Shown: one piece after another, positions 1 through 64,000 of the stretch
Position numbering within the stretch: the first letter of the stretch is position 1
How the letters are laid out: the number at the start of each line of letters is the position of its first letter
DNA from: Microlunatus panaciterrae
GTDB taxonomy: Bacteria > Actinomycetota > Actinomycetes > Propionibacteriales > Propionibacteriaceae
Length of the DNA stretch: 64,000 bases
Assembly: GCF_016907535.1 (NCBI RefSeq)
Contig: NZ_JAFBCF010000001.1
Span: 2,356,001 to 2,420,000, forward strand
Direction: 5' to 3'
Made by a program: the position numbers and the translations under genes
The notes under the pieces: generated by a model
The model's database searches: none
The model's input: only the letters and a program-made list of their open reading frames with translations
Told to the model about the DNA's origin: nothing

Positions 1-2
1 TG

Positions 3-848
3 GTCGGTGACATCGGCGGCAGTCAGTGGCGGGCCCAGGTGGACGCCGATGAGGTGATCATCTCCGCAGGTGCGATCGAGACTGCGCGGCTGTTGCTGAA
101 CAGCCCCAGCGACCAGGAGCCCGACGGGCTGGGGAACAACCAGGACCAGGTCGGCAGGCATCTGCAGGGGCATGTGTATGCGGGGGCGCTCGGCATCTTC
201 CCCGACCCGGTCAACGACCATGTCGGTCCGGGCGCGGCAGTGGCCACCAACGACTTCCGCCATCACAACCCGGGCATCATCGGCGGTGGCATGCTCGCCA
301 ACGAGTTCGTCCCGACCCCGGTGGGCTATCACTCCTACCTGTTCGGGGCCGGTCTGTTGACGCTGCACGGCTTCGAGGCCAAAAGGGGGATGCGCCACCT
401 GGTGCCCAGGATGCAGCGGGTGGTGGGCCCCATCCAGGAGCTCACGTCGGCGGAGGCTCGGGTGCGCCTCGACCGGGGCGTCCGGGACTCCTTCGGCATC
501 CCGGTGGTCAGGCTGAGCGGATCGCACCATCCGGAGGACAACCGCACCCAGGCCTTCCTGAGCGAACGCGCCGCCGACTGGTTGACAGCGGCGGGGGCGC
601 ACAGGGTGATCAAGGCGCCCGCCCGCCCGCTGGGTGTCGGCCCGAGCGGTGGCCAGCACCAGGCCGGTACCTGCCGGATGGGTATCGACCCGAAGACCTC
701 CGTCACCGACCCGCACGGGCGGGTCTGGGGCCACGACAACCTGCGGGTGGTGGACGGCTCCCTGAACGTCACCAACGGGGGTGTCAATCCGGTGCTGACG
801 ATCTTCGCCAACGCCTTCCGGGTGATGGACCTGATGCTCGCCGAGTGA
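3..848 (+). CDS. GMC-family oxidoreductase, C-terminal part (5' end outside window)
   Basis: The frame is open from the first bases of the window, so the gene begins upstream and the FAD-binding N-terminus is not visible. What remains is the C-terminal portion of a glucose-methanol-choline flavoprotein. An early AGAIETARLLL segment is typical of the substrate-domain start. The C-terminal domain carries HQAGTCRMG followed by GGVNPVLTIFANAFR, the usual His and Asn that form the GMC active-site pair. The substrate (alcohol, sugar or sterol) cannot be read from this part. It converges on the hydrolase on the other strand with only 11 bases between the stop codons. Confidence 0.88.
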   Translation, partial: VGDIGGSQWRAQVDADEVIISAGAIETARLLLNSPSDQEPDGLGNNQDQVGRHLQGHVYAGALGIFPDPVNDHVGPGAAVATNDFRHHNPGIIGGGMLANEFVPTPVGYHSYLFGAGLLTLHGFEAKRGMRHLVPRMQRVVGPIQELTSAEARVRLDRGVRDSFGIPVVRLSGSHHPEDNRTQAFLSERAADWLTAAGAHRVIKAPARPLGVGPSGGQHQAGTCRMGIDPKTSVTDPHGRVWGHDNLRVVDGSLNVTNGGVNPVLTIFANAFRVMDLMLAE

Positions 849-859
849 AGGCGCGCCGG

Positions 860-1765
860 TCAGGACCGCTGCTCGAGCCACTGCAGCAGCGCAGCGGTGA
901 AGAGTTCCGGTGCCTCCTCGTGCGGAAGGTGCCCCACCCGGGGAAGATCAATGACCGTATGCGGGCCGTCGATGTAGGGGCCTGCCGCGGCCATGGCTGC
1001 CAGCGGCACGATGGGGTCCAGCTGGCCGTGCACCGACAGCACCGGGCCCGCGAAGGTGGCGTGCAAGGCCCGTCGATAGCTCCGGCCCGCGCTGCGTACC
1101 TGGTTGCGCACGAAGCTGCGCTGGTACTCCAGTGCGCAGTGGGGACTCGGCCACAACATCAGGGCGTCACGGTAGCGGCGCGCCTCCGCTGCGTTCGGAA
1201 ATAGGCTGGCGGGTGCGGTCCTGCTCCGATGGAGGTTCTCGATGAAGGCGCCGTCCTCGGCCATGATCCGGCGTTCGGGCAGCAGAGGGATCTGGAAGAA
1301 GGCGAGATCGCGCAGGCCGTGGCGCCACGGGTAGGCCAGCGGGTGCGGAGCGGCGACACTCACCAGGCCGCGCACCTGAGCAGGAGCGTAGGCGACCGTG
1401 GACCAGGCGGCGATGCCTCCCCAGTCGTGTCCGACCAGAACGGCGGTGCCATGGCCCAGGCTGCGGATGACGCCGGCGATGTCGCCGGCCGTGGTCAGCG
1501 GGTCGTAACCGCGAGGAGTCTTGTCGCTGGCGCCGTAGCCGCGCAGGTCGAGGGCGGCGACGGCAAAACCGGCCTCGTCCAGTGCCGGGATCTGATGCCG
1601 CCACGCCCACCAGAACTCGCCGAAGCCGTGCAGCAGCAGCACAAGTGGCCGGTCCGGGGCGAGTGATCGACCGGCGGCCAGATGGAACCGGATGCCGTTG
1701 GCAGCGATATCGTGATGCTGCCACGGGCCCTCGATCAGGAGGTCCCGGACGCCGGCGCCCGCCAT
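860..1765 (-). CDS. Alpha/beta hydrolase, epoxide hydrolase-like
   Basis: A 301-residue alpha/beta hydrolase of usual length. The oxyanion-side motif LLLHGFGEFWWAW is followed by LDLRGYGASD and the nucleophile elbow GHDWGG. An Asp nucleophile at the elbow, with Trp after it, is typical of soluble epoxide hydrolases and haloalkane dehalogenases rather than esterases, which use Ser. The C-terminal HLPHEEAPE supplies the catalytic His. It starts 10 bases after the holin-like gene ends, so the two are probably co-transcribed. Epoxide hydrolase is the better guess because HGFxExxxxW is the usual epoxide hydrolase form; the true substrate is unknown. Confidence 0.85.
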   Translation of the reverse strand: MAGAGVRDLLIEGPWQHHDIAANGIRFHLAAGRSLAPDRPLVLLLHGFGEFWWAWRHQIPALDEAGFAVAALDLRGYGASDKTPRGYDPLTTAGDIAGVIRSLGHGTAVLVGHDWGGIAAWSTVAYAPAQVRGLVSVAAPHPLAYPWRHGLRDLAFFQIPLLPERRIMAEDGAFIENLHRSRTAPASLFPNAAEARRYRDALMLWPSPHCALEYQRSFVRNQVRSAGRSYRRALHATFAGPVLSVHGQLDPIVPLAAMAAAGPYIDGPHTVIDLPRVGHLPHEEAPELFTAALLQWLEQRS

Positions 1766-1774
1766 CGGCTCAGC

Positions 1775-2260
1775 TCAGCGCGGTGATCCGTTCGACCGTC
1801 CGAACGTGTCACGCAGGGCGGCCCGCTCGCTGACCACACGTCCCTCGATCTGCGGTGCCTTTGCGGCCGCTGTGGCGCGCGAGACGGCCCCCTTGACCGC
1901 GGCCACCGAGGCGTTGGCCTCGGCGACGGTCTTGTCGAGCCCCTTGATCTTCTTCACGGCCGCTCGGCCAACCAGGGCGAGGATCGCGGCGATCACCAAC
2001 AAGATCACGGCCATGATCACGAACCCGAGCGCGATCGGGAGGCCGAGGGCGGCGATGCCGAGAGCACCGGCGATGTAGAGGAGGGTGAGGGCGTTCAGGC
2101 CGAAGTAGCCGGCCGCCCCGAACAGGCCGGCCCCCACTCCTGCGTTCTTCGCCGACGGGGCGAGCTCGGCCTTGGCCATGTCGATCTCGCCCTGAACCAA
2201 GATCTTCACGTCGTCGGTGATGTTCTTGACGATGTCGCCCACCGCTGGGGACTCAGCCAT
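1775..2260 (-). CDS. Phage_holin_3_6 (DUF1469)-type membrane protein
   Basis: A 161-residue protein with an N-terminal charged helix (DIVKNITDDVKILVQGEIDMAKAEL), two hydrophobic hairpins at about residues 43-70 and 78-105, then an Ala/Lys-rich soluble tail. This arrangement matches the actinobacterial holin-3_6 family. Despite the name, these are ordinary chromosomal membrane proteins of unknown role, and nothing nearby is phage-like. The start has a strong ribosome binding site (GAAAGGAGA about 7 bases upstream). It is the first gene of a likely pair with the downstream hydrolase. Confidence 0.8.
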   Translation of the reverse strand: MAESPAVGDIVKNITDDVKILVQGEIDMAKAELAPSAKNAGVGAGLFGAAGYFGLNALTLLYIAGALGIAALGLPIALGFVIMAVILLVIAAILALVGRAAVKKIKGLDKTVAEANASVAAVKGAVSRATAAAKAPQIEGRVVSERAALRDTFGRSNGSPR

Positions 2261-2434
2261 CGCGTATCTCCTTTCGGCCTGTTGCTCGAGTTCTGTCGTC
2301 TGGGTGCGCCGGTCGACCCGTACACCCGCCAGCCTGGTTCCCCCGGAGGACCGGGCGCCTGTCAGACTACTGGCAGCCTAACCGGTCCCCCACCGATCCT
2401 GCGAGACGAGCGCGATTCGCCCGGGACACCAGAC

Positions 2435-3724
2435 TCAGACGAAGTACCGCAACCAGAGGTACAGCGCGGACAGGGTGATGGTGACGGCGGTCACCACCAA
2501 CCCATACCTGGTGAACTGCCAGAAGCTGATCCGGGCCCCGTTCCGCTCGGCGATGCCCAGCACGACGACATTGGCTGAGGCGCCGACGGCTGTGGCGTTG
2601 CCGCCCAGATCGGCACCGAGGGCGAGGGCCCACCAGAGGACGTGGCTCTTGCCACCGCTGGCCTCGACCAGGTCTGCGGTGATCGGTGCCATGGTTGCGA
2701 CGTAGGGGATGTTGTCGACGATCCCGGACAGCACCGCGGACCCGACCAGCAACAGCAGTGCCTGCCCCAACGGGTTGCTCCCGGTGGCGGCAGCCAGAGC
2801 TGCGGAGAGGTGTGCGATCACACCGGTCTTGATCAGCGCTCCGACCATCACGAAAAGTCCGGCGAAGAAGGCCAGCGTGGGCCATTCCACTTCGTTCAGC
2901 ACCTCACGGGTCTCCACCTTGGAGATCCCGATCAACAGTCCAGCGCCGAGCAGCGCCACGACACTGGGCTCGTAGTGCAGCACCGGATGCAGGACGAACC
3001 CGGCCACCACCAGCGCCAGCACCACCAGACCCTGGATCAGCAGTCGCGGATCATGGATGGCCTCCCGTTCCTCCAGCTCCATCACCTCGGCTGCCCGGAC
3101 CTCGTCGAAGACGAAGATCTTGCGGAACATCAACCGGCACAAGGCGAGCAGCACCACGATCAACACGGCGCACAGCGGAGCCAGGTTGACTAGGAAGTCG
3201 TTGAACGAGAGGCCTCCCCGGCTGGCGATGATGATGTTGGGTGGGTCGCCGACCAGGGTGGCCGCGCCACCGATGTTGGAGGCCAGCACCTCGGCGATCA
3301 GGAACGGCGCCGCAGGCAGCGCCAGTCGTTCGCAGACCAGCAGGGTGACAGGTGCGATCAGCAGCACGGTGGTCACGTTGTCCAGCAGGGCCGATGCGAG
3401 TGCGGTGATCACCACCAGCATCGCCATCACCCGGAACGGTTTACCCCGTGCCCGCTTGGCAGCCCAGATGGCCACATACTCGAAGACTCCGGTCTGCCGA
3501 AGGACACCGACGATCGCCATCATCCCCATCAGCAGGAAGATCACGTTCCAGTCGATGCCGGTGTGCTCGTCGAAGAAGGTTCCGGAGGCGTCGATCGCCC
3601 CGAGCGCCAGCATCACGCCGGCGCCGCCGAGCGCGGCGGCCGTGCGGTGGATGCGTTCGCTGATGATCAGGGCGTAGGCACCCACAAACGCGGCAATGGC
3701 AGCCCAGCTGACCCAGTCGCTCAT
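2435..3724 (-). CDS. ArsB/NhaD-type ion transporter (SLC13/IT superfamily)
   Basis: A 429-residue integral membrane protein with about eleven hydrophobic segments. It has two pseudo-symmetric halves with family landmarks: [14 protein letters not shown] and [20 protein letters not shown] in the first, and [17 protein letters not shown] and [22 protein letters not shown] in the second. These paired D-N and GG-A-T-x-x-G-x-x-x-N motifs are characteristic of the ArsB/NhaD group, which moves arsenite or exchanges Na+ for H+. The operon with nhaA favours a role in Na+/H+ exchange over arsenite, because no ars regulator or reductase is nearby. It begins 12 bases after the CBS gene and is probably translated from the same mRNA. 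Confidence 0.85.
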
Positions 3725-3736
3725 CTCGGTCCTCGC

Positions 3737-4204
3737 TCAGGCCCGCACGTCGAGCAGGCGCTGGAGCAGGTGCGAGGCGGTGATCACTCCGAGCACGGCA
3801 GGCTCCTTCTCCTCTGACCGCCGCTCGACCACAGCCACCATCGAGGTGTGCTCGCGGACCATCAAGGCGGCAATCTCGAGCGCAGTGTCATTCGGGTCGG
3901 CCACCGACGGCGTCATCGGCGCCTTGGGCAGGCAGTCGCCGACCGTGAGTCCGGCCAGGGCGCGGCTGAGCCTGTCCGCGTGCGGTTCGTCGACGACGGC
4001 CGCCAGGGTCGGATCCTCCAGGACGTAGCCGGGCACCAGCAGCTGGATGAGGCGGGAGGCGAGCAGCACCGCGCTGGGCTGGCCCCGGGAGTCGAGCACG
4101 AGTACACCCGGCAGTCGCTGCTCGGCGAGCACCCGGGCAGCATCGAGGGCGTCGTCGTCGGACCTGAGGACGGGATGGTGGAGGACAAGATCACGAGCGC
4201 GCAT
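3737..4204 (-). CDS. Stand-alone CBS-domain protein
   Basis: A 155-residue soluble protein made of two CBS-like repeats. The first (about residues 5-58) has ARVLAEQRLPGVLVLDSRGQPSAVL, and the second (about 95-152) has IAALMVREHTSMVAVVE...VLGVITASHLLQRLL. CBS pairs bind adenine nucleotides or c-di-AMP and gate attached or partner enzymes and channels. Its ATG overlaps the nhaA stop codon (ATGA), and it ends 12 bases before the ArsB/NhaD-like gene, so it sits between two predicted Na+/H+ antiporters. A nucleotide-sensing regulatory subunit for one or both transporters is the natural inference; the ligand cannot be told from sequence. Confidence 0.82.
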   Translation of the reverse strand: MRARDLVLHHPVLRSDDDALDAARVLAEQRLPGVLVLDSRGQPSAVLLASRLIQLLVPGYVLEDPTLAAVVDEPHADRLSRALAGLTVGDCLPKAPMTPSVADPNDTALEIAALMVREHTSMVAVVERRSEEKEPAVLGVITASHLLQRLLDVRA

Positions 4205-5457
4205 CAGGACCCTTCTTCGGCTGGGAGGTCGTCATCGTGGGACTGCCTGGCGGCGGTGCCACCGCCGCGCCGCTGGTTGCCCCGGCGTCTGAGCAGGACG
4301 GCCCCCACAACCGCGGCGACCAGGGAGGCGATCAGTACGGCCGCCTTGGCCTGGTCGGCCTTCTCGGTGTCGCCGGCGAACGCCAGGTCGGAGATCAGCA
4401 GCGCCACCGTGAAACCGACGCCTGCCAGCACGGCGACCGCGAACACCTCCCGCCAGCGCAGGTCGGGAGCGAGCTCGGCGCGCGTGAACCGGGCGGTGAG
4501 GTAGGCCCCGCCGAAGATGCCCAGCGACTTCCCCGCCAGCAGGCCGACCATCACCCCCACCGCCAGGGGCTCGCGGACGAGTTGGCTGAGGACGGCTGGT
4601 GAGAGCACCACACCGGCCGACAACAGGGCGAAGACCGGCACGGCGAAGCCGGCCGAGACAGGCCGCCAGAGATGCTCCCAGCGGTCGATCAGCGGGTCGT
4701 GGGTAGCGGTCCCGGACCGTGTCAGCAGCCCCAGCGCCACCCCGGCAATAGTAGGGTGCACACCGCTCTGCAGGGTGCAGGCCCAGGTCATGACGGCCAG
4801 CGGGAGGTAGAGGTACCAGCCTGGGACCTGACGACGCTGCAGCAGCCACCAAAGGCCCGCACAGCCGGCCGCAGCCGCGAGCCAGAGCAGCTGGATGCCC
4901 GAGGTGAACACGGTGGCGATGATGACGATGGCACCAAGATCATCGACGATCGCCAGAGTCAGCAGGAAGGCGCGCAGCGAGGCCGGGAGTCTCGAACCCA
5001 CTACCGCCAGGATCGCCAGGGCGAAGGCGATATCGGTCGCCATCGGGATCGCCCAGCCCTGCGGCTGACCACCAGGGATCGGCACGTTGACAGCGAGGTA
5101 GAGCGCGGCCGGAACCACCATGCCACAGGCGGCCGCGGCAATCGGCACCAGCGCCTCGGCCGGACGGGACAGCGATCCCACGGTCAGCTCACGCTTCAGC
5201 TCCAGTCCGGCGACGAAGAAGAAGATGGTCAGTATCCCGTCGGCGGCCCAGTGCTGAAGGCTGAGCGGCCCGAGTTGCAGATGCCGGACGTGGTCGTAGG
5301 AGGAGGTGCCGAGGTTGGCCCAGCCGAGTGCGACGACCGTGGCCACCAGCATCAGTGCGCCACCGACGGTCTCCTGACGCAGCACGTCTGCGACGGCGAT
5401 CTGGTCGCGGCTGTCCGCAGCGCCGAACAGAACGAGCTTCTTGCGGGCGAGGTTCAT
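4204..5457 (-). CDS. nhaA: Na+/H+ antiporter NhaA
   Basis: A 417-residue membrane protein matching the NhaA family throughout. The early LRQETVGGALMLVATVVALGWAN and DGILTIFFFVAGLELKRELTVG are signature segments. The ion-binding and pH-sensing region includes MATDIAFALA and LAIVDDLGAIVIIA, whose adjacent aspartates bind Na+ and H+. The C-terminal half has GVGFTVALLISDLAF. The function is electrogenic exchange of cytoplasmic Na+ for protons. It is the first gene of a leftward operon with the CBS protein (4-base overlap) and the ArsB/NhaD-like transporter. The roughly 30-residue C-terminal tail is basic and soluble. Confidence 0.95.
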   Translation of the reverse strand: MNLARKKLVLFGAADSRDQIAVADVLRQETVGGALMLVATVVALGWANLGTSSYDHVRHLQLGPLSLQHWAADGILTIFFFVAGLELKRELTVGSLSRPAEALVPIAAAACGMVVPAALYLAVNVPIPGGQPQGWAIPMATDIAFALAILAVVGSRLPASLRAFLLTLAIVDDLGAIVIIATVFTSGIQLLWLAAAAGCAGLWWLLQRRQVPGWYLYLPLAVMTWACTLQSGVHPTIAGVALGLLTRSGTATHDPLIDRWEHLWRPVSAGFAVPVFALLSAGVVLSPAVLSQLVREPLAVGVMVGLLAGKSLGIFGGAYLTARFTRAELAPDLRWREVFAVAVLAGVGFTVALLISDLAFAGDTEKADQAKAAVLIASLVAAVVGAVLLRRRGNQRRGGGTAARQSHDDDLPAEEGS

Positions 5458-5556
5458 CTACTTCTTCCGGGTCGGCGGCAACAATCGCCGACCAGACTTC
5501 CCGGCACACCCGTGCAATGGCGGCCACTCTACCTGGTCAGCTCACCGACGGTGGCT

Positions 5557-5643
5557 GCAAGGAAACGACCACTCGTTGACGCGAGTGGCACGGCGCCCTC
5601 CGCGCGCGGCACCCGCGAGTCTCACGAGTGGTCGATTCCTTGC
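5557..5643. repeat. 20-bp imperfect inverted repeat between acsA and nhaA
   Basis: The arm at 5557-5576 (gcaaggaaacgaccactcgt) is matched by its reverse complement at 5624-5643 with 19 of 20 bases identical, separated by 47 bases. The insert contains the related words gcgagt and cgcgcgcggc. It lies after the acsA stop and before nhaA, both leftward genes. It could fold into a long hairpin that ends acsA transcription, or be a small repeat element. Confidence 0.7.
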
Positions 5644-5658
5644 GCTCGTCGTGCTGGG

Positions 5659-7620
5659 TCAGTCCTCGGCTGACGAAGAAGAACTGAGATTCTCCTTGAT
5701 GAGATGCATCACGCTGGAGTCAGTCAGGGTGGTGACGTCGCCCAGCTCCCGATTCTCGGCAATGTCGCGCAACAGCCGTCGCATGATCTTGCCCGAGCGG
5801 GTCTTCGGCAGCTCCTCCACCACCATGATCTGGCGCGGCTTGGCGATCGGACCGATCTCCTTGGACACATGGTTGCGGAGCTCGGTGACCACATCGGGTC
5901 CGCCGTCACCGGCATCGCCGCGCAGGATGACGAAGGCCACGATCGCCTGTCCGGTCGTCTCGTCGGTCGCGCCGACCACGGCCGCCTCCGCCACCTTCGG
6001 GTGGGACACCAGTGCGGACTCGATCTCCGTCGTCGAGAGGCGGTGGCCGGACACGTTCATCACGTCATCGACCCGGCCCAGCAGCCAGATGTCGCCGTCG
6101 CTGTCCTTCTTCGCGCCGTCGCCGGCGAAGTAGGCGCCCGGGAACCGCGACCAGTAGGTCTCGGCGTAGCGCTTGTCGTCGCCCCACAGCGTCCGCAGCA
6201 TCGCCGGCCACGGCTTCCGCACCACCAGATAGCCGCCCTCACCGTCGGCGACCGGGACGCCTTCGTCGTTGACGACGTCGACCACGACGCCCGGGATGGC
6301 CCGCATGGCCGCTCCGGGCTTGCCCTCGGTCACGCCCGGCATCGGGGAGATCATGTGCATCCCGGTCTCGGTCTGCCACCAGGTGTCGACCACCGGGGTC
6401 CGGTCTCCGCCGATGAAGTGCCGGTACCAGACGTACGCCTCCGGGTTGATCGGCTCACCCACCGATCCGAGTACCCGGAGCGAGCTCAGGTCGAACTTCT
6501 CCGGATGCTCGGCCCCCCACTTCATGAAGGTGCGGATGGCGGTCGGCGCGCAATAGAGGATGCTCACCTTGTACTTCTCGATCAGCTCCCACCAGCGACC
6601 GCGGTGCGGCGTGTCCGGCGTCCCCTCGTACATCAGGCTGGTGCTGCCGTTGGCCAGCGGGCCATAGACGAGGTAGGAGTGCCCGGTCACCCAGCCGATA
6701 TCGGCCGCGGTCCAGAAGATGTCGGTGTCGGGCTTCAGGTCGAAGGTCGCCCACTGGGTGTAGGAGGTGCCGACCAGGTAGCCACCGGTGGTGTGCAGGA
6801 TGCCCTTCGGCTTGCCCGTGCTGCCGGACGTGTACATCACATAGAGGGGGTGCTCGGCCGGGAAGTTCTCGTACGCGTGCTGGGTGGACTGCTTGCCGAC
6901 GAACTCGTGCCACCACAGGTCGCGGCCCTCGGTCATCGGGGTGTCCTGCTTGGTCCGTTGGACGACCAGCACGTTGCGGACCGTCGGGCACTCCAGCAGC
7001 GCCTCGTCGACGGCCGGCTTCAACGGCGACGGCGACCCGCGACGGAAGCCGCCGTCGGTGGTGACCACGATCTCGACACCGCAGTCCTGGATCCGGGTGG
7101 CCAGCGCTTCGGCCGAGAAACCTCCGAACACCACCACATGCGGGGCGCCGATCCGAGCGCAGGCCAGCATGGCCATGATCGCTTCGGGGATCATCGGCAT
7201 GTAGATGGCGACGCGGTCACCCGCTTTGACGCCGAGCTCGGTCAGCGCGTTGGCCGCCTGGCACACCTCGGCCGTCAGCTCGGCGTAGGTGATCGACCTG
7301 GTGTCTCCCGGCTCGCCCTCGAAGTGGTAGGCGACCTTGTCGCCGAGCCCGTTCTCGACGTGACGGTCGAGGCAGTTGTAGGCGGCGTTCAAGGTGCCGT
7401 CGGCGTACCACTTGGCAAAAGGCGCGTTGCTCCAGTCCAGCACCTGGGTCGGAGCCTTGCCCCAGCTGATCCGCTCGGCCTGCGCTGCCCAGAACCCCTC
7501 GAAGTCAGCGTCGGCCTGCTCATACGTGGCGGTCGTCACATTGGCGTGCGCCGCGAGCTCGGCCGGGGGCGGGAACCGCCGGTCTTCACGCAGCAGATTG
7601 GACAGGGCTTCGTCGCTCAC
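5659..7620 (-). CDS. acsA: Acetyl-CoA synthetase (AMP-forming)
   Basis: A 653-residue enzyme, full length for Acs, converting acetate, ATP and CoA to acetyl-CoA through acetyl-AMP. Visible motifs in order: the N-terminal YNCLDRHVENG; the P-loop YTSGSTGKPKGI; the adenylation core DTWWQTETGMH; the hinge GRVDDVMNVSGHRLSTTEIE; and the C-terminal catalytic lysine in PKTRSGKIMRRLLR, which in relatives is inactivated by acetylation. It starts with GTG preceded by a strong GAGGAGG site. It is monocistronic or nearly so: the upstream gene is far away, and downstream lies an inverted repeat, then the nhaA operon. The W residue in the TWWQTETG pocket fits acetate rather than longer acids. Confidence 0.97.
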   Translation of the reverse strand: MSDEALSNLLREDRRFPPPAELAAHANVTTATYEQADADFEGFWAAQAERISWGKAPTQVLDWSNAPFAKWYADGTLNAAYNCLDRHVENGLGDKVAYHFEGEPGDTRSITYAELTAEVCQAANALTELGVKAGDRVAIYMPMIPEAIMAMLACARIGAPHVVVFGGFSAEALATRIQDCGVEIVVTTDGGFRRGSPSPLKPAVDEALLECPTVRNVLVVQRTKQDTPMTEGRDLWWHEFVGKQSTQHAYENFPAEHPLYVMYTSGSTGKPKGILHTTGGYLVGTSYTQWATFDLKPDTDIFWTAADIGWVTGHSYLVYGPLANGSTSLMYEGTPDTPHRGRWWELIEKYKVSILYCAPTAIRTFMKWGAEHPEKFDLSSLRVLGSVGEPINPEAYVWYRHFIGGDRTPVVDTWWQTETGMHMISPMPGVTEGKPGAAMRAIPGVVVDVVNDEGVPVADGEGGYLVVRKPWPAMLRTLWGDDKRYAETYWSRFPGAYFAGDGAKKDSDGDIWLLGRVDDVMNVSGHRLSTTEIESALVSHPKVAEAAVVGATDETTGQAIVAFVILRGDAGDGGPDVVTELRNHVSKEIGPIAKPRQIMVVEELPKTRSGKIMRRLLRDIAENRELGDVTTLTDSSVMHLIKENLSSSSSAED

Positions 7621-7821
7621 TGGAGATCCTCCTCGGGGATGATTCGATCGGCTTCAGACTACCGAGGCGGCTTCGACCGCCACACGTAACCTGACGGAAA
7701 CGGGTCTCGGGCTGAGATCGTTCGTGGAAAGTCCTCGTCCTGGGGGACACTGGAGATGTCCCAAAGCGTGTCAGTGTCGCCACCGCGTTGACGATCACCA
7801 GCACGAATGAGGAGCAAGACC

Positions 7822-8016
7822 ATGAATGGAACGCCCATGGGCACGATGACCCAATGGATCAGGACCGAAGCTGAGCTTCGCGATTGCCCGAACGAGAGCT
7901 ACGACACCAGGTCGATCCTGGCTCCGCAGTTCCGTCGGAACAAGGAGCAGCGGTCGATGGTCAGGCCGGGTCGGCTGCGGCCGGCACTGGCGACAGAGGG
8001 TGGCAAGGGGATCTGA
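7822..8016 (+). CDS. Possible small protein (64 aa), unrecognised
   Basis: An ATG with a good AGGAG site seven bases upstream opens a 64-codon frame ending before a strong hairpin at 8039-8079. The product is hydrophilic and basic, starting MNGTPMGTMTQWIRTEAEL and rich in Arg/Pro near the end, with no domain I recognise. Support is only the ribosome binding site, the length and the downstream hairpin. It could equally be untranslated leader or chance. Nothing else convincing is seen in the 480 bases between acsA and the next small gene. Confidence 0.35.
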   Translation: MNGTPMGTMTQWIRTEAELRDCPNESYDTRSILAPQFRRNKEQRSMVRPGRLRPALATEGGKGI

Positions 8017-8038
8017 CCCACCGAAAGTTGACATGACG

Positions 8039-8079
8039 CAGCCGGTGCACCGAGTTCGTAGATCTCGGTGCACCGGCTG
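8039..8079. terminator. Perfect 16-bp stem-loop, likely bidirectional terminator
   Basis: Arms at 8039-8054 (cagccggtgcaccgag) and 8064-8079 are exact reverse complements around a 9-base loop. It lies 24 bases after the leftward 56-residue gene ends and just after the possible rightward 64-residue gene. No clear T-run follows on either strand, as is common in high-GC actinobacteria. Confidence 0.8.
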
Positions 8080-8102
8080 TCGTCTGTGCAGGCCACCGGC
8101 AG

Positions 8103-8273
8103 CTATCCGACGATCTCGCTCTTCTCATCGCGGGTCGCCAGCGACAGCTTGAGCAGGATCTGCTTCACCTGCGCGACCACCTCTGCCTCGTCGTGTCCAA
8201 AGGACCGCAGATAGGTCAACATCGCGTTATGGACCATCGCCAACTCGGCATCGGTCAACTGGATCGTGTTCAT
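8103..8273 (-). CDS. Conserved-looking small protein (56 aa)
   Basis: A 56-codon frame opening MNTIQLTDAELAMVHNAML and ending in a Lys/Glu-rich helix. It looks like a compact two-helix soluble protein: an amphipathic first helix, the turn LRSFGHDE, then a second helix EVVAQVKQILLKL. No catalytic motif is visible. I have a loose recollection of similar short actinobacterial hypotheticals but cannot name a family. A TAGTCT hexamer ends six bases before the ATG, so a leaderless transcript is likely, and a strong hairpin follows the stop. Promoter, compact fold and terminator together make this a credible gene. Confidence 0.65.
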   Translation of the reverse strand: MNTIQLTDAELAMVHNAMLTYLRSFGHDEAEVVAQVKQILLKLSLATRDEKSEIVG

Positions 8274-8279
8274 AATCAC

Positions 8280-8285
8280 AGACTA
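8280..8285 (-). promoter_or_regulatory. Candidate -10 box (TAGTCT) for leaderless small gene
   Basis: On the minus strand TAGTCT is followed by six bases and then the ATG at 8273, so transcription would begin at or next to the start codon. Confidence 0.5.
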
Positions 8286-8388
8286 GGCCGGATCTGCCCC
8301 AAGATGGTCGACCGCATCTGCTTCGTTGGACGATCGTGTCATGCCCAGCGTCGCTAGATTGGTCGTAGTCGCGGTGAGGGGAGGCCAG

Positions 8389-8763
8389 ATGAAGGTGTTG
8401 CAGGTGGCTCAGCGGGCTGCCGATCTCGAGCGTGCGGCAGCCTGGTACTCCGACCTGCTCGGTGTCGGACCAAGCGCAGTCTTCGATCCGCCGGGCCTGG
8501 TCTTCTTCCAGGTCGATGGGGTGCGGCTGCTCCTCGACCGGGGGGCGCCGACGGCGCTGCTGTATTTCGAGGTCCCCGACGTCAGAGACTTCGCCAGGAA
8601 CTGGCGCGAGCGTGGCGGGGTGGTCGAAAGCGAGCCGCACGTCATCTTCAGCCATGCCGATGACGCACTCGGCCCGGCAGGGACCGACGAGTGGATGGCC
8701 TTCGTCCGCGATTCTGAGGACAATCTGGTCGGGCTGGTGAGCAGGGCACCGTCCTCCGGTTAG
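8389..8763 (+). CDS. VOC (glyoxalase/bleomycin-resistance fold) protein
   Basis: A 124-residue single-domain protein with the beta-alpha-beta-beta-beta repeats of the vicinal oxygen chelate fold: VLQVAQRAADLERAAAWYSDLLG at the start, and DEWMAFVRDSEDNLVGLVS at the end. The last segment has the D-x-x-x-N pattern that often precedes the metal-ligand strand, but the usual His/Glu ligands are not obvious. It may therefore be a binding protein or a non-metal member. The start was chosen at 8389 because GAGGGGAGG lies just upstream. It is separated from the tetR operator region by about 50 bases. Confidence 0.8.
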   Translation: MKVLQVAQRAADLERAAAWYSDLLGVGPSAVFDPPGLVFFQVDGVRLLLDRGAPTALLYFEVPDVRDFARNWRERGGVVESEPHVIFSHADDALGPAGTDEWMAFVRDSEDNLVGLVSRAPSSG

Positions 8764-8813
8764 CTGCGGGCGCCGTTCCGATTGACGGCCGGCCGGGACC
8801 GGCCTAGGGTCGG

Positions 8814-8835
8814 GATGAAACGATCGCGTTTCATC
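8814..8835. promoter_or_regulatory. Palindromic operator upstream of tetR
   Basis: A 22-base palindrome with perfect 9-bp arms (gatgaaacg and cgtttcatc) around ATCG lies 40 bases before the TetR-type gene. Its size and symmetry are typical of TetR operators. A TAGGGT hexamer just before it (8805-8810) could be the -10 box, so repressor binding would block transcription. Autoregulation of the regulator and control of the downstream RND gene is inferred. Confidence 0.72.
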
Positions 8836-8875
8836 CGTCGCGGACTGCCGCGAGGCCCTGCGACCCCTTGGACCG

Positions 8876-9472
8876 ATGACGACCACATCACCGCGTAGCC
8901 GCCCCCGGGTGGAGGGCGAACGTGAGGCTGAGATCTTCTCCGCGACCCGCCAACTGCTCGTCGAGTACGGCTACGACCGACTGACCCTGGCCGCCGTCGC
9001 GTCGGCCGCGAAGGCCAGCAAGGCGACGCTCTATCGCCGTTGGTCGGGCAAGGCCGACCTGGTGATCGACGCCGTTGCCGGTGGTGGCGCCGATCGGGTG
9101 ATCGATACCGGTTCGCTCCGCGGTGACCTGATGGCGGCTGCCGAGACGCCTGGTGACCTCGCCGACGATCTGCCCGGAATGATCGGGGCGTTGGTGGCCG
9201 CCCTGCATCGGGACGCGGAGCTGACCGAGGCCTTCAGAACGAGGTTCCTCGAGCCCAAGCTGACCCAGACCCGGACGATCTTCGAGCGTGCCCGGGATCG
9301 CGGCGAGGTCGCCGGACAGGCCGACCTCCAGACCCTGGGCTCCATCCTGCCCGCCCTCTGCAGCCACGAGGCGTTCCTGTTCGGGGTCCAGACCACCCCT
9401 GAGCGCATCAGGCAGATCATCGACGAGGTCGTGCTGCCCGCCTGCCGGGCCACCCTCGACTCCGACAGCTGA
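8876..9472 (+). CDS. TetR-family transcriptional regulator
   Basis: A 198-residue regulator. The N-terminal helix-turn-helix spans about residues 15-62: EIFSATRQLLVEYGYDRLTLAAVASAAKASKATLYRRW, the standard TetR DNA-binding signature. The C-terminal half is a helical ligand-binding domain of TetR_C type with the pattern LTEAFRTRFLEPKLTQTRTIFERARDRGEV, which I associate with regulators of efflux pumps. It lies 31 bases before an RND transporter gene and just downstream of a perfect palindrome, so it probably represses itself and the pump until a ligand binds. Confidence 0.92.
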   Translation: MTTTSPRSRPRVEGEREAEIFSATRQLLVEYGYDRLTLAAVASAAKASKATLYRRWSGKADLVIDAVAGGGADRVIDTGSLRGDLMAAAETPGDLADDLPGMIGALVAALHRDAELTEAFRTRFLEPKLTQTRTIFERARDRGEVAGQADLQTLGSILPALCSHEAFLFGVQTTPERIRQIIDEVVLPACRATLDSDS

Positions 9473-9503
9473 CCTCGCACCACGGATACGAAAGCAGAAT
9501 CAC

Positions 9504-12500
9504 ATGTCAACGCTGGCGCACCTCAGCCTCCGCAATCGGGCCCTGATCGCCCTCGTCACCGTGTTCGTGATGATCTTCGGCGTCATCACCACCACGCAGC
9601 TGAAGCGCGAGTTGATCCCGTCGCTGACGATCCCGACGGCGGTGGTCTACACCACCTACCCGGGAGCTTCGCCGCAGGTCGTCGAGGAACGGGTGACCGT
9701 CCCGGTCGAGCAGGCCGTGCTGGGGCTTTCCGGGTTGGAGTCCTCGTCGTCCACTTCGAGTACCGGCGTCTCGGCGGTGACGGTCAACATGACCTACGGC
9801 ACCAACATGTCGACCGTGCAGCAGGATCTGCAGGCGGCGATCAGTCGGATCAAGGCCCTGCTTCCCGATGAGGCGGACTCCCAGGTGATCACCGGCAGCA
9901 TCGACGACTTCCCGGTCCTGCAGCTGAGTGTCACCGACGAGGGGTCCAAGAGCGCCCTCGCCGAACGGTTGAAGACCGTCGTCGTGCCGGAGCTGGAGAA
10001 GGTGGACGGCGTACGGGCCGTCTCAGTAGCGGGCGCCCCGCAGCCCCGCGTCCAGATCGATCTCGATCTGAAGAAGCTCACCGCCGCCGGTTTGGCGCCG
10101 ACCGCCGTTACCGGTGCCCTGGGGGCCAGCGGCGCGGTCATCTCGGCCGGAACGCTGACCGAGGGATCGCGGACACTGGCTGTCACCGTGGGGAAGCGGC
10201 TCCGGTCCGCCGCCGACGTGGCTGGACTGCCGATGGTGAACCCACGCGGTCAGCAGACCACCATCGGTGACGTGGCCAAGGTCACTGACGCGGTGGCGCC
10301 CGCCACCTCGGTGGCCAGGACCAACGGCAAGGATTCGCTGTCCCTGTCGATCACCAAGACACCGGACGGCAACACCGTCGACGTCAGTGACGCTGTCAAC
10401 GCGGCGCTTCCCGACCTTGCCAAGAAGCTCGGCAAAGGCGCCGCCTTCACCACCGTCTTCGACCAGGCCCCGTTCATCACCCAGTCCATCGACGATCTCA
10501 CCACCGAGGGTGGCCTCGGCCTGCTGATGGCCGTCATCGTGATTCTGGTGTTCCTGCTGTCGGTGCGGGCCACCCTGGTGACGGCGATCTCCATCCCGGT
10601 CTCGGTACTGATCACCATGATCGGACTCAGAGTGAGCGACTATTCGCTCAACATCCTGACGCTGGGCGCCTTGACGATCGCCATCGGACGCGTCGTCGAC
10701 GACTCCATCGTGGTGATCGAGAACATCAAGCGGCACCTGTCGTACGGCGAACCCAAACTCACGGCGATCCTGACCGCTGTCAGAGAGGTGGCATCGGCCA
10801 TCACCGCAGCCACCATGACGACTGTCGCGGTGTTCCTGCCGATCGGCCTGGTCGGCGGCCAGGTGGGGGAGCTCTTCCGGCCGTTCGCGGTCACCGTTGG
10901 GCTCGCGCTGCTTGCGTCGTTGCTGGTCTCGTTGACCATCGTTCCGGTGCTGGCCTACTGGTTCCTGCGCTCGCCGGGCGGCCGGGTGGTCCCGGCCGAG
11001 GTCCGCCACAGGGCGGAAGAGAAGGAGCGCACCTCGATCCTGCAACGGGGTTATCTGCCGCTGTTGCGACGCACCATCCGGCATCCGGTGATCACGCTGC
11101 TGCTTGCCGCAGTGATCCTGGGTGGGACGGTGGCGCTCACCCCGCTGCTGCAGACGAACTTCCTCGGATCCAGCGGCCAGAACACGCTGACGGTACGGCA
11201 ACAGTACGAGCCTTCCCTCAGCCTGGACAGCAAGAGTGACGAGGCGCGGAAGGTCGAGCAGGCCATCCGAGACGTGCACGGAGTGGTCACGGTGCAGACG
11301 ACGGTCGGCAGCAGCGGGGGCGCCGAGGCGGCTTTCGGAGGCAGCAGCAGCGACTCAGCCATCTTCTCCGTCACCACCGACGAGAAGGTCGACCAGGCCA
11401 CCATCGAGGCGGACGTCAGGGCGTCACTGGACCGGCTGCCCAATGGTGACGCGCTCACCGTCTCGGCCAGTGACTCCGGGTTCGGCAGCAACGCGGTGGA
11501 GGTGGTGATCAACGCCCCCGACTCCGGCAGGCTCAGCGATGCCGCCACTGCCGTCCTGACGGAGATGAAGAAGGTGCCCGGGGTAGCTGAGGTCAGCTCC
11601 TCCCTGTCGGCCGACCAACCGATGATCCAGGTCAGTGTCGACCGGGCCAAGGCGGCCAAGGCAGGAGTCAGCGACCGGGCCGTGGCGCAGACCCTGAAGG
11701 GAGTTCTGGCGCCGGCCACGGTCGGCTCGATCGAGACCGGCGGCAGCACCCAGGACGTGGTGCTGAGCAGCGGGGACGTCCCGGTGAGCCTGGACGAGCT
11801 GCGAGACCTCATGATCAACAGCTCCACCGGTCAGGTGAAGCTGCGGGACGTCGCGCGGGTGGAGGAGGTCAAGGTGGCCACCTCGGTGGCCCACACCGAC
11901 GGCCAACGCAGCGCCACAGTCTCACTCACCCCTGCCGGTGAGAACCTGCGAGAGGTGAACGCAGCAGTCACTCAGGCCCTGACCCGGGTCGACCTGCCGG
12001 AGGGGGTGGACGCGAAGCTGGGCGGGGTGACCGCAGACCAGGCGGACGCCTTCACCCAACTCGGACTGGCGCTGCTGGTGGCCATCGCCATCGTGTACGT
12101 CGTGATGGTGGCGACCTTCAAGAGCCTGATTCAACCTCTCATCCTGCTCGTCTCCGTGCCGTTTGCCGCCACCGGCGCGCTACTGGCGTTGTTGATCACC
12201 GGCACGCCTCTGGGCGTACCATCGTTGATCGGGCTGTTGATGCTGGTCGGCATCGTGGTGACCAACGCCATCGTGTTGATCGATCTGGTGAACCACTACC
12301 GGACAGCAGGTCAGTCGATCGAGGATGCACTGATCAACGGGGCCAGGCAGCGACTTCGACCTATCCTGATGACGGCGGTGGCGACGATCATGGCGTTGAC
12401 CCCGATGGCCCTCGGCGTCACGGGGGGCGGGGTGTTCATCTCGCAGCCGTTGGCCATTGTCGTGATCGGTGGCCTGATCTCCTCGACGGCGCTGACGCTG

Positions 12501-12614
12501 GTGCTGGTGCCGGTGTTGTACGAGCTCGTCGAGACCACCAAGCGCCGTCGAGCGGAGCGGCGGGGACTGGAGTCCGCGGGTGCGGAAGCCGCTCCGCGCA
12601 GGGCCGCACTGTGA
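9504..12614 (+). CDS. RND-superfamily (HAE1/AcrB-like) efflux transporter
   Basis: A 1036-residue inner-membrane proton-driven exporter of the AcrB/SwrC type. It has one N-terminal helix (ALIALVTVFVMIFGV), a periplasm-like loop starting with YPGASPQVVEERVTVPVEQAVLGLSGL, then a helix bundle with the proton-relay segment GRVVDDSIVVIENI. A second copy of the pattern follows, with LIGLLMLVGIVVTNAIVLIDL near the C-terminus. The start ATG at 9504 was chosen because it opens the conserved N-terminus. No membrane-fusion or outer-membrane partner is present, as for Gram-positive RND pumps. It is probably co-transcribed with tetR. Substrates cannot be inferred. Confidence 0.93.
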   Translation: MSTLAHLSLRNRALIALVTVFVMIFGVITTTQLKRELIPSLTIPTAVVYTTYPGASPQVVEERVTVPVEQAVLGLSGLESSSSTSSTGVSAVTVNMTYGTNMSTVQQDLQAAISRIKALLPDEADSQVITGSIDDFPVLQLSVTDEGSKSALAERLKTVVVPELEKVDGVRAVSVAGAPQPRVQIDLDLKKLTAAGLAPTAVTGALGASGAVISAGTLTEGSRTLAVTVGKRLRSAADVAGLPMVNPRGQQTTIGDVAKVTDAVAPATSVARTNGKDSLSLSITKTPDGNTVDVSDAVNAALPDLAKKLGKGAAFTTVFDQAPFITQSIDDLTTEGGLGLLMAVIVILVFLLSVRATLVTAISIPVSVLITMIGLRVSDYSLNILTLGALTIAIGRVVDDSIVVIENIKRHLSYGEPKLTAILTAVREVASAITAATMTTVAVFLPIGLVGGQVGELFRPFAVTVGLALLASLLVSLTIVPVLAYWFLRSPGGRVVPAEVRHRAEEKERTSILQRGYLPLLRRTIRHPVITLLLAAVILGGTVALTPLLQTNFLGSSGQNTLTVRQQYEPSLSLDSKSDEARKVEQAIRDVHGVVTVQTTVGSSGGAEAAFGGSSSDSAIFSVTTDEKVDQATIEADVRASLDRLPNGDALTVSASDSGFGSNAVEVVINAPDSGRLSDAATAVLTEMKKVPGVAEVSSSLSADQPMIQVSVDRAKAAKAGVSDRAVAQTLKGVLAPATVGSIETGGSTQDVVLSSGDVPVSLDELRDLMINSSTGQVKLRDVARVEEVKVATSVAHTDGQRSATVSLTPAGENLREVNAAVTQALTRVDLPEGVDAKLGGVTADQADAFTQLGLALLVAIAIVYVVMVATFKSLIQPLILLVSVPFAATGALLALLITGTPLGVPSLIGLLMLVGIVVTNAIVLIDLVNHYRTAGQSIEDALINGARQRLRPILMTAVATIMALTPMALGVTGGGVFISQPLAIVVIGGLISSTALTLVLVPVLYELVETTKRRRAERRGLESAGAEAAPRRAAL

Positions 12615-12666
12615 GGCCCCGGGGCGGGAGCTGGCCGACCCAGCCCACTGCTGGAAGGATGCACAG

Positions 12667-13959
12667 ATGACCTTGTGGGCAGATCATGCGATCTTCTGGC
12701 ACGTGTACCCGCTGGGCTTTGTGGGCGCAGCCAAGGAAGCACCCCTGCAGACCGGGGTGGCGCATCCGCTGGGCAGGTTCGAGGGGTGGTTGGACTACCT
12801 CACCGACCTCGGTTGCTCGGGGCTGATGCTGGGTCCGATCTTCGCCTCTGCCAGCCACGGCTATGACACCGTCGACCACTTCCGGATCGACCCCCGGTTG
12901 GGGGACGACGCGGACTTCGAGCGGCTCCAGCGGTTGGCATCGGAGCACGGTCTGCACCTGGTGCTGGACGGCGTGTTCAATCACGTCGGTCGCGCCTTCC
13001 CGAAGTTCGTCGAGGCCGAGTGCGCCCCGGAGTCTGCCGCGGGGCGGTGGTTCAGGCGCCGTGATGGCGGCTGGGACACCTTCGAGGGCCACGACCAGCT
13101 GGTCTGCCTGAACCATGACGAGCCCGAAGTGCTCGACTACGTCGTCCAGGTCCTGCGTCACTGGCTGGATCGGGGCGCATCCGGTTGGCGGCTGGACGCC
13201 GCCTATGCAGTGCCGACCGGCTTCTGGCGGAAGGCGATCGAGCAGGTGCGCGAGACACATCCGGAGGCCTGGTTCGTCGCCGAGGTGATCCACGGCGACT
13301 ACGGAGACTTTGCGCGCGCCTCGGGAGTGGACTCGGTCACCCAGTACGAGCTGTGGAAGGCGATCTGGAGCAGCCTGAACGACGGCAACTTCTTCGAGCT
13401 GGAATGGACGCTGCAGCGCCACAACGACTTCCTGGCCTCGACCACGCCCCTGATCTTCGTCGGCAACCACGACGTGACCCGGATCGGCACCCGGGTGGAG
13501 GATGAGCGCCGTCTCCAGCATGCGCTGGTCGCGCTGCTCACGGTGGGCGGCATCCCCTCCATCTATGCCGGCGACGAGCAGGCGTTCAGGGGAGTGAAGG
13601 AGGACAGGGTCGGCGGCGATGATGCGGTCAGGCCGGAGTTCCCGCCGACGCCCGGCGGTCTGGCGCCCTTCGGTTGGGCGACCTATCGCCTGCATCAGAG
13701 GCTGATCGGTCTCCGACGGCGGCATCCCTGGCTGGTTCGGGCGAGGACCGAGACTCTCCAGGTCGCCAACGAGAGTCTCGCGTTTCGCACGTTCGATCCC
13801 GACCACCCGGCGCGGCAGCTGGTCGTGCTACTGAACATCGGCGCCTCGGCCGTCTCGTTCGATCTGCAGCCGGGTGGGCTGGACCGGCTCGAGGGTTCGG
13901 GTGAACACTCCGGCGATGTCGTCGAAGCACACGGGTGGCGCATCCTCGGGTCCCACTGA
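12667..13959 (+). CDS. GH13 alpha-amylase-family glycosidase
   Basis: A 430-residue cytoplasmic GH13 enzyme with all four conserved regions intact. Region I is VLDGVFNHV (D101, N105, H106), region II is GWRLDAAYA with nucleophile D177, region III is FVAEVIHG with acid/base E206, and region IV is FVGNHD with H268 and D269. A C-terminal beta domain follows from about residue 345. There is no signal peptide, so it acts on intracellular alpha-glucans or oligosaccharides. The start has a GGAAGGA site. It begins 52 bases after the RND gene; the pairing looks incidental. Exact specificity is not evident. Confidence 0.93.
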   Translation: MTLWADHAIFWHVYPLGFVGAAKEAPLQTGVAHPLGRFEGWLDYLTDLGCSGLMLGPIFASASHGYDTVDHFRIDPRLGDDADFERLQRLASEHGLHLVLDGVFNHVGRAFPKFVEAECAPESAAGRWFRRRDGGWDTFEGHDQLVCLNHDEPEVLDYVVQVLRHWLDRGASGWRLDAAYAVPTGFWRKAIEQVRETHPEAWFVAEVIHGDYGDFARASGVDSVTQYELWKAIWSSLNDGNFFELEWTLQRHNDFLASTTPLIFVGNHDVTRIGTRVEDERRLQHALVALLTVGGIPSIYAGDEQAFRGVKEDRVGGDDAVRPEFPPTPGGLAPFGWATYRLHQRLIGLRRRHPWLVRARTETLQVANESLAFRTFDPDHPARQLVVLLNIGASAVSFDLQPGGLDRLEGSGEHSGDVVEAHGWRILGSH

Positions 13960-13997
13960 CGCCGGGACGGCGCCCACGGACGTCCGCACCGGCCGTT

Positions 13998-14028
13998 GAT
14001 GATCATGACCATGACGATCATGATCATC
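13998..14028. terminator. AT-rich 11-bp stem-loop between convergent genes
   Basis: gatgatcatga at 13998-14008 is exactly complementary to 14018-14028 with a 9-base loop. It lies between the convergent GH13 and methyltransferase genes and stands out as AT-rich. It may terminate both, although it lacks a GC-rich stem and T-run. Confidence 0.4.
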
Positions 14029-14088
14029 ATCGACCTTCGGTCGCGAAGGTGGAGCGACAGCGTTCAGGGCCGTTGTGGGGCAGCCGGA

Positions 14089-14850
14089 TCAGAAGCGCAG
14101 GGGGATCTCCAGGCCGTCGTCGTCGGGATCGGTCAAGGTGAGCTGGGAGTGATCCACCTCTGCTCGCCAGCAGGATGCCTGGAAGGGCAGCAGCAGCGGC
14201 TCAGGTGGCCGCGCGGAGGTGTCGTAGAGCTCACCCACGTCGCGCAGGAGCTGCTCTCGAACGTCTGCCGGGAGATCTCGGGTCGATGGTCGTCGATCGA
14301 CCAGCTTGATCAGTCCGGAACGGGTGATCGGCACCCAGTTGCGGAAGTCACGACGCTGCAGCGGACCGAAGTAGGGGCTCTCGGCCACCATCTCGATGGA
14401 GTCGACACCGAAGTCGCCGGTCATCGAGTTCGGGTCCGCCTCCCGCATCAGTCGGGTCAGTCGCTTCACCCACGGCACCGTGTCGTCACGCGTGTTGTAG
14501 GCGATGCCCAGATGCCCGCCAGGCACCAATACCCGGGCGATCTCTGACAATGCCAGGCCCGGTGCGAAACGGTGCAGGGTCTGCGAAGCGGTGACGACGT
14601 CGAAATGACAGGACTCGAACGGCAGTGCCTCGGCTCGGGCCACCAGGTGGAGCCGGGTGCCGAGCCGCTCGGCGACGGCAGCCACGTTGGCCGCCTCGCG
14701 ATCCAGACAGAACACCTGGTGGCCATCGCCGGTCAGCATCTCAGCGAAGGCTCCCGACCCGGAGCCCAGGTCGAGCACCCGCCGTCGGCTGCCACCCACC
14801 AGCCAGCCTGGCGCAGCGGCTGGATAGGGAGTACGTCGAGGTCGATCCAT
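14089..14850 (-). CDS. Class I SAM-dependent methyltransferase
   Basis: A 253-residue Rossmann-fold methyltransferase. Motif I is RRVLDLGSGSGAFAEML, the acidic residue at the end of strand 2 is in VFCLDRE, and the post-motif FDVVTASQTLHRF is followed by EIARVLVPGGHLGIAYN. This is the Methyltransf_11/25 pattern used on small molecules, lipids or quinones. The C-terminal 100 residues resemble no specific subfamily I can name. It is divergent from the Fic-like gene with 17 bases between start codons, and a TAGAGT hexamer ends seven bases before its ATG, suggesting a leaderless mRNA. Confidence 0.88.
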   Translation of the reverse strand: MDRPRRTPYPAAAPGWLVGGSRRRVLDLGSGSGAFAEMLTGDGHQVFCLDREAANVAAVAERLGTRLHLVARAEALPFESCHFDVVTASQTLHRFAPGLALSEIARVLVPGGHLGIAYNTRDDTVPWVKRLTRLMREADPNSMTGDFGVDSIEMVAESPYFGPLQRRDFRNWVPITRSGLIKLVDRRPSTRDLPADVREQLLRDVGELYDTSARPPEPLLLPFQASCWRAEVDHSQLTLTDPDDDGLEIPLRF

Positions 14851-14857
14851 ACGACAG

Positions 14858-14863
14858 ACTCTA
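14858..14863 (-). promoter_or_regulatory. Candidate -10 box (TAGAGT) for leaderless methyltransferase mRNA
   Basis: Minus-strand TAGAGT is followed by seven bases and the ATG at 14850. It lies in the 17-base gap between divergent genes, inside the palindrome CTCTAGAG, so the two directions may compete. Confidence 0.5.
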
Positions 14864-14867
14864 GAGC

Positions 14868-15593
14868 GTGACCGATCCGCTCGCCGACCTCGCTCGGCTG
14901 GAGGGCGTACCCTCAGCCGTGGTAGCCGCCAGAGACGCCGTGGATGCCGTTCTGCGCGATCGCGGGCTGCGCCAGATCCCGGCAGCGACGACAGCCGAGG
15001 CCCTGCTCGCCGGAGCCAGCGCCTCGGCAGAGCTGGAGGGCGACCGGGAGCGGTGGTTGCCCGGGGCGGTGCGACTGTCGACCGAGCTCATCGATCTGGC
15101 CCAGCTCATCCGGACCTCGCCGGGTCAGGTGCTCGCCAGGGCACACACCCTGCTGGCGCACGGCCAGGCGCCAGAGGAGTCCCTCGGCCGCCTTCGGCCG
15201 GGTGGCGAGGTCTCGGAGCGCGTGCGAGGCCTCAACCAGACGCTGACCGGCCGGACCGAGGCGCCGGCTCTGGTGCTGGCCGCGGTGGCTCACGCTGAGC
15301 TTGCCACCCTGGTGCCGTTCGGCCCCGGCGACGGGATCCTCGGCCGCGCTGTCGAGCACATGATCTTGATCTCGGCTGGGCTCGACCCGCGGGCGGCGAC
15401 AGTCCCGGCCGCCGGCCATCTTCGGGCCGAGCGACAGGGCGGAAGTTACTTCGCATCGCTAACGAGTTATCGCAGCGGGACTGCGCGGGGGGTGAGGGAT
15501 TGGCTGATCCATTGCGCCCGGGCGGTCGCCTACGGCGCTGAGCTGTCACCGTTGGCGCAGTCGCCACCCGGGGGCGGAACGGCCCGGACGTGA
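14868..15593 (+). CDS. Degenerate Fic-fold protein, Rv3662c-like
   Basis: A 241-residue protein with an all-helical layout like Fic AMP-transferases but lacking catalytic residues. Near residue 53 it has SAELEG, matching the Fic inhibitory-helix pattern S/T-x-x-x-E-G/N (S53, E57, G58). At residues 149-160 it reads VPFGPGDGILGR, where active Fic enzymes have HPFxxGNGRxxR: the catalytic His is Val149. The following EHMILISAGLDP matches the Fic helix after the active site. Similar actinobacterial proteins are often labelled 'oxidoreductase', which this sequence does not support. It neighbours the HAD phosphatase and the tad locus, as in mycobacteria. A regulatory or binding role is inferred. Confidence 0.72.
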   Translation: MTDPLADLARLEGVPSAVVAARDAVDAVLRDRGLRQIPAATTAEALLAGASASAELEGDRERWLPGAVRLSTELIDLAQLIRTSPGQVLARAHTLLAHGQAPEESLGRLRPGGEVSERVRGLNQTLTGRTEAPALVLAAVAHAELATLVPFGPGDGILGRAVEHMILISAGLDPRAATVPAAGHLRAERQGGSYFASLTSYRSGTARGVRDWLIHCARAVAYGAELSPLAQSPPGGGTART

Positions 15594-15595
15594 TA

Positions 15596-15621
15596 CGGCG
15601 CCCGTAATCCTACGGGCGCCG
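15596..15621. terminator. GC-rich stem-loop terminator after Fic-like gene
   Basis: cggcgcccgta at 15596-15606 pairs perfectly with 15611-15621 around a 4-base loop, three bases after the stop codon of the Fic-like gene. A short gccttg tail follows. Confidence 0.82.
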
Positions 15622-15921
15622 CCTTGCGTGGCAGTCGAAGTGACCATGCGTGCAGTTCTCAACGTTGGTCCGGGACAAAGCCTGGACTCAACTGCCCGTT
15701 GCGGATGGGTGATCGCCGCGTGGGTACTTCGGTGCCGCGCCAGGTCCTCTGCATCGTCAGTCCCGACTGCGCCGGAACCACTTCAGGTTCCGCAGGAGTT
15801 AACCTGGTCACGCACTCAATACCAACGAGTCAGCATTCCTTGACACCTTTCTACCGTGAACTCGACCGGAAGAAAAGGGTTGGGGTGAAAGATAAATCCG
15901 TCGAGCCGGGGGGTTCGGACG
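15622..15921. other. 300-base non-coding stretch, lower GC
   Basis: No convincing gene is seen. The second half (about 15830-15900) is noticeably A-rich. There is a TTGACA word at 15840-15845 on the plus strand, but no fitting -10 box and no gene downstream in that direction. Confidence 0.5.
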
Positions 15922-16710
15922 TCAGCCGGTGGTCTCCTCGATGCCTCGGCGACGGCCCATCCAGAACGCGATCGCGACACCGACCAGACCGACCGCCAGG
16001 AAGGTCATGATCAACTGCGACCGGTCCCGCCCCGGGTTGAAGACTGGGGCCCGGCGGAACTCGAGAATGGGCCAGGAACTCGCGGCGGCGATCCGCCGCA
16101 GATCGCGGTCGGGGTTGACCGCGTGCGGGTGCCCGACAACGGCCAGCATAGGCTGGTCGGTGCCCGAGTCGGAGTAGGCGTACGACGCCTCGAGGTCGTA
16201 GCCGCGTTCGGCCGCCAGCTCCCGGATGGCCTCGGCCTTGCGTTCGCCGTACATGTAGTCGGCGATCTCGCCGGTGTAGCTGTCGTCGCGTTCCACCATC
16301 CTGGTCGACAGGACATGATCAACTCCGAGCAGCGCTCCGATGGGTTCTGCGAGGTCGGCGCCGGTCGACGTGACGATGATCACGTCGCGGTCGGCCAGCT
16401 GGTGTTGGCGAATCAGCTCGACCGCCTCGGCATAGACCAGCGGGGAGACGATCTGGGCCAGATGCGCCTTGACGACCCGGCGCAGCGTGGTCGTGTTCCA
16501 ACCGGCGACCATCGCCGACAGATAGGTCCGCATCTTCTCCATCTGGGTGTGGTCCGCCCGTCCTGTGGCGAAGGCGAACTGGGCGTAGGCGCTGCGGGTG
16601 AGATGCCGCCTGGTGAGCAGCTGCGCCTCATACAGCGGGCCGGCGAAGGCCAGCACGCTCGCCCTGGCGATGATGGTCTTGTCGAGGTCGAAGAATGCCG
16701 CGCTTCCCAC
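15922..16710 (-). CDS. HAD-IB family phosphatase (SerB-like) with C-terminal membrane anchor
   Basis: A 262-residue HAD phosphatase. Motif I is FFDLDKTII (nucleophile and general acid aspartates), motif II is the Ser/Thr in VIIVTSTG, motif III is the Lys in YGERKAEAI, and motif IV is YSDSGTDQPML. This is the subfamily IB arrangement shared with phosphoserine phosphatase. An extra hydrophobic segment near the C-terminus (LIMTFLAVGLVGVAIAFWMG) with a basic tail suggests membrane attachment, as in Rv3661-type proteins. It begins with GTG, with TAGGCT six bases before it. It is divergent from the ssd-tad operon and is a standard neighbour of that locus in Actinobacteria. Confidence 0.9.
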   Translation of the reverse strand: MGSAAFFDLDKTIIARASVLAFAGPLYEAQLLTRRHLTRSAYAQFAFATGRADHTQMEKMRTYLSAMVAGWNTTTLRRVVKAHLAQIVSPLVYAEAVELIRQHQLADRDVIIVTSTGADLAEPIGALLGVDHVLSTRMVERDDSYTGEIADYMYGERKAEAIRELAAERGYDLEASYAYSDSGTDQPMLAVVGHPHAVNPDRDLRRIAAASSWPILEFRRAPVFNPGRDRSQLIMTFLAVGLVGVAIAFWMGRRRGIEETTG

Positions 16711-16716
16711 AGCCGG

Positions 16717-16722
16717 AGCCTA
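16717..16722 (-). promoter_or_regulatory. Candidate -10 box (TAGGCT) for leaderless HAD gene
   Basis: Minus-strand TAGGCT is followed by six bases and then the GTG start at 16710. Confidence 0.5.
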
Positions 16723-16819
16723 CGCGTTGTGGTGTCGGCTGCGCAGCGTCTCCCGCGTGCTGGCCGCGCTGTCCACAGGGCCGGATCTCGTCGAAGCGTC
16801 ATCCACAGATCTCAACGGA

Positions 16820-16857
16820 GGTGACCGATTCCCGAGGCGCCGGCACAACCTTCAGGC
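16820..16857 (+). promoter_or_regulatory. tad promoter motif copy 1, upstream of ssd (leaderless)
   Basis: ggtgaccgattcccg at 16820-16834 and caaccttc at 16846-16853 recur with the same order and nearly the same spacing at 21522-21554, ahead of the pilin operon. Here CAACCT ends six bases before the ssd ATG, so the ssd mRNA would be leaderless. A shared sigma factor or activator for both tad operons is inferred. Confidence 0.65.
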
Positions 16858-17934
16858 ATGGAGCTCCGAGCTGCCGACCCCGCCGGCACTGCACTGTTGG
16901 TGGTCAGCGCTGACACGGCGCTCCTGGAACGGATCCTGGCAGTGACGGCATCGGCCGGGCTCGAACCGGCCGTGCTCGCGGACCCGGCAACCGTGCGGCC
17001 CCTCTGGTCGGGTGCCTCGATAGTGATTGTCGGCGTCGACCTTGCTGAACAGCTGGCTGGGCTCGTGCTGCCGCCTCGACTGCAGGTCTATCTGGTGGCC
17101 GATGACGAGCGGCGTGACGACGCCTGCTCCTGGTCGGCGCCGCTCGGGGCGGCAGTCGTGGCCCTGCCAGCCGGCGTCGGCCTGCTCGCTGCCGCGGTGA
17201 CAGGCGCGGGCGGTCACCGCGGCGGTGGGCGGGTGCTGGGCGTGGTCGGTGGTTGCGGTGGCGTGGGAGCCTCGACGCTGGCCGCCGGTCTCGCTGTGGT
17301 CGCCGCCGACCGCGGGCTGAAGACCCTGCTTGTTGACGCCGACCCGTTGAGTGGTGGCCTCGACCTGCTGCTGGGCGCCGAACGGGTGGAAGGATGGCGC
17401 TGGCCGCGGCTGGTGTCCGCCCGGGGCAGCCTTGGTGACCTGGCTGGGCAGCTGCCGAGATCGGCCGGCGTCGATGTGCTGTCCGCAGCACGAGGCGAAC
17501 CGACGACGGGGCTGCCCGCTGCGGCCATCCGCGCGGTGCTGACTTCGGCGCTGCGGAGTCATGACCTGGTGATCGTCGACCTGAGCCGCGACCTTCCACC
17601 GGTCGCCAGGGAGGCGCTGCTGCACGCGCATTGCACCTTGCTGCTCGCGGCTGCCGACCTGCGCGGTGCGGCGGCAGCGCGACAGGTGCGCCTTCAGCTG
17701 GTCGAGACGGCAGCCGACCTGCGGCTGGTCGTCCGCAGCTCGCAGCCGTTGGCCCTGGACTCCCGACTGGTCTCTTCGGGACTAGGGCTCCCGTTGCTGG
17801 CGACTGTTGCGGACGACCCGACACTGCGGGGCGGCGTGGAACGAGCCGACCCACCCGGGCGGGTCAGCCGTGGCCCGTTGGCTCGCGCCTGCCGGAAGAT
17901 CCTGGACGGTGTGAACGCGGCGGAGGCGGCATGA
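16858..17934 (+). CDS. ssd: Septum-site-determining/CpaE-TadZ-like P-loop protein (Ssd)
   Basis: A 358-residue MinD/ParA-superfamily protein. An N-terminal receiver-like region (residues 1-110, without an obvious phospho-acceptor Asp) is followed by the ATPase part from about residue 120: GRVLGVVGGCGGVGASTLA. This is the deviant Walker A of CpaE/TadZ proteins, with Ala where the usual Lys-Thr would lie. LLVDADPLSGGLDLLLG and LVIVDLSRDL follow. Such proteins place the Tad machine at the pole, and the M. tuberculosis homologue has been linked to septum control. It overlaps tadA by ATGA, and its promoter motif is shared with the pilin operon. Confidence 0.88.
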   Translation: MELRAADPAGTALLVVSADTALLERILAVTASAGLEPAVLADPATVRPLWSGASIVIVGVDLAEQLAGLVLPPRLQVYLVADDERRDDACSWSAPLGAAVVALPAGVGLLAAAVTGAGGHRGGGRVLGVVGGCGGVGASTLAAGLAVVAADRGLKTLLVDADPLSGGLDLLLGAERVEGWRWPRLVSARGSLGDLAGQLPRSAGVDVLSAARGEPTTGLPAAAIRAVLTSALRSHDLVIVDLSRDLPPVAREALLHAHCTLLLAAADLRGAAAARQVRLQLVETAADLRLVVRSSQPLALDSRLVSSGLGLPLLATVADDPTLRGGVERADPPGRVSRGPLARACRKILDGVNAAEAA

Positions 17935-19082
17935 GCGTCGCTGACGACCTGGATCCGATCCGCGACCAGCTGATCGGCTTGGGCCGGGCTCACACACCAG
18001 CCGATGTGGCGCTGGCCATGAAGTCGGCGGGAGAGGTGGTCACTGATGAGTCCCTGCTGGAGACGCTGGAGGCGCTCCGCCGGGAGAGCGTCGGAGCCGG
18101 TCGGCTCGAGCCGCTGCTGCGGGCGGAAGGTGTGACCGACGTTCTGGTCAACGGGCCGCACCGCGTCTACGTCGACCGTGGCCACGGTCTGGAGCTGACC
18201 GATGTCCGCTTCCGCGACGAGGCGGAGCTGCGTCGCCTGGCGCAACGGTTGGCTGCTTCGGTCGGCAGGCGACTGGATGAGGCGGCCCCGTTCGTCGATG
18301 CCCGGCTCGGCGACGGCACCCGGGTCCACGCCGTACTGGCGACGCTCGCTGCGCCCGGCACCTGTCTCAGTCTGCGGGTGCCGGCCCGACGAACCTTCTC
18401 GCTGCGCGACTGTGTCAGCGCCGGCTCGCTCAGCCACGGTGCGGCCCAGCTGCTGGGTCAGATAGTCGAGTCCCGGCTGGCGTTCCTGGTCAGCGGTGGC
18501 ACCGGTTCCGGCAAGACCACTCTGCTGGCCGCTCTGCTGAGTCTGGTGCCGCCGGCTGAACGGATGGTGATCGTCGAGGACTCCCGGGAACTGGCGCCGG
18601 ACCATCCCCACGTCATCCGGCTGGAGTGCCGACCGCCCAATGCGGAGCGCGCCGGGGCTGTCACCCTGACCGACCTGGTGCGACAGTCGCTCCGGATGCG
18701 GCCGGACCGGTTGGTGGTCGGGGAGGTCCGAGGGGCGGAGATCTGTGACCTGCTGACGGCGATGAACACCGGGCACGAGGGCGGCTGCGGCACCGTCCAC
18801 GCCAACTCGGCGACCGATGTACCGGCCCGGCTGGAGGCGCTGGCGGCGCTGGGGCGGCTGAGGAGAGACGCCCTGCACGCCCAACTGGCCGCCGCGCTGG
18901 ATGTCGTGATCCATCTGCGCCGGGACCCCACGGGCCAGCGCCGGGTGGCGGAGATCCACGTCCTCGTCCGAGACCCAAGAACCGGGCTGGTAGCGACAAG
19001 GATGGCCCTCTCCTTCGGGTCCGACGGGACGGTCCAACGCGGGCCGGGCAGTCGCCGGATGGAAGCCCTGGTGGGCCGATGA
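17931..19082 (+). CDS. tadA: TadA/CpaF-type secretion ATPase
   Basis: A 383-residue hexameric ATPase that powers Tad pilus assembly from the cytoplasmic side. The N-terminal domain includes EGVTDVLVNGPHRVYVDRG and GRRLDEAAPFVDARL. The C-terminal domain has Walker A VSGGTGSGKTTLLAAL, the Asp box MVIVEDSRELAP, Walker B RPDRLVVGEVRG and the His box GHEGGCGTVHANS. The ATG at 17931 was chosen because it overlaps the ssd stop (ATGA) and opens the conserved N-terminus. It is followed by tadB with another 4-base overlap, indicating translational coupling through the operon. Confidence 0.95.
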   Translation: MSVADDLDPIRDQLIGLGRAHTPADVALAMKSAGEVVTDESLLETLEALRRESVGAGRLEPLLRAEGVTDVLVNGPHRVYVDRGHGLELTDVRFRDEAELRRLAQRLAASVGRRLDEAAPFVDARLGDGTRVHAVLATLAAPGTCLSLRVPARRTFSLRDCVSAGSLSHGAAQLLGQIVESRLAFLVSGGTGSGKTTLLAALLSLVPPAERMVIVEDSRELAPDHPHVIRLECRPPNAERAGAVTLTDLVRQSLRMRPDRLVVGEVRGAEICDLLTAMNTGHEGGCGTVHANSATDVPARLEALAALGRLRRDALHAQLAAALDVVIHLRRDPTGQRRVAEIHVLVRDPRTGLVATRMALSFGSDGTVQRGPGSRRMEALVGR

Positions 19083-19915
19083 CCGCCGTGTCGGCGGGTT
19101 TCGCCGCTCTCACCATGCTGTTGTTGCTGCCACCCTCGGGCGGTGGAAGGCTGCTGCGACGCCTTGGCGGCGGCGCACCCACAGACAGCCGGTCGGCAGG
19201 ATCACCTGGTCCGAGACGCGGGAACTGGGCGCGCTGGTTGCTGTTTTCTGTACCTCTGCTGGGGCTGCTGCTCGCTGTGCGCGCCACTGCCGGGTCAGCG
19301 GGTGTGGTGTCGGCGACCGCGGCGGTGATGGTCGGCGGAACCACGGCCCGACTGGTGCTGCTGCAGCGGCGATCCCGGCTGGTCGTCCAAGCGCGAACCG
19401 AGGTGGCCCAGGCGTGCTCCGTGCTGGCCGGGCAGTCGAGGATCGGTGCGGTTCCCGAACAGGCGCTGCTGATCGCGGCCGCCGACTGCCGGCCCCTGGT
19501 CGAGGCGGCGGCTGCGCTGCGGATCGGCGGAGATGTGGTGGAGACCTGGCGGCACTGCGCGCACCGACCAGGCCAGGAGGGGCTGGCGGATCTCGCCCGG
19601 GCGTGGCAGATCAGTCGCACCACCGGCGCCGAGCTGGCCACGGCACTGGAACAGGTGTCCGTCGCGCTGGATGCCGATCGAGCGCTGGACCGGGTGGTGC
19701 GGGCGGAGCTGGCCGCCGCACGAGCCACCGGGCGGATGTTGGCGGTGCTGCCTGCGGTGGGCTTGGCGTTGGGCTTCCTGATCGGCGGCGACCCGCTCGG
19801 GTTCCTGCTGGGGTCGCCGTACGGTTGGGGCTGTCTGCTCCTCGGCGTCGGCCTGGCGTGTTTCGGTGTGCTCTGGATGGAGCGGATCTCCGCCGGCGCC
19901 TCGGAGCGGTGGTAG
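19079..19915 (+). CDS. tadB: TadB-like inner-membrane platform protein
   Basis: A 278-residue type II secretion F-domain protein. It has hydrophobic segments near the N-terminus (LLFSVPLLGLLLAV and a second soon after), then the cytoplasmic F domain (EVAQACSVLAGQSRIGAVPEQALL...LARAWQISRTTGAELATALEQV), and a C-terminal helix pair (MLAVLPAVGLALGFLIGGDPLGFLL and GCLLLGVGLACFGVLWMERI). The AWQISRTTGAELA pattern is typical of TadB. It overlaps tadA by ATGA and is followed directly (TAGATG) by tadC. Together they form the platform on which TadA acts. Confidence 0.9.
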   Translation: MTAVSAGFAALTMLLLLPPSGGGRLLRRLGGGAPTDSRSAGSPGPRRGNWARWLLFSVPLLGLLLAVRATAGSAGVVSATAAVMVGGTTARLVLLQRRSRLVVQARTEVAQACSVLAGQSRIGAVPEQALLIAAADCRPLVEAAAALRIGGDVVETWRHCAHRPGQEGLADLARAWQISRTTGAELATALEQVSVALDADRALDRVVRAELAAARATGRMLAVLPAVGLALGFLIGGDPLGFLLGSPYGWGCLLLGVGLACFGVLWMERISAGASERW

Positions 19916-20692
19916 ATGGTCGACGTCTGCTGGCTCGTGGTGGCGGTTTCGGCGGCGGTCCTGGCCGCGGTCGCAGGTGTGAGCTCGCCTCGGCGGTTCC
20001 GCGTGACGTTGGGGATGCTCCAGCGCGACAGTGCCCGGCGGTCGAGGATGCCGGGCTGGCTGCAGGCTCGGCCCGACGCCTGGCCTGCGCGACGACGGGC
20101 GACGGCATCCGCCGCGCTCGCAGCCGTCGGCGGGTGGCTGCTGTACGGCGGTGGCTGGTGGGCGTTCGGCCTGGTCGCCCTGCCCGTACTCGGCTGCGTG
20201 GTGTATGTGGGACTGGGGCGACTGGAGCCGGCCTCAGCGGCCCGGCGGCGACGCCGGATGGTGCTGGATCTCCCTCAGGCTTATGAGCTGCTCGGCGCCT
20301 GCCTCGGTGCCGGCCTTCCGTTGCGTTCGGCCACCGCGGAGGTCGCCGCAGCCATGGGGGGTCCGGTGGGGTGGGAGCTTCAACAGGTCGTCAGCCGGAT
20401 CGAGCTGGGTGCGGGGGAGGCCGAGTCGTGGCGGTCGCTGCGCCACCACCCTCTGCTGGGCCGGGCCGCGACCGATCTGGCCCGTTCGGTGGAGACCGGA
20501 AGCCTGCTGGTGCAGACCCTCCGCCACCACGCCGAGGAGGCGCGCCGCCATCGCCGCGCGGAGCTCGAGGCGGCCGCGAAGACGGTGGGCGTCCGCAGCG
20601 TCCTGCCGTTGATGATCTGCTTCCTGCCGGCCTTCTTCCTGATCGGGATCGTCCCGACGGTGGTGAGCGCCATGGCGGCGGCCCTGCAGTGA
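19916..20692 (+). CDS. tadC: TadC-like inner-membrane platform protein
   Basis: A 258-residue second F-domain protein of the Tad machine. N-terminal helices are at about residues 1-20 and 60-100. The F domain runs from LDLPQAYELLGACLGAGLPLRSATAEV through ARSVETGSLLVQTLRHHAEEARRHRRAELEAAAKTVGVRSVLP. A final helix pair LMICFLPAFFLIGIVPTVVSAM ends the protein. The long run of basic and acidic residues before the last helices is characteristic of TadC. The ATG directly abuts the tadB stop. The operon then ends against a convergent 2'-5' RNA ligase-like gene 25 bases away, which separates this half from the pilin half. Confidence 0.9.
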   Translation: MVDVCWLVVAVSAAVLAAVAGVSSPRRFRVTLGMLQRDSARRSRMPGWLQARPDAWPARRRATASAALAAVGGWLLYGGGWWAFGLVALPVLGCVVYVGLGRLEPASAARRRRRMVLDLPQAYELLGACLGAGLPLRSATAEVAAAMGGPVGWELQQVVSRIELGAGEAESWRSLRHHPLLGRAATDLARSVETGSLLVQTLRHHAEEARRHRRAELEAAAKTVGVRSVLPLMICFLPAFFLIGIVPTVVSAMAAALQ

Positions 20693-20717
20693 GAGAGCAG
20701 CCGCGAGTGGGACAGGC

Positions 20718-21236
20718 TCAGAGCATCCACTCACGCGCGGCGTCGGAGTCCCAGCGGCGTAGCCGCACGGCGTTGACCGGTGGGCAGTCCATGCCGGCGA
20801 TGACCGTGATGGCCGCCGAGATCTGCGCCGCGGGTAGCCGGGCCAGGGTGACATGCGGGGTCCAGGCGTCCGGCAGGCAGACCCGGCTGACGTCTGGCGA
20901 GTCACCGAGGGCCAGGTGCACGGCCAGCTGGAAGCGGAGCAGGGCGGCGGTGGGAACCACAGTCCGCACCAGCACCATGCTTCGGTGCGGTCGGCCGAAG
21001 ATCGTCGGGGATCCGATCTGGATGGGCAGTGGCAGCGCACTGAGCAGCCGCTGAACCACGTTCTCGCGGGCAGGATCGATCCGCTGTCTGGCTGTCAGGG
21101 TGATGTGGGGGCGGTTCGACGGCGCCGGATGGCTCCCGGAACTGGGCAGGCCCGCGTCCAGCAGCGCCTGCCACTGCGCTCGGATCGCCGCGTCGCCCTG
21201 CTCGTCGAGGAGCAGCTCCACACTCTGGATGCCCAT
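20718..21236 (-). CDS. 2'-5' RNA ligase superfamily (2H phosphoesterase) protein
   Basis: A 172-residue 2H phosphoesterase. The two catalytic H-x-T/S motifs are RPHITLTA and WTPHVTLAR. The start at 21236 (MGIQSVELLLDE) is chosen because this is the typical family N-terminus and AGAGGTGG lies upstream; longer frames extend into poor-quality sequence. Members hydrolyse or ligate 2'-5' or cyclic phosphates, but the substrate of this one is unknown. It is the only leftward gene inside the tad region, lying between tadC and the pilin operon. Confidence 0.82.
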   Translation of the reverse strand: MGIQSVELLLDEQGDAAIRAQWQALLDAGLPSSGSHPAPSNRPHITLTARQRIDPARENVVQRLLSALPLPIQIGSPTIFGRPHRSMVLVRTVVPTAALLRFQLAVHLALGDSPDVSRVCLPDAWTPHVTLARLPAAQISAAITVIAGMDCPPVNAVRLRRWDSDAAREWML

Positions 21237-21521
21237 CAGGTCAGGTGTCCACCTCTTGAGGCTAGCGCCATCCACAGTATCGCCGGCAGCCATCCGGTCG
21301 TGCACAGACTTTTCCATTCGTGGCCGGTCTCGTTCCGTCGAAAGACATCCTTCAGATGGACGCCGGTGCGCCCACACGGGGGGCGCAAGGGAGATCGTCA
21401 TGGATGGGACGAACAGTTGCCGGAGGCAGGCGTGCCGACCACGGGGGTTGCTTTCTCGGAAGCTGATCACTGTGCACAGGGCGCAACGACCACCAAGCGT
21501 TGTCAACAGATTGACCTTGAG

Positions 21522-21554
21522 GGTGACCGATTCCCGCACTTGTACGCAACCTTC
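21522..21554 (+). promoter_or_regulatory. tad promoter motif copy 2, upstream of flp-like operon
   Basis: ggtgaccgattcccg (21522-21536) plus caaccttc (21547-21554) repeats the motif ahead of ssd. The core starts are 25 bases apart here and 26 there. A 59-base leader with an AAAGGAG site then precedes the pilin ATG. The rest of the 21237-21613 gap holds no gene I can support. Confidence 0.65.
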
Positions 21555-21613
21555 TGTCACACCCAACAACGGGTGCGGCGTCACAGAGCAGGCGCCGGTC
21601 GAAAGGAGCAAGC

Positions 21614-21862
21614 ATGTCGCAATCAGAGACGCCCGGCACCGAGCTGGTCCGGGTGGTACCAGAGGGTGCTGGGCCATGCGCCGGTCTGGCCTGGTGGCGG
21701 AACCGCGGTCAGCGGGGGATGACCACGGCAGAGTACGCCGTCGGCACCGTGGCGGCTGTCACGTTCGTCGGGGTGTTGATCAAGGTGCTGCTGGACCCGT
21801 CGGTCTACCAGCTGATCTTGAAGCTGATCCTGTGGGTGCTGCGGCAGTTCTGGGGCGACTGA
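21614..21862 (+). CDS. DUF4244-type Flp-like pilin
   Basis: An 82-residue Flp-like protein with an unusually long hydrophilic leader (about 34 residues), then RGMTTAEYAVGTVAAVTF and one hydrophobic helix. G-M-T-T-A-E-Y-A is the prepilin cleavage pattern, with the Glu at position 5 of the mature pilin, and matches the actinobacterial DUF4244 family (Rv3656c type). A short Trp/Phe-rich C-terminus follows. It has a strong AAAGGAG site. It is first in an operon with TadE and TadG-like genes and is the likely major pilin; no prepilin peptidase is present in this window. Confidence 0.88.
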   Translation: MSQSETPGTELVRVVPEGAGPCAGLAWWRNRGQRGMTTAEYAVGTVAAVTFVGVLIKVLLDPSVYQLILKLILWVLRQFWGD

Positions 21863-21897
21863 CGGTGCCGCAGGCCGCCGTCTCCGGAGGGCGTGGA

Positions 21898-22287
21898 GTG
21901 GTCCGGTCTGTTCCGCCACTCCACGCCCACTGGGCGCGATCCCGATCCGATCGAGGGATGGTGACCGTCGAGCTCGCGTTCGGCAGCCTGGCCCTGGTCG
22001 GACTGTTGATCATGATCTGTTGGGCCGTGTTCCTGGTGGTGATGCAGGTCCGCTGCATCGACACCGCTGCAGAGGTGGCCCGGCAGGCGGCCAGGGGAGA
22101 CGCCGCCGGCGTACGGCAGAGCCGTCGTGACGCTCCAGCGGATGCCACGATCGCTATTCACGAAGGACCGGATGCCGTCCGGGTCCAGGTCGAGCTGCGG
22201 GCCCGACCGTTTCGCCGCGGGCTGCCTGCCGTCCCGATTCGAGCAGGGGCGGTCGCGATCTGGGAACCAGGTGAGCACGAGCGATGA
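21898..22287 (+). CDS. TadE-family pseudopilin
   Basis: A 129-residue protein beginning at a GTG with an excellent GGAGG site seven bases upstream (a GTG at 21865 is a weaker alternative). After a basic leader RSRSDRG comes MVTVELAFGSLALVGLLIMICWAVFLVVMQVRCIDTAAEVARQAARGD, the TadE pattern of a Glu-containing pilin-like helix followed by A-x-x-x-AR. The rest is a small soluble domain. It lies 35 bases after the Flp-like gene and overlaps the next gene by ATGA. It is a probable minor pilin of the Tad fibre, corresponding to Rv3655c. Confidence 0.87.
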   Translation: MVRSVPPLHAHWARSRSDRGMVTVELAFGSLALVGLLIMICWAVFLVVMQVRCIDTAAEVARQAARGDAAGVRQSRRDAPADATIAIHEGPDAVRVQVELRARPFRRGLPAVPIRAGAVAIWEPGEHER

Positions 22288-22682
22288 AGGCCATCGGTGC
22301 GCGCGGCCGTTCCTGGGGACTCCGGAGGTCGGAACGCGGGAGCGGCACCGTCCTGGTGCTCGGCCTGACGGCTGTCACCGTGATGCTCAGCTTCGCCGCG
22401 CTCTGCATCGCCGGCTACCTGGTGGCCGCGCATCGGGCCAAGGCAGCAGCCGACCTGGGTGCCCTGGCTGCGGCCGGCGCGGTGGCCACCGGAGCGGACG
22501 CCTGCTCGGCGGCCCGCGTCAGCGTTGCGCAGAACCGGGCCAGGGTCGGCGACTGCGCGGTGGTGGGCGACCGTCAGGACTTCGTGGTCAGCCTGACGGC
22601 CGTGGTCACCCTGAGAGCCATCGTCCCAGGGCTGCCGACCGCCGTCACGGCCAAGGCCTATGCCGGCTCGGCGCCGTCCTGA
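22284..22682 (+). CDS. TadE/TadG-like secreted pilus protein (Rv3654c type)
   Basis: A 132-residue protein with a basic leader LRRSERGSGTVLVLGLTAVTVMLSFAALCIAGYLVAAHRAKAAADLGALAAAGA. The RGSGTV start and the A-x-x-AADLGALAAA tail of the helix are typical of TadG-like/helicase-secretion Rv3654c proteins. One predicted disulfide pair (Cys residues in DACSAARV and GDCAVV) lies in the exported part. The ATG overlaps the TadE stop. Its 3' end overlaps the convergent DUF6191-like gene by 25 bases. Confidence 0.85.
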   Translation: MKAIGARGRSWGLRRSERGSGTVLVLGLTAVTVMLSFAALCIAGYLVAAHRAKAAADLGALAAAGAVATGADACSAARVSVAQNRARVGDCAVVGDRQDFVVSLTAVVTLRAIVPGLPTAVTAKAYAGSAPS

Positions 22683-22933
22683 GTCGGCGGTGCTGGATGG
22701 CTGTCACCGGCGGACCGCATCGCGGCCGTGTCGGCCTCCGCAACGAGGTCCGTGGTGGCCGCCTCGTCGGCGCGCCGGGCCGGCAGGGTGATCTTGGCGA
22801 CGCCGCCGTCGAGGTCGATCCCGAGCGGGGCGCCACCACCGTGGGTGGGTTTGGAGACGAGCATTCTCTGTCTGTCCCTCTCTTCACGCAGATGCTGCAG
22901 ACCCGGCTGGAAGATCTCGAAGAACGAGGTCAT
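22658..22933 (-). CDS. Small DUF6191-like protein
   Basis: A 91-residue protein opening MTSFFEIFQPGLQHLREER, then GGGAPLGIDLDGGVAKITLP. This fits the actinobacterial DUF6191 pattern as I remember it: an F-x-x-F-x-PGLxHLxE start with a later LDLDxGxxxI strand. The function is unknown. The ATG overlaps the stop of the LapA-like gene (ATGA), which supports real expression. The C-terminal tail is Ala/Pro-rich and overlaps the end of the convergent TadG-like gene by 25 bases. Confidence 0.62.
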   Translation of the reverse strand: MTSFFEIFQPGLQHLREERDRQRMLVSKPTHGGGAPLGIDLDGGVAKITLPARRADEAATTDLVAEADTAAMRSAGDSHPAPPTQDGAEPA

Positions 22934-23454
22934 CTCTCCGTCGGTTCATCGGCCTGTCGTGAGGACGGGGCGGCGTCGGGTCGCTCGGCGGTCGTTGACT
23001 CCAGGTCGAGCGAAGAGCTCTCCGGCTGCTGCGGAGGGCTGGACTTGGCGGTGGTCTCCGGGGTGGTGCTTCGCGGCGGCGTGCTCGCCGACTCCGTGCT
23101 CGCCGACTCCGTGCTCGCCGGCTGCATGCTCGGGCGGCCAGCGGTTGCGGTCCTCTCGGCCGCCGGGCGCGGGTTGGCCGAGGCGGCCGCCACCAGCGCG
23201 CGGATCTCCTTCCGCTTGGTGTTGGCCCGCCGGAGACCGGTACGGAGGAGGGCGAGCGCCAGCACGAGCACCAGCATCGCGCCAGCACCGGTGAGGTAGA
23301 GGCCTGCATCGTTGACCGGGATATTGGCCCCGAAGATGGACAGGTTCTGCACGCCCGGGTTGCTCACCACGACCGCAATCGTGAACACGATCACTATCAG
23401 CAGCAGGACGATCGCGATGGGAATCATGAACCAAGTATTGCCCGATCCGGGCAA
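22930..23454 (-). CDS. LapA/DUF1049-like membrane protein with repetitive Ser/Thr tail
   Basis: A 174-residue protein with two transmembrane helices (about residues 9-31 and 49-70) separated by NPGVQNLSIFGANIPVNDAGLY, which resembles the NxxxVxxxxxF linker of DUF1049/LapA_dom proteins. A basic stretch then a low-complexity tail from about residue 105 follows, with ASTESASTESAST coded by a 15-base tandem repeat. The tail is probably disordered and cytoplasmic. It is coupled to the DUF6191-like gene by ATGA. Confidence 0.7.
   Translation of the reverse strand: MPGSGNTWFMIPIAIVLLLIVIVFTIAVVVSNPGVQNLSIFGANIPVNDAGLYLTGAGAMLVLVLALALLRTGLRRANTKRKEIRALVAAASANPRPAAERTATAGRPSMQPASTESASTESASTPPRSTTPETTAKSSPPQQPESSSLDLESTTAERPDAAPSSRQADEPTER
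23081..23125. repeat. 15-bp tandem repeat in the LapA-like gene
   Basis: Two exact copies of gtgctcgccgactcc (23081-23095, 23096-23110) and a third diverged copy (23111-23125) encode Ala-Ser-Thr-Glu-Ser repeats. Copy number may vary between strains. Confidence 0.85.
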
Positions 23455-23493
23455 CCCGACCCACGCCCGGCGTGCGGCGCGCCGACCCGGCCC

Positions 23494-25788
23494 TCAGACG
23501 ACGGCCGGCCTCGCCGTCTCGCAAAGAGCAGCCAGCAGCAGCATGGCCGCCTGCTTGTCGAGCATCTGATTCGCGTTCCCGCACTTCGGCGAGACGACGC
23601 AGGACGGGCAGCCGCTCGCACACTCGCAGGAGCGGAGTCGTTCCAGTGTCGCCGGCAGCCACTGCCCGGCGACCTCGTACCCCCGCTCGGCGAAGCCGGC
23701 ACCGCCCGCCTGACCGTCGTGGACGAACACGGTCAGGGTCTGGGTGTCTGGGTGGTCCAGCATCGACAGGCCACCGATGTCCCAGCGGTCGCAGGGGGCG
23801 AACATCGGCAGCAGCCCGATCGCGGTGTGCTCGGCGGCATGGGCGGCGCCGGCCAGCTGGGTGGGGTTCAGGTGTCTGCCGATCGCGGCCGGATCGAGCG
23901 TCCACCACATGCCTGTCGTGCGCATCCTCCGCTCCGGAAGGTCGAGTGCTGTCTCGTCCCAGACGTCACCGGTCACCTCGTCCCGGCGGAGATAGCCCAC
24001 GACCTGCGACGAGACGTCGACCTCGCCGAAGTGCACGGCGCCGCGGCCGAACGCGCGGGTGCGACGTTCGGCGACGATGCTGATGCCGGCATGCACCCGG
24101 GGCTGGGTGTAGTAGCCCGGACGGGCCGGGCGGACCATGGCCTCGCCGGCCGCCAGGTCCAGCTCCTCGCACAGGTAGGTGTCTCCCTGATGCAGGTAGA
24201 CCGCACCGGGGTGGACTGTCCCGTCAGCGGCAGCCGGATCGACGTGGCCGATCACCCGCCCGGTGTCGATCTCGACGATCTCGACGGCCTTCCCGCCCAT
24301 CGCCCGCAGGTCGATGTGGTCGACGGCGCGGTCGGTCCTGGTCCAGAACCACCCGGTGGGCCGGCGCCGAAGCGTCTGTTGAGCGACCAGTCGATCCAGC
24401 AGGGCTGGCATGCTGGGCCCGAAGTAGACCTGGTCGGCGGGGGTGAGCGGGATCTCCTGGGCGGCCGCAGCGAGGTGCGGCCCGAGCACGTACGGGTTGT
24501 CGGCGTGCAGCACCGTGGCCTCGACCGGTGTGGCCAGCAGCAGTTCGGGATGGTCGAAGAGATAGGCGTCCAGCGGCTGCTGGCGTGCGATCAGCACCAC
24601 AGTCGCATCGGCACCGCTCCGGCCGGCCCGTCCCGCCTGCTGCCACAGGGCCGCCCTGGTCCCAGGGAAGCCGGAGATGATCACCGCGTCCATCCCGGCG
24701 ATATCGACTCCCAGCTCGAGCGCGTTGGTGGCGGCGACGCCGCGCAGGGTGCGATCCTGCAGGGCGCGCTCCAGCGCCCGCCGGTCGGCGGCGAGGTAGC
24801 CGCTGCGGTAGGCCTCGACCCGAGCATGGCCGCTGCTCAGGTCCTGGGCCCGGACCGCCACCAGCTCGGCCATCTTCCGGGAGCCGATGAAGGCGAGCGT
24901 CTGGCGGTCCTCGTCAACCAGCCGCGCGAGCAGCATCGCCGCGTCATCGTCGGCGGCGCCGTCCGGCTCCCAGAGAACCATTCGGAGTGCCCCATGGGGC
25001 GAGGAGTCGTGGTCGACCAGACTGATCTGATCCGCGCTGACCCCGACCAGCTCGGCCGCTGCCTCGCTGGCGTTGGTGCTCGTCGCCGAGGCCAGCACAA
25101 AGGTGGGGTCCGAACCGTACGCTGCGCAGATCCGCCGCAGCCGCCGGATCACCGCCGCCACCTGGGCGCCGAACACGCCTCGGTAGCGATGGCACTCGTC
25201 GATCACCACGTAGCGCAGCGAGGACAGGAACGCTCCCCACCGCGCGTGTTGCGGCAGCAGCGACCGGTGCAGCATGTCGGGGTTGGTCAGGATGGAGCTG
25301 GCGTGCTCACGGGCCCAGTCGCGCTCGGGGCGTTCGGTGTCGCCATCCAGCGTCGCCACCGACCAGGAGTCCAGGCCGAACTCGGTGCAGACCCGGAGCT
25401 GGTCGTGGGCCAGCGCCTTCGTCGGTGCCAGGTACAGCGAGGTGTGCGGACGTCGGGGCCGCACGAGCTGCTCGCGTACCGTCGCCGGTACCACCCCGGC
25501 GGTCGCCTCCGGCCCGCCGTAGCAGGCGGCCATCACCGGCAGCAGATAGCTGAGCGTCTTGCCGGACGCCGTGCCGGTGGAGACGACAGTGTGCCGACCA
25601 GCGAACAGGTTCTCCGCCACCTCCACCTGGTGCCGCCAGGGAGCGACGATGCCCTGCTGCTGGCAGGCCTGGCGGATCGGTGCGGGCAGCCATCTCGGCC
25701 AGTCGGCCACCGATCCGGTCCGGGCTGGCCGACTGTGGACGTGCCGGACCTGGGGGGAGTCCACCAGCCAGGAGGTGTCGGTGGTCAT
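23494..25788 (-). CDS. DEAD/DEAH-box helicase with C-terminal DUF1998 cysteine domain (MrfA/YprA-like)
   Basis: A 764-residue superfamily 2 helicase. Motif I is STGTASGKTLSYLLP (K77), motif Ia region LYLAPTKALAHDQL, motif II VIDECHRYRGVFG, motif III LASATSTN. Domain 2 has VAYRSGYLA-like and VAATNALELGVDIAGMDAVIISGFPGTRAALWQQAGRAGRSG motifs. The C-terminal MZB domain carries the cysteine cluster CECASGCPSCVVSPKCGN. In Bacillus subtilis this architecture (MrfA) repairs mitomycin C damage; the mycobacterial counterpart is Rv3649. Its position between tad genes and topA is conserved. It is followed leftward, after 39 bases, by the LapA-like gene's start region. Confidence 0.92.
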   Translation of the reverse strand: MTTDTSWLVDSPQVRHVHSRPARTGSVADWPRWLPAPIRQACQQQGIVAPWRHQVEVAENLFAGRHTVVSTGTASGKTLSYLLPVMAACYGGPEATAGVVPATVREQLVRPRRPHTSLYLAPTKALAHDQLRVCTEFGLDSWSVATLDGDTERPERDWAREHASSILTNPDMLHRSLLPQHARWGAFLSSLRYVVIDECHRYRGVFGAQVAAVIRRLRRICAAYGSDPTFVLASATSTNASEAAAELVGVSADQISLVDHDSSPHGALRMVLWEPDGAADDDAAMLLARLVDEDRQTLAFIGSRKMAELVAVRAQDLSSGHARVEAYRSGYLAADRRALERALQDRTLRGVAATNALELGVDIAGMDAVIISGFPGTRAALWQQAGRAGRSGADATVVLIARQQPLDAYLFDHPELLLATPVEATVLHADNPYVLGPHLAAAAQEIPLTPADQVYFGPSMPALLDRLVAQQTLRRRPTGWFWTRTDRAVDHIDLRAMGGKAVEIVEIDTGRVIGHVDPAAADGTVHPGAVYLHQGDTYLCEELDLAAGEAMVRPARPGYYTQPRVHAGISIVAERRTRAFGRGAVHFGEVDVSSQVVGYLRRDEVTGDVWDETALDLPERRMRTTGMWWTLDPAAIGRHLNPTQLAGAAHAAEHTAIGLLPMFAPCDRWDIGGLSMLDHPDTQTLTVFVHDGQAGGAGFAERGYEVAGQWLPATLERLRSCECASGCPSCVVSPKCGNANQMLDKQAAMLLLAALCETARPAVV

Positions 25789-25790
25789 GC

Positions 25791-26921
25791 TCAGGCGCTG
25801 CGCCCGAGGTCCAGGTAGGAGGGCCGGACCGTCTGCTCGGGCCAGGCACCGCGGACGTACTGGGCCGGGTAGGGCGACTCCGTCGTGGGCAGCCCGAGCT
25901 CGGCCGCGGCCCGCTGCGGCCAGGCCGGCTCGCGCAGCGCCGCCCGGGCCAGCAGCACCGCATCGGCCTGGCCGGACGCGACGATGTCGGCCGCCTGGCC
26001 AGGCTCGGTGATCAGGCCGACGGCCGCCGTCGGAAGGCCGCTGATGGTGCGGACCTGCTGGGCCAGCGGCACCTGGTAGCCGGGGCCGACCGGGATCGGC
26101 GCCGAGGCCACATTGCCGCCACTGGAAATGTCGACCAGGTCCACCCCCTCATCGGCCAGCCAGCCGGCCACCTCGGCCGTGTCGTCGACCGTCCAGCCGT
26201 CCTCCGTCCAGTCCGTACCGGAGAACCGGACGAACAGGGGCTTCGTCGCCGGCCAGGTCTCCCGTACGGCACGCACCACGTCGATCAGCAGCCGGGCGCG
26301 GTTGGCCAGCGACCCACCGTAGGAGTCGGTGCGCCGGTTCGAGAGCGGGGAGAGGAACTCGTGCAGCAGGTAGCCGTGCGCAGCATGCAGCTCGGCGACG
26401 GCAAACCCGGCGCGGTCGGCGCGCGCGGCTGCGGCGCTGAAGTCGGCCACCACCTGGTCGATCCCGGCCTGGTCCAGAGCCGACGGAGTGGCGTAGGAGT
26501 CGAACGGGAGGGCGGACGGGGCCACGGTCCGCCATCCGCCTTCAGCCAGCGGCACCGTTCCGTGGCCGTGCTGGCGGAAGGAGAAGGTCGACGCCTTCCG
26601 CCCGGCGTGAGCCAACTGGATGCCGGGCACTGCGCCCTGGGCCGAAATGAAGGCCGCGATCCGGGCCCAGGCGGCGGCCTGGTCGTCGTTCCAGATACCG
26701 GCATCGTGCACGCTGATGCGGCCCTCGGGGGACACCGCCGCGGCCTCGGTCAGCACCAGGCCGAAACCTCCGGTCGCTCGCGCACCCAGATGCACCAGAT
26801 GCCAGTCGCCGGGCATCCCATCGCGCTCCAGGCACGAGTACTGGCACATCGGCGCCAGCCAGATCCTGTTCGGGATGGTCACATCACGCAAGGTCATCGG
26901 GTCGAAAAGAGAAAGAGGCAC
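25791..26921 (-). CDS. NADH:flavin oxidoreductase, old yellow enzyme (YqjM-like)
   Basis: A 376-residue FMN-dependent ene-reductase. The N-terminus RDVTIPNRIWLAPMCQYSC contains the Cys that tunes FMN in the thermophilic-like/YqjM class. IQLAHAGRKAS carries the substrate-binding His pair region, and LHAAHGYLLHEFLSPLSNRRTDSYGGSLANR is the family signature. The C-terminal GLITEPGQAADIVASGQADAVLLARAALREP binds the FMN phosphate. It reduces activated C=C bonds using NAD(P)H. The stop lies two bases before the helicase start, so both are probably co-transcribed. The physiological substrate is not evident. Confidence 0.93.
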   Translation of the reverse strand: MPLSLFDPMTLRDVTIPNRIWLAPMCQYSCLERDGMPGDWHLVHLGARATGGFGLVLTEAAAVSPEGRISVHDAGIWNDDQAAAWARIAAFISAQGAVPGIQLAHAGRKASTFSFRQHGHGTVPLAEGGWRTVAPSALPFDSYATPSALDQAGIDQVVADFSAAAARADRAGFAVAELHAAHGYLLHEFLSPLSNRRTDSYGGSLANRARLLIDVVRAVRETWPATKPLFVRFSGTDWTEDGWTVDDTAEVAGWLADEGVDLVDISSGGNVASAPIPVGPGYQVPLAQQVRTISGLPTAAVGLITEPGQAADIVASGQADAVLLARAALREPAWPQRAAAELGLPTTESPYPAQYVRGAWPEQTVRPSYLDLGRSA

Positions 26922-27076
26922 CCTCCCAGGGTGTCACGACTCTAAAGTGTCAATTGACGGCCATGTTTCTCTGGAATGGACCCGATCGAGCGGACCACCT
27001 GTATATCTGGTTAGACTCCGGCATGGTTCACGCCATGGATGGGGCGTGCTATTTCTCAGCTTTCAGGAGTTTCTCT

Positions 27077-29458
<2,382 letters not shown>

Positions 29459-29478
29459 CCCAAGCACGACCCTGACGT

Positions 29479-29508
29479 GAAGGCCCTGCCCCTCCGGGCG
29501 GGGCCTTC
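29479..29508 (+). terminator. Intrinsic terminator-like hairpin after hppA
   Basis: gaaggccctgccc (29479-29491) pairs with 29496-29508 through a 13-bp stem with one G-U wobble and a 4-base loop, 20 bases after the hppA stop. Confidence 0.85.
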
Positions 29509-29633
29509 AGTCGTCTGCTGCCCCGTCGACACCCGGGCCGCCGCTTCGTGGCTCCGCTGACTGGAGGCCCGGGCCGGCCACATGACGTACAAAACTGTCA
29601 CTCAGCGTGGCAGATTTCCCTGGCTTCGTGACT

Positions 29634-29657
29634 GTTTCCCAAGTCGACTTGGGAAAC
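29634..29657. promoter_or_regulatory. Perfect 24-bp palindrome
   Basis: The half-site gtttcccaagtc is followed directly by its exact reverse complement, giving a 24-base perfect palindrome in the 350-base gap between hppA and the CPBP protease gene. It has a lower GC content than its surroundings. It may be a dimeric repressor operator for the downstream gene, whose start is 152 bases away. Confidence 0.6.
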
Positions 29658-29665
29658 CGACACCA

Positions 29666-29707
29666 CCGAGGCCGACACCCCCGACACCGAGGCCGACACC
29701 CCCGACA
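29666..29707. repeat. 21-bp direct tandem repeat next to the palindrome
   Basis: The unit ccgaggccgacacccccgac plus a is present twice exactly (29666-29686, 29687-29707), and partial copies (ccgacaccaccgagg) flank it on both sides from 29658 to 29722. No plausible protein reads through it. The remaining gap between hppA and the protease gene shows nothing else. Confidence 0.8.
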
Positions 29708-29808
29708 CCGACACCACCGAGGACGACAGGGGCGGGCCCAGCGGGGATCTCCACAGATGTGCCGGGGAGGGTGGCGAGGTTGGGCAGCGATGAAACACTG
29801 GAGGCGCG

Positions 29809-30984
29809 ATGACTACCGATGACCACGGCCCGCAGTGGCCGCAGACCGAGCCGCCGGACCGTCCGACCGACGCCACCTGGGCGCCCATCCCCGGGCCTGC
29901 CCCGCGGCAGCCGTACGGTGATCCCGGCTACGGGCAGCTGCAGCCGTACGGGCCACCGCCGGGATATCCGGCGATGCCGGCCCCCGGCTTGCCGATGCCG
30001 ACGGCCAAGCCCAGCGCGCTGCCCGACGGACCGCGCGAATACCAGCAGATGCTGCGAGGACCGCGACACCGGTGGTGGCGACCGCTGCTGTCGCTGCTGC
30101 TGTTCGCGGTGATCGCCTTCCTGCTGATCCAGCTGGTGTTCCCAGTCGTGCTGCTGATCGGGGTGGCGCTGGGCGAACCGCATCCACTGCGTTGGGCACT
30201 GGACACGCTCGCGGTGCAGAAGAACATGTCCGCCACCGGCTTCCTGGCGACCAACCTCTCGCTCATCGTGCTGATCCCGGCGGCGATGCTGGCGATCTGG
30301 ATCGCTCACCGCATCCGGCCACGCTTCCTGTCGTCCGTGGCCGGCGGGCTGCGCTGGCGGTGGCTGCTCCGCTGCGTGCTGATCACGGTGCCCGTCTGGC
30401 TGGTCTATATGACGATCTCGCTGCTGGTCGAGCCGCAGAGTGGCGCGCGCCCGGCCCACTGGGTGCTGCTGCTGGTGATGGTCGTACTGATGACCCCGCT
30501 GCAGGCGGCGGGTGAGGAGTACGCGTTCCGCGGCTTCGTGCTGCAGAGCATCGGCTCCTGGTTCCGCCACCCGATTGTTGCGCTCGTCGTCCCGATGGTG
30601 CTGTCGGTCGGCGCCTTCGCGGCGGCCCACGGCAGTCCGAACTTCTGGGTGCTCGCCGACCTCGGGCTGTTCGCCGTCGTCGCTGCGATCGCCACCTGGC
30701 GCACCGGCGGATTGGAGGCGGGCATCGCCATCCATGCCGTGAACAACATGTCCGTCTTCTTCACCGTGATCCTGTTCGGCGGCTGGGAGGACGCGTTCGT
30801 CGGCGAGAACACCACCAGCACGCCTCTTGCGCTGGGCATCTCGGCCCTCGTCAACGGCGTGGCGCTGGCGCTGATCCTCTGGCAGGCCAAGCGGGCCGGC
30901 ATCCAGCGGCTCTACCAGCCGACGGTGACGTCGCCGCCGACCGGGGAGGCCCGAGCGCTCGCCACTGCTCGGCTCGACAGCTGA
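29809..30984 (+). CDS. CPBP-family intramembrane glutamic endopeptidase
   Basis: A 391-residue membrane protein with a Pro/Gly/Tyr-rich cytoplasmic N-terminus (about 85 residues, including repeated QPYG/PYGPPPGYP) and roughly eight helices. The CPBP/Abi motifs are complete: motif 1 AAGEEYAFRGFV (E-E-x-x-x-R), motif 2 AFAAAHG, and motif 3 IAIHAVNN (H-x-x-x-N). These are the catalytic residues of Rce1-like proteases. The start has TGGAGGC just upstream. Some members process peptides or give immunity to bacteriocins; no bacteriocin gene is adjacent, so the role here is open. Confidence 0.92.
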   Translation: MTTDDHGPQWPQTEPPDRPTDATWAPIPGPAPRQPYGDPGYGQLQPYGPPPGYPAMPAPGLPMPTAKPSALPDGPREYQQMLRGPRHRWWRPLLSLLLFAVIAFLLIQLVFPVVLLIGVALGEPHPLRWALDTLAVQKNMSATGFLATNLSLIVLIPAAMLAIWIAHRIRPRFLSSVAGGLRWRWLLRCVLITVPVWLVYMTISLLVEPQSGARPAHWVLLLVMVVLMTPLQAAGEEYAFRGFVLQSIGSWFRHPIVALVVPMVLSVGAFAAAHGSPNFWVLADLGLFAVVAAIATWRTGGLEAGIAIHAVNNMSVFFTVILFGGWEDAFVGENTTSTPLALGISALVNGVALALILWQAKRAGIQRLYQPTVTSPPTGEARALATARLDS

Positions 30985-31001
30985 CGCTGCTGGCGGCAAG
31001 C

Positions 31002-31904
31002 TCAGACGGCGCCGCCCTGGGGGCCGGTGCCACTCAATGCCCAGCGGATCAGACCGGTCACGGCCGCAGCCAGCGGTCGGGACAGCAGCCGATCGGCGAT
31101 CGGTGTGGATGGCAGCCGGAGCTCGGTCCGCGCCCAGGACGGCAGCAGGGCCACTGCGGCCCCTACCAGCGGCGCGTACGCGGGTCGGGCCAGTCTCGGC
31201 AGTGGTGGATCGGAGATGAGCAGGTCGGCCGCCTCCTGCGCCTGCGCGGTCCAGCGCAGCTGCGACCGATACGACGTGAGAACGGCGTCGAGCTCCGCCA
31301 CCGTCCGGGGTGGTTCGAGCACTCCCAGCTTGCCGGCGACCAGCGCGCTCTGGGCCACATAGGTATCGCAGCCCTCAGCGGTCAGGGGACGCCGACCGAA
31401 GGCCTGATGGGCGCTCAGGAAGCTGTCCACCTCCGCGGCATGCACCCAGGCCAGCAGCTGGGGGTCGTCGGCGCGGTACGGCCTGCCGTCAGGGGCGACA
31501 CCGCTGATCGAGGCGTGGATGCGGTTGAGCCGGTCGATCCGCTGTTCGGCGGCGTCGACCGGACCATAGGTGGTGAAGGCCAGGAAGTGGCTGATCCGTT
31601 GCAGCCTGCCCCACGGATCGCCCCGGTAGCCGGAGTGCTCGTGCACCCCCCACATCGCGACGGGGTGCAGCGACTGCAGCAGCAGGGCACGGATCCCGCC
31701 AATGAACATCGAGGTATCGGCATGCACCTGCCAGATCGGGTCAGCCTCGACGAACCAACGCTCGCCGGGCGCGTACCAGATCCGGGCGTGCACCTCCTCG
31801 AAGTCCTTCCCGGCGATCCTGTTGCGTACGGCCCGGGCAACGCTGGCCCGGGGCCGGTCCAGCAGGTCCGATTCGAAGATCGCACTGCCGAGTGTCGGGG
31901 TCAC
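31002..31904 (-). CDS. Oxygenase MpaB family / DUF2236 protein
   Basis: A 300-residue protein matching the DUF2236 (latex-clearing-protein/MpaB-like) family: the N-terminal LGSAIFESDLL, then VHARIWYAPGERWFVEADPIWQVHADTSMFIGGIRALLLQSLHPVAMWGVHEHSGYRGDPWGRLQRI. The conserved HP and HxxYxxDPWGRLxRT-like motifs probably hold heme. Then comes DPQLLAWVHAAEVDSFL with another conserved His. The GTG at 31904 was chosen because a longer frame would run through the divergent neighbour, and TACGAT lies seven bases before the GTG. Physiological function is unknown in most members. Confidence 0.88.
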   Translation of the reverse strand: MTPTLGSAIFESDLLDRPRASVARAVRNRIAGKDFEEVHARIWYAPGERWFVEADPIWQVHADTSMFIGGIRALLLQSLHPVAMWGVHEHSGYRGDPWGRLQRISHFLAFTTYGPVDAAEQRIDRLNRIHASISGVAPDGRPYRADDPQLLAWVHAAEVDSFLSAHQAFGRRPLTAEGCDTYVAQSALVAGKLGVLEPPRTVAELDAVLTSYRSQLRWTAQAQEAADLLISDPPLPRLARPAYAPLVGAAVALLPSWARTELRLPSTPIADRLLSRPLAAAVTGLIRWALSGTGPQGGAV

Positions 31905-31911
31905 GCCTGTG

Positions 31912-31921
31912 ATCGTACGCT
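31912..31921. promoter_or_regulatory. Overlapping divergent -10 boxes for two leaderless genes
   Basis: Only 24 bases separate the two divergent start codons. TACGCT (31916-31921, plus) ends seven bases before the ATG at 31929, and TACGAT (31917-31912, minus) ends seven bases before the GTG at 31904. The boxes share their TA pair, so the two promoters should be mutually exclusive. Confidence 0.6.
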
Positions 31922-31928
31922 GGGCCCC

Positions 31929-32966
31929 ATGAGCGACGGATCCGGTGAGCGCAGGCTGTCCGCCCCCGAGGAGTCCTGGGTCGAGCAGGCAGACGCGGTG
32001 GACTGGTTCACCCGACCGCGGCGGAACCTGGACAGCCGCTCTCCGCACGACCGTAGGTACGAGGGCGGCTCACTGAACGTCTGCTACAACGCGCTGGACC
32101 GGCACATCATCCGCGGCCGAGCCGACGAGCCGGCGCTGATCTTCCACTCGGCCATTCCCGGGGAGCGCAGCTCCTTCAGCTTCGCCGAGCTGTTGGACCG
32201 GGTGGCGCGGCTCGGCGGGGCACTGAGCGGGCTGGGCGTACGCCGCGGAGACCGGGTCATCATCCAGCTCCCGAGGATTGCCGAGGCGGTGATGGCGATG
32301 CTGGCCTGTGCCCGGATCGGAGCCGTTCACTCGGTCGTCGACGCCGGGGCTGCGCCGAGCGAGCTCACCGACAGGGTCGATGACGCCAGGCCCACGGTGG
32401 TCGTGGCGGCCTCCTGTGGCCTGGCTGGGGAGCAGGTAGTGGAGTACAAGCCGATGCTGGACGCCGCCCTGGCGAACGCGAACCACGGACCCGACCACTG
32501 CATCATCGTGCAACGACACCAGGCGCGGGCCGAGCTCAGCGGCCCGCGCGATCTCGACTTCCGCCAGCTGATGCGGCCGGGAGCCTTCGAGCCGGCAGCC
32601 TGCGTGGCGGTGGCCGCCGAAGACCCGCTCGACATCCTCTACACCTCCGGCATCAGCGGAAGACCGCAAGGCATCGTCCGGGACACCGGCGGGCAGGCGG
32701 TCGCGCTGTGCCATTCGATGCGCGTCAGCCATGACATCCATCCTGGCGAGGTGGTCTACACCACCACCGAAGCGGCCCGGGCGGAGCCGGCGTACGACTA
32801 CGCACCGCTGCTGGTCGGCGCGACCGTGCTGCTGCACGAGGGCGAGCCGGTCGGACCCCAGGATGACGACGGGTTCGCGAAGCTGGTCGAGGAGCACCGT
32901 GCCAAGGTGCTCACCGCGACCTGCGGTCCCTCCATCCCAGACGTCAGCCCCTCCTCGAGACGCTGA
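31929..32966 (+). CDS. C-terminally truncated PrpE/Acs-like acyl-CoA synthetase homologue
   Basis: A 345-residue protein that aligns by eye with the first half of propionyl/acetyl-CoA synthetases (full length about 620-650): an N-terminal WFTRPRRNLDSR, LNVCYNALDRHI, and IIQLPRIAEAVMAMLACARIGAVHSVV. The P-loop at residues 238-248 reads YTSGISGRPQG in place of YTSGTTGRPKG, so the phosphate-binding Thr and Lys are changed. The DVGWVxGHSY segment is replaced, and the protein ends soon after KVLTATCGPS without the core, hinge or catalytic-lysine domain. It is probably a non-catalytic remnant; the reading frame and codon use are intact over 1 kb. No second-frame continuation was found. Confidence 0.75.
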   Translation: MSDGSGERRLSAPEESWVEQADAVDWFTRPRRNLDSRSPHDRRYEGGSLNVCYNALDRHIIRGRADEPALIFHSAIPGERSSFSFAELLDRVARLGGALSGLGVRRGDRVIIQLPRIAEAVMAMLACARIGAVHSVVDAGAAPSELTDRVDDARPTVVVAASCGLAGEQVVEYKPMLDAALANANHGPDHCIIVQRHQARAELSGPRDLDFRQLMRPGAFEPAACVAVAAEDPLDILYTSGISGRPQGIVRDTGGQAVALCHSMRVSHDIHPGEVVYTTTEAARAEPAYDYAPLLVGATVLLHEGEPVGPQDDDGFAKLVEEHRAKVLTATCGPSIPDVSPSSRR

Positions 32967-33059
32967 CCGGGCGCCTCCTGAGCCGGATCGTGCCATTCGG
33001 CCCTGGTAGCGGCGGGCAGCGCGCGCCTACTGTGACAGCGGAGCCATGGGGAGGCAGTG

Positions 33060-33530
33060 ATGAGCTACGAGGTGCAGATCGTGGACGAGCCGGGACGCCA
33101 TTTGGCGGTGACCAGATACTCGGCCCGGCCAGAGGAGATGGGCCGGCTGGTGGGGCAGGCCTTCGGGACGGTGATGGCCTACCTGTCCAGCAAGGGCATC
33201 AACCCGAGCGGGCCGGCCGTGAGCTACTACACGATGGTGGGGGATCACTTCGACGTCACCTCCGGCTTCCTGGTCGACGCCCCGATCGAAGGTGACCGCA
33301 CCGTTGTCCCGCTGCAGCTGCCAGCGGGACCGGTGGCGACCACGACGCACATCGGGCCCTACCAGGACCTCGGCAAGGCGTATGAGGCCCTCCAGGAGTC
33401 TGCCAGACAGCGGGGCCTACTCGTCGATACCGCGGGGCCGATGTGGGAGGAGTACTGGAGCGGCCCGGAGACAGCTCCGGAACAGACCCGCACGACGGTG
33501 TTCTGGCCCGTGCAGGTGGCGCCCTCCTGA
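33060..33530 (+). CDS. GyrI-like / AraC effector-binding domain protein
   Basis: A 156-residue single-domain protein of the SOUL/GyrI-like fold: EVQIVDEPGRHLAVTRY at the start, PAVSYYTMVGDHFDVTSGFLVDAPI in the middle, and VATTTHIGPYQDLGKAYEALQESARQRGLLV followed by MWEEYWSGPE. The G-P-Y-x-x-L and W-E-x-Y motifs are characteristic of the ligand-binding domain seen in AraC/BmrR regulators. There is no DNA-binding domain, so it is a stand-alone binding protein. The ATG at 33060 follows GGGGAGG by five bases. Confidence 0.88.
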   Translation: MSYEVQIVDEPGRHLAVTRYSARPEEMGRLVGQAFGTVMAYLSSKGINPSGPAVSYYTMVGDHFDVTSGFLVDAPIEGDRTVVPLQLPAGPVATTTHIGPYQDLGKAYEALQESARQRGLLVDTAGPMWEEYWSGPETAPEQTRTTVFWPVQVAPS

Positions 33531-33570
33531 GAGGGCCCGCCCGCCCTCTGGCAGGTGCAGCAGAGCCGCC

Positions 33571-34647
33571 TCAGGGCAGCTCGACAGCCGCCGGACGCTC
33601 GCAGCTGCTGGCCACGCTGACCGAGGTGCCGATGTGGGCGGCGTCCAGCAGGGACTCCATCACATCGAGTACGTGGTAGGCGAGCTTGCCGCCGGCCCGG
33701 TGCTCCACTCCGGCGGGGGTGGCCATCATGTCGGACAGGCCGATACCGCGGCCGGCCTCGGGGTAGCCGGCGCTCACCGGCAGCGTCTCCCAGCCGCTCC
33801 CGCCGAGCCGGTGCAGCTGCACCTCGCCGGCGAACTGGTTCGGGTCGGGCACGACCAGGGATCCCTGGTCACCGTGGACCTCGATGTTGGAGGCTTTCGT
33901 CGCGACCGCATCGAAACTCATCACCAGCGTGGACAGCGCGCCGGACTCGTGCACCAGGACGCCGGTGACATGGGTGTCGATGGTGACCTTGATGCTTTCC
34001 CCGGCCCGGGGCCCGGAACCGATCAGGCGCTCGTCCCGGGTGCGGCTGGCCGCGCCGATCACCGACGAGACCGGACCGAGCAGAGTGACCAGTGAGGTGA
34101 CGTAGTAGGGGCCCATGTCGAGCAGCGGGCCGCCGCCGGGCAGGTAGTAGAAGTCGGGGTCCGGATGCCAGCGCTCGTGGCCTGGGGTCACCATCGTCGC
34201 CGTCGCGGCGATCGGCCGGCCGATCAGGTTCGAGTCGATCGCGTTCCTGGCGGTCTGGGTTCCGGTGCCGAGCACGGTGTCGGGCGCGCAGCCCACCCGG
34301 ACGCCGGCGGCCTGCGCGGCCGCGAGGATGGTGCGCCCCTCCTGGGTGGTGCTGGCCAGCGGCTTCTCCAGGTAGACGTCCTTGCCGGCGTCGATCGCCA
34401 GCAGCGCCACCTCGGCGTGCGCGGCCGGGACGGTCAGGTTGAGCACCACGTCCACCTCGTCATCGGCCATCAGGTCGACGACGCTGAGGGCACGGACCTG
34501 CGGGTAGTCGGCAGCCACCGCCTGGGCCCGGGCAAGGTCGAGATCGGCCACCGCCACCAGCTCGAGGTTCGAGGTCTTGGCCAGGGTGGTCAGGTATTGC
34601 TGGGAGATCTTCCCGCAACCGACGATGCCGACCCGCGCGGCGCTCAT
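33571..34647 (-). CDS. Gfo/Idh/MocA-family oxidoreductase
   Basis: A 358-residue NAD(P)-dependent dehydrogenase. The N-terminal Rossmann fold has VGIVGCGKISQQYL, VAVADLDLARAQAVA and the conserved DVYLEKPLAS with its catalytic Lys. The C-terminal domain includes YYLPGGGPLLDMGPYYVTSLVTLLG, in which the D-x-G-x-Y/H pattern is active-site associated. The start at 34647 is taken because it overlaps the stop of the ThuA-like gene (ATGA); an in-frame ATG four codons upstream is possible. Partnered with a ThuA protein, it probably oxidises a sugar or polyol, but no ABC sugar transporter is present here. Confidence 0.92.
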   Translation of the reverse strand: MSAARVGIVGCGKISQQYLTTLAKTSNLELVAVADLDLARAQAVAADYPQVRALSVVDLMADDEVDVVLNLTVPAAHAEVALLAIDAGKDVYLEKPLASTTQEGRTILAAAQAAGVRVGCAPDTVLGTGTQTARNAIDSNLIGRPIAATATMVTPGHERWHPDPDFYYLPGGGPLLDMGPYYVTSLVTLLGPVSSVIGAASRTRDERLIGSGPRAGESIKVTIDTHVTGVLVHESGALSTLVMSFDAVATKASNIEVHGDQGSLVVPDPNQFAGEVQLHRLGGSGWETLPVSAGYPEAGRGIGLSDMMATPAGVEHRAGGKLAYHVLDVMESLLDAAHIGTSVSVASSCERPAAVELP

Positions 34648-35351
34648 CGGCTCGCCCACAGCAGGCCGCGCTCGACCAGCGTTCGGACGTTCGGGTCCTC
34701 CAGCACGTCGAGCTGGTGCCCCGGGGTGCAGACGAAGATCTTGCCCTGGCCCCAGCTGCGGGTCCAGACCGCCGGGGAGGTCACCGGCCGATGCCAGGGG
34801 TCACCCTCGCGGACCGCCTGGGTGGTGGTGGCCAGCACATCGCAGTAGTCGTCGGCCAGCACCCAGTACTGCTCGGTGACGAGGTCGAAGTCGGACAGGC
34901 CCTGGGTGATGGGATGCTCGGCGGCGGCCGGCAGGAAGTTCACCCGGTAGGGGACGAAGTTGTCCTCCGCGCCGCCTACCCGCAGGTGGGGTGCCTTGCC
35001 GGGGTGGCAGGCGAACTGCCCACCGATCAGATGCAGGTAGTCCGACGAGTTGCGGAACGAGTCGGCGATGCCGCCATGCCAGCCGGCCATGCCGGTGCCC
35101 GCCTCGACGGCGGCGATCAGGCCTTGCAGCGGCTCGCGTTCGATGCTGCCCATGGTGAAGCACTGCACCACCAGATCGGTGTCGGCCATCACACCGGCGT
35201 CGGCGTAGATGTCGGGGGACTCCTCCACCCGCACCACGAAGCCGTTCTTCTCGAGGAACGGGATGAAGAGGTCGGTGGCCTCTCTGGGCTGATGCCCTTC
35301 CCACCCACCACGGACGACCAGTGCGTTCTTGTCAGCAGTCACGGGTCCCAT
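34644..35351 (-). CDS. ThuA-like trehalose-utilisation domain protein
   Basis: A 235-residue class I glutamine-amidotransferase-like protein of the ThuA family: ALVVRGGWEGHQPREATDLF at the start, MAGWHGGIADSFRNSSDYLHLIGGQFACHPG in the middle, and GKIFVCTPGHQLDVLEDPNVRTLVERGLLWA at the end. The W-H-G-G motif, D-x-F and final G-H are family-conserved. ThuA and a Gfo/Idh dehydrogenase (ThuB-like) act together on trehalose-type disaccharides in rhizobia; the same pairing with a 4-base overlap is seen here. The start at 35351 was preferred to an upstream ATG because it opens at the usual N-terminus. Confidence 0.88.
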   Translation of the reverse strand: MGPVTADKNALVVRGGWEGHQPREATDLFIPFLEKNGFVVRVEESPDIYADAGVMADTDLVVQCFTMGSIEREPLQGLIAAVEAGTGMAGWHGGIADSFRNSSDYLHLIGGQFACHPGKAPHLRVGGAEDNFVPYRVNFLPAAAEHPITQGLSDFDLVTEQYWVLADDYCDVLATTTQAVREGDPWHRPVTSPAVWTRSWGQGKIFVCTPGHQLDVLEDPNVRTLVERGLLWASR

Positions 35352-35433
35352 CCTTGCACCTGCCGTGAACGTGAACGAGCCTCCCATCGATATGTGGGAC
35401 AACACAACATTCTTGGAGGCACCAGGGGTGGCC

Positions 35434-35455
35434 GTTCCCGGGTGGGGTCGGGAAC
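35434..35455. promoter_or_regulatory. Inverted repeat in the thuA-dsbA divergent intergenic region
   Basis: gttcccg (35434-35440) and cgggaac (35449-35455) form an inverted repeat spanning 22 bases between the divergent ThuA-like and DsbA-like genes. It could bind a dimeric regulator of either operon. AT-rich sequence follows at 35466-35495. Confidence 0.45.
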
Positions 35456-35544
35456 AAAGCCGTGCTCATTATTGCTATGACTATGGAACATACGGATGAC
35501 GAGTGCCCGGGGCTGGATGTCCCGCACCCACCGACAGGAGAGCC

Positions 35545-36168
35545 ATGACGATCGCCCCCGAGACCGCCCGCAACCGCGCCGACTTCTGGTTCGACCCGCT
35601 CTGCCCGTTCTGCTGGATCACCTCCCGCTGGGTGCTGGAGGTGGAGAGGGTGCGCGACATCGAGGTCAACTTCCATGTCATGAGCCTGGCCGTGCTGAAC
35701 GAGGGCCAGGACATCTCCGAGGACTACCGCAAGGGTCTCGAACGGGCCTGGGGCCCGGTTCGGGTGGCGATCGCCGCAGCCCAGTTCAAGGGCGATGAGA
35801 TCCTCTCCCCGCTGTACACCGCGATGGGCACCCGGATCCACAACCAGGGCAACAAGGACCTGGACGTGGTCATCGTCGAGTCGCTGGACGAGCTCGGTCT
35901 GCCGCTCGAGCTGGCCGAGGCGGCGACCTCCACCGAATACGACGAGGAGCTGCGCCGCAGCCACCACGCCGGCATGGACAAGGTGGGCAAGGGGGTCGGA
36001 ACTCCGACGCTGCACGTCAACGGGATGGCATTCTTCGGCCCGGTCATCTCCAAGATCCCGCGTGGCGAGGAGGCCGGAACCCTCTGGGACGCCACCGTCA
36101 CGTTGGCCGGCTTCCCCTATTTCTCCGAGCTCAAGCGCGAGCGGACCGGTCAGATCGACTTCAGCTGA
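35545..36168 (+). CDS. DsbA-family thiol oxidoreductase, mycothiol-dependent nitroreductase-like (Rv2466c type)
   Basis: A 207-residue cytoplasmic thioredoxin-fold protein with an inserted helical domain. The redox motif lies at residues 20-23 in [21 protein letters not shown], a C-P-F-C centre. The cis-Pro region is [18 protein letters not shown], which also lines the substrate site. [19 protein letters not shown] is typical of the Rv2466c family, in which two cysteines and mycothiol reduce nitro-drugs. No signal peptide is present. The start has ACAGGAGAG. A role in mycothiol-linked redox homeostasis is inferred from the family. Confidence 0.85.
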
Positions 36169-36188
36169 CTGCATGCAAGCATGGGTGC

Positions 36189-37673
36189 ATGCTGAGTGAC
36201 CAGGTCTGCGCCGGGCTGCGGCAGGCGTTCGTCGAGGCGGACTACACCGTCGACGCCGTCGTCGAGCTGATCGGCGAGCCGGCCCATCGGGCCCTGGGTC
36301 GCAACAGCACCCTTCCCGCCCGGACCGTGCTTGCCGATGATCATGGAGTGCTGGCCACGCTGACCATGATGTGGCTGCTGCAGCAGCCGGTCAGCCGGGC
36401 CGACCTTGACCAGGCACTGCCAGGACTGGTCCGCCCGCTGCTCGACGCCGGGCTGCTCAGCGCCGTCGGTGACCAGATCCGCGCGGTGATCGACATTAGG
36501 CCGTACGCCAGCGACGACGGCGCCGGCGGCTGGATCGTCTCCGACCTGTCGCCGGGCCTGGACGGTGACCGGTCCCCGATCCGGCCCGACTTCGTGCTCG
36601 GCGTCTCGTCGGCGTCGACCACCCTGGCGCAGATGTCGATCCGCCGCCCGGTGGCGCGCGCCCTCGACCTGGGCGCGGGCTGTGGTGTGCAGAGCCTGCA
36701 CCTGGCCCGGCACGCCGACACCGTGGTGGCGACCGACCTCAACCCCAGAGCGGTCGAGCACGCCCGGCTGACGGCGAAGATCAACAACGTCGACCTCGAC
36801 CTGCGGCTCGGCAGCCTGTTCGAGCCGGTCGAGGGCGAGCTGTTCGACCTGATCGTGAGCAACCCGCCGTACGTGATGTCGCCGCCCAGCACCGACTCGA
36901 GCCGGCTCGTCTATCGCGAGGGCAGCCACCGTGGTGATGCCCTGGTCGAGCAGGTGGTCCGCGACGGTGCCCGGCACCTGGCGCCTGGCGGCAGCTGTCA
37001 GGTGCTCGGCAACTGGGCCCACCGGCGCGGTCAGGACTGGACCGAGCGGCTCGCCGGGTGGGTGGCCGGCACCGGCTGCGACGCCCACGTCGTGCAGCGC
37101 GAGACCCTGGACCCCTACGAGTACATCGAGCTGTGGCTCGCCGACGCAGGGTTGACCGGGGCGCCGGACTATCCGCGGCGCTACGTCGAGTGGTTGGACT
37201 ACTTCGGCGCGCTCGGCGTCGAGGCGGTCGGGATGGGCTGGATCTCGCTGCATCGGACGGACCGGGAGTCACCTCGGGTGCGGATCGAGGACTGGCCCTA
37301 TCCGGTCGAGCAGCCGATCGGTCCCGCCTTCGGCAGGCGTGAGGCGGCGGTCGACCTGGAGGCCGGCCTGGACGACGCGGCCGTTCTGCAAACCGCCTGG
37401 GTGCTGGCGGACGACGTCGTCCAGGAGTCGATCGGCCGCCCGGGCGAACCGGACCCGCAGCACATCGTGCTCCGCCAACAACGGGGCTTCCGCCGGGCCG
37501 TCGAGGCCGATACCGCGCTGGCGGGCGTGTTGGGCGCCTGCGACGGTGACCTGCGGCTGGACCGGATCATCGCCGTCGTGGCCGATCTGCTCGATGCCGA
37601 CCAGGCCGATCTGAGGCGGTCACTGCTGCCGAGGATCCGCGAGCTGGTCGTGGACGGGCTGCTCAGTCCATGA
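36189..37673 (+). CDS. Two-domain methyltransferase with NPPY motif (DUF7059-type N-terminus)
   Basis: A 494-residue protein. The N-terminal 130 residues are helical, with a winged-helix-like segment (VSRADLDQALPGLVRPLLDAGLL). A class I methyltransferase domain follows, with ARALDLGAGCGVQSLHLARH, VVATDLNPRAVEHARLTA and the catalytic LIVSNPPYVMSP. NPPY is typical of N6-adenine, N2-guanine or glutamine methyltransferases acting on RNA, DNA or release factors. The C-terminal 170 residues are probably a substrate-recognition domain. It overlaps the next gene by ATGA and, from memory, is often close to topA in Actinobacteria. The nucleic acid target is unknown. Confidence 0.85.
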   Translation: MLSDQVCAGLRQAFVEADYTVDAVVELIGEPAHRALGRNSTLPARTVLADDHGVLATLTMMWLLQQPVSRADLDQALPGLVRPLLDAGLLSAVGDQIRAVIDIRPYASDDGAGGWIVSDLSPGLDGDRSPIRPDFVLGVSSASTTLAQMSIRRPVARALDLGAGCGVQSLHLARHADTVVATDLNPRAVEHARLTAKINNVDLDLRLGSLFEPVEGELFDLIVSNPPYVMSPPSTDSSRLVYREGSHRGDALVEQVVRDGARHLAPGGSCQVLGNWAHRRGQDWTERLAGWVAGTGCDAHVVQRETLDPYEYIELWLADAGLTGAPDYPRRYVEWLDYFGALGVEAVGMGWISLHRTDRESPRVRIEDWPYPVEQPIGPAFGRREAAVDLEAGLDDAAVLQTAWVLADDVVQESIGRPGEPDPQHIVLRQQRGFRRAVEADTALAGVLGACDGDLRLDRIIAVVADLLDADQADLRRSLLPRIRELVVDGLLSP

Positions 37674-39040
37674 CCGAGTGGATCCTGCTCGGCGTGGCGC
37701 TGCTGCTGGTGCTGGCCTGCGGGCTGTTCGTCGCAGCGGAGTTCGGGTTCGTCACCGTCGACCGGGCCACGGTGGAGCGTGCCGCTGCCGGCGGCGACCG
37801 TCGAGCGGTCGGGACGCTGCGTGCCCTCAGGTCGCTGTCCACCCAGCTGTCGGGTGCGCAGCTGGGGATCACCATCACCAACCTCGCGATCGGATTCCTG
37901 GCGGAGCCGGCGCTGGCCCAGTTGCTGGTCGGCCCGCTGCGAGCAGTCGGGCTGCCGCCGGCCACGGTCGCGCCGATCGCCCTCACCGTCGCCCTGGTGG
38001 TGGCCAATGTCGTGACCATGCTGTTCGGCGAGCTGGTGCCGAAGAACCTGGCCATCGCCAAGCCGCTCGCCGTCAGCCTCGCCACCAGCACCTTCCAGCG
38101 CGCCTTCACCACCGTCATGCGCTGGCCGATCCGGCTGCTCAACGGCTCCGCCAACGCGATCGTCCGGGCGCTCGGCGTCGAGCCGCAGGAGGAGCTGCGT
38201 TCGGTCCGGACACCGGAGGAGATCACCTCGCTGGTCCGAAGGTCGGCGCGGCACGGGGTGCTGGACGATGCCACCGCGACCCTGGTGGAGCGGAGCATCG
38301 CCTTCGGCGACAAGTCCGCCGACGACATCATGACCCCCCGGGTCAGGCTGCAGTCGCTGGACCAGAACGACACGGTGGCAGCCATCATCGAGGCGGCCCG
38401 GCGGACCGGGCATTCGCGCTTCCCGGTGGTCGACGCCGACGCCGACTCGGTGACCGGGATGGTGCACATCAAGCACGCTGTCGCGGTCGAGCCCGGGCGG
38501 CGCGCGCAGACCCTCGTCCGCCAGGTGATGCAACCCCCGGTGCTGGTCCCCGACACCCTCGAGCTCGACCCGCTGCTGGCGATGCTCCGCCAGGAGGGGC
38601 TGCAGATGGCTGTGGTGATCGACGAGTACGGGGGCACCGCCGGCGTCGTCACCCTGGAGGATCTGCTGGAGGAGATCGTCGGCGAGATCGCCGACGAGCA
38701 CGACCGGGTCGGTGTGCGGGCCCGGCAGGAGGACAGCGGCAGCTGGCACCTCTCCGGGCTGCTCCGGCCCGATGAGGTGGCCCAGATCACCGGCATCGCG
38801 CTGCCGGAGGGGGAGCACTACGACACCCTTGCCGGCCTGGTGCTCGAACGCATCGGCTCACTTCCCGACGTCGGCGACTCGGTCCAGGTCACCCTCCCGC
38901 GGCTGATCGACCTCGACGGCAACGGGCCCGACGAGGTCGGCGAGTTCACCGTCACACTCACGGTCGAGCGGCTCGACGGGCGCCGGATCGACCGCATCCT
39001 GCTCAGCAGCCACGACGACCTGAACCAGGAGGACGGATGA
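37670..39040 (+). CDS. CNNM/CorC-type hemolysin-family membrane protein (first copy)
   Basis: A 456-residue protein with the CNNM order: DUF21 transmembrane domain (about residues 1-180, with QLSGAQLGITITNLAIGFLAEP and FGELVPKNLAIAKP), a CBS pair (DDIMTPRVRLQSLDQNDTVAAI through VVIDEYGGTAGVVTLEDLLEEIVGEIADEHD) and a C-terminal CorC_HlyC domain (SWHLSGLLRPDEVAQITGIALPEG). The family is implicated in Mg2+/Co2+ efflux, not hemolysis. The ATG overlaps the methyltransferase stop, and the end overlaps the second copy's start. Confidence 0.92.
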   Translation: MTEWILLGVALLLVLACGLFVAAEFGFVTVDRATVERAAAGGDRRAVGTLRALRSLSTQLSGAQLGITITNLAIGFLAEPALAQLLVGPLRAVGLPPATVAPIALTVALVVANVVTMLFGELVPKNLAIAKPLAVSLATSTFQRAFTTVMRWPIRLLNGSANAIVRALGVEPQEELRSVRTPEEITSLVRRSARHGVLDDATATLVERSIAFGDKSADDIMTPRVRLQSLDQNDTVAAIIEAARRTGHSRFPVVDADADSVTGMVHIKHAVAVEPGRRAQTLVRQVMQPPVLVPDTLELDPLLAMLRQEGLQMAVVIDEYGGTAGVVTLEDLLEEIVGEIADEHDRVGVRARQEDSGSWHLSGLLRPDEVAQITGIALPEGEHYDTLAGLVLERIGSLPDVGDSVQVTLPRLIDLDGNGPDEVGEFTVTLTVERLDGRRIDRILLSSHDDLNQEDG

Positions 39041-40116
39041 GCACGCCCGCCGCCCTCGGCCTGGCCGCGCTGCTGCTCGCGCTCAACTTCGGCTTCGTCG
39101 CGGCCGAGTTCGCGCTCATCTCGGCGCGCCGGACCAGGATCGAGCCGCGGGCGATGCAGGGATCCCGCGCCGCCCGCACCACCCTGGGTGCGCTGGAGCA
39201 CGTGTCGGACATGCTGGCCGGGGCCCAGCTCGGCATCACCGCCTGCACGCTGGGTCTCGGCGCCGTCGGCGAACCCGCGGTCGCCCATCTGCTGGAGCCG
39301 CTGTTCACGCTGCTCGGCCTGCCCGCGGTGGCCGTCTACCCGGTCTCGTTCGGGCTGGCCTTGGCGCTGGTGGTGACCCTGCACGTCGTCCTGGGTGAGA
39401 TGGTGCCCAAGAACCTGGTGCTGGCCGGCCCGGAGCGGGCTGCGCTGCTGCTCGGGCCGCCACTGGTGGCGATCGTGTGGATCCTGCGGCCGTTCATCTG
39501 GCTGCTCAACGTGTCGGCGAACGGGTGTCTGCGGCTGATGCGGATCGAACCTCGCCGCGAGGTGGCGACCACGTTCACCCGGGAGGAGGTGTCCGGGCTG
39601 ATCGACGAGTCGCGGCGCGGGGGCTTGATCGAGGACGACTCCTATCAGCTGGTGGCCGGGGCGCTGACGTTCACCGAGGGCACCGTTGAGCGGGTGCTGC
39701 TGCCGACAGCCGCCCTGCGCGCCGTCCGGTCGGACAGCACCCTGGCCGAGGTGGAGGCCCTCTGCGCGGAGACCGGCTTCTCCCGGTTCCCGGTGACCCG
39801 GGCCCGGTCAGCCGAGCATCCGGCGGATGCGACCGACGTGATCGGCTATCTGCACATCAAGGATGTGCTGGAGACCGATCCGGAGCGCAGCAGCCGCCCG
39901 ATCAGCGCTAAGTGGATCCGTCCGATGGCGAGTCTGCGACGGACGAGTAGTCTTCGAGATGCGCTCCGGATCATGCAGCGGCGCGGCTCGCACCTGGCCC
40001 GGGTCGTCAATGACGACGGGACTCTGATCGGGGTCGTTGCCCTCGAGGATGTTCTGGAGGAGCTGGTCGGCGAGGTCCGCGATGCCGCCCAGCACATCAA
40101 GACGAACCGGTCTTGA
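39037..40116 (+). CDS. CNNM/CorC-type hemolysin-family membrane protein (second copy)
   Basis: A 359-residue paralogue of the preceding protein. It has the DUF21 membrane domain (LAGAQLGITACTLGLGAVGEP and LGEMVPKNLVLAGPERAALL) and the CBS pair ending LARVVNDDGTLIGVVALEDVLEELVGEV, but lacks the C-terminal CorC_HlyC domain, as is usual for the shorter partner of these tandem pairs. The ATG overlaps the first copy's stop. The two probably form a hetero-oligomeric divalent-cation transporter. Nothing coding lies in the following 133 bases before topA. Confidence 0.92.
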   Translation: MSTPAALGLAALLLALNFGFVAAEFALISARRTRIEPRAMQGSRAARTTLGALEHVSDMLAGAQLGITACTLGLGAVGEPAVAHLLEPLFTLLGLPAVAVYPVSFGLALALVVTLHVVLGEMVPKNLVLAGPERAALLLGPPLVAIVWILRPFIWLLNVSANGCLRLMRIEPRREVATTFTREEVSGLIDESRRGGLIEDDSYQLVAGALTFTEGTVERVLLPTAALRAVRSDSTLAEVEALCAETGFSRFPVTRARSAEHPADATDVIGYLHIKDVLETDPERSSRPISAKWIRPMASLRRTSSLRDALRIMQRRGSHLARVVNDDGTLIGVVALEDVLEELVGEVRDAAQHIKTNRS

Positions 40117-40249
40117 CGTCGTGGCTAGCATCTGATGGGTTGGCGGCGACCGCGGCGCGACAACGTAGAGTGAGCGCCGCAATAGGCAACAGATCACGTG
40201 TCTCGGCTATGGGTCGAGCATGTCGCGGGGATGAACGAGAGAGGCCAGC

Positions 40250-43030
40250 GTGGCAGGGAAAACAAACGGGCACCGGCTCGTGATCGTCGAGTCACCGACC
40301 AAGGTGAAGACGATTGCGGGCTACCTCGGCGACGGCTTCGTCGTCGAGTCCAGCCGGGGCCACGTCCGTGACCTGCCGACCGGAGCGGCCGAGGTCCCGG
40401 CCAAGTACAAGGGCGAGAAGTGGGCCCGCACCGGCGTCGACATCGACAACGACTTCGAGCCGCTCTATGTGGTGAACCCGGACAAGCGCGCCACCGTCCG
40501 CTCCCTGAAGGACGCTCTCGCCGGTGCGGACGAGCTGCTGCTCGCCACCGACGACGACCGTGAGGGTGAGGCCATCGCCTGGCACCTGCTGCAGGAGCTG
40601 AAGCCGAAGGTGCCGACCCGGCGGATGGTCTTCCACGAGATCACCAAGTCAGCGATCGACGAGGCGCTGGCCAACACCCGCGACCTGGACGAGGACAAGG
40701 TCGACGCGCAGGAGACCCGGCGGATCCTAGACCGGCTGTACGGCTACGAGGTCTCGCCGGTGCTCTGGAAGAAGGTGATGCCACGGCTGTCCGCAGGGCG
40801 GGTGCAGTCGGTCGCCACCCGACTGGTGGTGGACCGGGAGCGGGAGCGGATCGCCTTCCGCAGCGCCTCGTATTGGGACCTGGACGCCGTCCTCGACGCC
40901 GGCAGCGGGGCCGAGCCGCCGCAGTTCCCGGCCCGGCTGACCCACGTCAACGGCAACCGGATCGCGCAGGGGCGCGACTTCGACCAGCGCGGCAACCTGA
41001 CCGCCAAGGCGTCCGAGGCCGGTGCGCTGGTCCATCTGGACGAGACTGCCGCCCGTGAGCTGGCCGCCCGTCTCGGCGACGCCGCCTTCACGGTCGAGTC
41101 GGTCGAGTCGAAGCCGTACACCCGCCGGCCGTACGCCCCGTTCCGCACCACCACCATGCAGCAGGAGGCGGGCCGCAAGCTCGGCTTCACCGCACAGCGG
41201 GCGATGTCGGTCGCTCAGGACCTGTACGAGGGTGGCTTCATCACCTATATGCGTACCGACTCGGTCATCCTGTCGGGTGCGGCGATCACCGCTGCCCGCA
41301 ACCAGGTGCGGCAGCTGTTCGGAGCCGACTACCTGCCCGACCAGCCGCGGGTCTACACCTCCAAGGTCAAGAACGCCCAGGAGGCTCACGAGGCGATCCG
41401 CCCAGCCGGAGAGGTCTTCCAGACGCCGGCCCAGACCGGTCTGCACGGCGACCAGTTCCGGCTCTACGAGCTGATCTGGATGCGGACCATCGCCTCCCAG
41501 ATGAAGGACGCCGAAGGGCAGAGCATCAGTGTCCGCATCAACGCGCTCCCGGCTCAGGGCGATCCCTGCACCTTCGCAGCGTCGGGACGCACGATCACCT
41601 TCCACGGGTTCCTGAAGGCCTACGTCGAGTCGGTCGACGAGCAGGTGGAGGGCGGGCAGTCCGACGACGCCCAGACCAGGTTGCCGCGGCTGACCGAGGG
41701 CCAGTCCCTGCGCCCGGAGGAGGTCACCGCATCCGGGCACGAGACCCGTCCACCGGCCCGCTACACCGAGCCGTCGCTGGTGGCGAAGCTCGAGGAGCTG
41801 GACATCGGCCGGCCGTCGACGTACGCCTCGATCATCCGCACCATCACCAGCCGCGACTACGTCTTCAAGAAAGGCTCGGCGCTGGTCCCGACCTGGTTGG
41901 CCTTCGCGGTCACCCGACTGCTGGAGGAGCACTTCCCGCGGCTGGTCGACTACACCTTCACCGCGCAGATGGAGGACGTGCTGGACCAGATCGCGGCCGG
42001 CAACGCGCAGCGGCTGGCGGTGCTGACCGGCTTCTACTTCGGCCAGGCCGACCAGGAGGGGCTGCACAAGCTGGTCTCCGAGCTCGGAGACATCGACGCC
42101 CGCAGGCTGTCGACCTTCCCGATCGGCGACCTCGAGTCGGGCAACGGCGCGGCCGGACCCATCGTCGTCCGGGTCGGCCGCTACGGCACCTACGTCGAGG
42201 ACGCCGAGGAACACCGGGCCAACGTCCCCGAGGACCTGCCGCCGGACGAGCTGACCGTCGAGCTGGCCCGGGAGCTGCTGTCCAACCCGATGGGAGCTGA
42301 GCGGGAGCTGGGCACGGATCCGGAGACCGGTCGCACCGTGGTGGCACGCAACGGCCGGTTCGGCCCGTACGTGACCGAGGTGCTGGAGGAGGACGCGCCG
42401 AAGAGCGCCAAGTCGCGGACCGGGTCGCTGTTCAAGTCGATGAGCGTCGAGTCGGTCACCCTCGAGCAGGCGCTGCGGCTGATGAGCCTGCCCCGGGTGG
42501 TCGGCACCGACGCCGAGGGTGTCGAGATCACCGCCCAGAACGGCCGTTACGGCCCGTACCTGAAGAAGGGCACCGACTCACGGTCGCTGACCGACGAGGA
42601 GCAGATCTTCACCATCACCCTGCCCGAGGCGGAGGCGATCTACGCCCAGCCGAAGCAGCGTGGGCGGGCCGCAGCCAAGCCGCCGTTGAAGGAGCTGGGT
42701 CCGGACCCGGTGTCGGGTGGTGCGATGGTGATCAAGGACGGCCGGTTCGGCCCCTATGTCACCGACGGCGAGTTCAACGCCACCCTGCGGCGTGGCGACG
42801 AGATCGAGGCCATGACCGCCGAACGGGCGGCCGAGCTGCTGGCCGAGAAACGGGCCAAGGGTCCGGCGCCGAAGAAACGCGCGGCGAAGAAGACGACCGC
42901 CAGGAAGACGCCCGCCAAGAAGGCGCCCGCCACGTCGGCCGCCAAGAAGGCCCCGGCGAAGAAGACGGCAGCGAAGAAGGCCCCGGCGAAGAAGGCCCCG
43001 GCGAAGAAGGCTGTCGCCAAACCCAGCTGA
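40250..43030 (+). CDS. topA: DNA topoisomerase I (type IA)
   Basis: A 926-residue type IA topoisomerase that relaxes negative supercoils. The TOPRIM domain (RLVIVESPTKVKTIAGYLGDGFVVESS...LLATDDDREGEAIAWHL) is followed by domains II-IV with the catalytic Tyr333 in ITYMRTDS and VQSVATRLVVDRERER. The C-terminus has several topo-C repeats (NGRFGPYVTE, NGRYGPYLKKG, DGRFGPYVTDG), then a 50-residue Lys/Ala/Pro tail that replaces zinc fingers, as in Actinobacteria. The GTG start follows GAGAGG. It is probably expressed with the CYTH-CHAD-like gene, tmk and holB, which follow with overlaps. Confidence 0.97.
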   Translation: MAGKTNGHRLVIVESPTKVKTIAGYLGDGFVVESSRGHVRDLPTGAAEVPAKYKGEKWARTGVDIDNDFEPLYVVNPDKRATVRSLKDALAGADELLLATDDDREGEAIAWHLLQELKPKVPTRRMVFHEITKSAIDEALANTRDLDEDKVDAQETRRILDRLYGYEVSPVLWKKVMPRLSAGRVQSVATRLVVDRERERIAFRSASYWDLDAVLDAGSGAEPPQFPARLTHVNGNRIAQGRDFDQRGNLTAKASEAGALVHLDETAARELAARLGDAAFTVESVESKPYTRRPYAPFRTTTMQQEAGRKLGFTAQRAMSVAQDLYEGGFITYMRTDSVILSGAAITAARNQVRQLFGADYLPDQPRVYTSKVKNAQEAHEAIRPAGEVFQTPAQTGLHGDQFRLYELIWMRTIASQMKDAEGQSISVRINALPAQGDPCTFAASGRTITFHGFLKAYVESVDEQVEGGQSDDAQTRLPRLTEGQSLRPEEVTASGHETRPPARYTEPSLVAKLEELDIGRPSTYASIIRTITSRDYVFKKGSALVPTWLAFAVTRLLEEHFPRLVDYTFTAQMEDVLDQIAAGNAQRLAVLTGFYFGQADQEGLHKLVSELGDIDARRLSTFPIGDLESGNGAAGPIVVRVGRYGTYVEDAEEHRANVPEDLPPDELTVELARELLSNPMGAERELGTDPETGRTVVARNGRFGPYVTEVLEEDAPKSAKSRTGSLFKSMSVESVTLEQALRLMSLPRVVGTDAEGVEITAQNGRYGPYLKKGTDSRSLTDEEQIFTITLPEAEAIYAQPKQRGRAAAKPPLKELGPDPVSGGAMVIKDGRFGPYVTDGEFNATLRRGDEIEAMTAERAAELLAEKRAKGPAPKKRAAKKTTARKTPAKKAPATSAAKKAPAKKTAAKKAPAKKAPAKKAVAKPS

Positions 43031-44502
43031 TGCCTCGAGGACGAGATGTGACCAAGACCAAGAGCACCAAGGTCAAGCCGAGCCGCGCCAGTGAGGCGGT
43101 CTCGCGTCTGTTCGACATGCCCTACAGCGCTACGGCACCGCGGCTGATCAACCCTGAGCTGGGGCTGCACAACCTGGTCGCCCGCGCCGGTCACAACGCC
43201 GGCTATCTGATCGACGTGACCCTGCTGGACGCGCCCGACCACCGGCTGATCCGCTCCGGGGTGTTGCTCGCGCACCGGGTGGTGGACGGGCGCGGCGAGT
43301 GGTATCTCGGGGCGCCTGAGTGGGCACCGCTGCTCCCGGAGGAGCGGATCGAGCCGATGGGGCATACCGACATCCCGCAGGAGTTCGCCGATCTGATCGC
43401 GCCGTTCAGACGTCGGGCCACGCTCGGCCCGGTGGCGGCGCTCAGCTGCGAGCGACGGGAGTTCGCGCTCCGTGACGACCGCGGCCACACGCTGGCCCTG
43501 CTCCGCGACGACCGGGTGACCGTACGCCGAGGCGGTCTGACCACCGCCCGCTACCGCGAGGTGACCCTGACCCCGATCGGCCCGGGCCTGACCGCCGAAC
43601 AGCAGGCCTGGCTGACTCAGGCGTTGCTCTCCTGCGGCTCAACCGAGGTGGAGGCCTTCCCGCCGCTGCCCATCCGGCTGGGTGCGCCGGCCACCGGGCT
43701 CACGGACTTCCCGGTGCCCAAGCCGTCCGACGCTGACACCCCGTTCGCCCACTTCGTCTCGGCCCTCTTGGCCGCCCGGCTGAGGGAGATCCTGGAGGCC
43801 GATCTCGCGGTCCGGGTCGGGCGGCGGGACGCGGCCGCCGAGCTCGGTAGCCGCGCCTCGCTGTTGGACCGTCAGTTGGCGGGACTGTCGGCCGTGATGG
43901 ACCCGGGTTGGACCGAGGACCTCGACGAGGAGCTCGAGTGGATCGCCGGCCAAGCCGAGACGGAGCACCTGCGGGTGACCGACCGTTTCGACGGCCAGCC
44001 TCCGGGTAGCCTGGCCGACCGGCTGCGCGGCGAGCGCTACCTGACCATGCTGGACCGGTTGGTCAATGCCAGCCGCGCGCCCCGGTTGGGCGACTCGAGC
44101 ACGCTGCCGACGGGTGAGGTGGTGCGTACGCTGGTCGAGAGCCGGCTGAAGCGGCTCCGCAAGCTCGCCGACCGGGTCCGTCCGGAGTCCTCCCAGCAGG
44201 ACTGGGACGCGGTGGAGGTCGCCGCCGCGGACCTCTTCCGCGTCTGCGAGATCGCCGCCCAGATCGGGGATCGGCCGAGCCGGAAGCTGACCGATCGGAT
44301 CAAGGACGCGGTCGAGCTGCTCAGTCAGGCGAACCGGCACGCCCGAGCCGCGCAGGGAGTCGGCGTGCTGGCCGAAGGCACGCCCCCGACGCAGGCCTTC
44401 GAAGCCGGTCGACGGTACGAGCAGGAGCTGGTGCGGGCGGAGCATGCCCGAGCGGCCTTCCTGCAGGAATGGTCCCGGGCGGCCAAGAAGCTGGACCAGT
44501 GA
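43030..44502 (+). CDS. Degenerate CYTH-CHAD-like protein
   Basis: A 490-residue protein I read as a divergent CYTH plus CHAD protein. The N-terminal half has the CYTH strand pattern (YLIDVTLLDAPDHRLIRSGVLLAHRV, GEWYLGAPEW, REFALRDDRGHTLALLRDDRVTVRR, YREVTLTPIG) but lacks the E-x-E-x-K motif of triphosphate-binding members. From about residue 235 the helical half resembles CHAD: LDEELEWIAGQAETEHLRVTDRF, GERYLTMLDRLV, SRLKRLRKLADRV and a final FLQEWSRAAKKL. The paired His/Arg residues that bind polyphosphate are not evident. It begins on the last base of the topA stop codon (TGATG) and overlaps tmk. Family assignment is by pattern only. Confidence 0.65.
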   Translation: MPRGRDVTKTKSTKVKPSRASEAVSRLFDMPYSATAPRLINPELGLHNLVARAGHNAGYLIDVTLLDAPDHRLIRSGVLLAHRVVDGRGEWYLGAPEWAPLLPEERIEPMGHTDIPQEFADLIAPFRRRATLGPVAALSCERREFALRDDRGHTLALLRDDRVTVRRGGLTTARYREVTLTPIGPGLTAEQQAWLTQALLSCGSTEVEAFPPLPIRLGAPATGLTDFPVPKPSDADTPFAHFVSALLAARLREILEADLAVRVGRRDAAAELGSRASLLDRQLAGLSAVMDPGWTEDLDEELEWIAGQAETEHLRVTDRFDGQPPGSLADRLRGERYLTMLDRLVNASRAPRLGDSSTLPTGEVVRTLVESRLKRLRKLADRVRPESSQQDWDAVEVAAADLFRVCEIAAQIGDRPSRKLTDRIKDAVELLSQANRHARAAQGVGVLAEGTPPTQAFEAGRRYEQELVRAEHARAAFLQEWSRAAKKLDQ

Positions 44503-45161
44503 GCGGGTCCGAGCCGGTGCGCCCGGACCAGGGCCTGTTCATCGTGTTCGAGGGCGGTGACGGCGTGGGCAAGTCAACCCAGGCGGACCTGCTCTGCCGC
44601 TGGCTGACCGAGGCGGGAGTCGAGTGCGTACGCACCTTCGAACCCGGCGACTCCCTGGTCGGCACGAAGATCAGGCAGATCGTCCTCGACCCTGCCACCG
44701 GGGACCTCGCCCCCAGGGCCGAGGCGTTGCTCTACGCCGCGGACAAGGCCCACCACCTCTATGAGCTGGTTGAGCCGGCGCTGCGCCGCGGAGCGGTCGT
44801 GGTCTGTGACCGCTACGTCGACTCGATGCTGGCCTACCAGGGCGCCGGCCGGGTGCTCGACATCGCCGAGGTGGAGCGGGTGGCCCGCTGGGCCACCGGC
44901 GACCTGCGGCCGCACCTGACAGTGCTGTTGGATGTGGACCCCAGCGAGGCCGTGCACTCCAAGGTCGACAAGGACCGGCTGGAGGCGGCCGGGGACGTGT
45001 TCCATCAGCGCACCCGCGAGTACTTTCTGCAGCTGGCCGCCCGCGATCCGGAGCACTACCTGGTGCTGCATGCCCGGGACTCGGTGGAGCAGATCGCGGC
45101 CGCCGTCCAGGACCGGGTGCACCAGCTGGTGTCGGCACCCCCCGGCAGACTGGTCTCATGA
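44499..45161 (+). CDS. tmk: Thymidylate kinase
   Basis: A 220-residue dTMP kinase making dTDP from dTMP and ATP. The P-loop is IVFEGGDGVGKSTQADLL, the DRY/base-recognition motif is VVCDRYVDSMLAYQGAGR, and the LID/switch segment EADKDRLEAAGDVFHQRTREYF follows. The start is a GTG at 44499 that overlaps the upstream stop (GTGA). An in-frame extension further upstream is possible but lies inside the CYTH-CHAD-like gene. The 3' end overlaps holB (ATGA), the common tmk-holB arrangement. Confidence 0.95.
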   Translation: MSGSEPVRPDQGLFIVFEGGDGVGKSTQADLLCRWLTEAGVECVRTFEPGDSLVGTKIRQIVLDPATGDLAPRAEALLYAADKAHHLYELVEPALRRGAVVVCDRYVDSMLAYQGAGRVLDIAEVERVARWATGDLRPHLTVLLDVDPSEAVHSKVDKDRLEAAGDVFHQRTREYFLQLAARDPEHYLVLHARDSVEQIAAAVQDRVHQLVSAPPGRLVS

Positions 45162-46321
45162 GTGCTCCGGCCGCCGAACAGCTGACCGGGGTCTGGGCGG
45201 AGCTGATCGGGCAGAACCAGTCGGTGGCGACGCTGCGCCGGGCCGTCAGTGGGGCGCGGCATGCGATGTCGCACGCGTGGCTCATCACGGGGCCACCCGG
45301 GTCGGGTCGCTCCAACGCCGCCCGCGCGTTCGCGGCGGCGCTGCAGTGCCGCGACGGCGGTTGTGGCACCTGCAACGACTGCCGGACCTCGCTCAGCGGC
45401 GCCCATCCCGATGTGACGCTGGTGCGGACCGAGATGCTGTCCATCGGGGTCGACGAGGTGCGCGACCTGGTGCGGCGGGCGGCGATGAGCCCGACCATGG
45501 GCCGGGCCCAGGTCCTGGTGGTCGAGGACGCCGACCGGGTCACCGAGCGGGGCGCTGACGCATTGCTGAAGAGCATCGAGGAACCGGCTGCCCGGACCGT
45601 CTGGATCCTCTGCGCGCCGACCGTTGAGGACGTGGTGGCGACCATCCGGTCCAGGTCCCGGCTGCTGACGCTGCAGACCCCGACCATTCCTGCGGTGGCC
45701 CAGCTGCTGCAGACCAGGGACGGCGTCGACCCGGCCCTGGCTGCGTACGCCGCCCGAGCCTCGCAGGGCCATGTCGGCCGAGCCCGGGTGCTGGCCCGAG
45801 ACGAGGCGGCCCGGAACCGGCGGCACGAGATCCTGCAGATCCCCACCCAGCTGCGCGGGCTCGGAGCCTGCCTGACGGCCGCGGCCAACCTGGTCGAGGC
45901 CTGCGCCGAGGAGGCGACCCGCGCGACCACCGACATCGACGCCCGGGAGCGCAAGGAGCTCGAGGAGGCCCTCGGGTTCGGCACCAAGGGCGCCCGGCCC
46001 CGGCAGGCTCAAGCAGCACTCAAGGAATTGGACGACCAGCAGAAGGCCAGAGCCAAGCGATACCAGCGCGACGCGATCGACCGCGCGCTCACCGAGCTCA
46101 CCGCCTACTACCGCGACGTGCTCAGCATCCAGACCCGGTCCGGCGCTGCCCTGGTCAACCCCGAGCTGGAGGCTCAGATCACTGTGCTGGCACGGAAGTC
46201 GACCCCCGAGTCGACGCTGCGACGGATCGACTCCCTGTTGGCCTGCCGGGTGGCTTTGGAGACCAATGTGAGCCCGCTGCTCGCGGTCGAGGCCATGCTG
46301 ATCGGGCTGGTCGAGGGCTAG
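45158..46321 (+). CDS. holB: DNA polymerase III subunit delta'
   Basis: A 387-residue AAA+ clamp-loader subunit. N-terminal LIGQNQSVATLRRAV precedes an ATP-site region WLITGPPGSGRSNAARAF, in which GRSN replaces the Walker A GKT, so this subunit should not hydrolyse ATP, as expected of delta'. The zinc module is CRDGGCGTCNDCRT. VLVVEDADRVTERGADALLKSIEEPAA is the Walker B/SRC-like region and TVWILCAPTVEDVVATIRSRSR the sensor region. The C-terminal helical collar follows. It closes the topA to holB gene run. Confidence 0.93.
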   Translation: MSAPAAEQLTGVWAELIGQNQSVATLRRAVSGARHAMSHAWLITGPPGSGRSNAARAFAAALQCRDGGCGTCNDCRTSLSGAHPDVTLVRTEMLSIGVDEVRDLVRRAAMSPTMGRAQVLVVEDADRVTERGADALLKSIEEPAARTVWILCAPTVEDVVATIRSRSRLLTLQTPTIPAVAQLLQTRDGVDPALAAYAARASQGHVGRARVLARDEAARNRRHEILQIPTQLRGLGACLTAAANLVEACAEEATRATTDIDARERKELEEALGFGTKGARPRQAQAALKELDDQQKARAKRYQRDAIDRALTELTAYYRDVLSIQTRSGAALVNPELEAQITVLARKSTPESTLRRIDSLLACRVALETNVSPLLAVEAMLIGLVEG

Positions 46322-46368
46322 TCCTGAACCCACGGCCCGGTAAACGGTTCCCGGGCGCGTCGTCGGAC

Positions 46369-46398
46369 TTGCACAGGGTGGTCCGCACGGCTTACGGT
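46369..46398 (+). promoter_or_regulatory. Candidate promoter for the riboswitch-rpf transcript
   Basis: TTGCAC (46369-46374) and TACGGT (46393-46398) are separated by 18 bases, a reasonable housekeeping spacing. They lie about 110 bases before the riboswitch core. Confidence 0.4.
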
Positions 46399-46504
46399 GT
46401 GTCCGGTTTCGTGTCCAATTCGTTATCAATTACACGCGTGTCGTTCACGGGGCCTGCAGGACTCGCTGCGCATCGGATATGCCGGCGAGATCGCGTGTCC
46501 GATA

Positions 46505-46695
46505 CGCCGAACTTCACTGGTCGGACACCTCGTCGGGAGAGCCCCGAGCGCAGTGAAGGTGGGGAAACCACTCTGGTCATGTCCGTGAGGACCTGACCTT
46601 GGGGTGAACGGCCGGAGCGCGATGACCTCGCGTCAAGGCCCAGGGCACCTGACAGCCCGAATCCGACAGCTAACCCCGGAGGCGTTCGTCAGGAA
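46505..46695 (+). ncRNA. c-di-AMP riboswitch (ydaO/yuaA type)
   Basis: The leader before the Rpf-like gene contains the recognisable conserved blocks of the ydaO class in order: gccgaac near 46507, gaaggtggggaaacca near 46554, ttggggtgaacgg near 46599, and cccgaatccgacagctaacccc near 46658, ending just before the ribosome binding site. A cttcactg/cagtgaag hairpin (46512-46519 with 46551-46558) fits one helix. Such elements bind c-di-AMP and in Actinobacteria switch off cell-wall hydrolase and Rpf genes. The boundaries are approximate. Confidence 0.9.
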
Positions 46696-46706
46696 GGGCG
46701 AGGAAC

Positions 46707-47312
46707 TTGAACAACTCCAAGATCATGAAGCGGCTGGTGGGCGTTGCCGCCGCCGTCGCGCTGTCGGTCGGCATGGGCGCCGCCACCGCGGCGCCGGCAA
46801 GTGCGGGTGGCAGCGTGTGGGACCGGGTGGCGGACTGCGAGAGCAGCGGCAACTGGTCGATCAACACCGGGAACGGGTTCTACGGCGGGCTGCAGTTCTC
46901 CCGGAGCACCTGGAAGGCCTTCGGCGGCACGCAGTATGCCTCCACCGCCAACAGGGCATCGAAGGCCGAGCAGATCGCCGTGGCACGGCGGACACTGGCT
47001 GCCCAGGGACCCGGCGCCTGGCCGGTCTGCGGCCGCAAGGCAGGGCTGACCCGAGCCAACGGTGGTGCGAGCACCAACGCCTCGGCGAGTGCGCACAAGA
47101 CCACCGTGACGAAGAAGAAGGCCACGAAGGCCAAGAAGAAGAGTCACAAGGTCCACGGCAAGACGGTGCGGGTCAAGCGCGGCGATACCATCGCCAAGAT
47201 CGCCAAGCGTCACCACGTCCGTGGCGGTTGGAAGGGTCTGTGGAAGCTGAACAAGCGGACCGTGAAGAACCCGAACGCCATCTACATCGGTCAGGTGCTG
47301 CGGGTCCGCTGA
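46707..47312 (+). CDS. Secreted Rpf-like transglycosylase with LysM domain
   Basis: A 201-residue exported protein. A signal peptide (about residues 1-33) ends ATAAPASA. The Rpf/transglycosylase-like domain is SVWDRVADCESSGNWSINTGNGFYGGLQFSRSTWKAFGG, in which the Glu in CESSGNW is catalytic. After AWPVCGRKAGL and a Lys-rich linker, a LysM domain (VRVKRGDTIAKIAKRHHVRGGWKGLWKLN) binds peptidoglycan. The start is a TTG at 46707 with GGAAGGG upstream; an ATG six codons later would also work. Control by the upstream riboswitch links wall cleavage and resuscitation to c-di-AMP. Confidence 0.92.
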   Translation: MNNSKIMKRLVGVAAAVALSVGMGAATAAPASAGGSVWDRVADCESSGNWSINTGNGFYGGLQFSRSTWKAFGGTQYASTANRASKAEQIAVARRTLAAQGPGAWPVCGRKAGLTRANGGASTNASASAHKTTVTKKKATKAKKKSHKVHGKTVRVKRGDTIAKIAKRHHVRGGWKGLWKLNKRTVKNPNAIYIGQVLRVR

Positions 47313-47360
47313 CCCACGTTCTGCCCGGACTTCTCGGGGCGTGCCCCGACCTCCCGGGAC

Positions 47361-47397
47361 GTGCCCCGAGCCTGTCGGACGTGCCCCGAGCCTGTCG
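47361..47397. repeat. gtgccccgagcctgtcg repeats (REP-like family)
   Basis: Two copies of gtgccccgagcctgtcg at 47361-47377 and 47381-47397, with a partial copy just upstream (47341-47350). They share the agcctgtcga core with copies at 51456-51556 and 53418-53434. Confidence 0.75.
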
Positions 47398-47421
47398 AGG
47401 GGCGAGCAGCTGACCAACGCA

Positions 47422-47458
47422 CAGAGGCCCGACGGAAACACCATCCGTCGGGCCTCTG
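47422..47458. terminator. 15-bp stem-loop between convergent genes
   Basis: cagaggcccgacgga (47422-47436) is exactly complementary to 47444-47458 around a 7-base loop. It lies after the Rpf-like gene and before the 3' end of the leftward UDP-glucose dehydrogenase gene, so it can serve both. Confidence 0.88.
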
Positions 47459-47488
47459 CGCTGTTCGCAGCCTGGTCACATTCCGGTC

Positions 47489-48802
47489 TCAGAGAGTCGC
47501 CGCGCGCCCGATCTGGACGATCTTCCAGCCGGCCTGCTGCCAGGTCGGCTGATGCAGCTTGAGTCGCCCATCGATGATGATCCGGGTGCGGACCAGCTCC
47601 GCCAGCCGGGCTGGGTCGAGGTAGCGGAACTCCGGCCACTCGGTCAGGTGCAGCACGATGTCGGCCCCGGTGACCGCCTCCTCGACCGATGCCGCCTGGG
47701 TCAGCCCCGGACGTACCACCACCGCCTGCGGGTCGAAGACGTACACCTCAGCACCCTGGTCGGCAAGCTGGGCGGCGACGGTCAGGGCGGGCGAGTTGCG
47801 GGTGTCGTCCGTGCCCGGCTTGAAGCTGGCACCGAGTACGGCGACCCGTTTGCCGCTGATGTCACCGCCGACCTGGGCGACGGTGAGCTCGGCCACCGCG
47901 GCGCGCTGGCCCTCGTTGATCGCCTCGACGCTGCTGATGAAGTCACTGAGCACGTCGACGCCGAGCTCGTCGGCGCGTACCGCGAGGGCGCGAATGTCCT
48001 TCGGGAAGCAGCCGCCACCGAAGCCCAGGCCGGCATTGAGGAACTCCCGGCCGATCCGGGAGTCGTAGCCGATGGCATCGGCCAGCAGGGTGACATCGCC
48101 GCCGGCGGCCTGGCACATCTGAGCCATCGCATTGATGAAGCTGATCTTGGTCGCAAGGAACGCGTTCGCGGCGACCTTGATCAACTCGGCAGTTGCCAGG
48201 TCGCAGGTGACCAGCGGGGTCTGTTCGCTCAGCGGGATGGCGTACACCTGCTCGAGCAGGGTCCTGGCCGAGCTGGACTGCACGCCGAGCACGATGCGGT
48301 CCGGCCGCAGGGTGTCCTCTACGGCGAAGGCCTCGCGCAGGAACTCCGGATTCCAGGCGATCTCGACACCGTCCCCGGCGGGAGCGAGTCGGCGGGCGCG
48401 CTCCTGCAACTCGGCGGCGGTGCCGACCGGGACGGTCGACTTGCCGAGGATCAGCGCCGGCCGGGTCAGCTGTGGCGCCAGGGTGTCGATGGCGGCATGG
48501 AGCTGGCTCAGGTCGGCGGCGCCGGAGGCGCTCTGCGGGGTGCCGAGGCACAGGATGTGCACGTCGGCCCAGTCGGCGATCTCGGCATAGTCGGTGGTGA
48601 AGCGGAGCCGTCCCGAGCGGGTGTGCAGCTCCAGCAGCGGCTCGAGGTTGTGCTCGTAGATGGGCGAGGTGCCGGCGTTGAGCTTCGCGATCCGCTCCGG
48701 CAGGATGTCGACGCCGATGACCTGGTGGCCGAACTCCGCCATTCCGGCGGCGGTGGTGGCGCCGAGATAGTTCGTCCCGATCACACTGACACGTAACGTC
48801 AC
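47489..48802 (-). CDS. UDP-glucose/GDP-mannose 6-dehydrogenase
   Basis: A 437-residue NAD-dependent sugar-nucleotide dehydrogenase. The N-terminal Rossmann motif is VSVIGTNYLGATTAAGMAEFGHQVIGVDI; Gly-x-Asn replaces the usual Gly-x-Gly in G-x-G-Y-V/L-G. LGKSTVPVGTA, ELIKVAANAFLATKISFINA and the active-site Cys265 in GFGGGCFPKD follow. The C-terminal domain has VLGASFKPGTDDTRNSPA. The product is UDP-glucuronate or similar, for surface polysaccharide. The GTG at 48802 opens the conserved N-terminus; longer frames upstream are not credible. It is divergent from the PSP1 gene and convergent with the Rpf-like gene. Confidence 0.92.
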   Translation of the reverse strand: MTLRVSVIGTNYLGATTAAGMAEFGHQVIGVDILPERIAKLNAGTSPIYEHNLEPLLELHTRSGRLRFTTDYAEIADWADVHILCLGTPQSASGAADLSQLHAAIDTLAPQLTRPALILGKSTVPVGTAAELQERARRLAPAGDGVEIAWNPEFLREAFAVEDTLRPDRIVLGVQSSSARTLLEQVYAIPLSEQTPLVTCDLATAELIKVAANAFLATKISFINAMAQMCQAAGGDVTLLADAIGYDSRIGREFLNAGLGFGGGCFPKDIRALAVRADELGVDVLSDFISSVEAINEGQRAAVAELTVAQVGGDISGKRVAVLGASFKPGTDDTRNSPALTVAAQLADQGAEVYVFDPQAVVVRPGLTQAASVEEAVTGADIVLHLTEWPEFRYLDPARLAELVRTRIIIDGRLKLHQPTWQQAGWKIVQIGRAATL

Positions 48803-48868
48803 CGGACCGAGTTTGTCACAGTCGCCCTCCCGATCACGACACCTGGCGCGCCCGCGTGGCTCCTCGCT

Positions 48869-48874
48869 TACCCT
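48869..48874 (+). promoter_or_regulatory. Candidate -10 box (TACCCT) for leaderless PSP1 gene
   Basis: TACCCT is followed by six bases and the ATG at 48881, with no ribosome binding site between. Confidence 0.5.
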
Positions 48875-48880
48875 TGGTCC

Positions 48881-49768
48881 ATGGCGCAGGTGATGGCCGT
48901 CTCTTTTGAGCGGTACGGCAGGCTCTACTACCTCGACCCCGACTCGCGTTCGTACGCGGTGGGGGATCGGGTGCTGGTGCCGACGGAGTCCGGCTTCGAG
49001 GTGGCCGAGTGCGTTTGGGCTCCCGAGTGGGTCGACGACGCCGAGACGGGCTACCAGGACCTGCCCAAGTGCGGCGGACCGGCCACCCCGGCAGACCTTG
49101 ATCGCGATGCGACCAACCGGCGCCGCCGGGCCGAGGCGAAGCTGGTGGCGAAGAAGTTGATCAAGCGGGCCGAGCTGCCGATGAAGGTGGTCGGGGTCGA
49201 CTATCTGGATCAGGGCAAAGACTTCGACGAGTTGATCGTGATCTACTTCAACGCCCCGCACCGGGTGGACTTCCGGGTGCTGGTGGGCGAGCTGGCGCGG
49301 GCGTTGCGCGCGCGGATCGACCTACGCCAGGTGGGCTCGCGGGACGCGGCGAAGCTGCTCGGGGGGATCGGCAGCTGTGGCCGCGAGCTGTGCTGTGCAA
49401 CCTTCCTGAAGGACTTCGAGCCGGTCAGCCTGCGGATGGCGAAGGTGCAGGACCTGCCGCCCAACCCCATGAAGATCTCCGGCGCCTGTGGGCGGCTGAT
49501 GTGCTGCCTGAAGTACGAGCACCCGCTCTATGTCGAGTTCAACCGGACCGCGCCGTCGATCGGCTCGGCGGTCAGCACCCCCGAGGGAGACGGAGTGGTG
49601 GTGGGTCATCAGGTGCCCGCCGACTCGGTGGTGGTGCGGATAAACGCCACCGGTGCGACCAGCAGCTGCTCGAAGGCAGACGTCTGTGGCTCCCGCAAGG
49701 CCTACGAGGGGAGCAAGCCGCGGCGGCGCCGTACCCAGAGTGGCGAGTCAGGTAGTTCCGAAGGCTGA
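48881..49768 (+). CDS. ricT: PSP1-domain protein, RicT/YaaT-like
   Basis: A 295-residue protein of the PSP1 family: MAQVMAVSFERYGRLYYLDP at the start, GDRVLVPTESGFEVAECVW, and KVVGVDYLDQGKDFDELIVIYFNAPHRVDFRVLVGELARALRARIDLRQVG. It then has IGSCGRELCCATFLKDFEPVSLRMAK and ACGRLMCCLKYE. These Cys motifs ligate a cluster in the B. subtilis RicAFT (Y) complex, which aids RNase Y-dependent RNA maturation. Actinobacteria do not have the full complex, so the role may differ. A Lys/Arg/Ser-rich tail ends it. In many genomes it is near holB/tmk, as here. Confidence 0.9.
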   Translation: MAQVMAVSFERYGRLYYLDPDSRSYAVGDRVLVPTESGFEVAECVWAPEWVDDAETGYQDLPKCGGPATPADLDRDATNRRRRAEAKLVAKKLIKRAELPMKVVGVDYLDQGKDFDELIVIYFNAPHRVDFRVLVGELARALRARIDLRQVGSRDAAKLLGGIGSCGRELCCATFLKDFEPVSLRMAKVQDLPPNPMKISGACGRLMCCLKYEHPLYVEFNRTAPSIGSAVSTPEGDGVVVGHQVPADSVVVRINATGATSSCSKADVCGSRKAYEGSKPRRRRTQSGESGSSEG

Positions 49769-49783
49769 AACGCTCAGCCCGGC

Positions 49784-49789
49784 TAGGCT
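49784..49789 (+). promoter_or_regulatory. Candidate -10 box (TAGGCT) for leaderless lipoprotein hydrolase gene
   Basis: TAGGCT is followed by six bases and the GTG at 49796. Confidence 0.5.
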
Positions 49790-49795
49790 CGTTAC

Positions 49796-51334
49796 GTGCG
49801 ACGACTCACCCTGCTCTGCGGTCTGCTGGCGCTGTTGCTCGTCGCCGGCGGATGTTCGGTGTGGAGCGTGGAGATACCGTGGCAGAAGAGCAAGCCGGAC
49901 GCCACCGCCAGCGGTCGACCGCTCCAACCCGTACCTGACGTCACACCGAAGGGCATGGTGGACCCGCCCGCGGGGCAGGGAATGGCCCGCTACCGCGGCC
50001 AGCAGCTGCACTGGTCCGGCTGTCAGAAGACACTGGAATGCACCACGGCTCTGGTGCCCTTGGACTATGCGCACCTCGACGGGCCGGCGATCACGCTGGC
50101 CCTGTCGCGTCGGGCGAGCACTTCGGGCCACCGGCTCGGCAGCCTGTTCATCAACCCGGGCGGGCCGGGTGGCTCGGGCGTCGAGTACACCGGCTACTTC
50201 AAGCACAAGGGCCTGGAGGACTACGACATCGTCGGGTGGGACCCGCGTGGGGTCGGGCAGTCGACGCCGGTCGAGTGCCTGACCGGCAAGGACCTGGAGA
50301 ACTACACCGAGGTCGATAACTCGCCAGACAACGCCAGCGAGGACAAGGCCTGGATCGACGTCAACCGGGAGTTCGGCGCCTCCTGCCTGCGGCGGTCCGG
50401 CGCCCTGCTCGAGCACGTGTCAACGCCGGAGACCGTGCGCGACCTCGACCTGCTGCGCGGCCTGGTCGGTGATCGGAAGCTGAACTATTTCGGCTCGTCG
50501 TACGGGACGTACATCGGAGCGCTGTACGCGCAGACGTTCCCCAAGAACGTCGGCCGGATGGTGCTCGACGGTGCGGTCAACATCACCGACGATGAGACCG
50601 TCAGCCAGACCGAGGGTTTCGACCGGGCCCTCAACAACTTCGCCAGCTGGTGCGCCAGCCAGGGCTGCCGGCTGGGCGCGACGACGGCGGCGGTGTTGAA
50701 GTCGATCATCGCGCTCTGGGACGACCTGGACCGGAACGCGCTGCCGGTGGGCAGCCGGGAGCTGACCCAGTCTCTTGCGGTGACCGGTGTGGCCCTGGTG
50801 CTGTATGAGAACGAGGACTCCTGGAAATACCTGCGGGAGGGCCTCGAGGATGCCGTCTTCAAGCGCGACGGCTCCTACCTGCTGTACTTCGCCGACCTCT
50901 ACAACCAGCGCGATCGGCGGGGGAACTACGGCCAGTCCAACTACTCGTTCCCGGCCGTGCGTTGCCTCGACACCAAGGACAAGGGCGTCACCGGCGCCCG
51001 GGCCGACGCCGCCAAGGACGCCAAGCGGGCGCCCTCCATCGGACGGTTCTTCGGCCCCGACATGACCTGCCCGATGTGGCCGGTCGCCGCGGTGCCCGAC
51101 CATCCGAAGATCGTTGCGGCCGGGGCAGCACCAATCGTTGTCATCGGCACCACCGGCGATCCCGCCACGCCCTACGAGTTCGCCCAGATGATGGCCAAAC
51201 AGCTCGAGTCCGGGGTGCTGGTGACGTTGAAGGGGGAAGGCCACCTTGCCTACGGCCAGAGCACCTGCATCCAGCAGATCGCCGTCGCCTATCTGGTCAA
51301 GGGGACGGTACCCAGGAACGGCACCACCTGCTGA
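49796..51334 (+). CDS. Lipoprotein alpha/beta hydrolase, tripeptidyl-aminopeptidase-like
   Basis: A 512-residue exported lipoprotein. The signal peptide ends in the lipobox LVAGGC (Cys20). The hydrolase domain has RLGSLFINPGGPGGSGVEY (oxyanion hole), VGWDPRGVGQSTPV, the nucleophile elbow NYFGSSYGTYIGALYA, and the C-terminal TTGDPATPYEFAQ and KGEGHLAYG, supplying the catalytic Asp and His. A TAP-like C-terminal region is present. These extracellular enzymes trim peptides or hydrolyse esters (SlpD/Cae-type). The GTG start lies six bases after TAGGCT. Confidence 0.93.
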   Translation: MRRLTLLCGLLALLLVAGGCSVWSVEIPWQKSKPDATASGRPLQPVPDVTPKGMVDPPAGQGMARYRGQQLHWSGCQKTLECTTALVPLDYAHLDGPAITLALSRRASTSGHRLGSLFINPGGPGGSGVEYTGYFKHKGLEDYDIVGWDPRGVGQSTPVECLTGKDLENYTEVDNSPDNASEDKAWIDVNREFGASCLRRSGALLEHVSTPETVRDLDLLRGLVGDRKLNYFGSSYGTYIGALYAQTFPKNVGRMVLDGAVNITDDETVSQTEGFDRALNNFASWCASQGCRLGATTAAVLKSIIALWDDLDRNALPVGSRELTQSLAVTGVALVLYENEDSWKYLREGLEDAVFKRDGSYLLYFADLYNQRDRRGNYGQSNYSFPAVRCLDTKDKGVTGARADAAKDAKRAPSIGRFFGPDMTCPMWPVAAVPDHPKIVAAGAAPIVVIGTTGDPATPYEFAQMMAKQLESGVLVTLKGEGHLAYGQSTCIQQIAVAYLVKGTVPRNGTTC

Positions 51335-51455
51335 ACGCCCGCCACAGATGCATCGGCGCGTCATCGCTGACTCCCCGCCGCCCCTGAGCGTGGAACTCGA
51401 CCACCCCGCTCTGACGCGCCATTTCGTGTGTCCCCTTGCGGTGTGTTCCCTTGCG

Positions 51456-51556
51456 CCCAGAGCCTGCCGAAGGGCCGCGCGCCCTGAGGTCCGCGCCCTG
51501 AGCCTGTCGAAGGGCCGCACCCTGAGCCCGGCTCCCTGAGCCCGTCGAAGGGCCGC
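51456..51556. repeat. Three tandem REP-like units (gagcctgtcgaagggccgc family)
   Basis: Units at 51456-51478, 51496-51518 and 51534-51556 share the core gagcc-t/c-g-t/c-cgaagggccgc. They lie in the 260-base gap between the lipoprotein gene and the histidine phosphatase gene. Single copies of the same family occur near 47361 and 53418. The rest of the gap has no gene. Confidence 0.85.
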
Positions 51557-51594
51557 GCTCTCACCCAAGCCCAGCCCTGTGGCAGTCTCGGCCC

Positions 51595-52167
51595 GTGACC
51601 ACCCTGCACCTGATCCGCCATGCCCGCCCGGCGATCGACCCCGCCGTACGTCCGAGCGACTGGTCACTCGCAGCAGAGTCCGAGGGCATCGCTGCGTTGC
51701 GTGACAGCCGAGTCCTGCCCACGCCGGCACGCTGGTTCTCCTCTCCGGAGCCCAAGGCGCAGCAGACCGCCCGCCTTCTGGTCGACGGCACGGTCGAGGT
51801 GGTCAACAGCCTGCGAGAGGCGGCCAGGGACTCCTGGTTCGAAGATCCGACGGAGCTTGACCGTGCCGTCGAGGACTACCTCGTCAAGGGCACCGTTCCC
51901 GACGGGGCAGGGTGGGAGCCGCGAGTGGACGTCGCTCTGCGGATCGTCGACACGGCACTGGGGGTGTTAGCCGCCTTCCCCGACGAGGACAGTGTGCTGG
52001 TGGGTCACGGTATCGCCTTCACCCTGCTCGTCGGTGCCCTCACCGGAACCCCGCCCGATGTCGCGGCTTGGCGATCGCTACGGATGCCCGACCACTGTGC
52101 GCTCGCCTTGCGCGCCGAGGATGCCTTCGAGGTCGTGTCACCCTGGGGTGCCTGGGCCGCAGGCTGA
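51595..52167 (+). CDS. Histidine phosphatase (phosphoglycerate mutase-like) family protein
   Basis: A 190-residue protein of the histidine phosphatase superfamily. The catalytic motif is LHLIRHARP (R-H in place of the common RHG), followed by RWFSSPEPKAQQTARLLVDG with the second conserved Arg-region, the acid residue region LREAARDSWFED, and SVLVGHGIAFTLLVGAL supplying the second catalytic His. Its substrate is unknown. It starts with GTG, and CAGTCT six bases before it suggests a leaderless mRNA. The next feature is tRNA-Thr. Confidence 0.9.
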   Translation: MTTLHLIRHARPAIDPAVRPSDWSLAAESEGIAALRDSRVLPTPARWFSSPEPKAQQTARLLVDGTVEVVNSLREAARDSWFEDPTELDRAVEDYLVKGTVPDGAGWEPRVDVALRIVDTALGVLAAFPDEDSVLVGHGIAFTLLVGALTGTPPDVAAWRSLRMPDHCALALRAEDAFEVVSPWGAWAAG

Positions 52168-52255
52168 CGCATCGCTCAATTTCACGGCTCTGTGTGAGAA
52201 TCGCTATAGTTGGCGATCGTTCGTAGCCTGGGCTCAGTGTCCGGCCAGCGGGCAG

Positions 52256-52332
52256 GCCGCCTTAGCTCAGATGGCAGAGCAACGCACTCGTAATGCGTAG
52301 GTCTGGGGTTCGATTCCCCAAGGCGGCTCCAG
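52256..52332 (+). tRNA. tRNA-Thr (anticodon CGT)
   Basis: A full cloverleaf is present: acceptor gccgcct/aggcggc, D-arm gctc...gagc, anticodon stem acgca/tgcgt with loop ctcgtaa (anticodon CGT), and T-arm tgggg-ttcgatt-cccca. The discriminator base is T and CCA is encoded at 52330-52332. It reads ACG codons. Confidence 0.97.
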
Positions 52333-52434
52333 TGTCAACCAGCTGGTAGCGCGGTGTGTCTGCGCTTTTCACTGGGACAATCACGGTCAGTCTCGGTGCT
52401 GATCCGGCCTCGGCTGTGCATGCGTGTCAATCTC

Positions 52435-53259
52435 CTACTTGGCGCCACCACTGAGCTGGACGGTCTGCTCGGCGAAGCCGCCCTCAGCGCATTGGTAGAC
52501 GCCGCAGGCGTATGAGAAAGCCACCGTGAGGGCTTTACCGCCCTTGAACTTTCCGCTGTAGGGGGCCACCTCGGCGGTCCATCGGTGACTGGTGCCGTCG
52601 CAGGTTCCGACTTCGAAGAAGTCAAACGATCCTCGAATGGTGGCGATGCGTCCCACGGACTGAGCGACGTCGCCGTAGACGTCAATGTAATCCGCGTCGG
52701 TGCAGGTGTAGCTGCCACGCAGCGTGGCCACCCCTGTCTTGCTGTTGAAGGTTCCCCGCGGGTCGACGGTGACGCTCAGTGTCGGGGGCGGTGGCGCGAC
52801 GCTGAACGAGATGCTCAGGGTGCCACCATTGCCGGAACCATCTCCTTGGTAGTCGATTGCCAGCACGTAATACGTCGTGCCAGCCGTCGCGGAGAAGGCC
52901 ACTGTTCCTGGTCCGCACGCGACATTGGTCAGGGCGCCAGGAGTCCCCACACCCACGATCACGCCGGCTGAATAGGAGGAACCGGAGACGTCGACGATCA
53001 CTCCCGAATCGGCCGGGACGGTGAGGCTGTACCAGACGCTGGCGTCAGTTGCCGGCGCACCGCAGGTCTCGTTGAGTTGGGCATCGGTCGCATCCGTGGT
53101 GGCCTCGGTGGTGTCGCTAGTGGCGCTGTAACCGAGTGAAACCGGGATGGCGCCGGCAATGGTGTCGTTGCTGGGTGGTGCGGCCATCGCGGGCAGGCCG
53201 CCAATGGACAGGACGATGGCCAGCAGTGCAGCGCCGGTCATGGAACGTAGAATTCGCAT
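52435..53259 (-). CDS. Secreted protein, DUF6299-like C-terminus
   Basis: A 274-residue exported protein with a signal peptide ending near AMAAPPSNDT (about residue 26-30). The first half (PPSNDTIAGAIPVSLGYSATSDTTEATTD...DASVWYSLTVP) resembles repeats found in bacterial surface proteins with a PPC-like beta-sandwich. The second half, from PTLSVTVDPRGTFNSKTGVATLRGSYTC, looks like the actinobacterial DUF6299 beta-sandwich, with Cys pairs in YTC/GTCDGTSHRW and YACGVYQC. The start at 53259 follows GGGGGAAA. The function is unknown. It lies just after tRNA-Thr on the other strand. Confidence 0.75.
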   Translation of the reverse strand: MRILRSMTGAALLAIVLSIGGLPAMAAPPSNDTIAGAIPVSLGYSATSDTTEATTDATDAQLNETCGAPATDASVWYSLTVPADSGVIVDVSGSSYSAGVIVGVGTPGALTNVACGPGTVAFSATAGTTYYVLAIDYQGDGSGNGGTLSISFSVAPPPPTLSVTVDPRGTFNSKTGVATLRGSYTCTDADYIDVYGDVAQSVGRIATIRGSFDFFEVGTCDGTSHRWTAEVAPYSGKFKGGKALTVAFSYACGVYQCAEGGFAEQTVQLSGGAK

Positions 53260-53417
53260 GATTTCCCCCAAGTTCCACTAGATCTTAATGACTATCGGTA
53301 CTCCTTGGCCCGTGGTTTGTCTAGGTGAATCGGGAAGGAAACGTAGATGCATTGACAGTCTGCGAAAAGTCAAGAGCGATAAGAGATAAAACTGTTCCAA
53401 GCTTCTCCGCCCGAGGT

Positions 53418-53434
53418 GGAGCCTGTCGAAGGGC
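53418..53434. repeat. Single REP-like unit (ggagcctgtcgaagggc)
   Basis: One copy of the gcctgtcgaaggg family in the AT-richer gap 53260-53499. Nothing else convincing is seen in that gap. Confidence 0.7.
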
Positions 53435-53499
53435 TATCCGTGGGGCACAGTCGCAGCTATTCGCTCGATAGCCCGTCTTACCGGTGGTCGCCTCAGCCG

Positions 53500-54327
53500 T
53501 CACTCCTGGCCGTCGAGAAAGTTCAGGGTCACCGCGGCGAAGAGGGGTGAGGTGCCCAGGTTGTAGTGGGTCAGTCCGGGCAGGATCGCGAGCGCGTGGC
53601 CGCCTTTCGGTCGCCCCTCACCCATCCAGCCGCCGTCGCGTAGGCCGCCGTCAAGCAACTTGAACACCTCGACATAGTGGCTGGGCGGCGCCATGTCGGC
53701 ATCGGCGGCGACGATGAGCGTGGGCACCTGCAAACCTCGAACCTCCTCGCTGTAGTCGAAGTCTTTGCTCATCGACTCGCCCATCTTGTCCAGCAGCCGT
53801 CCGAAGTCTTCCGGCCGCGGCGCGACGCGCTGGTACAGCCGGTACATCGGGGTGTCCTTCATGAAGGGAATCGCCGCCGCATTCACCTGGGCCTGCTGCG
53901 CGAGCATGTCCGCCGGGATCGCGTTACGCCGCACATTCGCAGCTGCGCTGACGAGCTTTCCCACCTTCTCCGGATACTTCACTGCGGTGAAGAGCGCTAC
54001 ACCGCCACCGAGTGAGTAGCCCACAACGTCCGGCTTCTCGAGTGTGAGGTGGTCGATGAGAGCCGAAATGTCGTCGGCCATGAGCCGGATGTCGATCGGC
54101 CGGTCGATGTCTGCTGTACGGCCATGCCCCTGGAGGTCGACCGCGATGACCTGGTGGCGCTCCGCCAGGGCGGGAAGTATCGGCCCGAACATCTCCCCCG
54201 AGGCGAGTCCGCCGTGCAGCAGGATCATCGGCCGTCCGGCCCCGTGCGTCTCGAAATAGAGGTTCAGCCCGTTGATCTCTGCATACGCGCCGACACCTTT
54301 CACCTCGCTGGTCCAATCAATAGTCAT
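53500..54327 (-). CDS. Alpha/beta hydrolase (Ser-type)
   Basis: A 275-residue hydrolase. The oxyanion loop is PMILLHGGLASGEMF, then VIAVDLQGHGRTADID, the nucleophile elbow VVGYSLGGGVAL, the acid region TLIVAADADMAPPSHYVEVF and the C-terminal ILPGLTHYNLGTS with the catalytic His. GYSLGG with Ser fits esterase, lactonase or non-heme peroxidase-like members. The start has GAGGAGGGAA just upstream. It is a single-gene unit divergent from the PhyH-like gene. Confidence 0.9.
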   Translation of the reverse strand: MTIDWTSEVKGVGAYAEINGLNLYFETHGAGRPMILLHGGLASGEMFGPILPALAERHQVIAVDLQGHGRTADIDRPIDIRLMADDISALIDHLTLEKPDVVGYSLGGGVALFTAVKYPEKVGKLVSAAANVRRNAIPADMLAQQAQVNAAAIPFMKDTPMYRLYQRVAPRPEDFGRLLDKMGESMSKDFDYSEEVRGLQVPTLIVAADADMAPPSHYVEVFKLLDGGLRDGGWMGEGRPKGGHALAILPGLTHYNLGTSPLFAAVTLNFLDGQE

Positions 54328-54587
54328 GTTCCCTCCTCAGGTCCTGAGTCACCATGCCGGGCGTCACCGCACTGTTGCGCGCTGACACTGACTACAAAAC
54401 CACGGATGGCCCAGGGGTGGGAGATCCGCGGCATCGACCCGAGCTCGGCCCGGTTCGTGTTGGTTGGACGGCGCCGCACGGGTTGGCCCCCGCGCCTTCT
54501 ATTGCACCCCTATCCTTGTGCCAGGATCGGTCAATTTCCTTGTCCGATGCACCCCTGGGTCGACCTGCAGAAAAGGACAGCTGGACC

Positions 54588-55466
54588 ATGATCACGATCG
54601 ACGTTCCCGAGGCTGATCGCACTGCCGGGCAGCTGTCCGGCGATGCCCTGCGGGAGGCGGTGGAGGCGTTGCGCATCGACGGTTTCGTCGTGTTGAACGA
54701 TGTCGTCGACCTGGCCCATCTCGATATCCTGCACGAACGGATGATCGCTGATGTCAGGGCCCTGCAGGCGCGATCGGACGCACCATACAACTGGACCGCG
54801 GGCAACCTCCAGCAGGATCCACCACCGTTCCCGCCGTACCTCTTCGACGACGTCCTGCTCAACCCGTTCGTCATCTCGGTCACCTCGGCGGTGCTGGGCC
54901 CGCGGATCAAGAACGTCATGTACGGCGGCAACACCTCGCTGCCGAGTGATCAGCGCCAGCCTGTGCACGCCGACCACGCCCACCTGTGGCCGACCAGCAT
55001 GCTCGAAGGCCCGCACCCGGCGGCCCAGCTGGTGGTGAATGTGGCCACCGTCGACGTCTCGCCGGAGAACGGCGCCACCGAGATCTGGCCCGGCACCCAC
55101 CGCGAGCTCGGCGTCGGTGTCGGCGATGACATCAAGATCGGACCCGAGGCGCTTGAGGCCCGCCGCGCGATCTGCCCGCCGATGCAGCCCACGGTCCGGC
55201 GGGGCAGCGTGCTCATCCGCGACATTCGGCTCTGGCATGCCGGCATGCCCAACCACACCACTGCACCGCGGCCGATGATCGCCATGGTCCACAGCAGCCA
55301 GTGGCTGGCCACCGGCAATCCGCTGGTTTTTCCGACCGGGACCGAACCCTTCTTCGACCACCCGATCCTCATCACCGCGGCCACCTTCACCGACGACCCG
55401 ATCGACCACATCCACGCTCCCCGTGGTCACGAGTACGACCGGAACGCGGCCGCAGCTGCGCTCTAG
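54588..55466 (+). CDS. Phytanoyl-CoA dioxygenase (PhyH)-family oxygenase
   Basis: A 292-residue Fe(II)/2-oxoglutarate oxygenase-like protein. DGFVVLNDVVDLAHLDILHERM starts the double-stranded helix fold. The metal motif is PVHADHAHLW (H-x-D) with the distal His in LIRDIRLWHAGMPNH, and the Arg in TAPRPMIAMVH could bind 2-oxoglutarate. The GxTEIWPGTH segment is typical of PhyH proteins. The start at 54588 follows AAAAGGA. Substrates of bacterial members vary (alkyl acids, ectoine, secondary metabolites). Confidence 0.9.
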   Translation: MITIDVPEADRTAGQLSGDALREAVEALRIDGFVVLNDVVDLAHLDILHERMIADVRALQARSDAPYNWTAGNLQQDPPPFPPYLFDDVLLNPFVISVTSAVLGPRIKNVMYGGNTSLPSDQRQPVHADHAHLWPTSMLEGPHPAAQLVVNVATVDVSPENGATEIWPGTHRELGVGVGDDIKIGPEALEARRAICPPMQPTVRRGSVLIRDIRLWHAGMPNHTTAPRPMIAMVHSSQWLATGNPLVFPTGTEPFFDHPILITAATFTDDPIDHIHAPRGHEYDRNAAAAAL

Positions 55467-55652
55467 CGACGGTTCCTGCTCAGGCCGGAGAGTTTCTCGA
55501 CCTTCGCGATCACGTCGAACCAGACGTCACCGGTGAACCATTCGGCCTGCCCTTGGCGCTCGGCACCCATCGACGGGGGACTTTCGACTCTGACCCGTGT
55601 GGCCGTCCCTTGCTTGGCTGGAGAGGATGACCGACCCGAGAAAGGCACTGTC

Positions 55653-56201
55653 ATGAATGTCCTCGTCGCCTACGCCACCAGACACGGTTCGACTGCCGGG
55701 ATAGCTGAGCGGATCGCCGCAGCTCTCGGCACGGCGGGAGTGTCGGCCGAGGCGCACCCGGTGAGCGAGGTCGCCGACCTCACGCCCTACGACGCGTTCG
55801 TCATCGGTGGCGCCGCCTACATGTACCACTGGCTGAAGGACGCGACCGCCTTCGTCAAACGCCACCGGGCAGAGCTGGCCGAGCGGCCGGTGTGGCTCTT
55901 CAGCAGCGGTCCGCTCGGCACTGACCGGGTGGACAAGGAGGGCCGAGATGTCCTGGAGACTGGCCAGCCCAAGGAGTTCGAGGAACTCAAGGGTCTGCTT
56001 CACCCGCGTGGCGAGCAGGTCTTCTTCGGCGCCTGGGACCCCTCCGCACCTCCGGTCGGGATCGGTGAGCGTCTGCTGCGCCACATGCCTGCCTCCAAGG
56101 AGGCGCTGCCCGCCGGCGACTTTCGCGACTGGCCGGCTATCGAGGCCTGGGCGGCCGAGATCGCGGAAGCCCTCAAGTCGGGCGAGGCGCCCGTCAACTA
56201 G
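55653..56201 (+). CDS. Flavodoxin-domain protein (HemG/protoporphyrinogen oxidase-like)
   Basis: A 182-residue flavodoxin-fold protein. The FMN phosphate loop is VAYATRHGSTAGIAERIAAAL, then FVIGGAAYMYHWLKDATAFVKRH and WLFSSGPLG. The last third is longer than in electron-transfer flavodoxins and resembles the flavodoxin-domain 5 (Flavodoxin_5/HemG-like) proteins common in actinobacterial stress loci. The start ATG at 55653 follows GAGAAAGG. It stands alone, 16 bases upstream of the convergent RGCVC-like gene. Confidence 0.87.
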   Translation: MNVLVAYATRHGSTAGIAERIAAALGTAGVSAEAHPVSEVADLTPYDAFVIGGAAYMYHWLKDATAFVKRHRAELAERPVWLFSSGPLGTDRVDKEGRDVLETGQPKEFEELKGLLHPRGEQVFFGAWDPSAPPVGIGERLLRHMPASKEALPAGDFRDWPAIEAWAAEIAEALKSGEAPVN

Positions 56202-56216
56202 GGCGAGGCAGCCCGG

Positions 56217-56393
56217 TCAATAGTGAGCCGGTACCCGCTGGTGCGTCACGCCGGAGCAGATGCATTCGCGATGGCCCACTCCCGACCCGGTGACGGCGCA
56301 CCAACGCGAGCTGATCGCGTCGTGCGCTGACAACGGATGGTGGCAGGTCGGGCACAGCACGTCGGGGAGGACGACCGGAGGAATGGTGTTCAT
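56217..56393 (-). CDS. Small RGCVC-type cysteine-rich protein (58 aa)
   Basis: A 58-codon frame encoding MNTIPPVVLPDVLCPTCHHP...SSRWCAVTG...HRECICSG. The Cys pattern C-P-T-C (C14, C17), W-C (C32) and E-C-I-C (C44, C46), with nearby His, matches the small actinobacterial RGCVC family I recall, whose HPLSAHDxIxxRWCxxT core is visible here. It probably binds zinc. The ATG is the first in the frame after an upstream stop, and there is no strong ribosome binding site. Function is unknown. Confidence 0.72.
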   Translation of the reverse strand: MNTIPPVVLPDVLCPTCHHPLSAHDAISSRWCAVTGSGVGHRECICSGVTHQRVPAHY

Positions 56394-56537
56394 ATCGAGG
56401 TCCGTAAAGGCCCATCGGTCGGGCCGGCTGTCGATCGCCAGGGACCCGTCGACCAGATGTCAGCGGAGAAGTTCCTTGGTAGTTCTCACAGTACGCGAAG
56501 CCTCGTCCGCCGACACCTGACAACGGTCCACTCCTCC

Positions 56538-57038
56538 TCAGCCGACCATCCCGTGCAGGTATGGGGCGAGGCGGTCGAGGGTGATATTCCACCCCTCGGT
56601 CATGCCGGTGGCGAGCCACTCGCGGACGCGATCATCGGTCAGCCGGTCGGCGAAGGCGACTTGTAACACCATCTCGGTGGCACCGTTCATCTCGTCCAGG
56701 GTGATCGTGACGAGGGGTGCGTCATCGAGGTTGCTGGGGTCGAGCTGCGGCCAGCCGTCGATGGCGCCGAAGCTGAACACCAGCTTCTCCGGCGGAACGA
56801 TCTCGTGGTAGATCCCGCCTGTCATGTACGACCTGTTTTCGTCCTCGATCATGTGAAGGCGCCAGCAGCCGCCTACTCGCAGGTCCACGGTGGTGGCGAT
56901 GCCCTGGCTCGGCATCTCGCCTGCGAACCACTGCGCCAGCTGATCCGGGTCGGTCCAGGCCTGGAAGACGAGCTCCCGGGGGGCGTCCAGCCGTCGGGTG
57001 ATGGTGAAGCTGCGTTCCACCTGGGTTGCTGCAGTCAT
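56538..57038 (-). CDS. SRPBCC/AHSA1-family protein
   Basis: A 166-residue START-like protein. SFTITRRLDAPRELVFQAWTDPDQLAQWF is the family start, then VGGCWRLHM, GIYHEIVPPEKLVFSFG and TITLDEMNGATEMVLQVAF, ending WNITLDRLAPYL. These bind hydrophobic ligands in a helix-grip cavity; many are co-encoded with an ArsR regulator, as here. The ATG overlaps the ArsR stop (ATGA). Confidence 0.9.
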   Translation of the reverse strand: MTAATQVERSFTITRRLDAPRELVFQAWTDPDQLAQWFAGEMPSQGIATTVDLRVGGCWRLHMIEDENRSYMTGGIYHEIVPPEKLVFSFGAIDGWPQLDPSNLDDAPLVTITLDEMNGATEMVLQVAFADRLTDDRVREWLATGMTEGWNITLDRLAPYLHGMVG

Positions 57039-57451
57039 GTTGATCTCTCCTTCGTCGGTCGGTTCTTCCGGTCGTGCTGTTGAGTGCTGCCGGGCTGGTT
57101 CGGCTGAGCAGCGCCGGCGGGCGTTCGTCGGCCGCCCCCCAGGGTCTTGAGGTGCTCCTCGAGGCGGTCGAGGCGGCCGTCGAAGAACTCGCGGTAGCTC
57201 GCCAGCCAGGCATCGACGTCATGCAGCGGTGTCGGGTCGAGCCGGCAGGGTCGCCACTGGGCATCGCGGCCCTTGACCACCAGGCCGGCGTTCTGCAGCA
57301 CCTTCAGGTGTCGGGACACCGCCGGCAGGCTGATGGGATGGGGTGCCGCCAGCTCGTTCACCGTCGACTCGCCCCTCGCCAGCTGCGCCAGGATGGCCCG
57401 CCGGGTGGGGTCGGCCAGCGCTGCAAAGATCGCGCTGAGCGGATCCGGCAT
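57035..57451 (-). CDS. ArsR-family HTH regulator
   Basis: A 138-residue regulator. ALADPTRRAILAQLARGESTVNELAAPHPISLPAVSRHLKVLQNAGLVVKGRDAQWRPCRLDP is the winged HTH, without the metal-binding Cys pair of arsenic or cadmium sensors. A long Pro/Gln/Arg-rich tail follows. It overlaps the AHSA1-family gene (ATGA), the usual arrangement of this two-gene unit. A TTAATTAA palindrome about 18-25 bases upstream of its ATG may be its own operator or the promoter -10 area. Confidence 0.9.
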   Translation of the reverse strand: MPDPLSAIFAALADPTRRAILAQLARGESTVNELAAPHPISLPAVSRHLKVLQNAGLVVKGRDAQWRPCRLDPTPLHDVDAWLASYREFFDGRLDRLEEHLKTLGGGRRTPAGAAQPNQPGSTQQHDRKNRPTKERST

Positions 57452-57467
57452 TGCATTTGCCTATCTA

Positions 57468-57478
57468 GTTAATTAAAC
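57468..57478. promoter_or_regulatory. AT-rich palindromic site upstream of arsR
   Basis: gttaattaaac has a perfect TTAATTAA core in strongly GC-rich surroundings, 17 bases before the arsR ATG. It is a candidate operator or -10 element for the arsR-AHSA1 unit. Confidence 0.45.
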
Positions 57479-57737
57479 AACACGTCAAATACACCACGAA
57501 CACGGTGTCTTGTCAACACTCGCCTCCGGGTCTGGTCGGCGCCGTGATCGGCTCCTGGGTGTCGGGGTAGAGTCAAGGTCTCCTTCGGGAGCGTTGTCCG
57601 TTCTCCCCGGTGAAGGAGCAGACCATCCTCAGCGCCACACCTCGTAACCGTCCTGGACCCACCCCAGGATGGTGCGATCAGGATCACTCGGACGATGTCA
57701 CGCGCGCTGTGGCTCATCGGCGGACGGTACGGCGGCG

Positions 57738-60700
57738 GTGACCGTTCCTCTGTGGCTGCGCAGCATCCAGCGGCGGCCGCACACTGCGGTGCTGCTCTTT
57801 CTGCTGTCGTCGGTCGTGGTGATGACGTCGATCGTGGGCCCGTTGCTGGTGCGCGCCGTTCATCAGTCGGCTCTGACCGGGGCTCTGGAGACCGCGGGAT
57901 TGGACGGCACATCGATCTCGGTGTCCGGCGACGTCTCAGCCGATGAGCCCTGGCAGCCCGCCAGGGATCTGGCCGTCGGCGTGCTCGCCGCCGGCCAGGA
58001 GGATGGGTCGGAGCAGCTATGGCACCGGCCAGCGGTGTTGATCAAGTCGACCACGATCATCATCTGGAAGTCTGCTTCGGACGATGGCGAGCGGAATGCG
58101 CTGGTCAACGCCCTCGACGACGGCTGTGACGACTATGTGATCACCTCCGGTCGCTGCCCAGAGGGTGTCGGCCAGGCCATGATCAGTAGCGTCGACGCTG
58201 AGCGCTCGAAGATCAAGACTGGTTCGGTCATCTCGTTCGCTCTGGCCCGGGCTCCGGTGACGAAGGTCAAGATCGTCGGCATCTACGATCCCGTCACCTC
58301 GACCGCCGCTGATCTCACCCGCCCGGGCAGCACCAGCGGCGTGCTGGCGGGAGTCCAGAGCGATCCGGTGGTGATGACCGCCATCCAGTCAGAGAACCTG
58401 CCGCTCCCGGTGAAGATCACCGCCCGGATGACGGCGCTCCCCGGGATGACCATCGCCGACGAGCCGGCGGTGCAGACCTCGGTCGAGCAGATCAAGATGT
58501 CAGCCAACGCCCAGGATCGGGTGATCGCTATCGGCACCGACCTGCCGGAGCTGCTGGACGGGGTCGACGACCAGGCGAGGTTGGCGCAGGTGCTCGTCCT
58601 GGTCACCGACGTCCAGGCACTGTTTCTCGCCGTCTTTGCCCTCGCGGTGGTGCTGCAGCGGATCGGGCGGGCACGCGCCGCGGAGTGGAGCGTGGGGCGC
58701 CTCCGTGGCGTGACCCGGCGGCGCTGGCTGAGCTCGGTCTACGTCGAACCGGCGGCTGCCCTGTTACTGGGGCTACCGCTCGGCTTCGCCGCAGGAGTTG
58801 CGGTCGCACGGCTGGGCGTGACCCTCACCCTGCGTCCGGGCACGCCGCTGGAGATCTGGCGTTGGCCGGTGCTCGCGTCTGCCGGCGTGGCCACAGTGAT
58901 CGCCTTCGGCGCCCTGGTTGCGGTCAGCCTCCGCAGCGTACGTCAACCGCTGGCAGATCTCGTCCAGCAGCAGGCCGAGAGCCGGCGGCTGTCCACGCTC
59001 GGCGCCGTGGTCCACTCTGGGGTGTTCCTGCTTGCCGCCGTCACCATCTATCAACTGGTGACGGGCGGCCTACTCACCTCGGGCGGCCCCCAGCTGGGGC
59101 TGCTCGCCCCCGGGCTGTTTGCGCTCGCCGCTGCCCTGGTGACGGTGCGCGTGGCCGTCCTGGTGGTCCGCCGGAGCACCACCCGACCACCCCGCAGCCT
59201 GGCCGCGCTGGTGGTCGGCCGGCATGCGGCCCGGATGCAATCGGCCCTGAACCCGGCCATGATCATCGCGGTCGGGGTGGCGCTGGCCGTGTTCGCGACG
59301 CAGGTCTTCGCTCTGTCGGTCCGCAACCAGGCTCTGCGGGCCGATGCCGTCACCGGAGCCAGCACGGTGCTCACTGTTTCTGTACCACCCGACGTCGATC
59401 TGCTTGCGGCCGTCCGCGCCGCCGACCCCACCGGTCGGCAGGCGATGGCCGTCAAGGAGACTCCGGTCGAGGGCTTCAACGGCATCTCCCGGATCGTCGC
59501 CGTCGACACCCCTCGCCTGGAGGCGGTCTCGAGCTGGTCTCCCGAGTGGTCTGGGGTGGCAGACCTCACCCGAGCGCTCCGGGGCCGCACGACCCCGCCG
59601 ATCACCCTGCAGGGTAGCCGGGTTCAGGTCGACCTGGCCGGGGTGCGGGTGCTTCCGCAGCCGCCCGCCGACCCCACCAGTGCGCCGGCGAACGCCCCAG
59701 TGCAGCCACCGGCGCTGGTGCTGACCGTGGAGGGCAAGGGCCACTGGCAGACCGTCAACCTGGGCCCGATCAAGGGGCCTGAGAGCTCGCGCAGCAGGCA
59801 GCTGAGCGCCGAACTTCCATGCGTGCAGGGTTGCCGACTGGTGTCCCTCGGCCTGCTGGCCGGGAAGAACGCACCCTATAAGGCGTGGTTCACGGTGGCC
59901 GGCATCGCCACCGACAAGCAACCGATGGGGGACTCGGCAACCTGGCTGACGACCGGCGGGCGCTGGCGATCGCAGTCGGCCAACGACACCCTGCCCAAGC
60001 CGGTGTCGATGGCCATACCCAGCGCCACTGCCGAGGGGTTGGCGATCGAGGCCTTCGACACCCAGGGTGCCAACCTGACCTCGGTCTCACCCTCCGACAC
60101 AGCGGACCCACTCCCGGCGGTCCTGGGCCCGACCACCTCCGCCGAACCGGTGCCGGGCAGTGCCGGCGCGGGGTTCGGGACCGGGCTGGACGGTCAGCAG
60201 CAGAAGCTCGCCATCGTCGGGCGGGCGGCGGTCCTGCCCCGTTCGCTTGACGAGGGGGTGCTGGTGGACCTCGCCAACGCGCAGGGTCTGTCCGACCCCT
60301 CCCTGAGCCGGACCAGCAACGAGGTGTGGCTGGCGCCGGACGCCGCCCCCAGCATCGCAAAACGGCTGGCGGCTCAGGGGATCCGGGTGCAGACCAGGGA
60401 GCTGCTGAGCGACACCCGCGACGACCTGCAGCAACAGGCGAGCACCCGGGGCGCCGCGGTGGCGGTCATCGTCGGCTTCGCAGCTCTGCTGCTGACGATG
60501 CTCGCCCTGGTCGCGGCCCGCTGGGCCGACGCCGGTAAACGAGGTGAGGACTGGCGGGCGCTGCGTGAGGGCGGCGTGAGCCCCCGCAGGCTCCGCCACC
60601 TCGTCCGGGTGGAGATCGCCGTTCCCGCCGTGCTGGGCGTCCTGGTCGGGATGCTCAGCGGCGCCGTTGCTGCCCGGATCGCGGGGGCACGGCTCCCGCT

Positions 60701-60848
60701 GGTGGACCGGACGGAGCCTGGACCGCCGCTGAGTCTGCACCTGTCCTGGCCGCCTATCCTGCTGCTGGGCCTCGGTACTGTGCTGGTCATCATGGTGATC
60801 GCCCAGGTCGGAGCCATGGCCGAGACCCGATCGAAGGAGGGCCGGTGA
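57738..60848 (+). CDS. FtsX-like ABC transporter permease (1036 aa)
   Basis: A long permease. An N-terminal helix (PHTAVLLFLLSSVVVMTSIVGPLLV) is followed by an extracellular domain, then a helix cluster at about residues 290-340 (VLVLVTDVQALFLAVFALAVVLQRI) to 470, a second large external domain (residues ~560-900), and a last cluster (AVAVIVGFAALLLTMLALVAARWAD, AVLGVLVGMLSGAVAARIAG, LLLGLGTVLVIMVIAQVGAMA). This is the two-FtsX-domain layout of MacB/LolC-like permeases. The GTG at 57738 is the likely start because it opens the N-terminal helix; an in-frame ATG at 57669 is an alternative. It overlaps the first ATPase gene by GTGA. Its substrate is unknown. Confidence 0.85.
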   Translation: MTVPLWLRSIQRRPHTAVLLFLLSSVVVMTSIVGPLLVRAVHQSALTGALETAGLDGTSISVSGDVSADEPWQPARDLAVGVLAAGQEDGSEQLWHRPAVLIKSTTIIIWKSASDDGERNALVNALDDGCDDYVITSGRCPEGVGQAMISSVDAERSKIKTGSVISFALARAPVTKVKIVGIYDPVTSTAADLTRPGSTSGVLAGVQSDPVVMTAIQSENLPLPVKITARMTALPGMTIADEPAVQTSVEQIKMSANAQDRVIAIGTDLPELLDGVDDQARLAQVLVLVTDVQALFLAVFALAVVLQRIGRARAAEWSVGRLRGVTRRRWLSSVYVEPAAALLLGLPLGFAAGVAVARLGVTLTLRPGTPLEIWRWPVLASAGVATVIAFGALVAVSLRSVRQPLADLVQQQAESRRLSTLGAVVHSGVFLLAAVTIYQLVTGGLLTSGGPQLGLLAPGLFALAAALVTVRVAVLVVRRSTTRPPRSLAALVVGRHAARMQSALNPAMIIAVGVALAVFATQVFALSVRNQALRADAVTGASTVLTVSVPPDVDLLAAVRAADPTGRQAMAVKETPVEGFNGISRIVAVDTPRLEAVSSWSPEWSGVADLTRALRGRTTPPITLQGSRVQVDLAGVRVLPQPPADPTSAPANAPVQPPALVLTVEGKGHWQTVNLGPIKGPESSRSRQLSAELPCVQGCRLVSLGLLAGKNAPYKAWFTVAGIATDKQPMGDSATWLTTGGRWRSQSANDTLPKPVSMAIPSATAEGLAIEAFDTQGANLTSVSPSDTADPLPAVLGPTTSAEPVPGSAGAGFGTGLDGQQQKLAIVGRAAVLPRSLDEGVLVDLANAQGLSDPSLSRTSNEVWLAPDAAPSIAKRLAAQGIRVQTRELLSDTRDDLQQQASTRGAAVAVIVGFAALLLTMLALVAARWADAGKRGEDWRALREGGVSPRRLRHLVRVEIAVPAVLGVLVGMLSGAVAARIAGARLPLVDRTEPGPPLSLHLSWPPILLLGLGTVLVIMVIAQVGAMAETRSKEGR

Positions 60849-61690
60849 GCACCGGAGCGGCGATCCGCACAGTGGGTGTGGTGCACGTTTTCCGGGTGGC
60901 CGGTACGGACGTGGCGGCCCTCCGCGGCGTCGACCTGTCGGTCGCCCCCGGCGAGCGGGTTGCGCTGCTGGGGCCCTCCGGTTCGGGCAAGTCGACGCTG
61001 CTGAGCGTGGTGGCCGGCCTGCGCAGGCCCTCGGCAGGGGCGGTGCTGGTCGACGGCGACGACATCGCCCGCTTTTCGGAGTCGCAGCTCTACGACTACC
61101 GGACGCGTAGCCTCGGGCTGATGATGCAGGGGACGGTGTCCAACCTGCTGCCCTACGCCAGCCCACGCGAGAACGTCGCCTTTGTCGCCGGCAGGACCCG
61201 CAAGGGTCGGCGCGCTCAGAGTACGAGCTCGGTGGCCCTCGAGGCTGCGGGACTGGCCGACGAGCGTCGTCCGGTCGCCCGCCTCGGCCGCGCCGACCAA
61301 CAGGCCACCGCTCTCGCCGTCGCCATGACCGGCGACCCGCGACTGCTGCTCGTCGACGAACCCACCAGCCAGCTGGATGACGATGCCCGGGAGAGCCTGC
61401 TGGACACCCTCGTCCAGGCGACCGCCGCCGCCGGCACGACGCTGCTGATGGTCACCCACGACGAGAACGTCGCCCACCGGATGCAGCGGATGGTCCGGAT
61501 GCGCGACGGCCGGGTCGGTGCCGAGGGGCAGCGGCACGAGCAGTACGCGGTGATCGGCGCGGACGGATCGGTGCAGCTGCCGGAGGAGCTGCTGTTGGCC
61601 TGGCCGGCCGGCTCCACTGTGGCCGTCGAGGCCGCCTCGGCCGACGAGATCACCATCAAACGCCGTCCACCGGCCGAGGAGACGCAGTGA
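60845..61690 (+). CDS. ABC ATPase with canonical Walker A/B but degenerate signature motif
   Basis: A 281-residue nucleotide-binding subunit of MacB/LolD type. Walker A LLGPSGSGKST (K49), Q-loop MMQGT, Walker B LLLVDEPTS (D171, E172) and switch His VTHDE are intact. The signature region reads LGRADQQATALAVAM (from L147), whereas functional subunits have LSGGQxQRVAIARAL, so the serine and glycines that contact the partner's ATP are lost. A 70-residue extra C-terminus follows. It overlaps both neighbours by GTGA. In a heterodimer with the next subunit only one composite site would work. Confidence 0.92.
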   Translation: MSTGAAIRTVGVVHVFRVAGTDVAALRGVDLSVAPGERVALLGPSGSGKSTLLSVVAGLRRPSAGAVLVDGDDIARFSESQLYDYRTRSLGLMMQGTVSNLLPYASPRENVAFVAGRTRKGRRAQSTSSVALEAAGLADERRPVARLGRADQQATALAVAMTGDPRLLLVDEPTSQLDDDARESLLDTLVQATAAAGTTLLMVTHDENVAHRMQRMVRMRDGRVGAEGQRHEQYAVIGADGSVQLPEELLLAWPAGSTVAVEAASADEITIKRRPPAEETQ

Positions 61691-62334
61691 CCCATTCCGC
61701 AGACACCCGATCGACGGGACTGGTCGTCCGCGAGCTGGTGGTCCGAGACGGTTCCAGGGACATCGCGCGCGGTCTGACGCTGGACGTCCCGCCCGGTCAC
61801 CGCGCAGCGGTCACCGGCCCGTCGAGCGCCGACGTCACGGCTGTCCTGGCGACTCTCGCCGGACTACGCGCCCCGGCCACCGGTTCGATCATGATCGACG
61901 AGAGTCCGGTCGGCCTGGCCCCGCCGCCGGACCGGGTGGGCTATCTCAGTCAAGATCATCGACTGATCGGCACCCTGACCGCGGTGGAGAACCTGCTGGT
62001 GACCATGATCGCGGGCGGCGAACCGGCCAACCGGTCGACAGCGCTGCGGGCCGAAGAACAGCTCCAAGCCCTCGCGCTCGCGCCGGCGACCTGGCACAAC
62101 CTGGTCGAGCAACTGTCCGGTGGCCAGCAGCAACGGGTGGCGCTGGGGCGGGCACTCGTTCTCCGGCCGCGGCTGCTGGTGCTGGACCATCCGACCAGCG
62201 AGCTCGACCCGGACACCGTCGAGCTGGTGGACGGGGTGTTACACGAGGTCACAGCGCAGGGAGTCTCGTGCGTCCTTGCCAGCGACGACGAGACCGTGCT
62301 CGGCTCCTGTGCCGACCGACTGGAGCTGGTCTGA
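61687..62334 (+). CDS. ABC ATPase with degenerate Walker A/B but canonical signature motif
   Basis: A 215-residue nucleotide-binding subunit, the complement of its neighbour. The Walker A position reads GPSSADVTAV (V50 where Lys belongs), Walker B LLVLDHPTSELD has His168 instead of Glu, and the switch segment LASDDE lacks His. The signature LSGGQQQRVALGRAL (L143-) and Q-loop region YLSQDHRL are good. Alone it should not hydrolyse ATP, but its signature can complete the site of the preceding subunit. It overlaps that gene by GTGA. Confidence 0.92.
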   Translation: MTHSADTRSTGLVVRELVVRDGSRDIARGLTLDVPPGHRAAVTGPSSADVTAVLATLAGLRAPATGSIMIDESPVGLAPPPDRVGYLSQDHRLIGTLTAVENLLVTMIAGGEPANRSTALRAEEQLQALALAPATWHNLVEQLSGGQQQRVALGRALVLRPRLLVLDHPTSELDPDTVELVDGVLHEVTAQGVSCVLASDDETVLGSCADRLELV

Positions 62335-62376
62335 CAATCCCGCCAGGCTTGCCTGTCGGATGAGCCTCCACCTTGC

Positions 62377-62382
62377 TACAGT
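62377..62382 (+). promoter_or_regulatory. Candidate -10 box (TACAGT) for leaderless secreted protein gene
   Basis: TACAGT is followed by seven bases and the ATG at 62390, with no ribosome binding site. Confidence 0.5.
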
Positions 62383-62389
62383 CCCAGGC

Positions 62390-63157
62390 ATGCTGCGGAC
62401 ACGCCTTGCCGCATCGGTGCTCGCTCTCGCGCTCGGCGCCACTCTCGTTGGCGGGAGCGCGGCGCTGCCTGCCGCGGCCGACCCGCCCGTGGTGCAGCAG
62501 GCAGTGTTGATCAAGGACAAGTCGCCGTACACCTTCAGCTACTACGAGCACATCGACCACATCGGACAAGGTGACCTGGTCTGCTACTACGGTGCCAACC
62601 CTGACGGGTGTGCGAAGTACCCACCGAACCGAGGCAAGGTGCGGTACTCGGTCAAGATGTACCGGCTCAAGGAGCGCGAGAAGCGCTACGACTACTACTT
62701 CGTCGACGTCACGGCCAACACCTACAAGCGCAAGGGTGACGGCGACAAGGGGCGGATGTCGATCACCATCGATCCCACCTCGAAGGTCAACATGACCTCC
62801 AACATCTACTCCAAGAAGACGCTCAAGGACGACTGCCACACCTATCCGCTGAACATCGGGCTGTCGATGGGCCCGGTCGGTGTCGGCTCGACCGTTGCTC
62901 AGTTCTCCACCTGCGACAAGGCTCAGCTGCACACCACGCGGCTGGCCAGCAACGCTGTGCGCTATGACATCTACAGCCTGAACCGGTTCCGCACCTGGTC
63001 GGTGCAGAAGTGGGTGCGGGTGGCCAGGGGCGCCAAGCCGAGCTTCAAGGTGACCGTTGCGTGGCGGGCCGACAACTGCACGGTGCTGCGCAGATCGCTC
63101 AAGGCCTACGCGAACGTCAAGACCAAGACCAAGGTGATCAAGATCAGCGCTGCCTAA
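62390..63157 (+). CDS. Secreted basic protein of unknown family
   Basis: A 255-residue exported protein. The signal peptide (about 1-31) has [21 protein letters not shown] and ends near LPAAADPP. The mature part is rich in Lys, Tyr and Thr ([54 protein letters not shown]) and has five Cys: two near residues 59 and 67, then one each near 150, 179 and 228. It looks all-beta; I cannot assign a family. The ATG at 62390 was chosen because TACAGT lies seven bases before it; an in-frame ATG at 62360 is the alternative. It overlaps the convergent P-type ATPase gene by 14 bases. Confidence 0.75.
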
Positions 63158-64000
63158 CTGGGCTTGGCGGTCGAGGCCGCCGGGACCGGATCCGCTTGTC
63201 CAGGGCGTCAACGGCCAGCAGGGCCGCTGCTGAGCCGAAAGCCACCGCCCAGCCCGCCAGCGGCGGGGGGGCCTGACCGAGCACCAGGGCGATCGGGGTC
63301 ACCAGCAGCACCACCAGCGAGAAGGCGAGCTCGGTGGACGCGGCCGGTATCAGCAGGCGGTTGGTGGTCCAGCCGAGGGCACCGGGCCATCGGGTCGAGC
63401 TGCGGCAGGCGAAGGCGTTGGCCGTCTGCGCGATCACCACCGTCATGAACGCGGCACCGGAGGCGGCCATCAGATCGTGCCCGGTGGGGAACGGCCGGCC
63501 CGGCGACCAGCCGACCGCCAGCAGGGACACCACGAACGCGATCATCGTGAACAGCGCCACCAGTGGCCCCAGGAGCCCGAACGCCCGCCTCAGCACGGTG
63601 GCATTCATGAGTCGACCTTGCACTGGTGGCCCATCGAGGAGGTGGCGTGCCGGCGGCTCTGCGCCGAGGGCGACTGCCGACAGCGTGTCGGTGCCGAGGT
63701 CGAGGGCGAGGATCTGCAACACGCCCAGAGCGAGGGGAAAGCGTCCGCCCGAGAGAGCCCAGATCAGGAACGGGGTGAGCTCGGCCACGTTGTCGGTCAG
63801 GTGGTAGGTGAGGAACCGGCGGATGTTCACGAAGGTGGCCCGACCCTGCTCGACACCACCGACGATGCTCGCGAACGCGTCGTCGAGGAGCACCAGGTCC
63901 GCCGCCTCGCGCGCGACGTCGGTGCCCGACCGCCCCATGGCGATGCCGATGTCCGCCTCATGCAGCGCCGGGGCGTCGTTCACCCCGTCGCCTGTCATGG
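63144..64000 (-). CDS. Cation-transporting P-type ATPase, C-terminal part (runs off window)
   Basis: The frame is open to the end of the window, so the N-terminal domains and phosphorylation site lie beyond. Visible are the P-domain hinge [46 protein letters not shown] and then six hydrophobic helices including [39 protein letters not shown]. These are typical of Ca2+/Mg2+-type (P2) ATPases. The D-x-G-T-D segment in helix 6 carries possible cation ligands. The exact ion cannot be fixed without the N-terminal part. Confidence 0.93.

Follow-up and report, generated by a model that had tools for sequence, protein, structure and literature searches.

A predicted one-site ABC ATPase heterodimer beneath a two-half FtsX-type permease in Microlunatus panaciterrae

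Three overlapping genes on the forward strand of the 64,000-nucleotide stretch of Microlunatus panaciterrae DNA analysed here (the window) encode an FtsX-type permease (57738..60848), an ABC ATPase with intact catalytic residues (ABC1, 60845..61690) and a second ABC ATPase that is a predicted pseudo-ATPase (ABC2, 61687..62334). The permease lies upstream of ABC1 and overlaps it by four bases (60845-60848), as the original prediction described, and ABC1 and ABC2 share a further four (61687-61690). The permease reading frame opens at an ATG at 57669; since the match to relatives begins at residue 15-23 of this frame, the GTG at 57738 is the likely start. Pfam places the permease in FtsX and both ATPases in ABC_tran, a family with at least 84 matches listed in the source genome, which is a single contig of 4,068,014 bases.

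The permease scored 40.6 bits against the Pfam FtsX model PF02687 (cut-off 25.5), matching in two stretches of which the better is 934-1045 in ORF numbering. Its hydropathy profile has 10 strong segments, counted with overlaps merged and with a weak segment at 187-205 left out, and two large loops spanning roughly 68-301 and 554-922 (ORF numbering; ~234 and ~369 residues), placed by hydropathy after helix 1 and helix 7. This is the layout described for YbbP, whose 10 transmembrane helices and two large periplasmic domains are set out in the cryoEM section of PMC12646458, and a 17-row permease profile compared with solved structures also ranked YbbP first (9ge6, E 1.6e-6), followed by PsdB, MacB, YtrF and LolC. 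The 10 hydrophobic segments and two large loops uphold the proposal that a single permease with two FtsX halves could seat both ATPases. In Type VII systems of the YbbAP kind the periplasmic domains have Porter and Sabre folds; an AlphaFold model of the permease built from 11 distant rows had a mean pLDDT of 40.8 and was set aside as unusable. At least 13 related loci carry two permease frames next to the ATPases, each above 500 bits (L065, L066, L074, L077, L080-L082, L096, L098, L099, L105, L111 and L133).

Both ATPase frames are intact at the positions first reported, and a script check of residues confirmed the motif states assigned to K49, D171/E172, V50 and H168. ABC1 has the Walker A motif GPSGSGKST (K49), the Walker B motif LLLVDEP (D171/E172) and VTHD with the switch histidine (His205), and its signature reads LGRADQQ. 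ABC2 has an intact signature, LSGGQQQR, and has lost the Walker A lysine (GPSSADVTA, Lys to Val50), the Walker B glutamate (LLVLDHP, Glu to His168) and the switch histidine (ASDD, His to Asp); the residue before Val50 is Asp where relatives have Gly. In an ABC dimer the Walker motifs of one cassette face the signature of its partner across each bound ATP, and under this rule the motif states predict one complete composite site, formed by the ABC1 Walker motifs and the ABC2 signature. The operon thus appears to carry the degenerate-site pattern, in which one site is canonical and the other combines an altered signature with altered Walker residues on opposite subunits. The reciprocal site was, however, said to lack everything, and this goes too far, as ABC2 retains the aspartate of Walker B (Asp167), a glutamine in the Q-loop position (Gln89) and its SELD D-loop.

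The best NCBIfam match of ABC1 is LolD, at a score below the model cut-off. Its C-terminal tail of about 55 residues (61535-61687) resembles an AbrB/MazE-type hairpin (GADGSVQLPEELLLAWPAGSTVAVE). Pfam MazE_antitoxin gave a weak match (13 bits, cut-off 24.7) in three of six tails tried and none in the window tail, and the rough pattern DGx[VILA]x[LV] occurs in 85 of 113 ABC1 tails.

Relatives were sought by searching with the permease. As a single query it had matches in 61 of the 147 order-level genomes sampled (E <= 1e-10) and in 6 of 20 from the genus (E <= 1e-8). A 17-permease profile, at E <= 1e-15, matched at least 9 of 197 genomes in the family (three of them partial, 56-68 bits), at least 40 of 296 sampled in the class and at least 18 of 296 sampled in the phylum, these counts being lower bounds as two to four candidates were scored per genome. 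The three-gene unit is a member of a family that occurs in Actinomycetota genomes. A scan of named organisms with the ABC1 alignment yielded, among 80 loci from the matches listed, mostly generic LolD-like ATPases, with L174 the only locus among those matches whose permease exceeded 100 bits against the family profile. Permease identity to the window is 21-27% in every sampled row except L031 and L032, where it is 63%.

Stretches were taken around most permease matches and their ATPases classified with profiles for ABC1 and ABC2, which divide them into two distinct classes rather than copies of one ATPase. From 120 loci this gave 103 readable ABC1/ABC2 pairs; of the 17 dropped, 15 yielded at most one of the two ATPases within the stretch and 2 had a truncated ABC2. 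L118, with an ABC2 frame missing its N-terminal part and a broken permease frame, was left out of the tree and the count. Pairing joined the best ABC1 and the best ABC2 of each stretch and did not require adjacency; at L126 ABC2 is on the other strand.

Across the 103 pairs, ABC1 always retains the lysine, the Asp-Glu pair and the switch histidine (103 each) and has SGG in only 45, while the corresponding counts for ABC2 are 99, 101, 97 and 98. Both subunits are fully canonical in 40 pairs, the ABC1 signature alone is altered in 52 (mostly LTPG, also LTRG, LTMG, LTAG, LSPG, LAPG and MSAG), and an altered ABC1 signature is joined by loss of an ABC2 catalytic residue in 6. The remaining 5 go the other way, with ABC1 SGG intact and the ABC2 signature alone altered (LSAG in L220, L221, L222 and L225, ISIG in L228); they are distant members, from a remote part of the phylum, and they argue against a one-way trend. 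Together these counts describe a graded decay, with the window operon apparently at its extreme end. Loss of ABC2 catalytic residues was found in 6 of 58 pairs with a non-SGG ABC1 versus 0 of 45 with SGG, but the expectation that both degeneracies generally co-occur did not hold up: 52 of the 58 non-SGG operons keep all ABC2 catalytic residues, which indicates no tight coupling between the two decays.

Homologues with canonical motifs in both subunits, which the original prediction had named as evidence against itself, do exist to the letter, in 40 of 103 pairs and even within the genus (L068 and L131, genomes G042 and G416, placed in another branch of the tree). They are nevertheless distant, at the 21-27% permease identity given above, and they mark the asymmetry as derived rather than false. 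With L068 and L131 canonical, it is a property of neither the genus nor the family.

Of the six doubly altered pairs, four belong to one genus. The window, L031 and L032 share GPSSADVTA and the loss of the switch histidine, the Walker B glutamate being lost only in the window ABC2. The ABC2 of L090 (permease 22% identical) has no recognisable P-loop, has Gln for the glutamate and Asp for the switch histidine, and is paired with an ABC1 whose signature is LRPGSRQ. In L094 (ABC1 LPPGQLQ) and L112 (ABC1 LAGGEQQ) ABC2 has lost the switch histidine alone, to Asn in both. A 90-pair tree from which the motif columns had been left out required at least four lineages of ABC2 loss and three signature changes; an independent-pairs sign test of their co-occurrence was not significant (median p 0.5), with too few events. 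A 37-row tree kept the window, L031 and L032 apart from L090 and rejected a single clade (p-AU 0.021), a test for which the group was picked after the first tree had been seen and in which both branches are long, that of the window, L031 and L032 measuring 1.35-1.47 changes per column. Catalytic loss fell on ABC2 in four of four lineages, a one-sided probability of 0.06 if the two subunits were equally prone, and this is no more than suggestive.

Several observations bear on whether ABC2 still has a function. Pairwise dN/dS (Nei-Gojobori) among the window, L031 and L032 lay at 0.33-0.39 in ABC2, 0.28-0.39 in the permease and 0.15-0.23 in ABC1, with synonymous sites partly saturated, so that ABC2 is under purifying selection similar to that on the permease. 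GPSSADVTA is identical in the three species even though the ABC2 proteins of L031 and L032 are just 67-70% identical to that of the window; this, and the loss of catalytic residues in 6 of 103 ABC2 proteins versus 0 of 103 ABC1 proteins, suggests that the motif loss is more than chance. The signature helix and D-loop of ABC2 are also identical across the three, and the stretches common to all three species include TGPSSADVTAVLA (one residue differs), HRLIGTLTAVEN and PATWHNLVEQLSGGQQQRVAL. An AlphaFold model of ABC2 (mean pLDDT 91.4) matched YbbA of YbbAP-TesA best in Foldseek (9ge8, E 3.9e-19), then LolD, MJ0796 and MacB. This fold was to be expected, because the input alignment consisted of LolD-like proteins and favoured it, and the prediction is best read as indicating that the ABC2 sequence contains nothing that breaks a YbbA/LolD-like cassette.

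Our preferred reading, to which we give a probability of about 0.7, is that the operon encodes a YbbAP-like Type VII machine, akin to MacB and LolCDE, with one two-half FtsX permease, an ABC1/ABC2 heterodimer and one composite ATP site. The heterodimer would sit beneath the two FtsX halves, with ATP bound and hydrolysed only where the ABC1 Walker motifs meet the ABC2 signature. A single ATP, held by ABC1 and capped by the ABC2 signature, would clamp the dimer; the periplasmic stalk of the permease would close, and hydrolysis by ABC1 would release the cassettes and reopen it. ABC2 would act as a pseudo-ATPase that donates its signature, holds the second coupling helix and passes on force while itself binding no nucleotide. 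Solely by analogy with YbbAP, the substrate may be a hydrophobic envelope substance moved or extracted at the membrane surface. The heterodimer, the loss of nucleotide from the second site, the cycle and this role in the envelope are inferences that go beyond the motif states, gene order and overlaps, purifying selection, graded decay and confident ABC2 fold set out above. For this operon there is good support for one intact composite site, and the pattern is found again in L031 and L032 and, on a different branch of the tree, in L090; the central one-site inference is likely right here, whereas its generality was overstated at the outset.

One alternative is that an ABC1 homodimer works on the permease and that ABC2 is vestigial or regulatory. 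ABC1 is indeed better conserved than ABC2 among the three congeners (84-87% versus 67-76% identity), and L036 and L040 have a permease and an ABC1 (LTPG) without an ABC2 in the stretch around the locus, but each of those two genomes has one ABC2 match elsewhere. As a homodimer ABC1, with LGRADQQ, would offer a standard signature at neither site, and ABC2 has kept LSGGQQQR under selection similar to that on the permease, all of which makes this arrangement improbable. Neutral motif loss in a decaying operon would fit the long branch of the three species and the fact that the catalytic glutamate is lost only in the window ABC2 and retained in L031 and L032. Against this stand ABC1 catalytic residues intact in every pair, open and overlapping reading frames, and a dN/dS far under 1 for each of the three genes in every pairwise comparison of the three species (synonymous sites partly saturated); on the dN/dS values and the intact overlapping frames we reject decay as a very remote prospect.

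Another alternative keeps ATP on both subunits: as many heterodimeric exporters do, the degenerate site would hold a non-hydrolysed nucleotide that matters for gating. The retention of Asp167, Gln89 and the D-loop in ABC2 is compatible with such binding, a regulatory role is described as common for degenerate sites in PMC7756269, and two nucleotides would be the natural reading for the 52 relatives in which only the signature is altered. For the window operon we nonetheless think it unlikely, given a P-loop with Val for Lys preceded by Asp, the retention of the whole GPSSADVTA motif in three species, and the absence of any recognisable P-loop in L090 ABC2.

Among characterised systems YbbAP-TesA is one of the closest, being the best match for both the permease profile (9ge6) and the ABC2 fold (9ge8), and it likewise has one permease with 10 helices and two large periplasmic domains served by separate LolD-like ATPases. 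It uses two copies of one ATPase, in a 2:1:1 complex with TesA according to the cryoEM section of PMC12646458, whereas the window operon has two different ATPases and one degenerate site. The BceAB-type systems likewise have a single 10-helix permease made of two FtsX-like halves, according to PMC5985334 and PMC11466899, and differ in that BceB has one extracellular domain. The Bacillus subtilis Type VII systems are shown with two copies of one ATPase in PMC11466899, where RbsA and NupO, Type II importers of the same species, are described with a second cassette that lacks the Walker A lysine and has a non-canonical signature; those cassettes are fused and serve importers, unlike the separate ATPases on an FtsX permease seen here. 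The best reading of the mechanism is that the machine would work like yeast Pdr5, an ABCG-type exporter and the nearest mechanistic parallel, on an unrelated membrane fold. According to PMC7756269, every motif of the Pdr5 degenerate site is changed (Walker A Lys to Cys, Glu to Asn, His to Tyr, signature LNVEQ), and its other site is canonical; the window operon has Lys to Val, Glu to His, His to Asp and signature LGRAD. Pdr5 is one polypeptide with a different transmembrane fold, where the window operon has separate subunits, and the FtsX-type permease does not have the Type IV/V exporter fold of Pdr5, TM287/288 and TAP. In BceAB, unlike the window operon, the two BceA partners are identical to each other.

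Work on degenerate-site ABC transporters has dealt with Type IV/V exporters and fused importers. No Type VII system carrying such a site was found in the portions of PMC5985334, PMC8277102 and PMC11627006 available, and neither such a system nor this operon was recognised by title or abstract in a mainly open-access literature, which leaves absence unproven. A one-site mechanotransmission machine would test whether one ATP per cycle suffices for MacB/Lol/Ybb-type movement, and the natural series of symmetric, signature-altered and one-site operons makes the role of the second site testable by comparing homologues, beyond mutants alone. More tentatively, and with slightly less than even confidence, the operon may belong to a widespread actinobacterial Type VII branch that is constitutively heterodimeric and has here become a strict one-site engine, ABC2 being a permanently nucleotide-free signature donor and a lever on the second half of a pseudosymmetric permease. 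Its living relatives would keep every step between a symmetric two-site state and the one-site state, in the order ABC1 signature, then ABC2 Walker A and switch histidine, then catalytic glutamate.

Four neighbouring proteins run against Pfam included no TesA-like protein. Downstream of ABC2, 62390-63157 encodes a protein with a signal-like N-terminus and no Pfam match, and on the reverse strand at 56538-57451, divergent from the three-gene operon, lie an AHSA1-domain protein and an ArsR-family regulator. In an all-against-all BLAST of the ORFs around the loci, neighbours fell mostly into sets confined to one genus (f2/g13) and otherwise into very broad linked sets; the ArsR-like regulator was the only window neighbour matched at another locus, L112.
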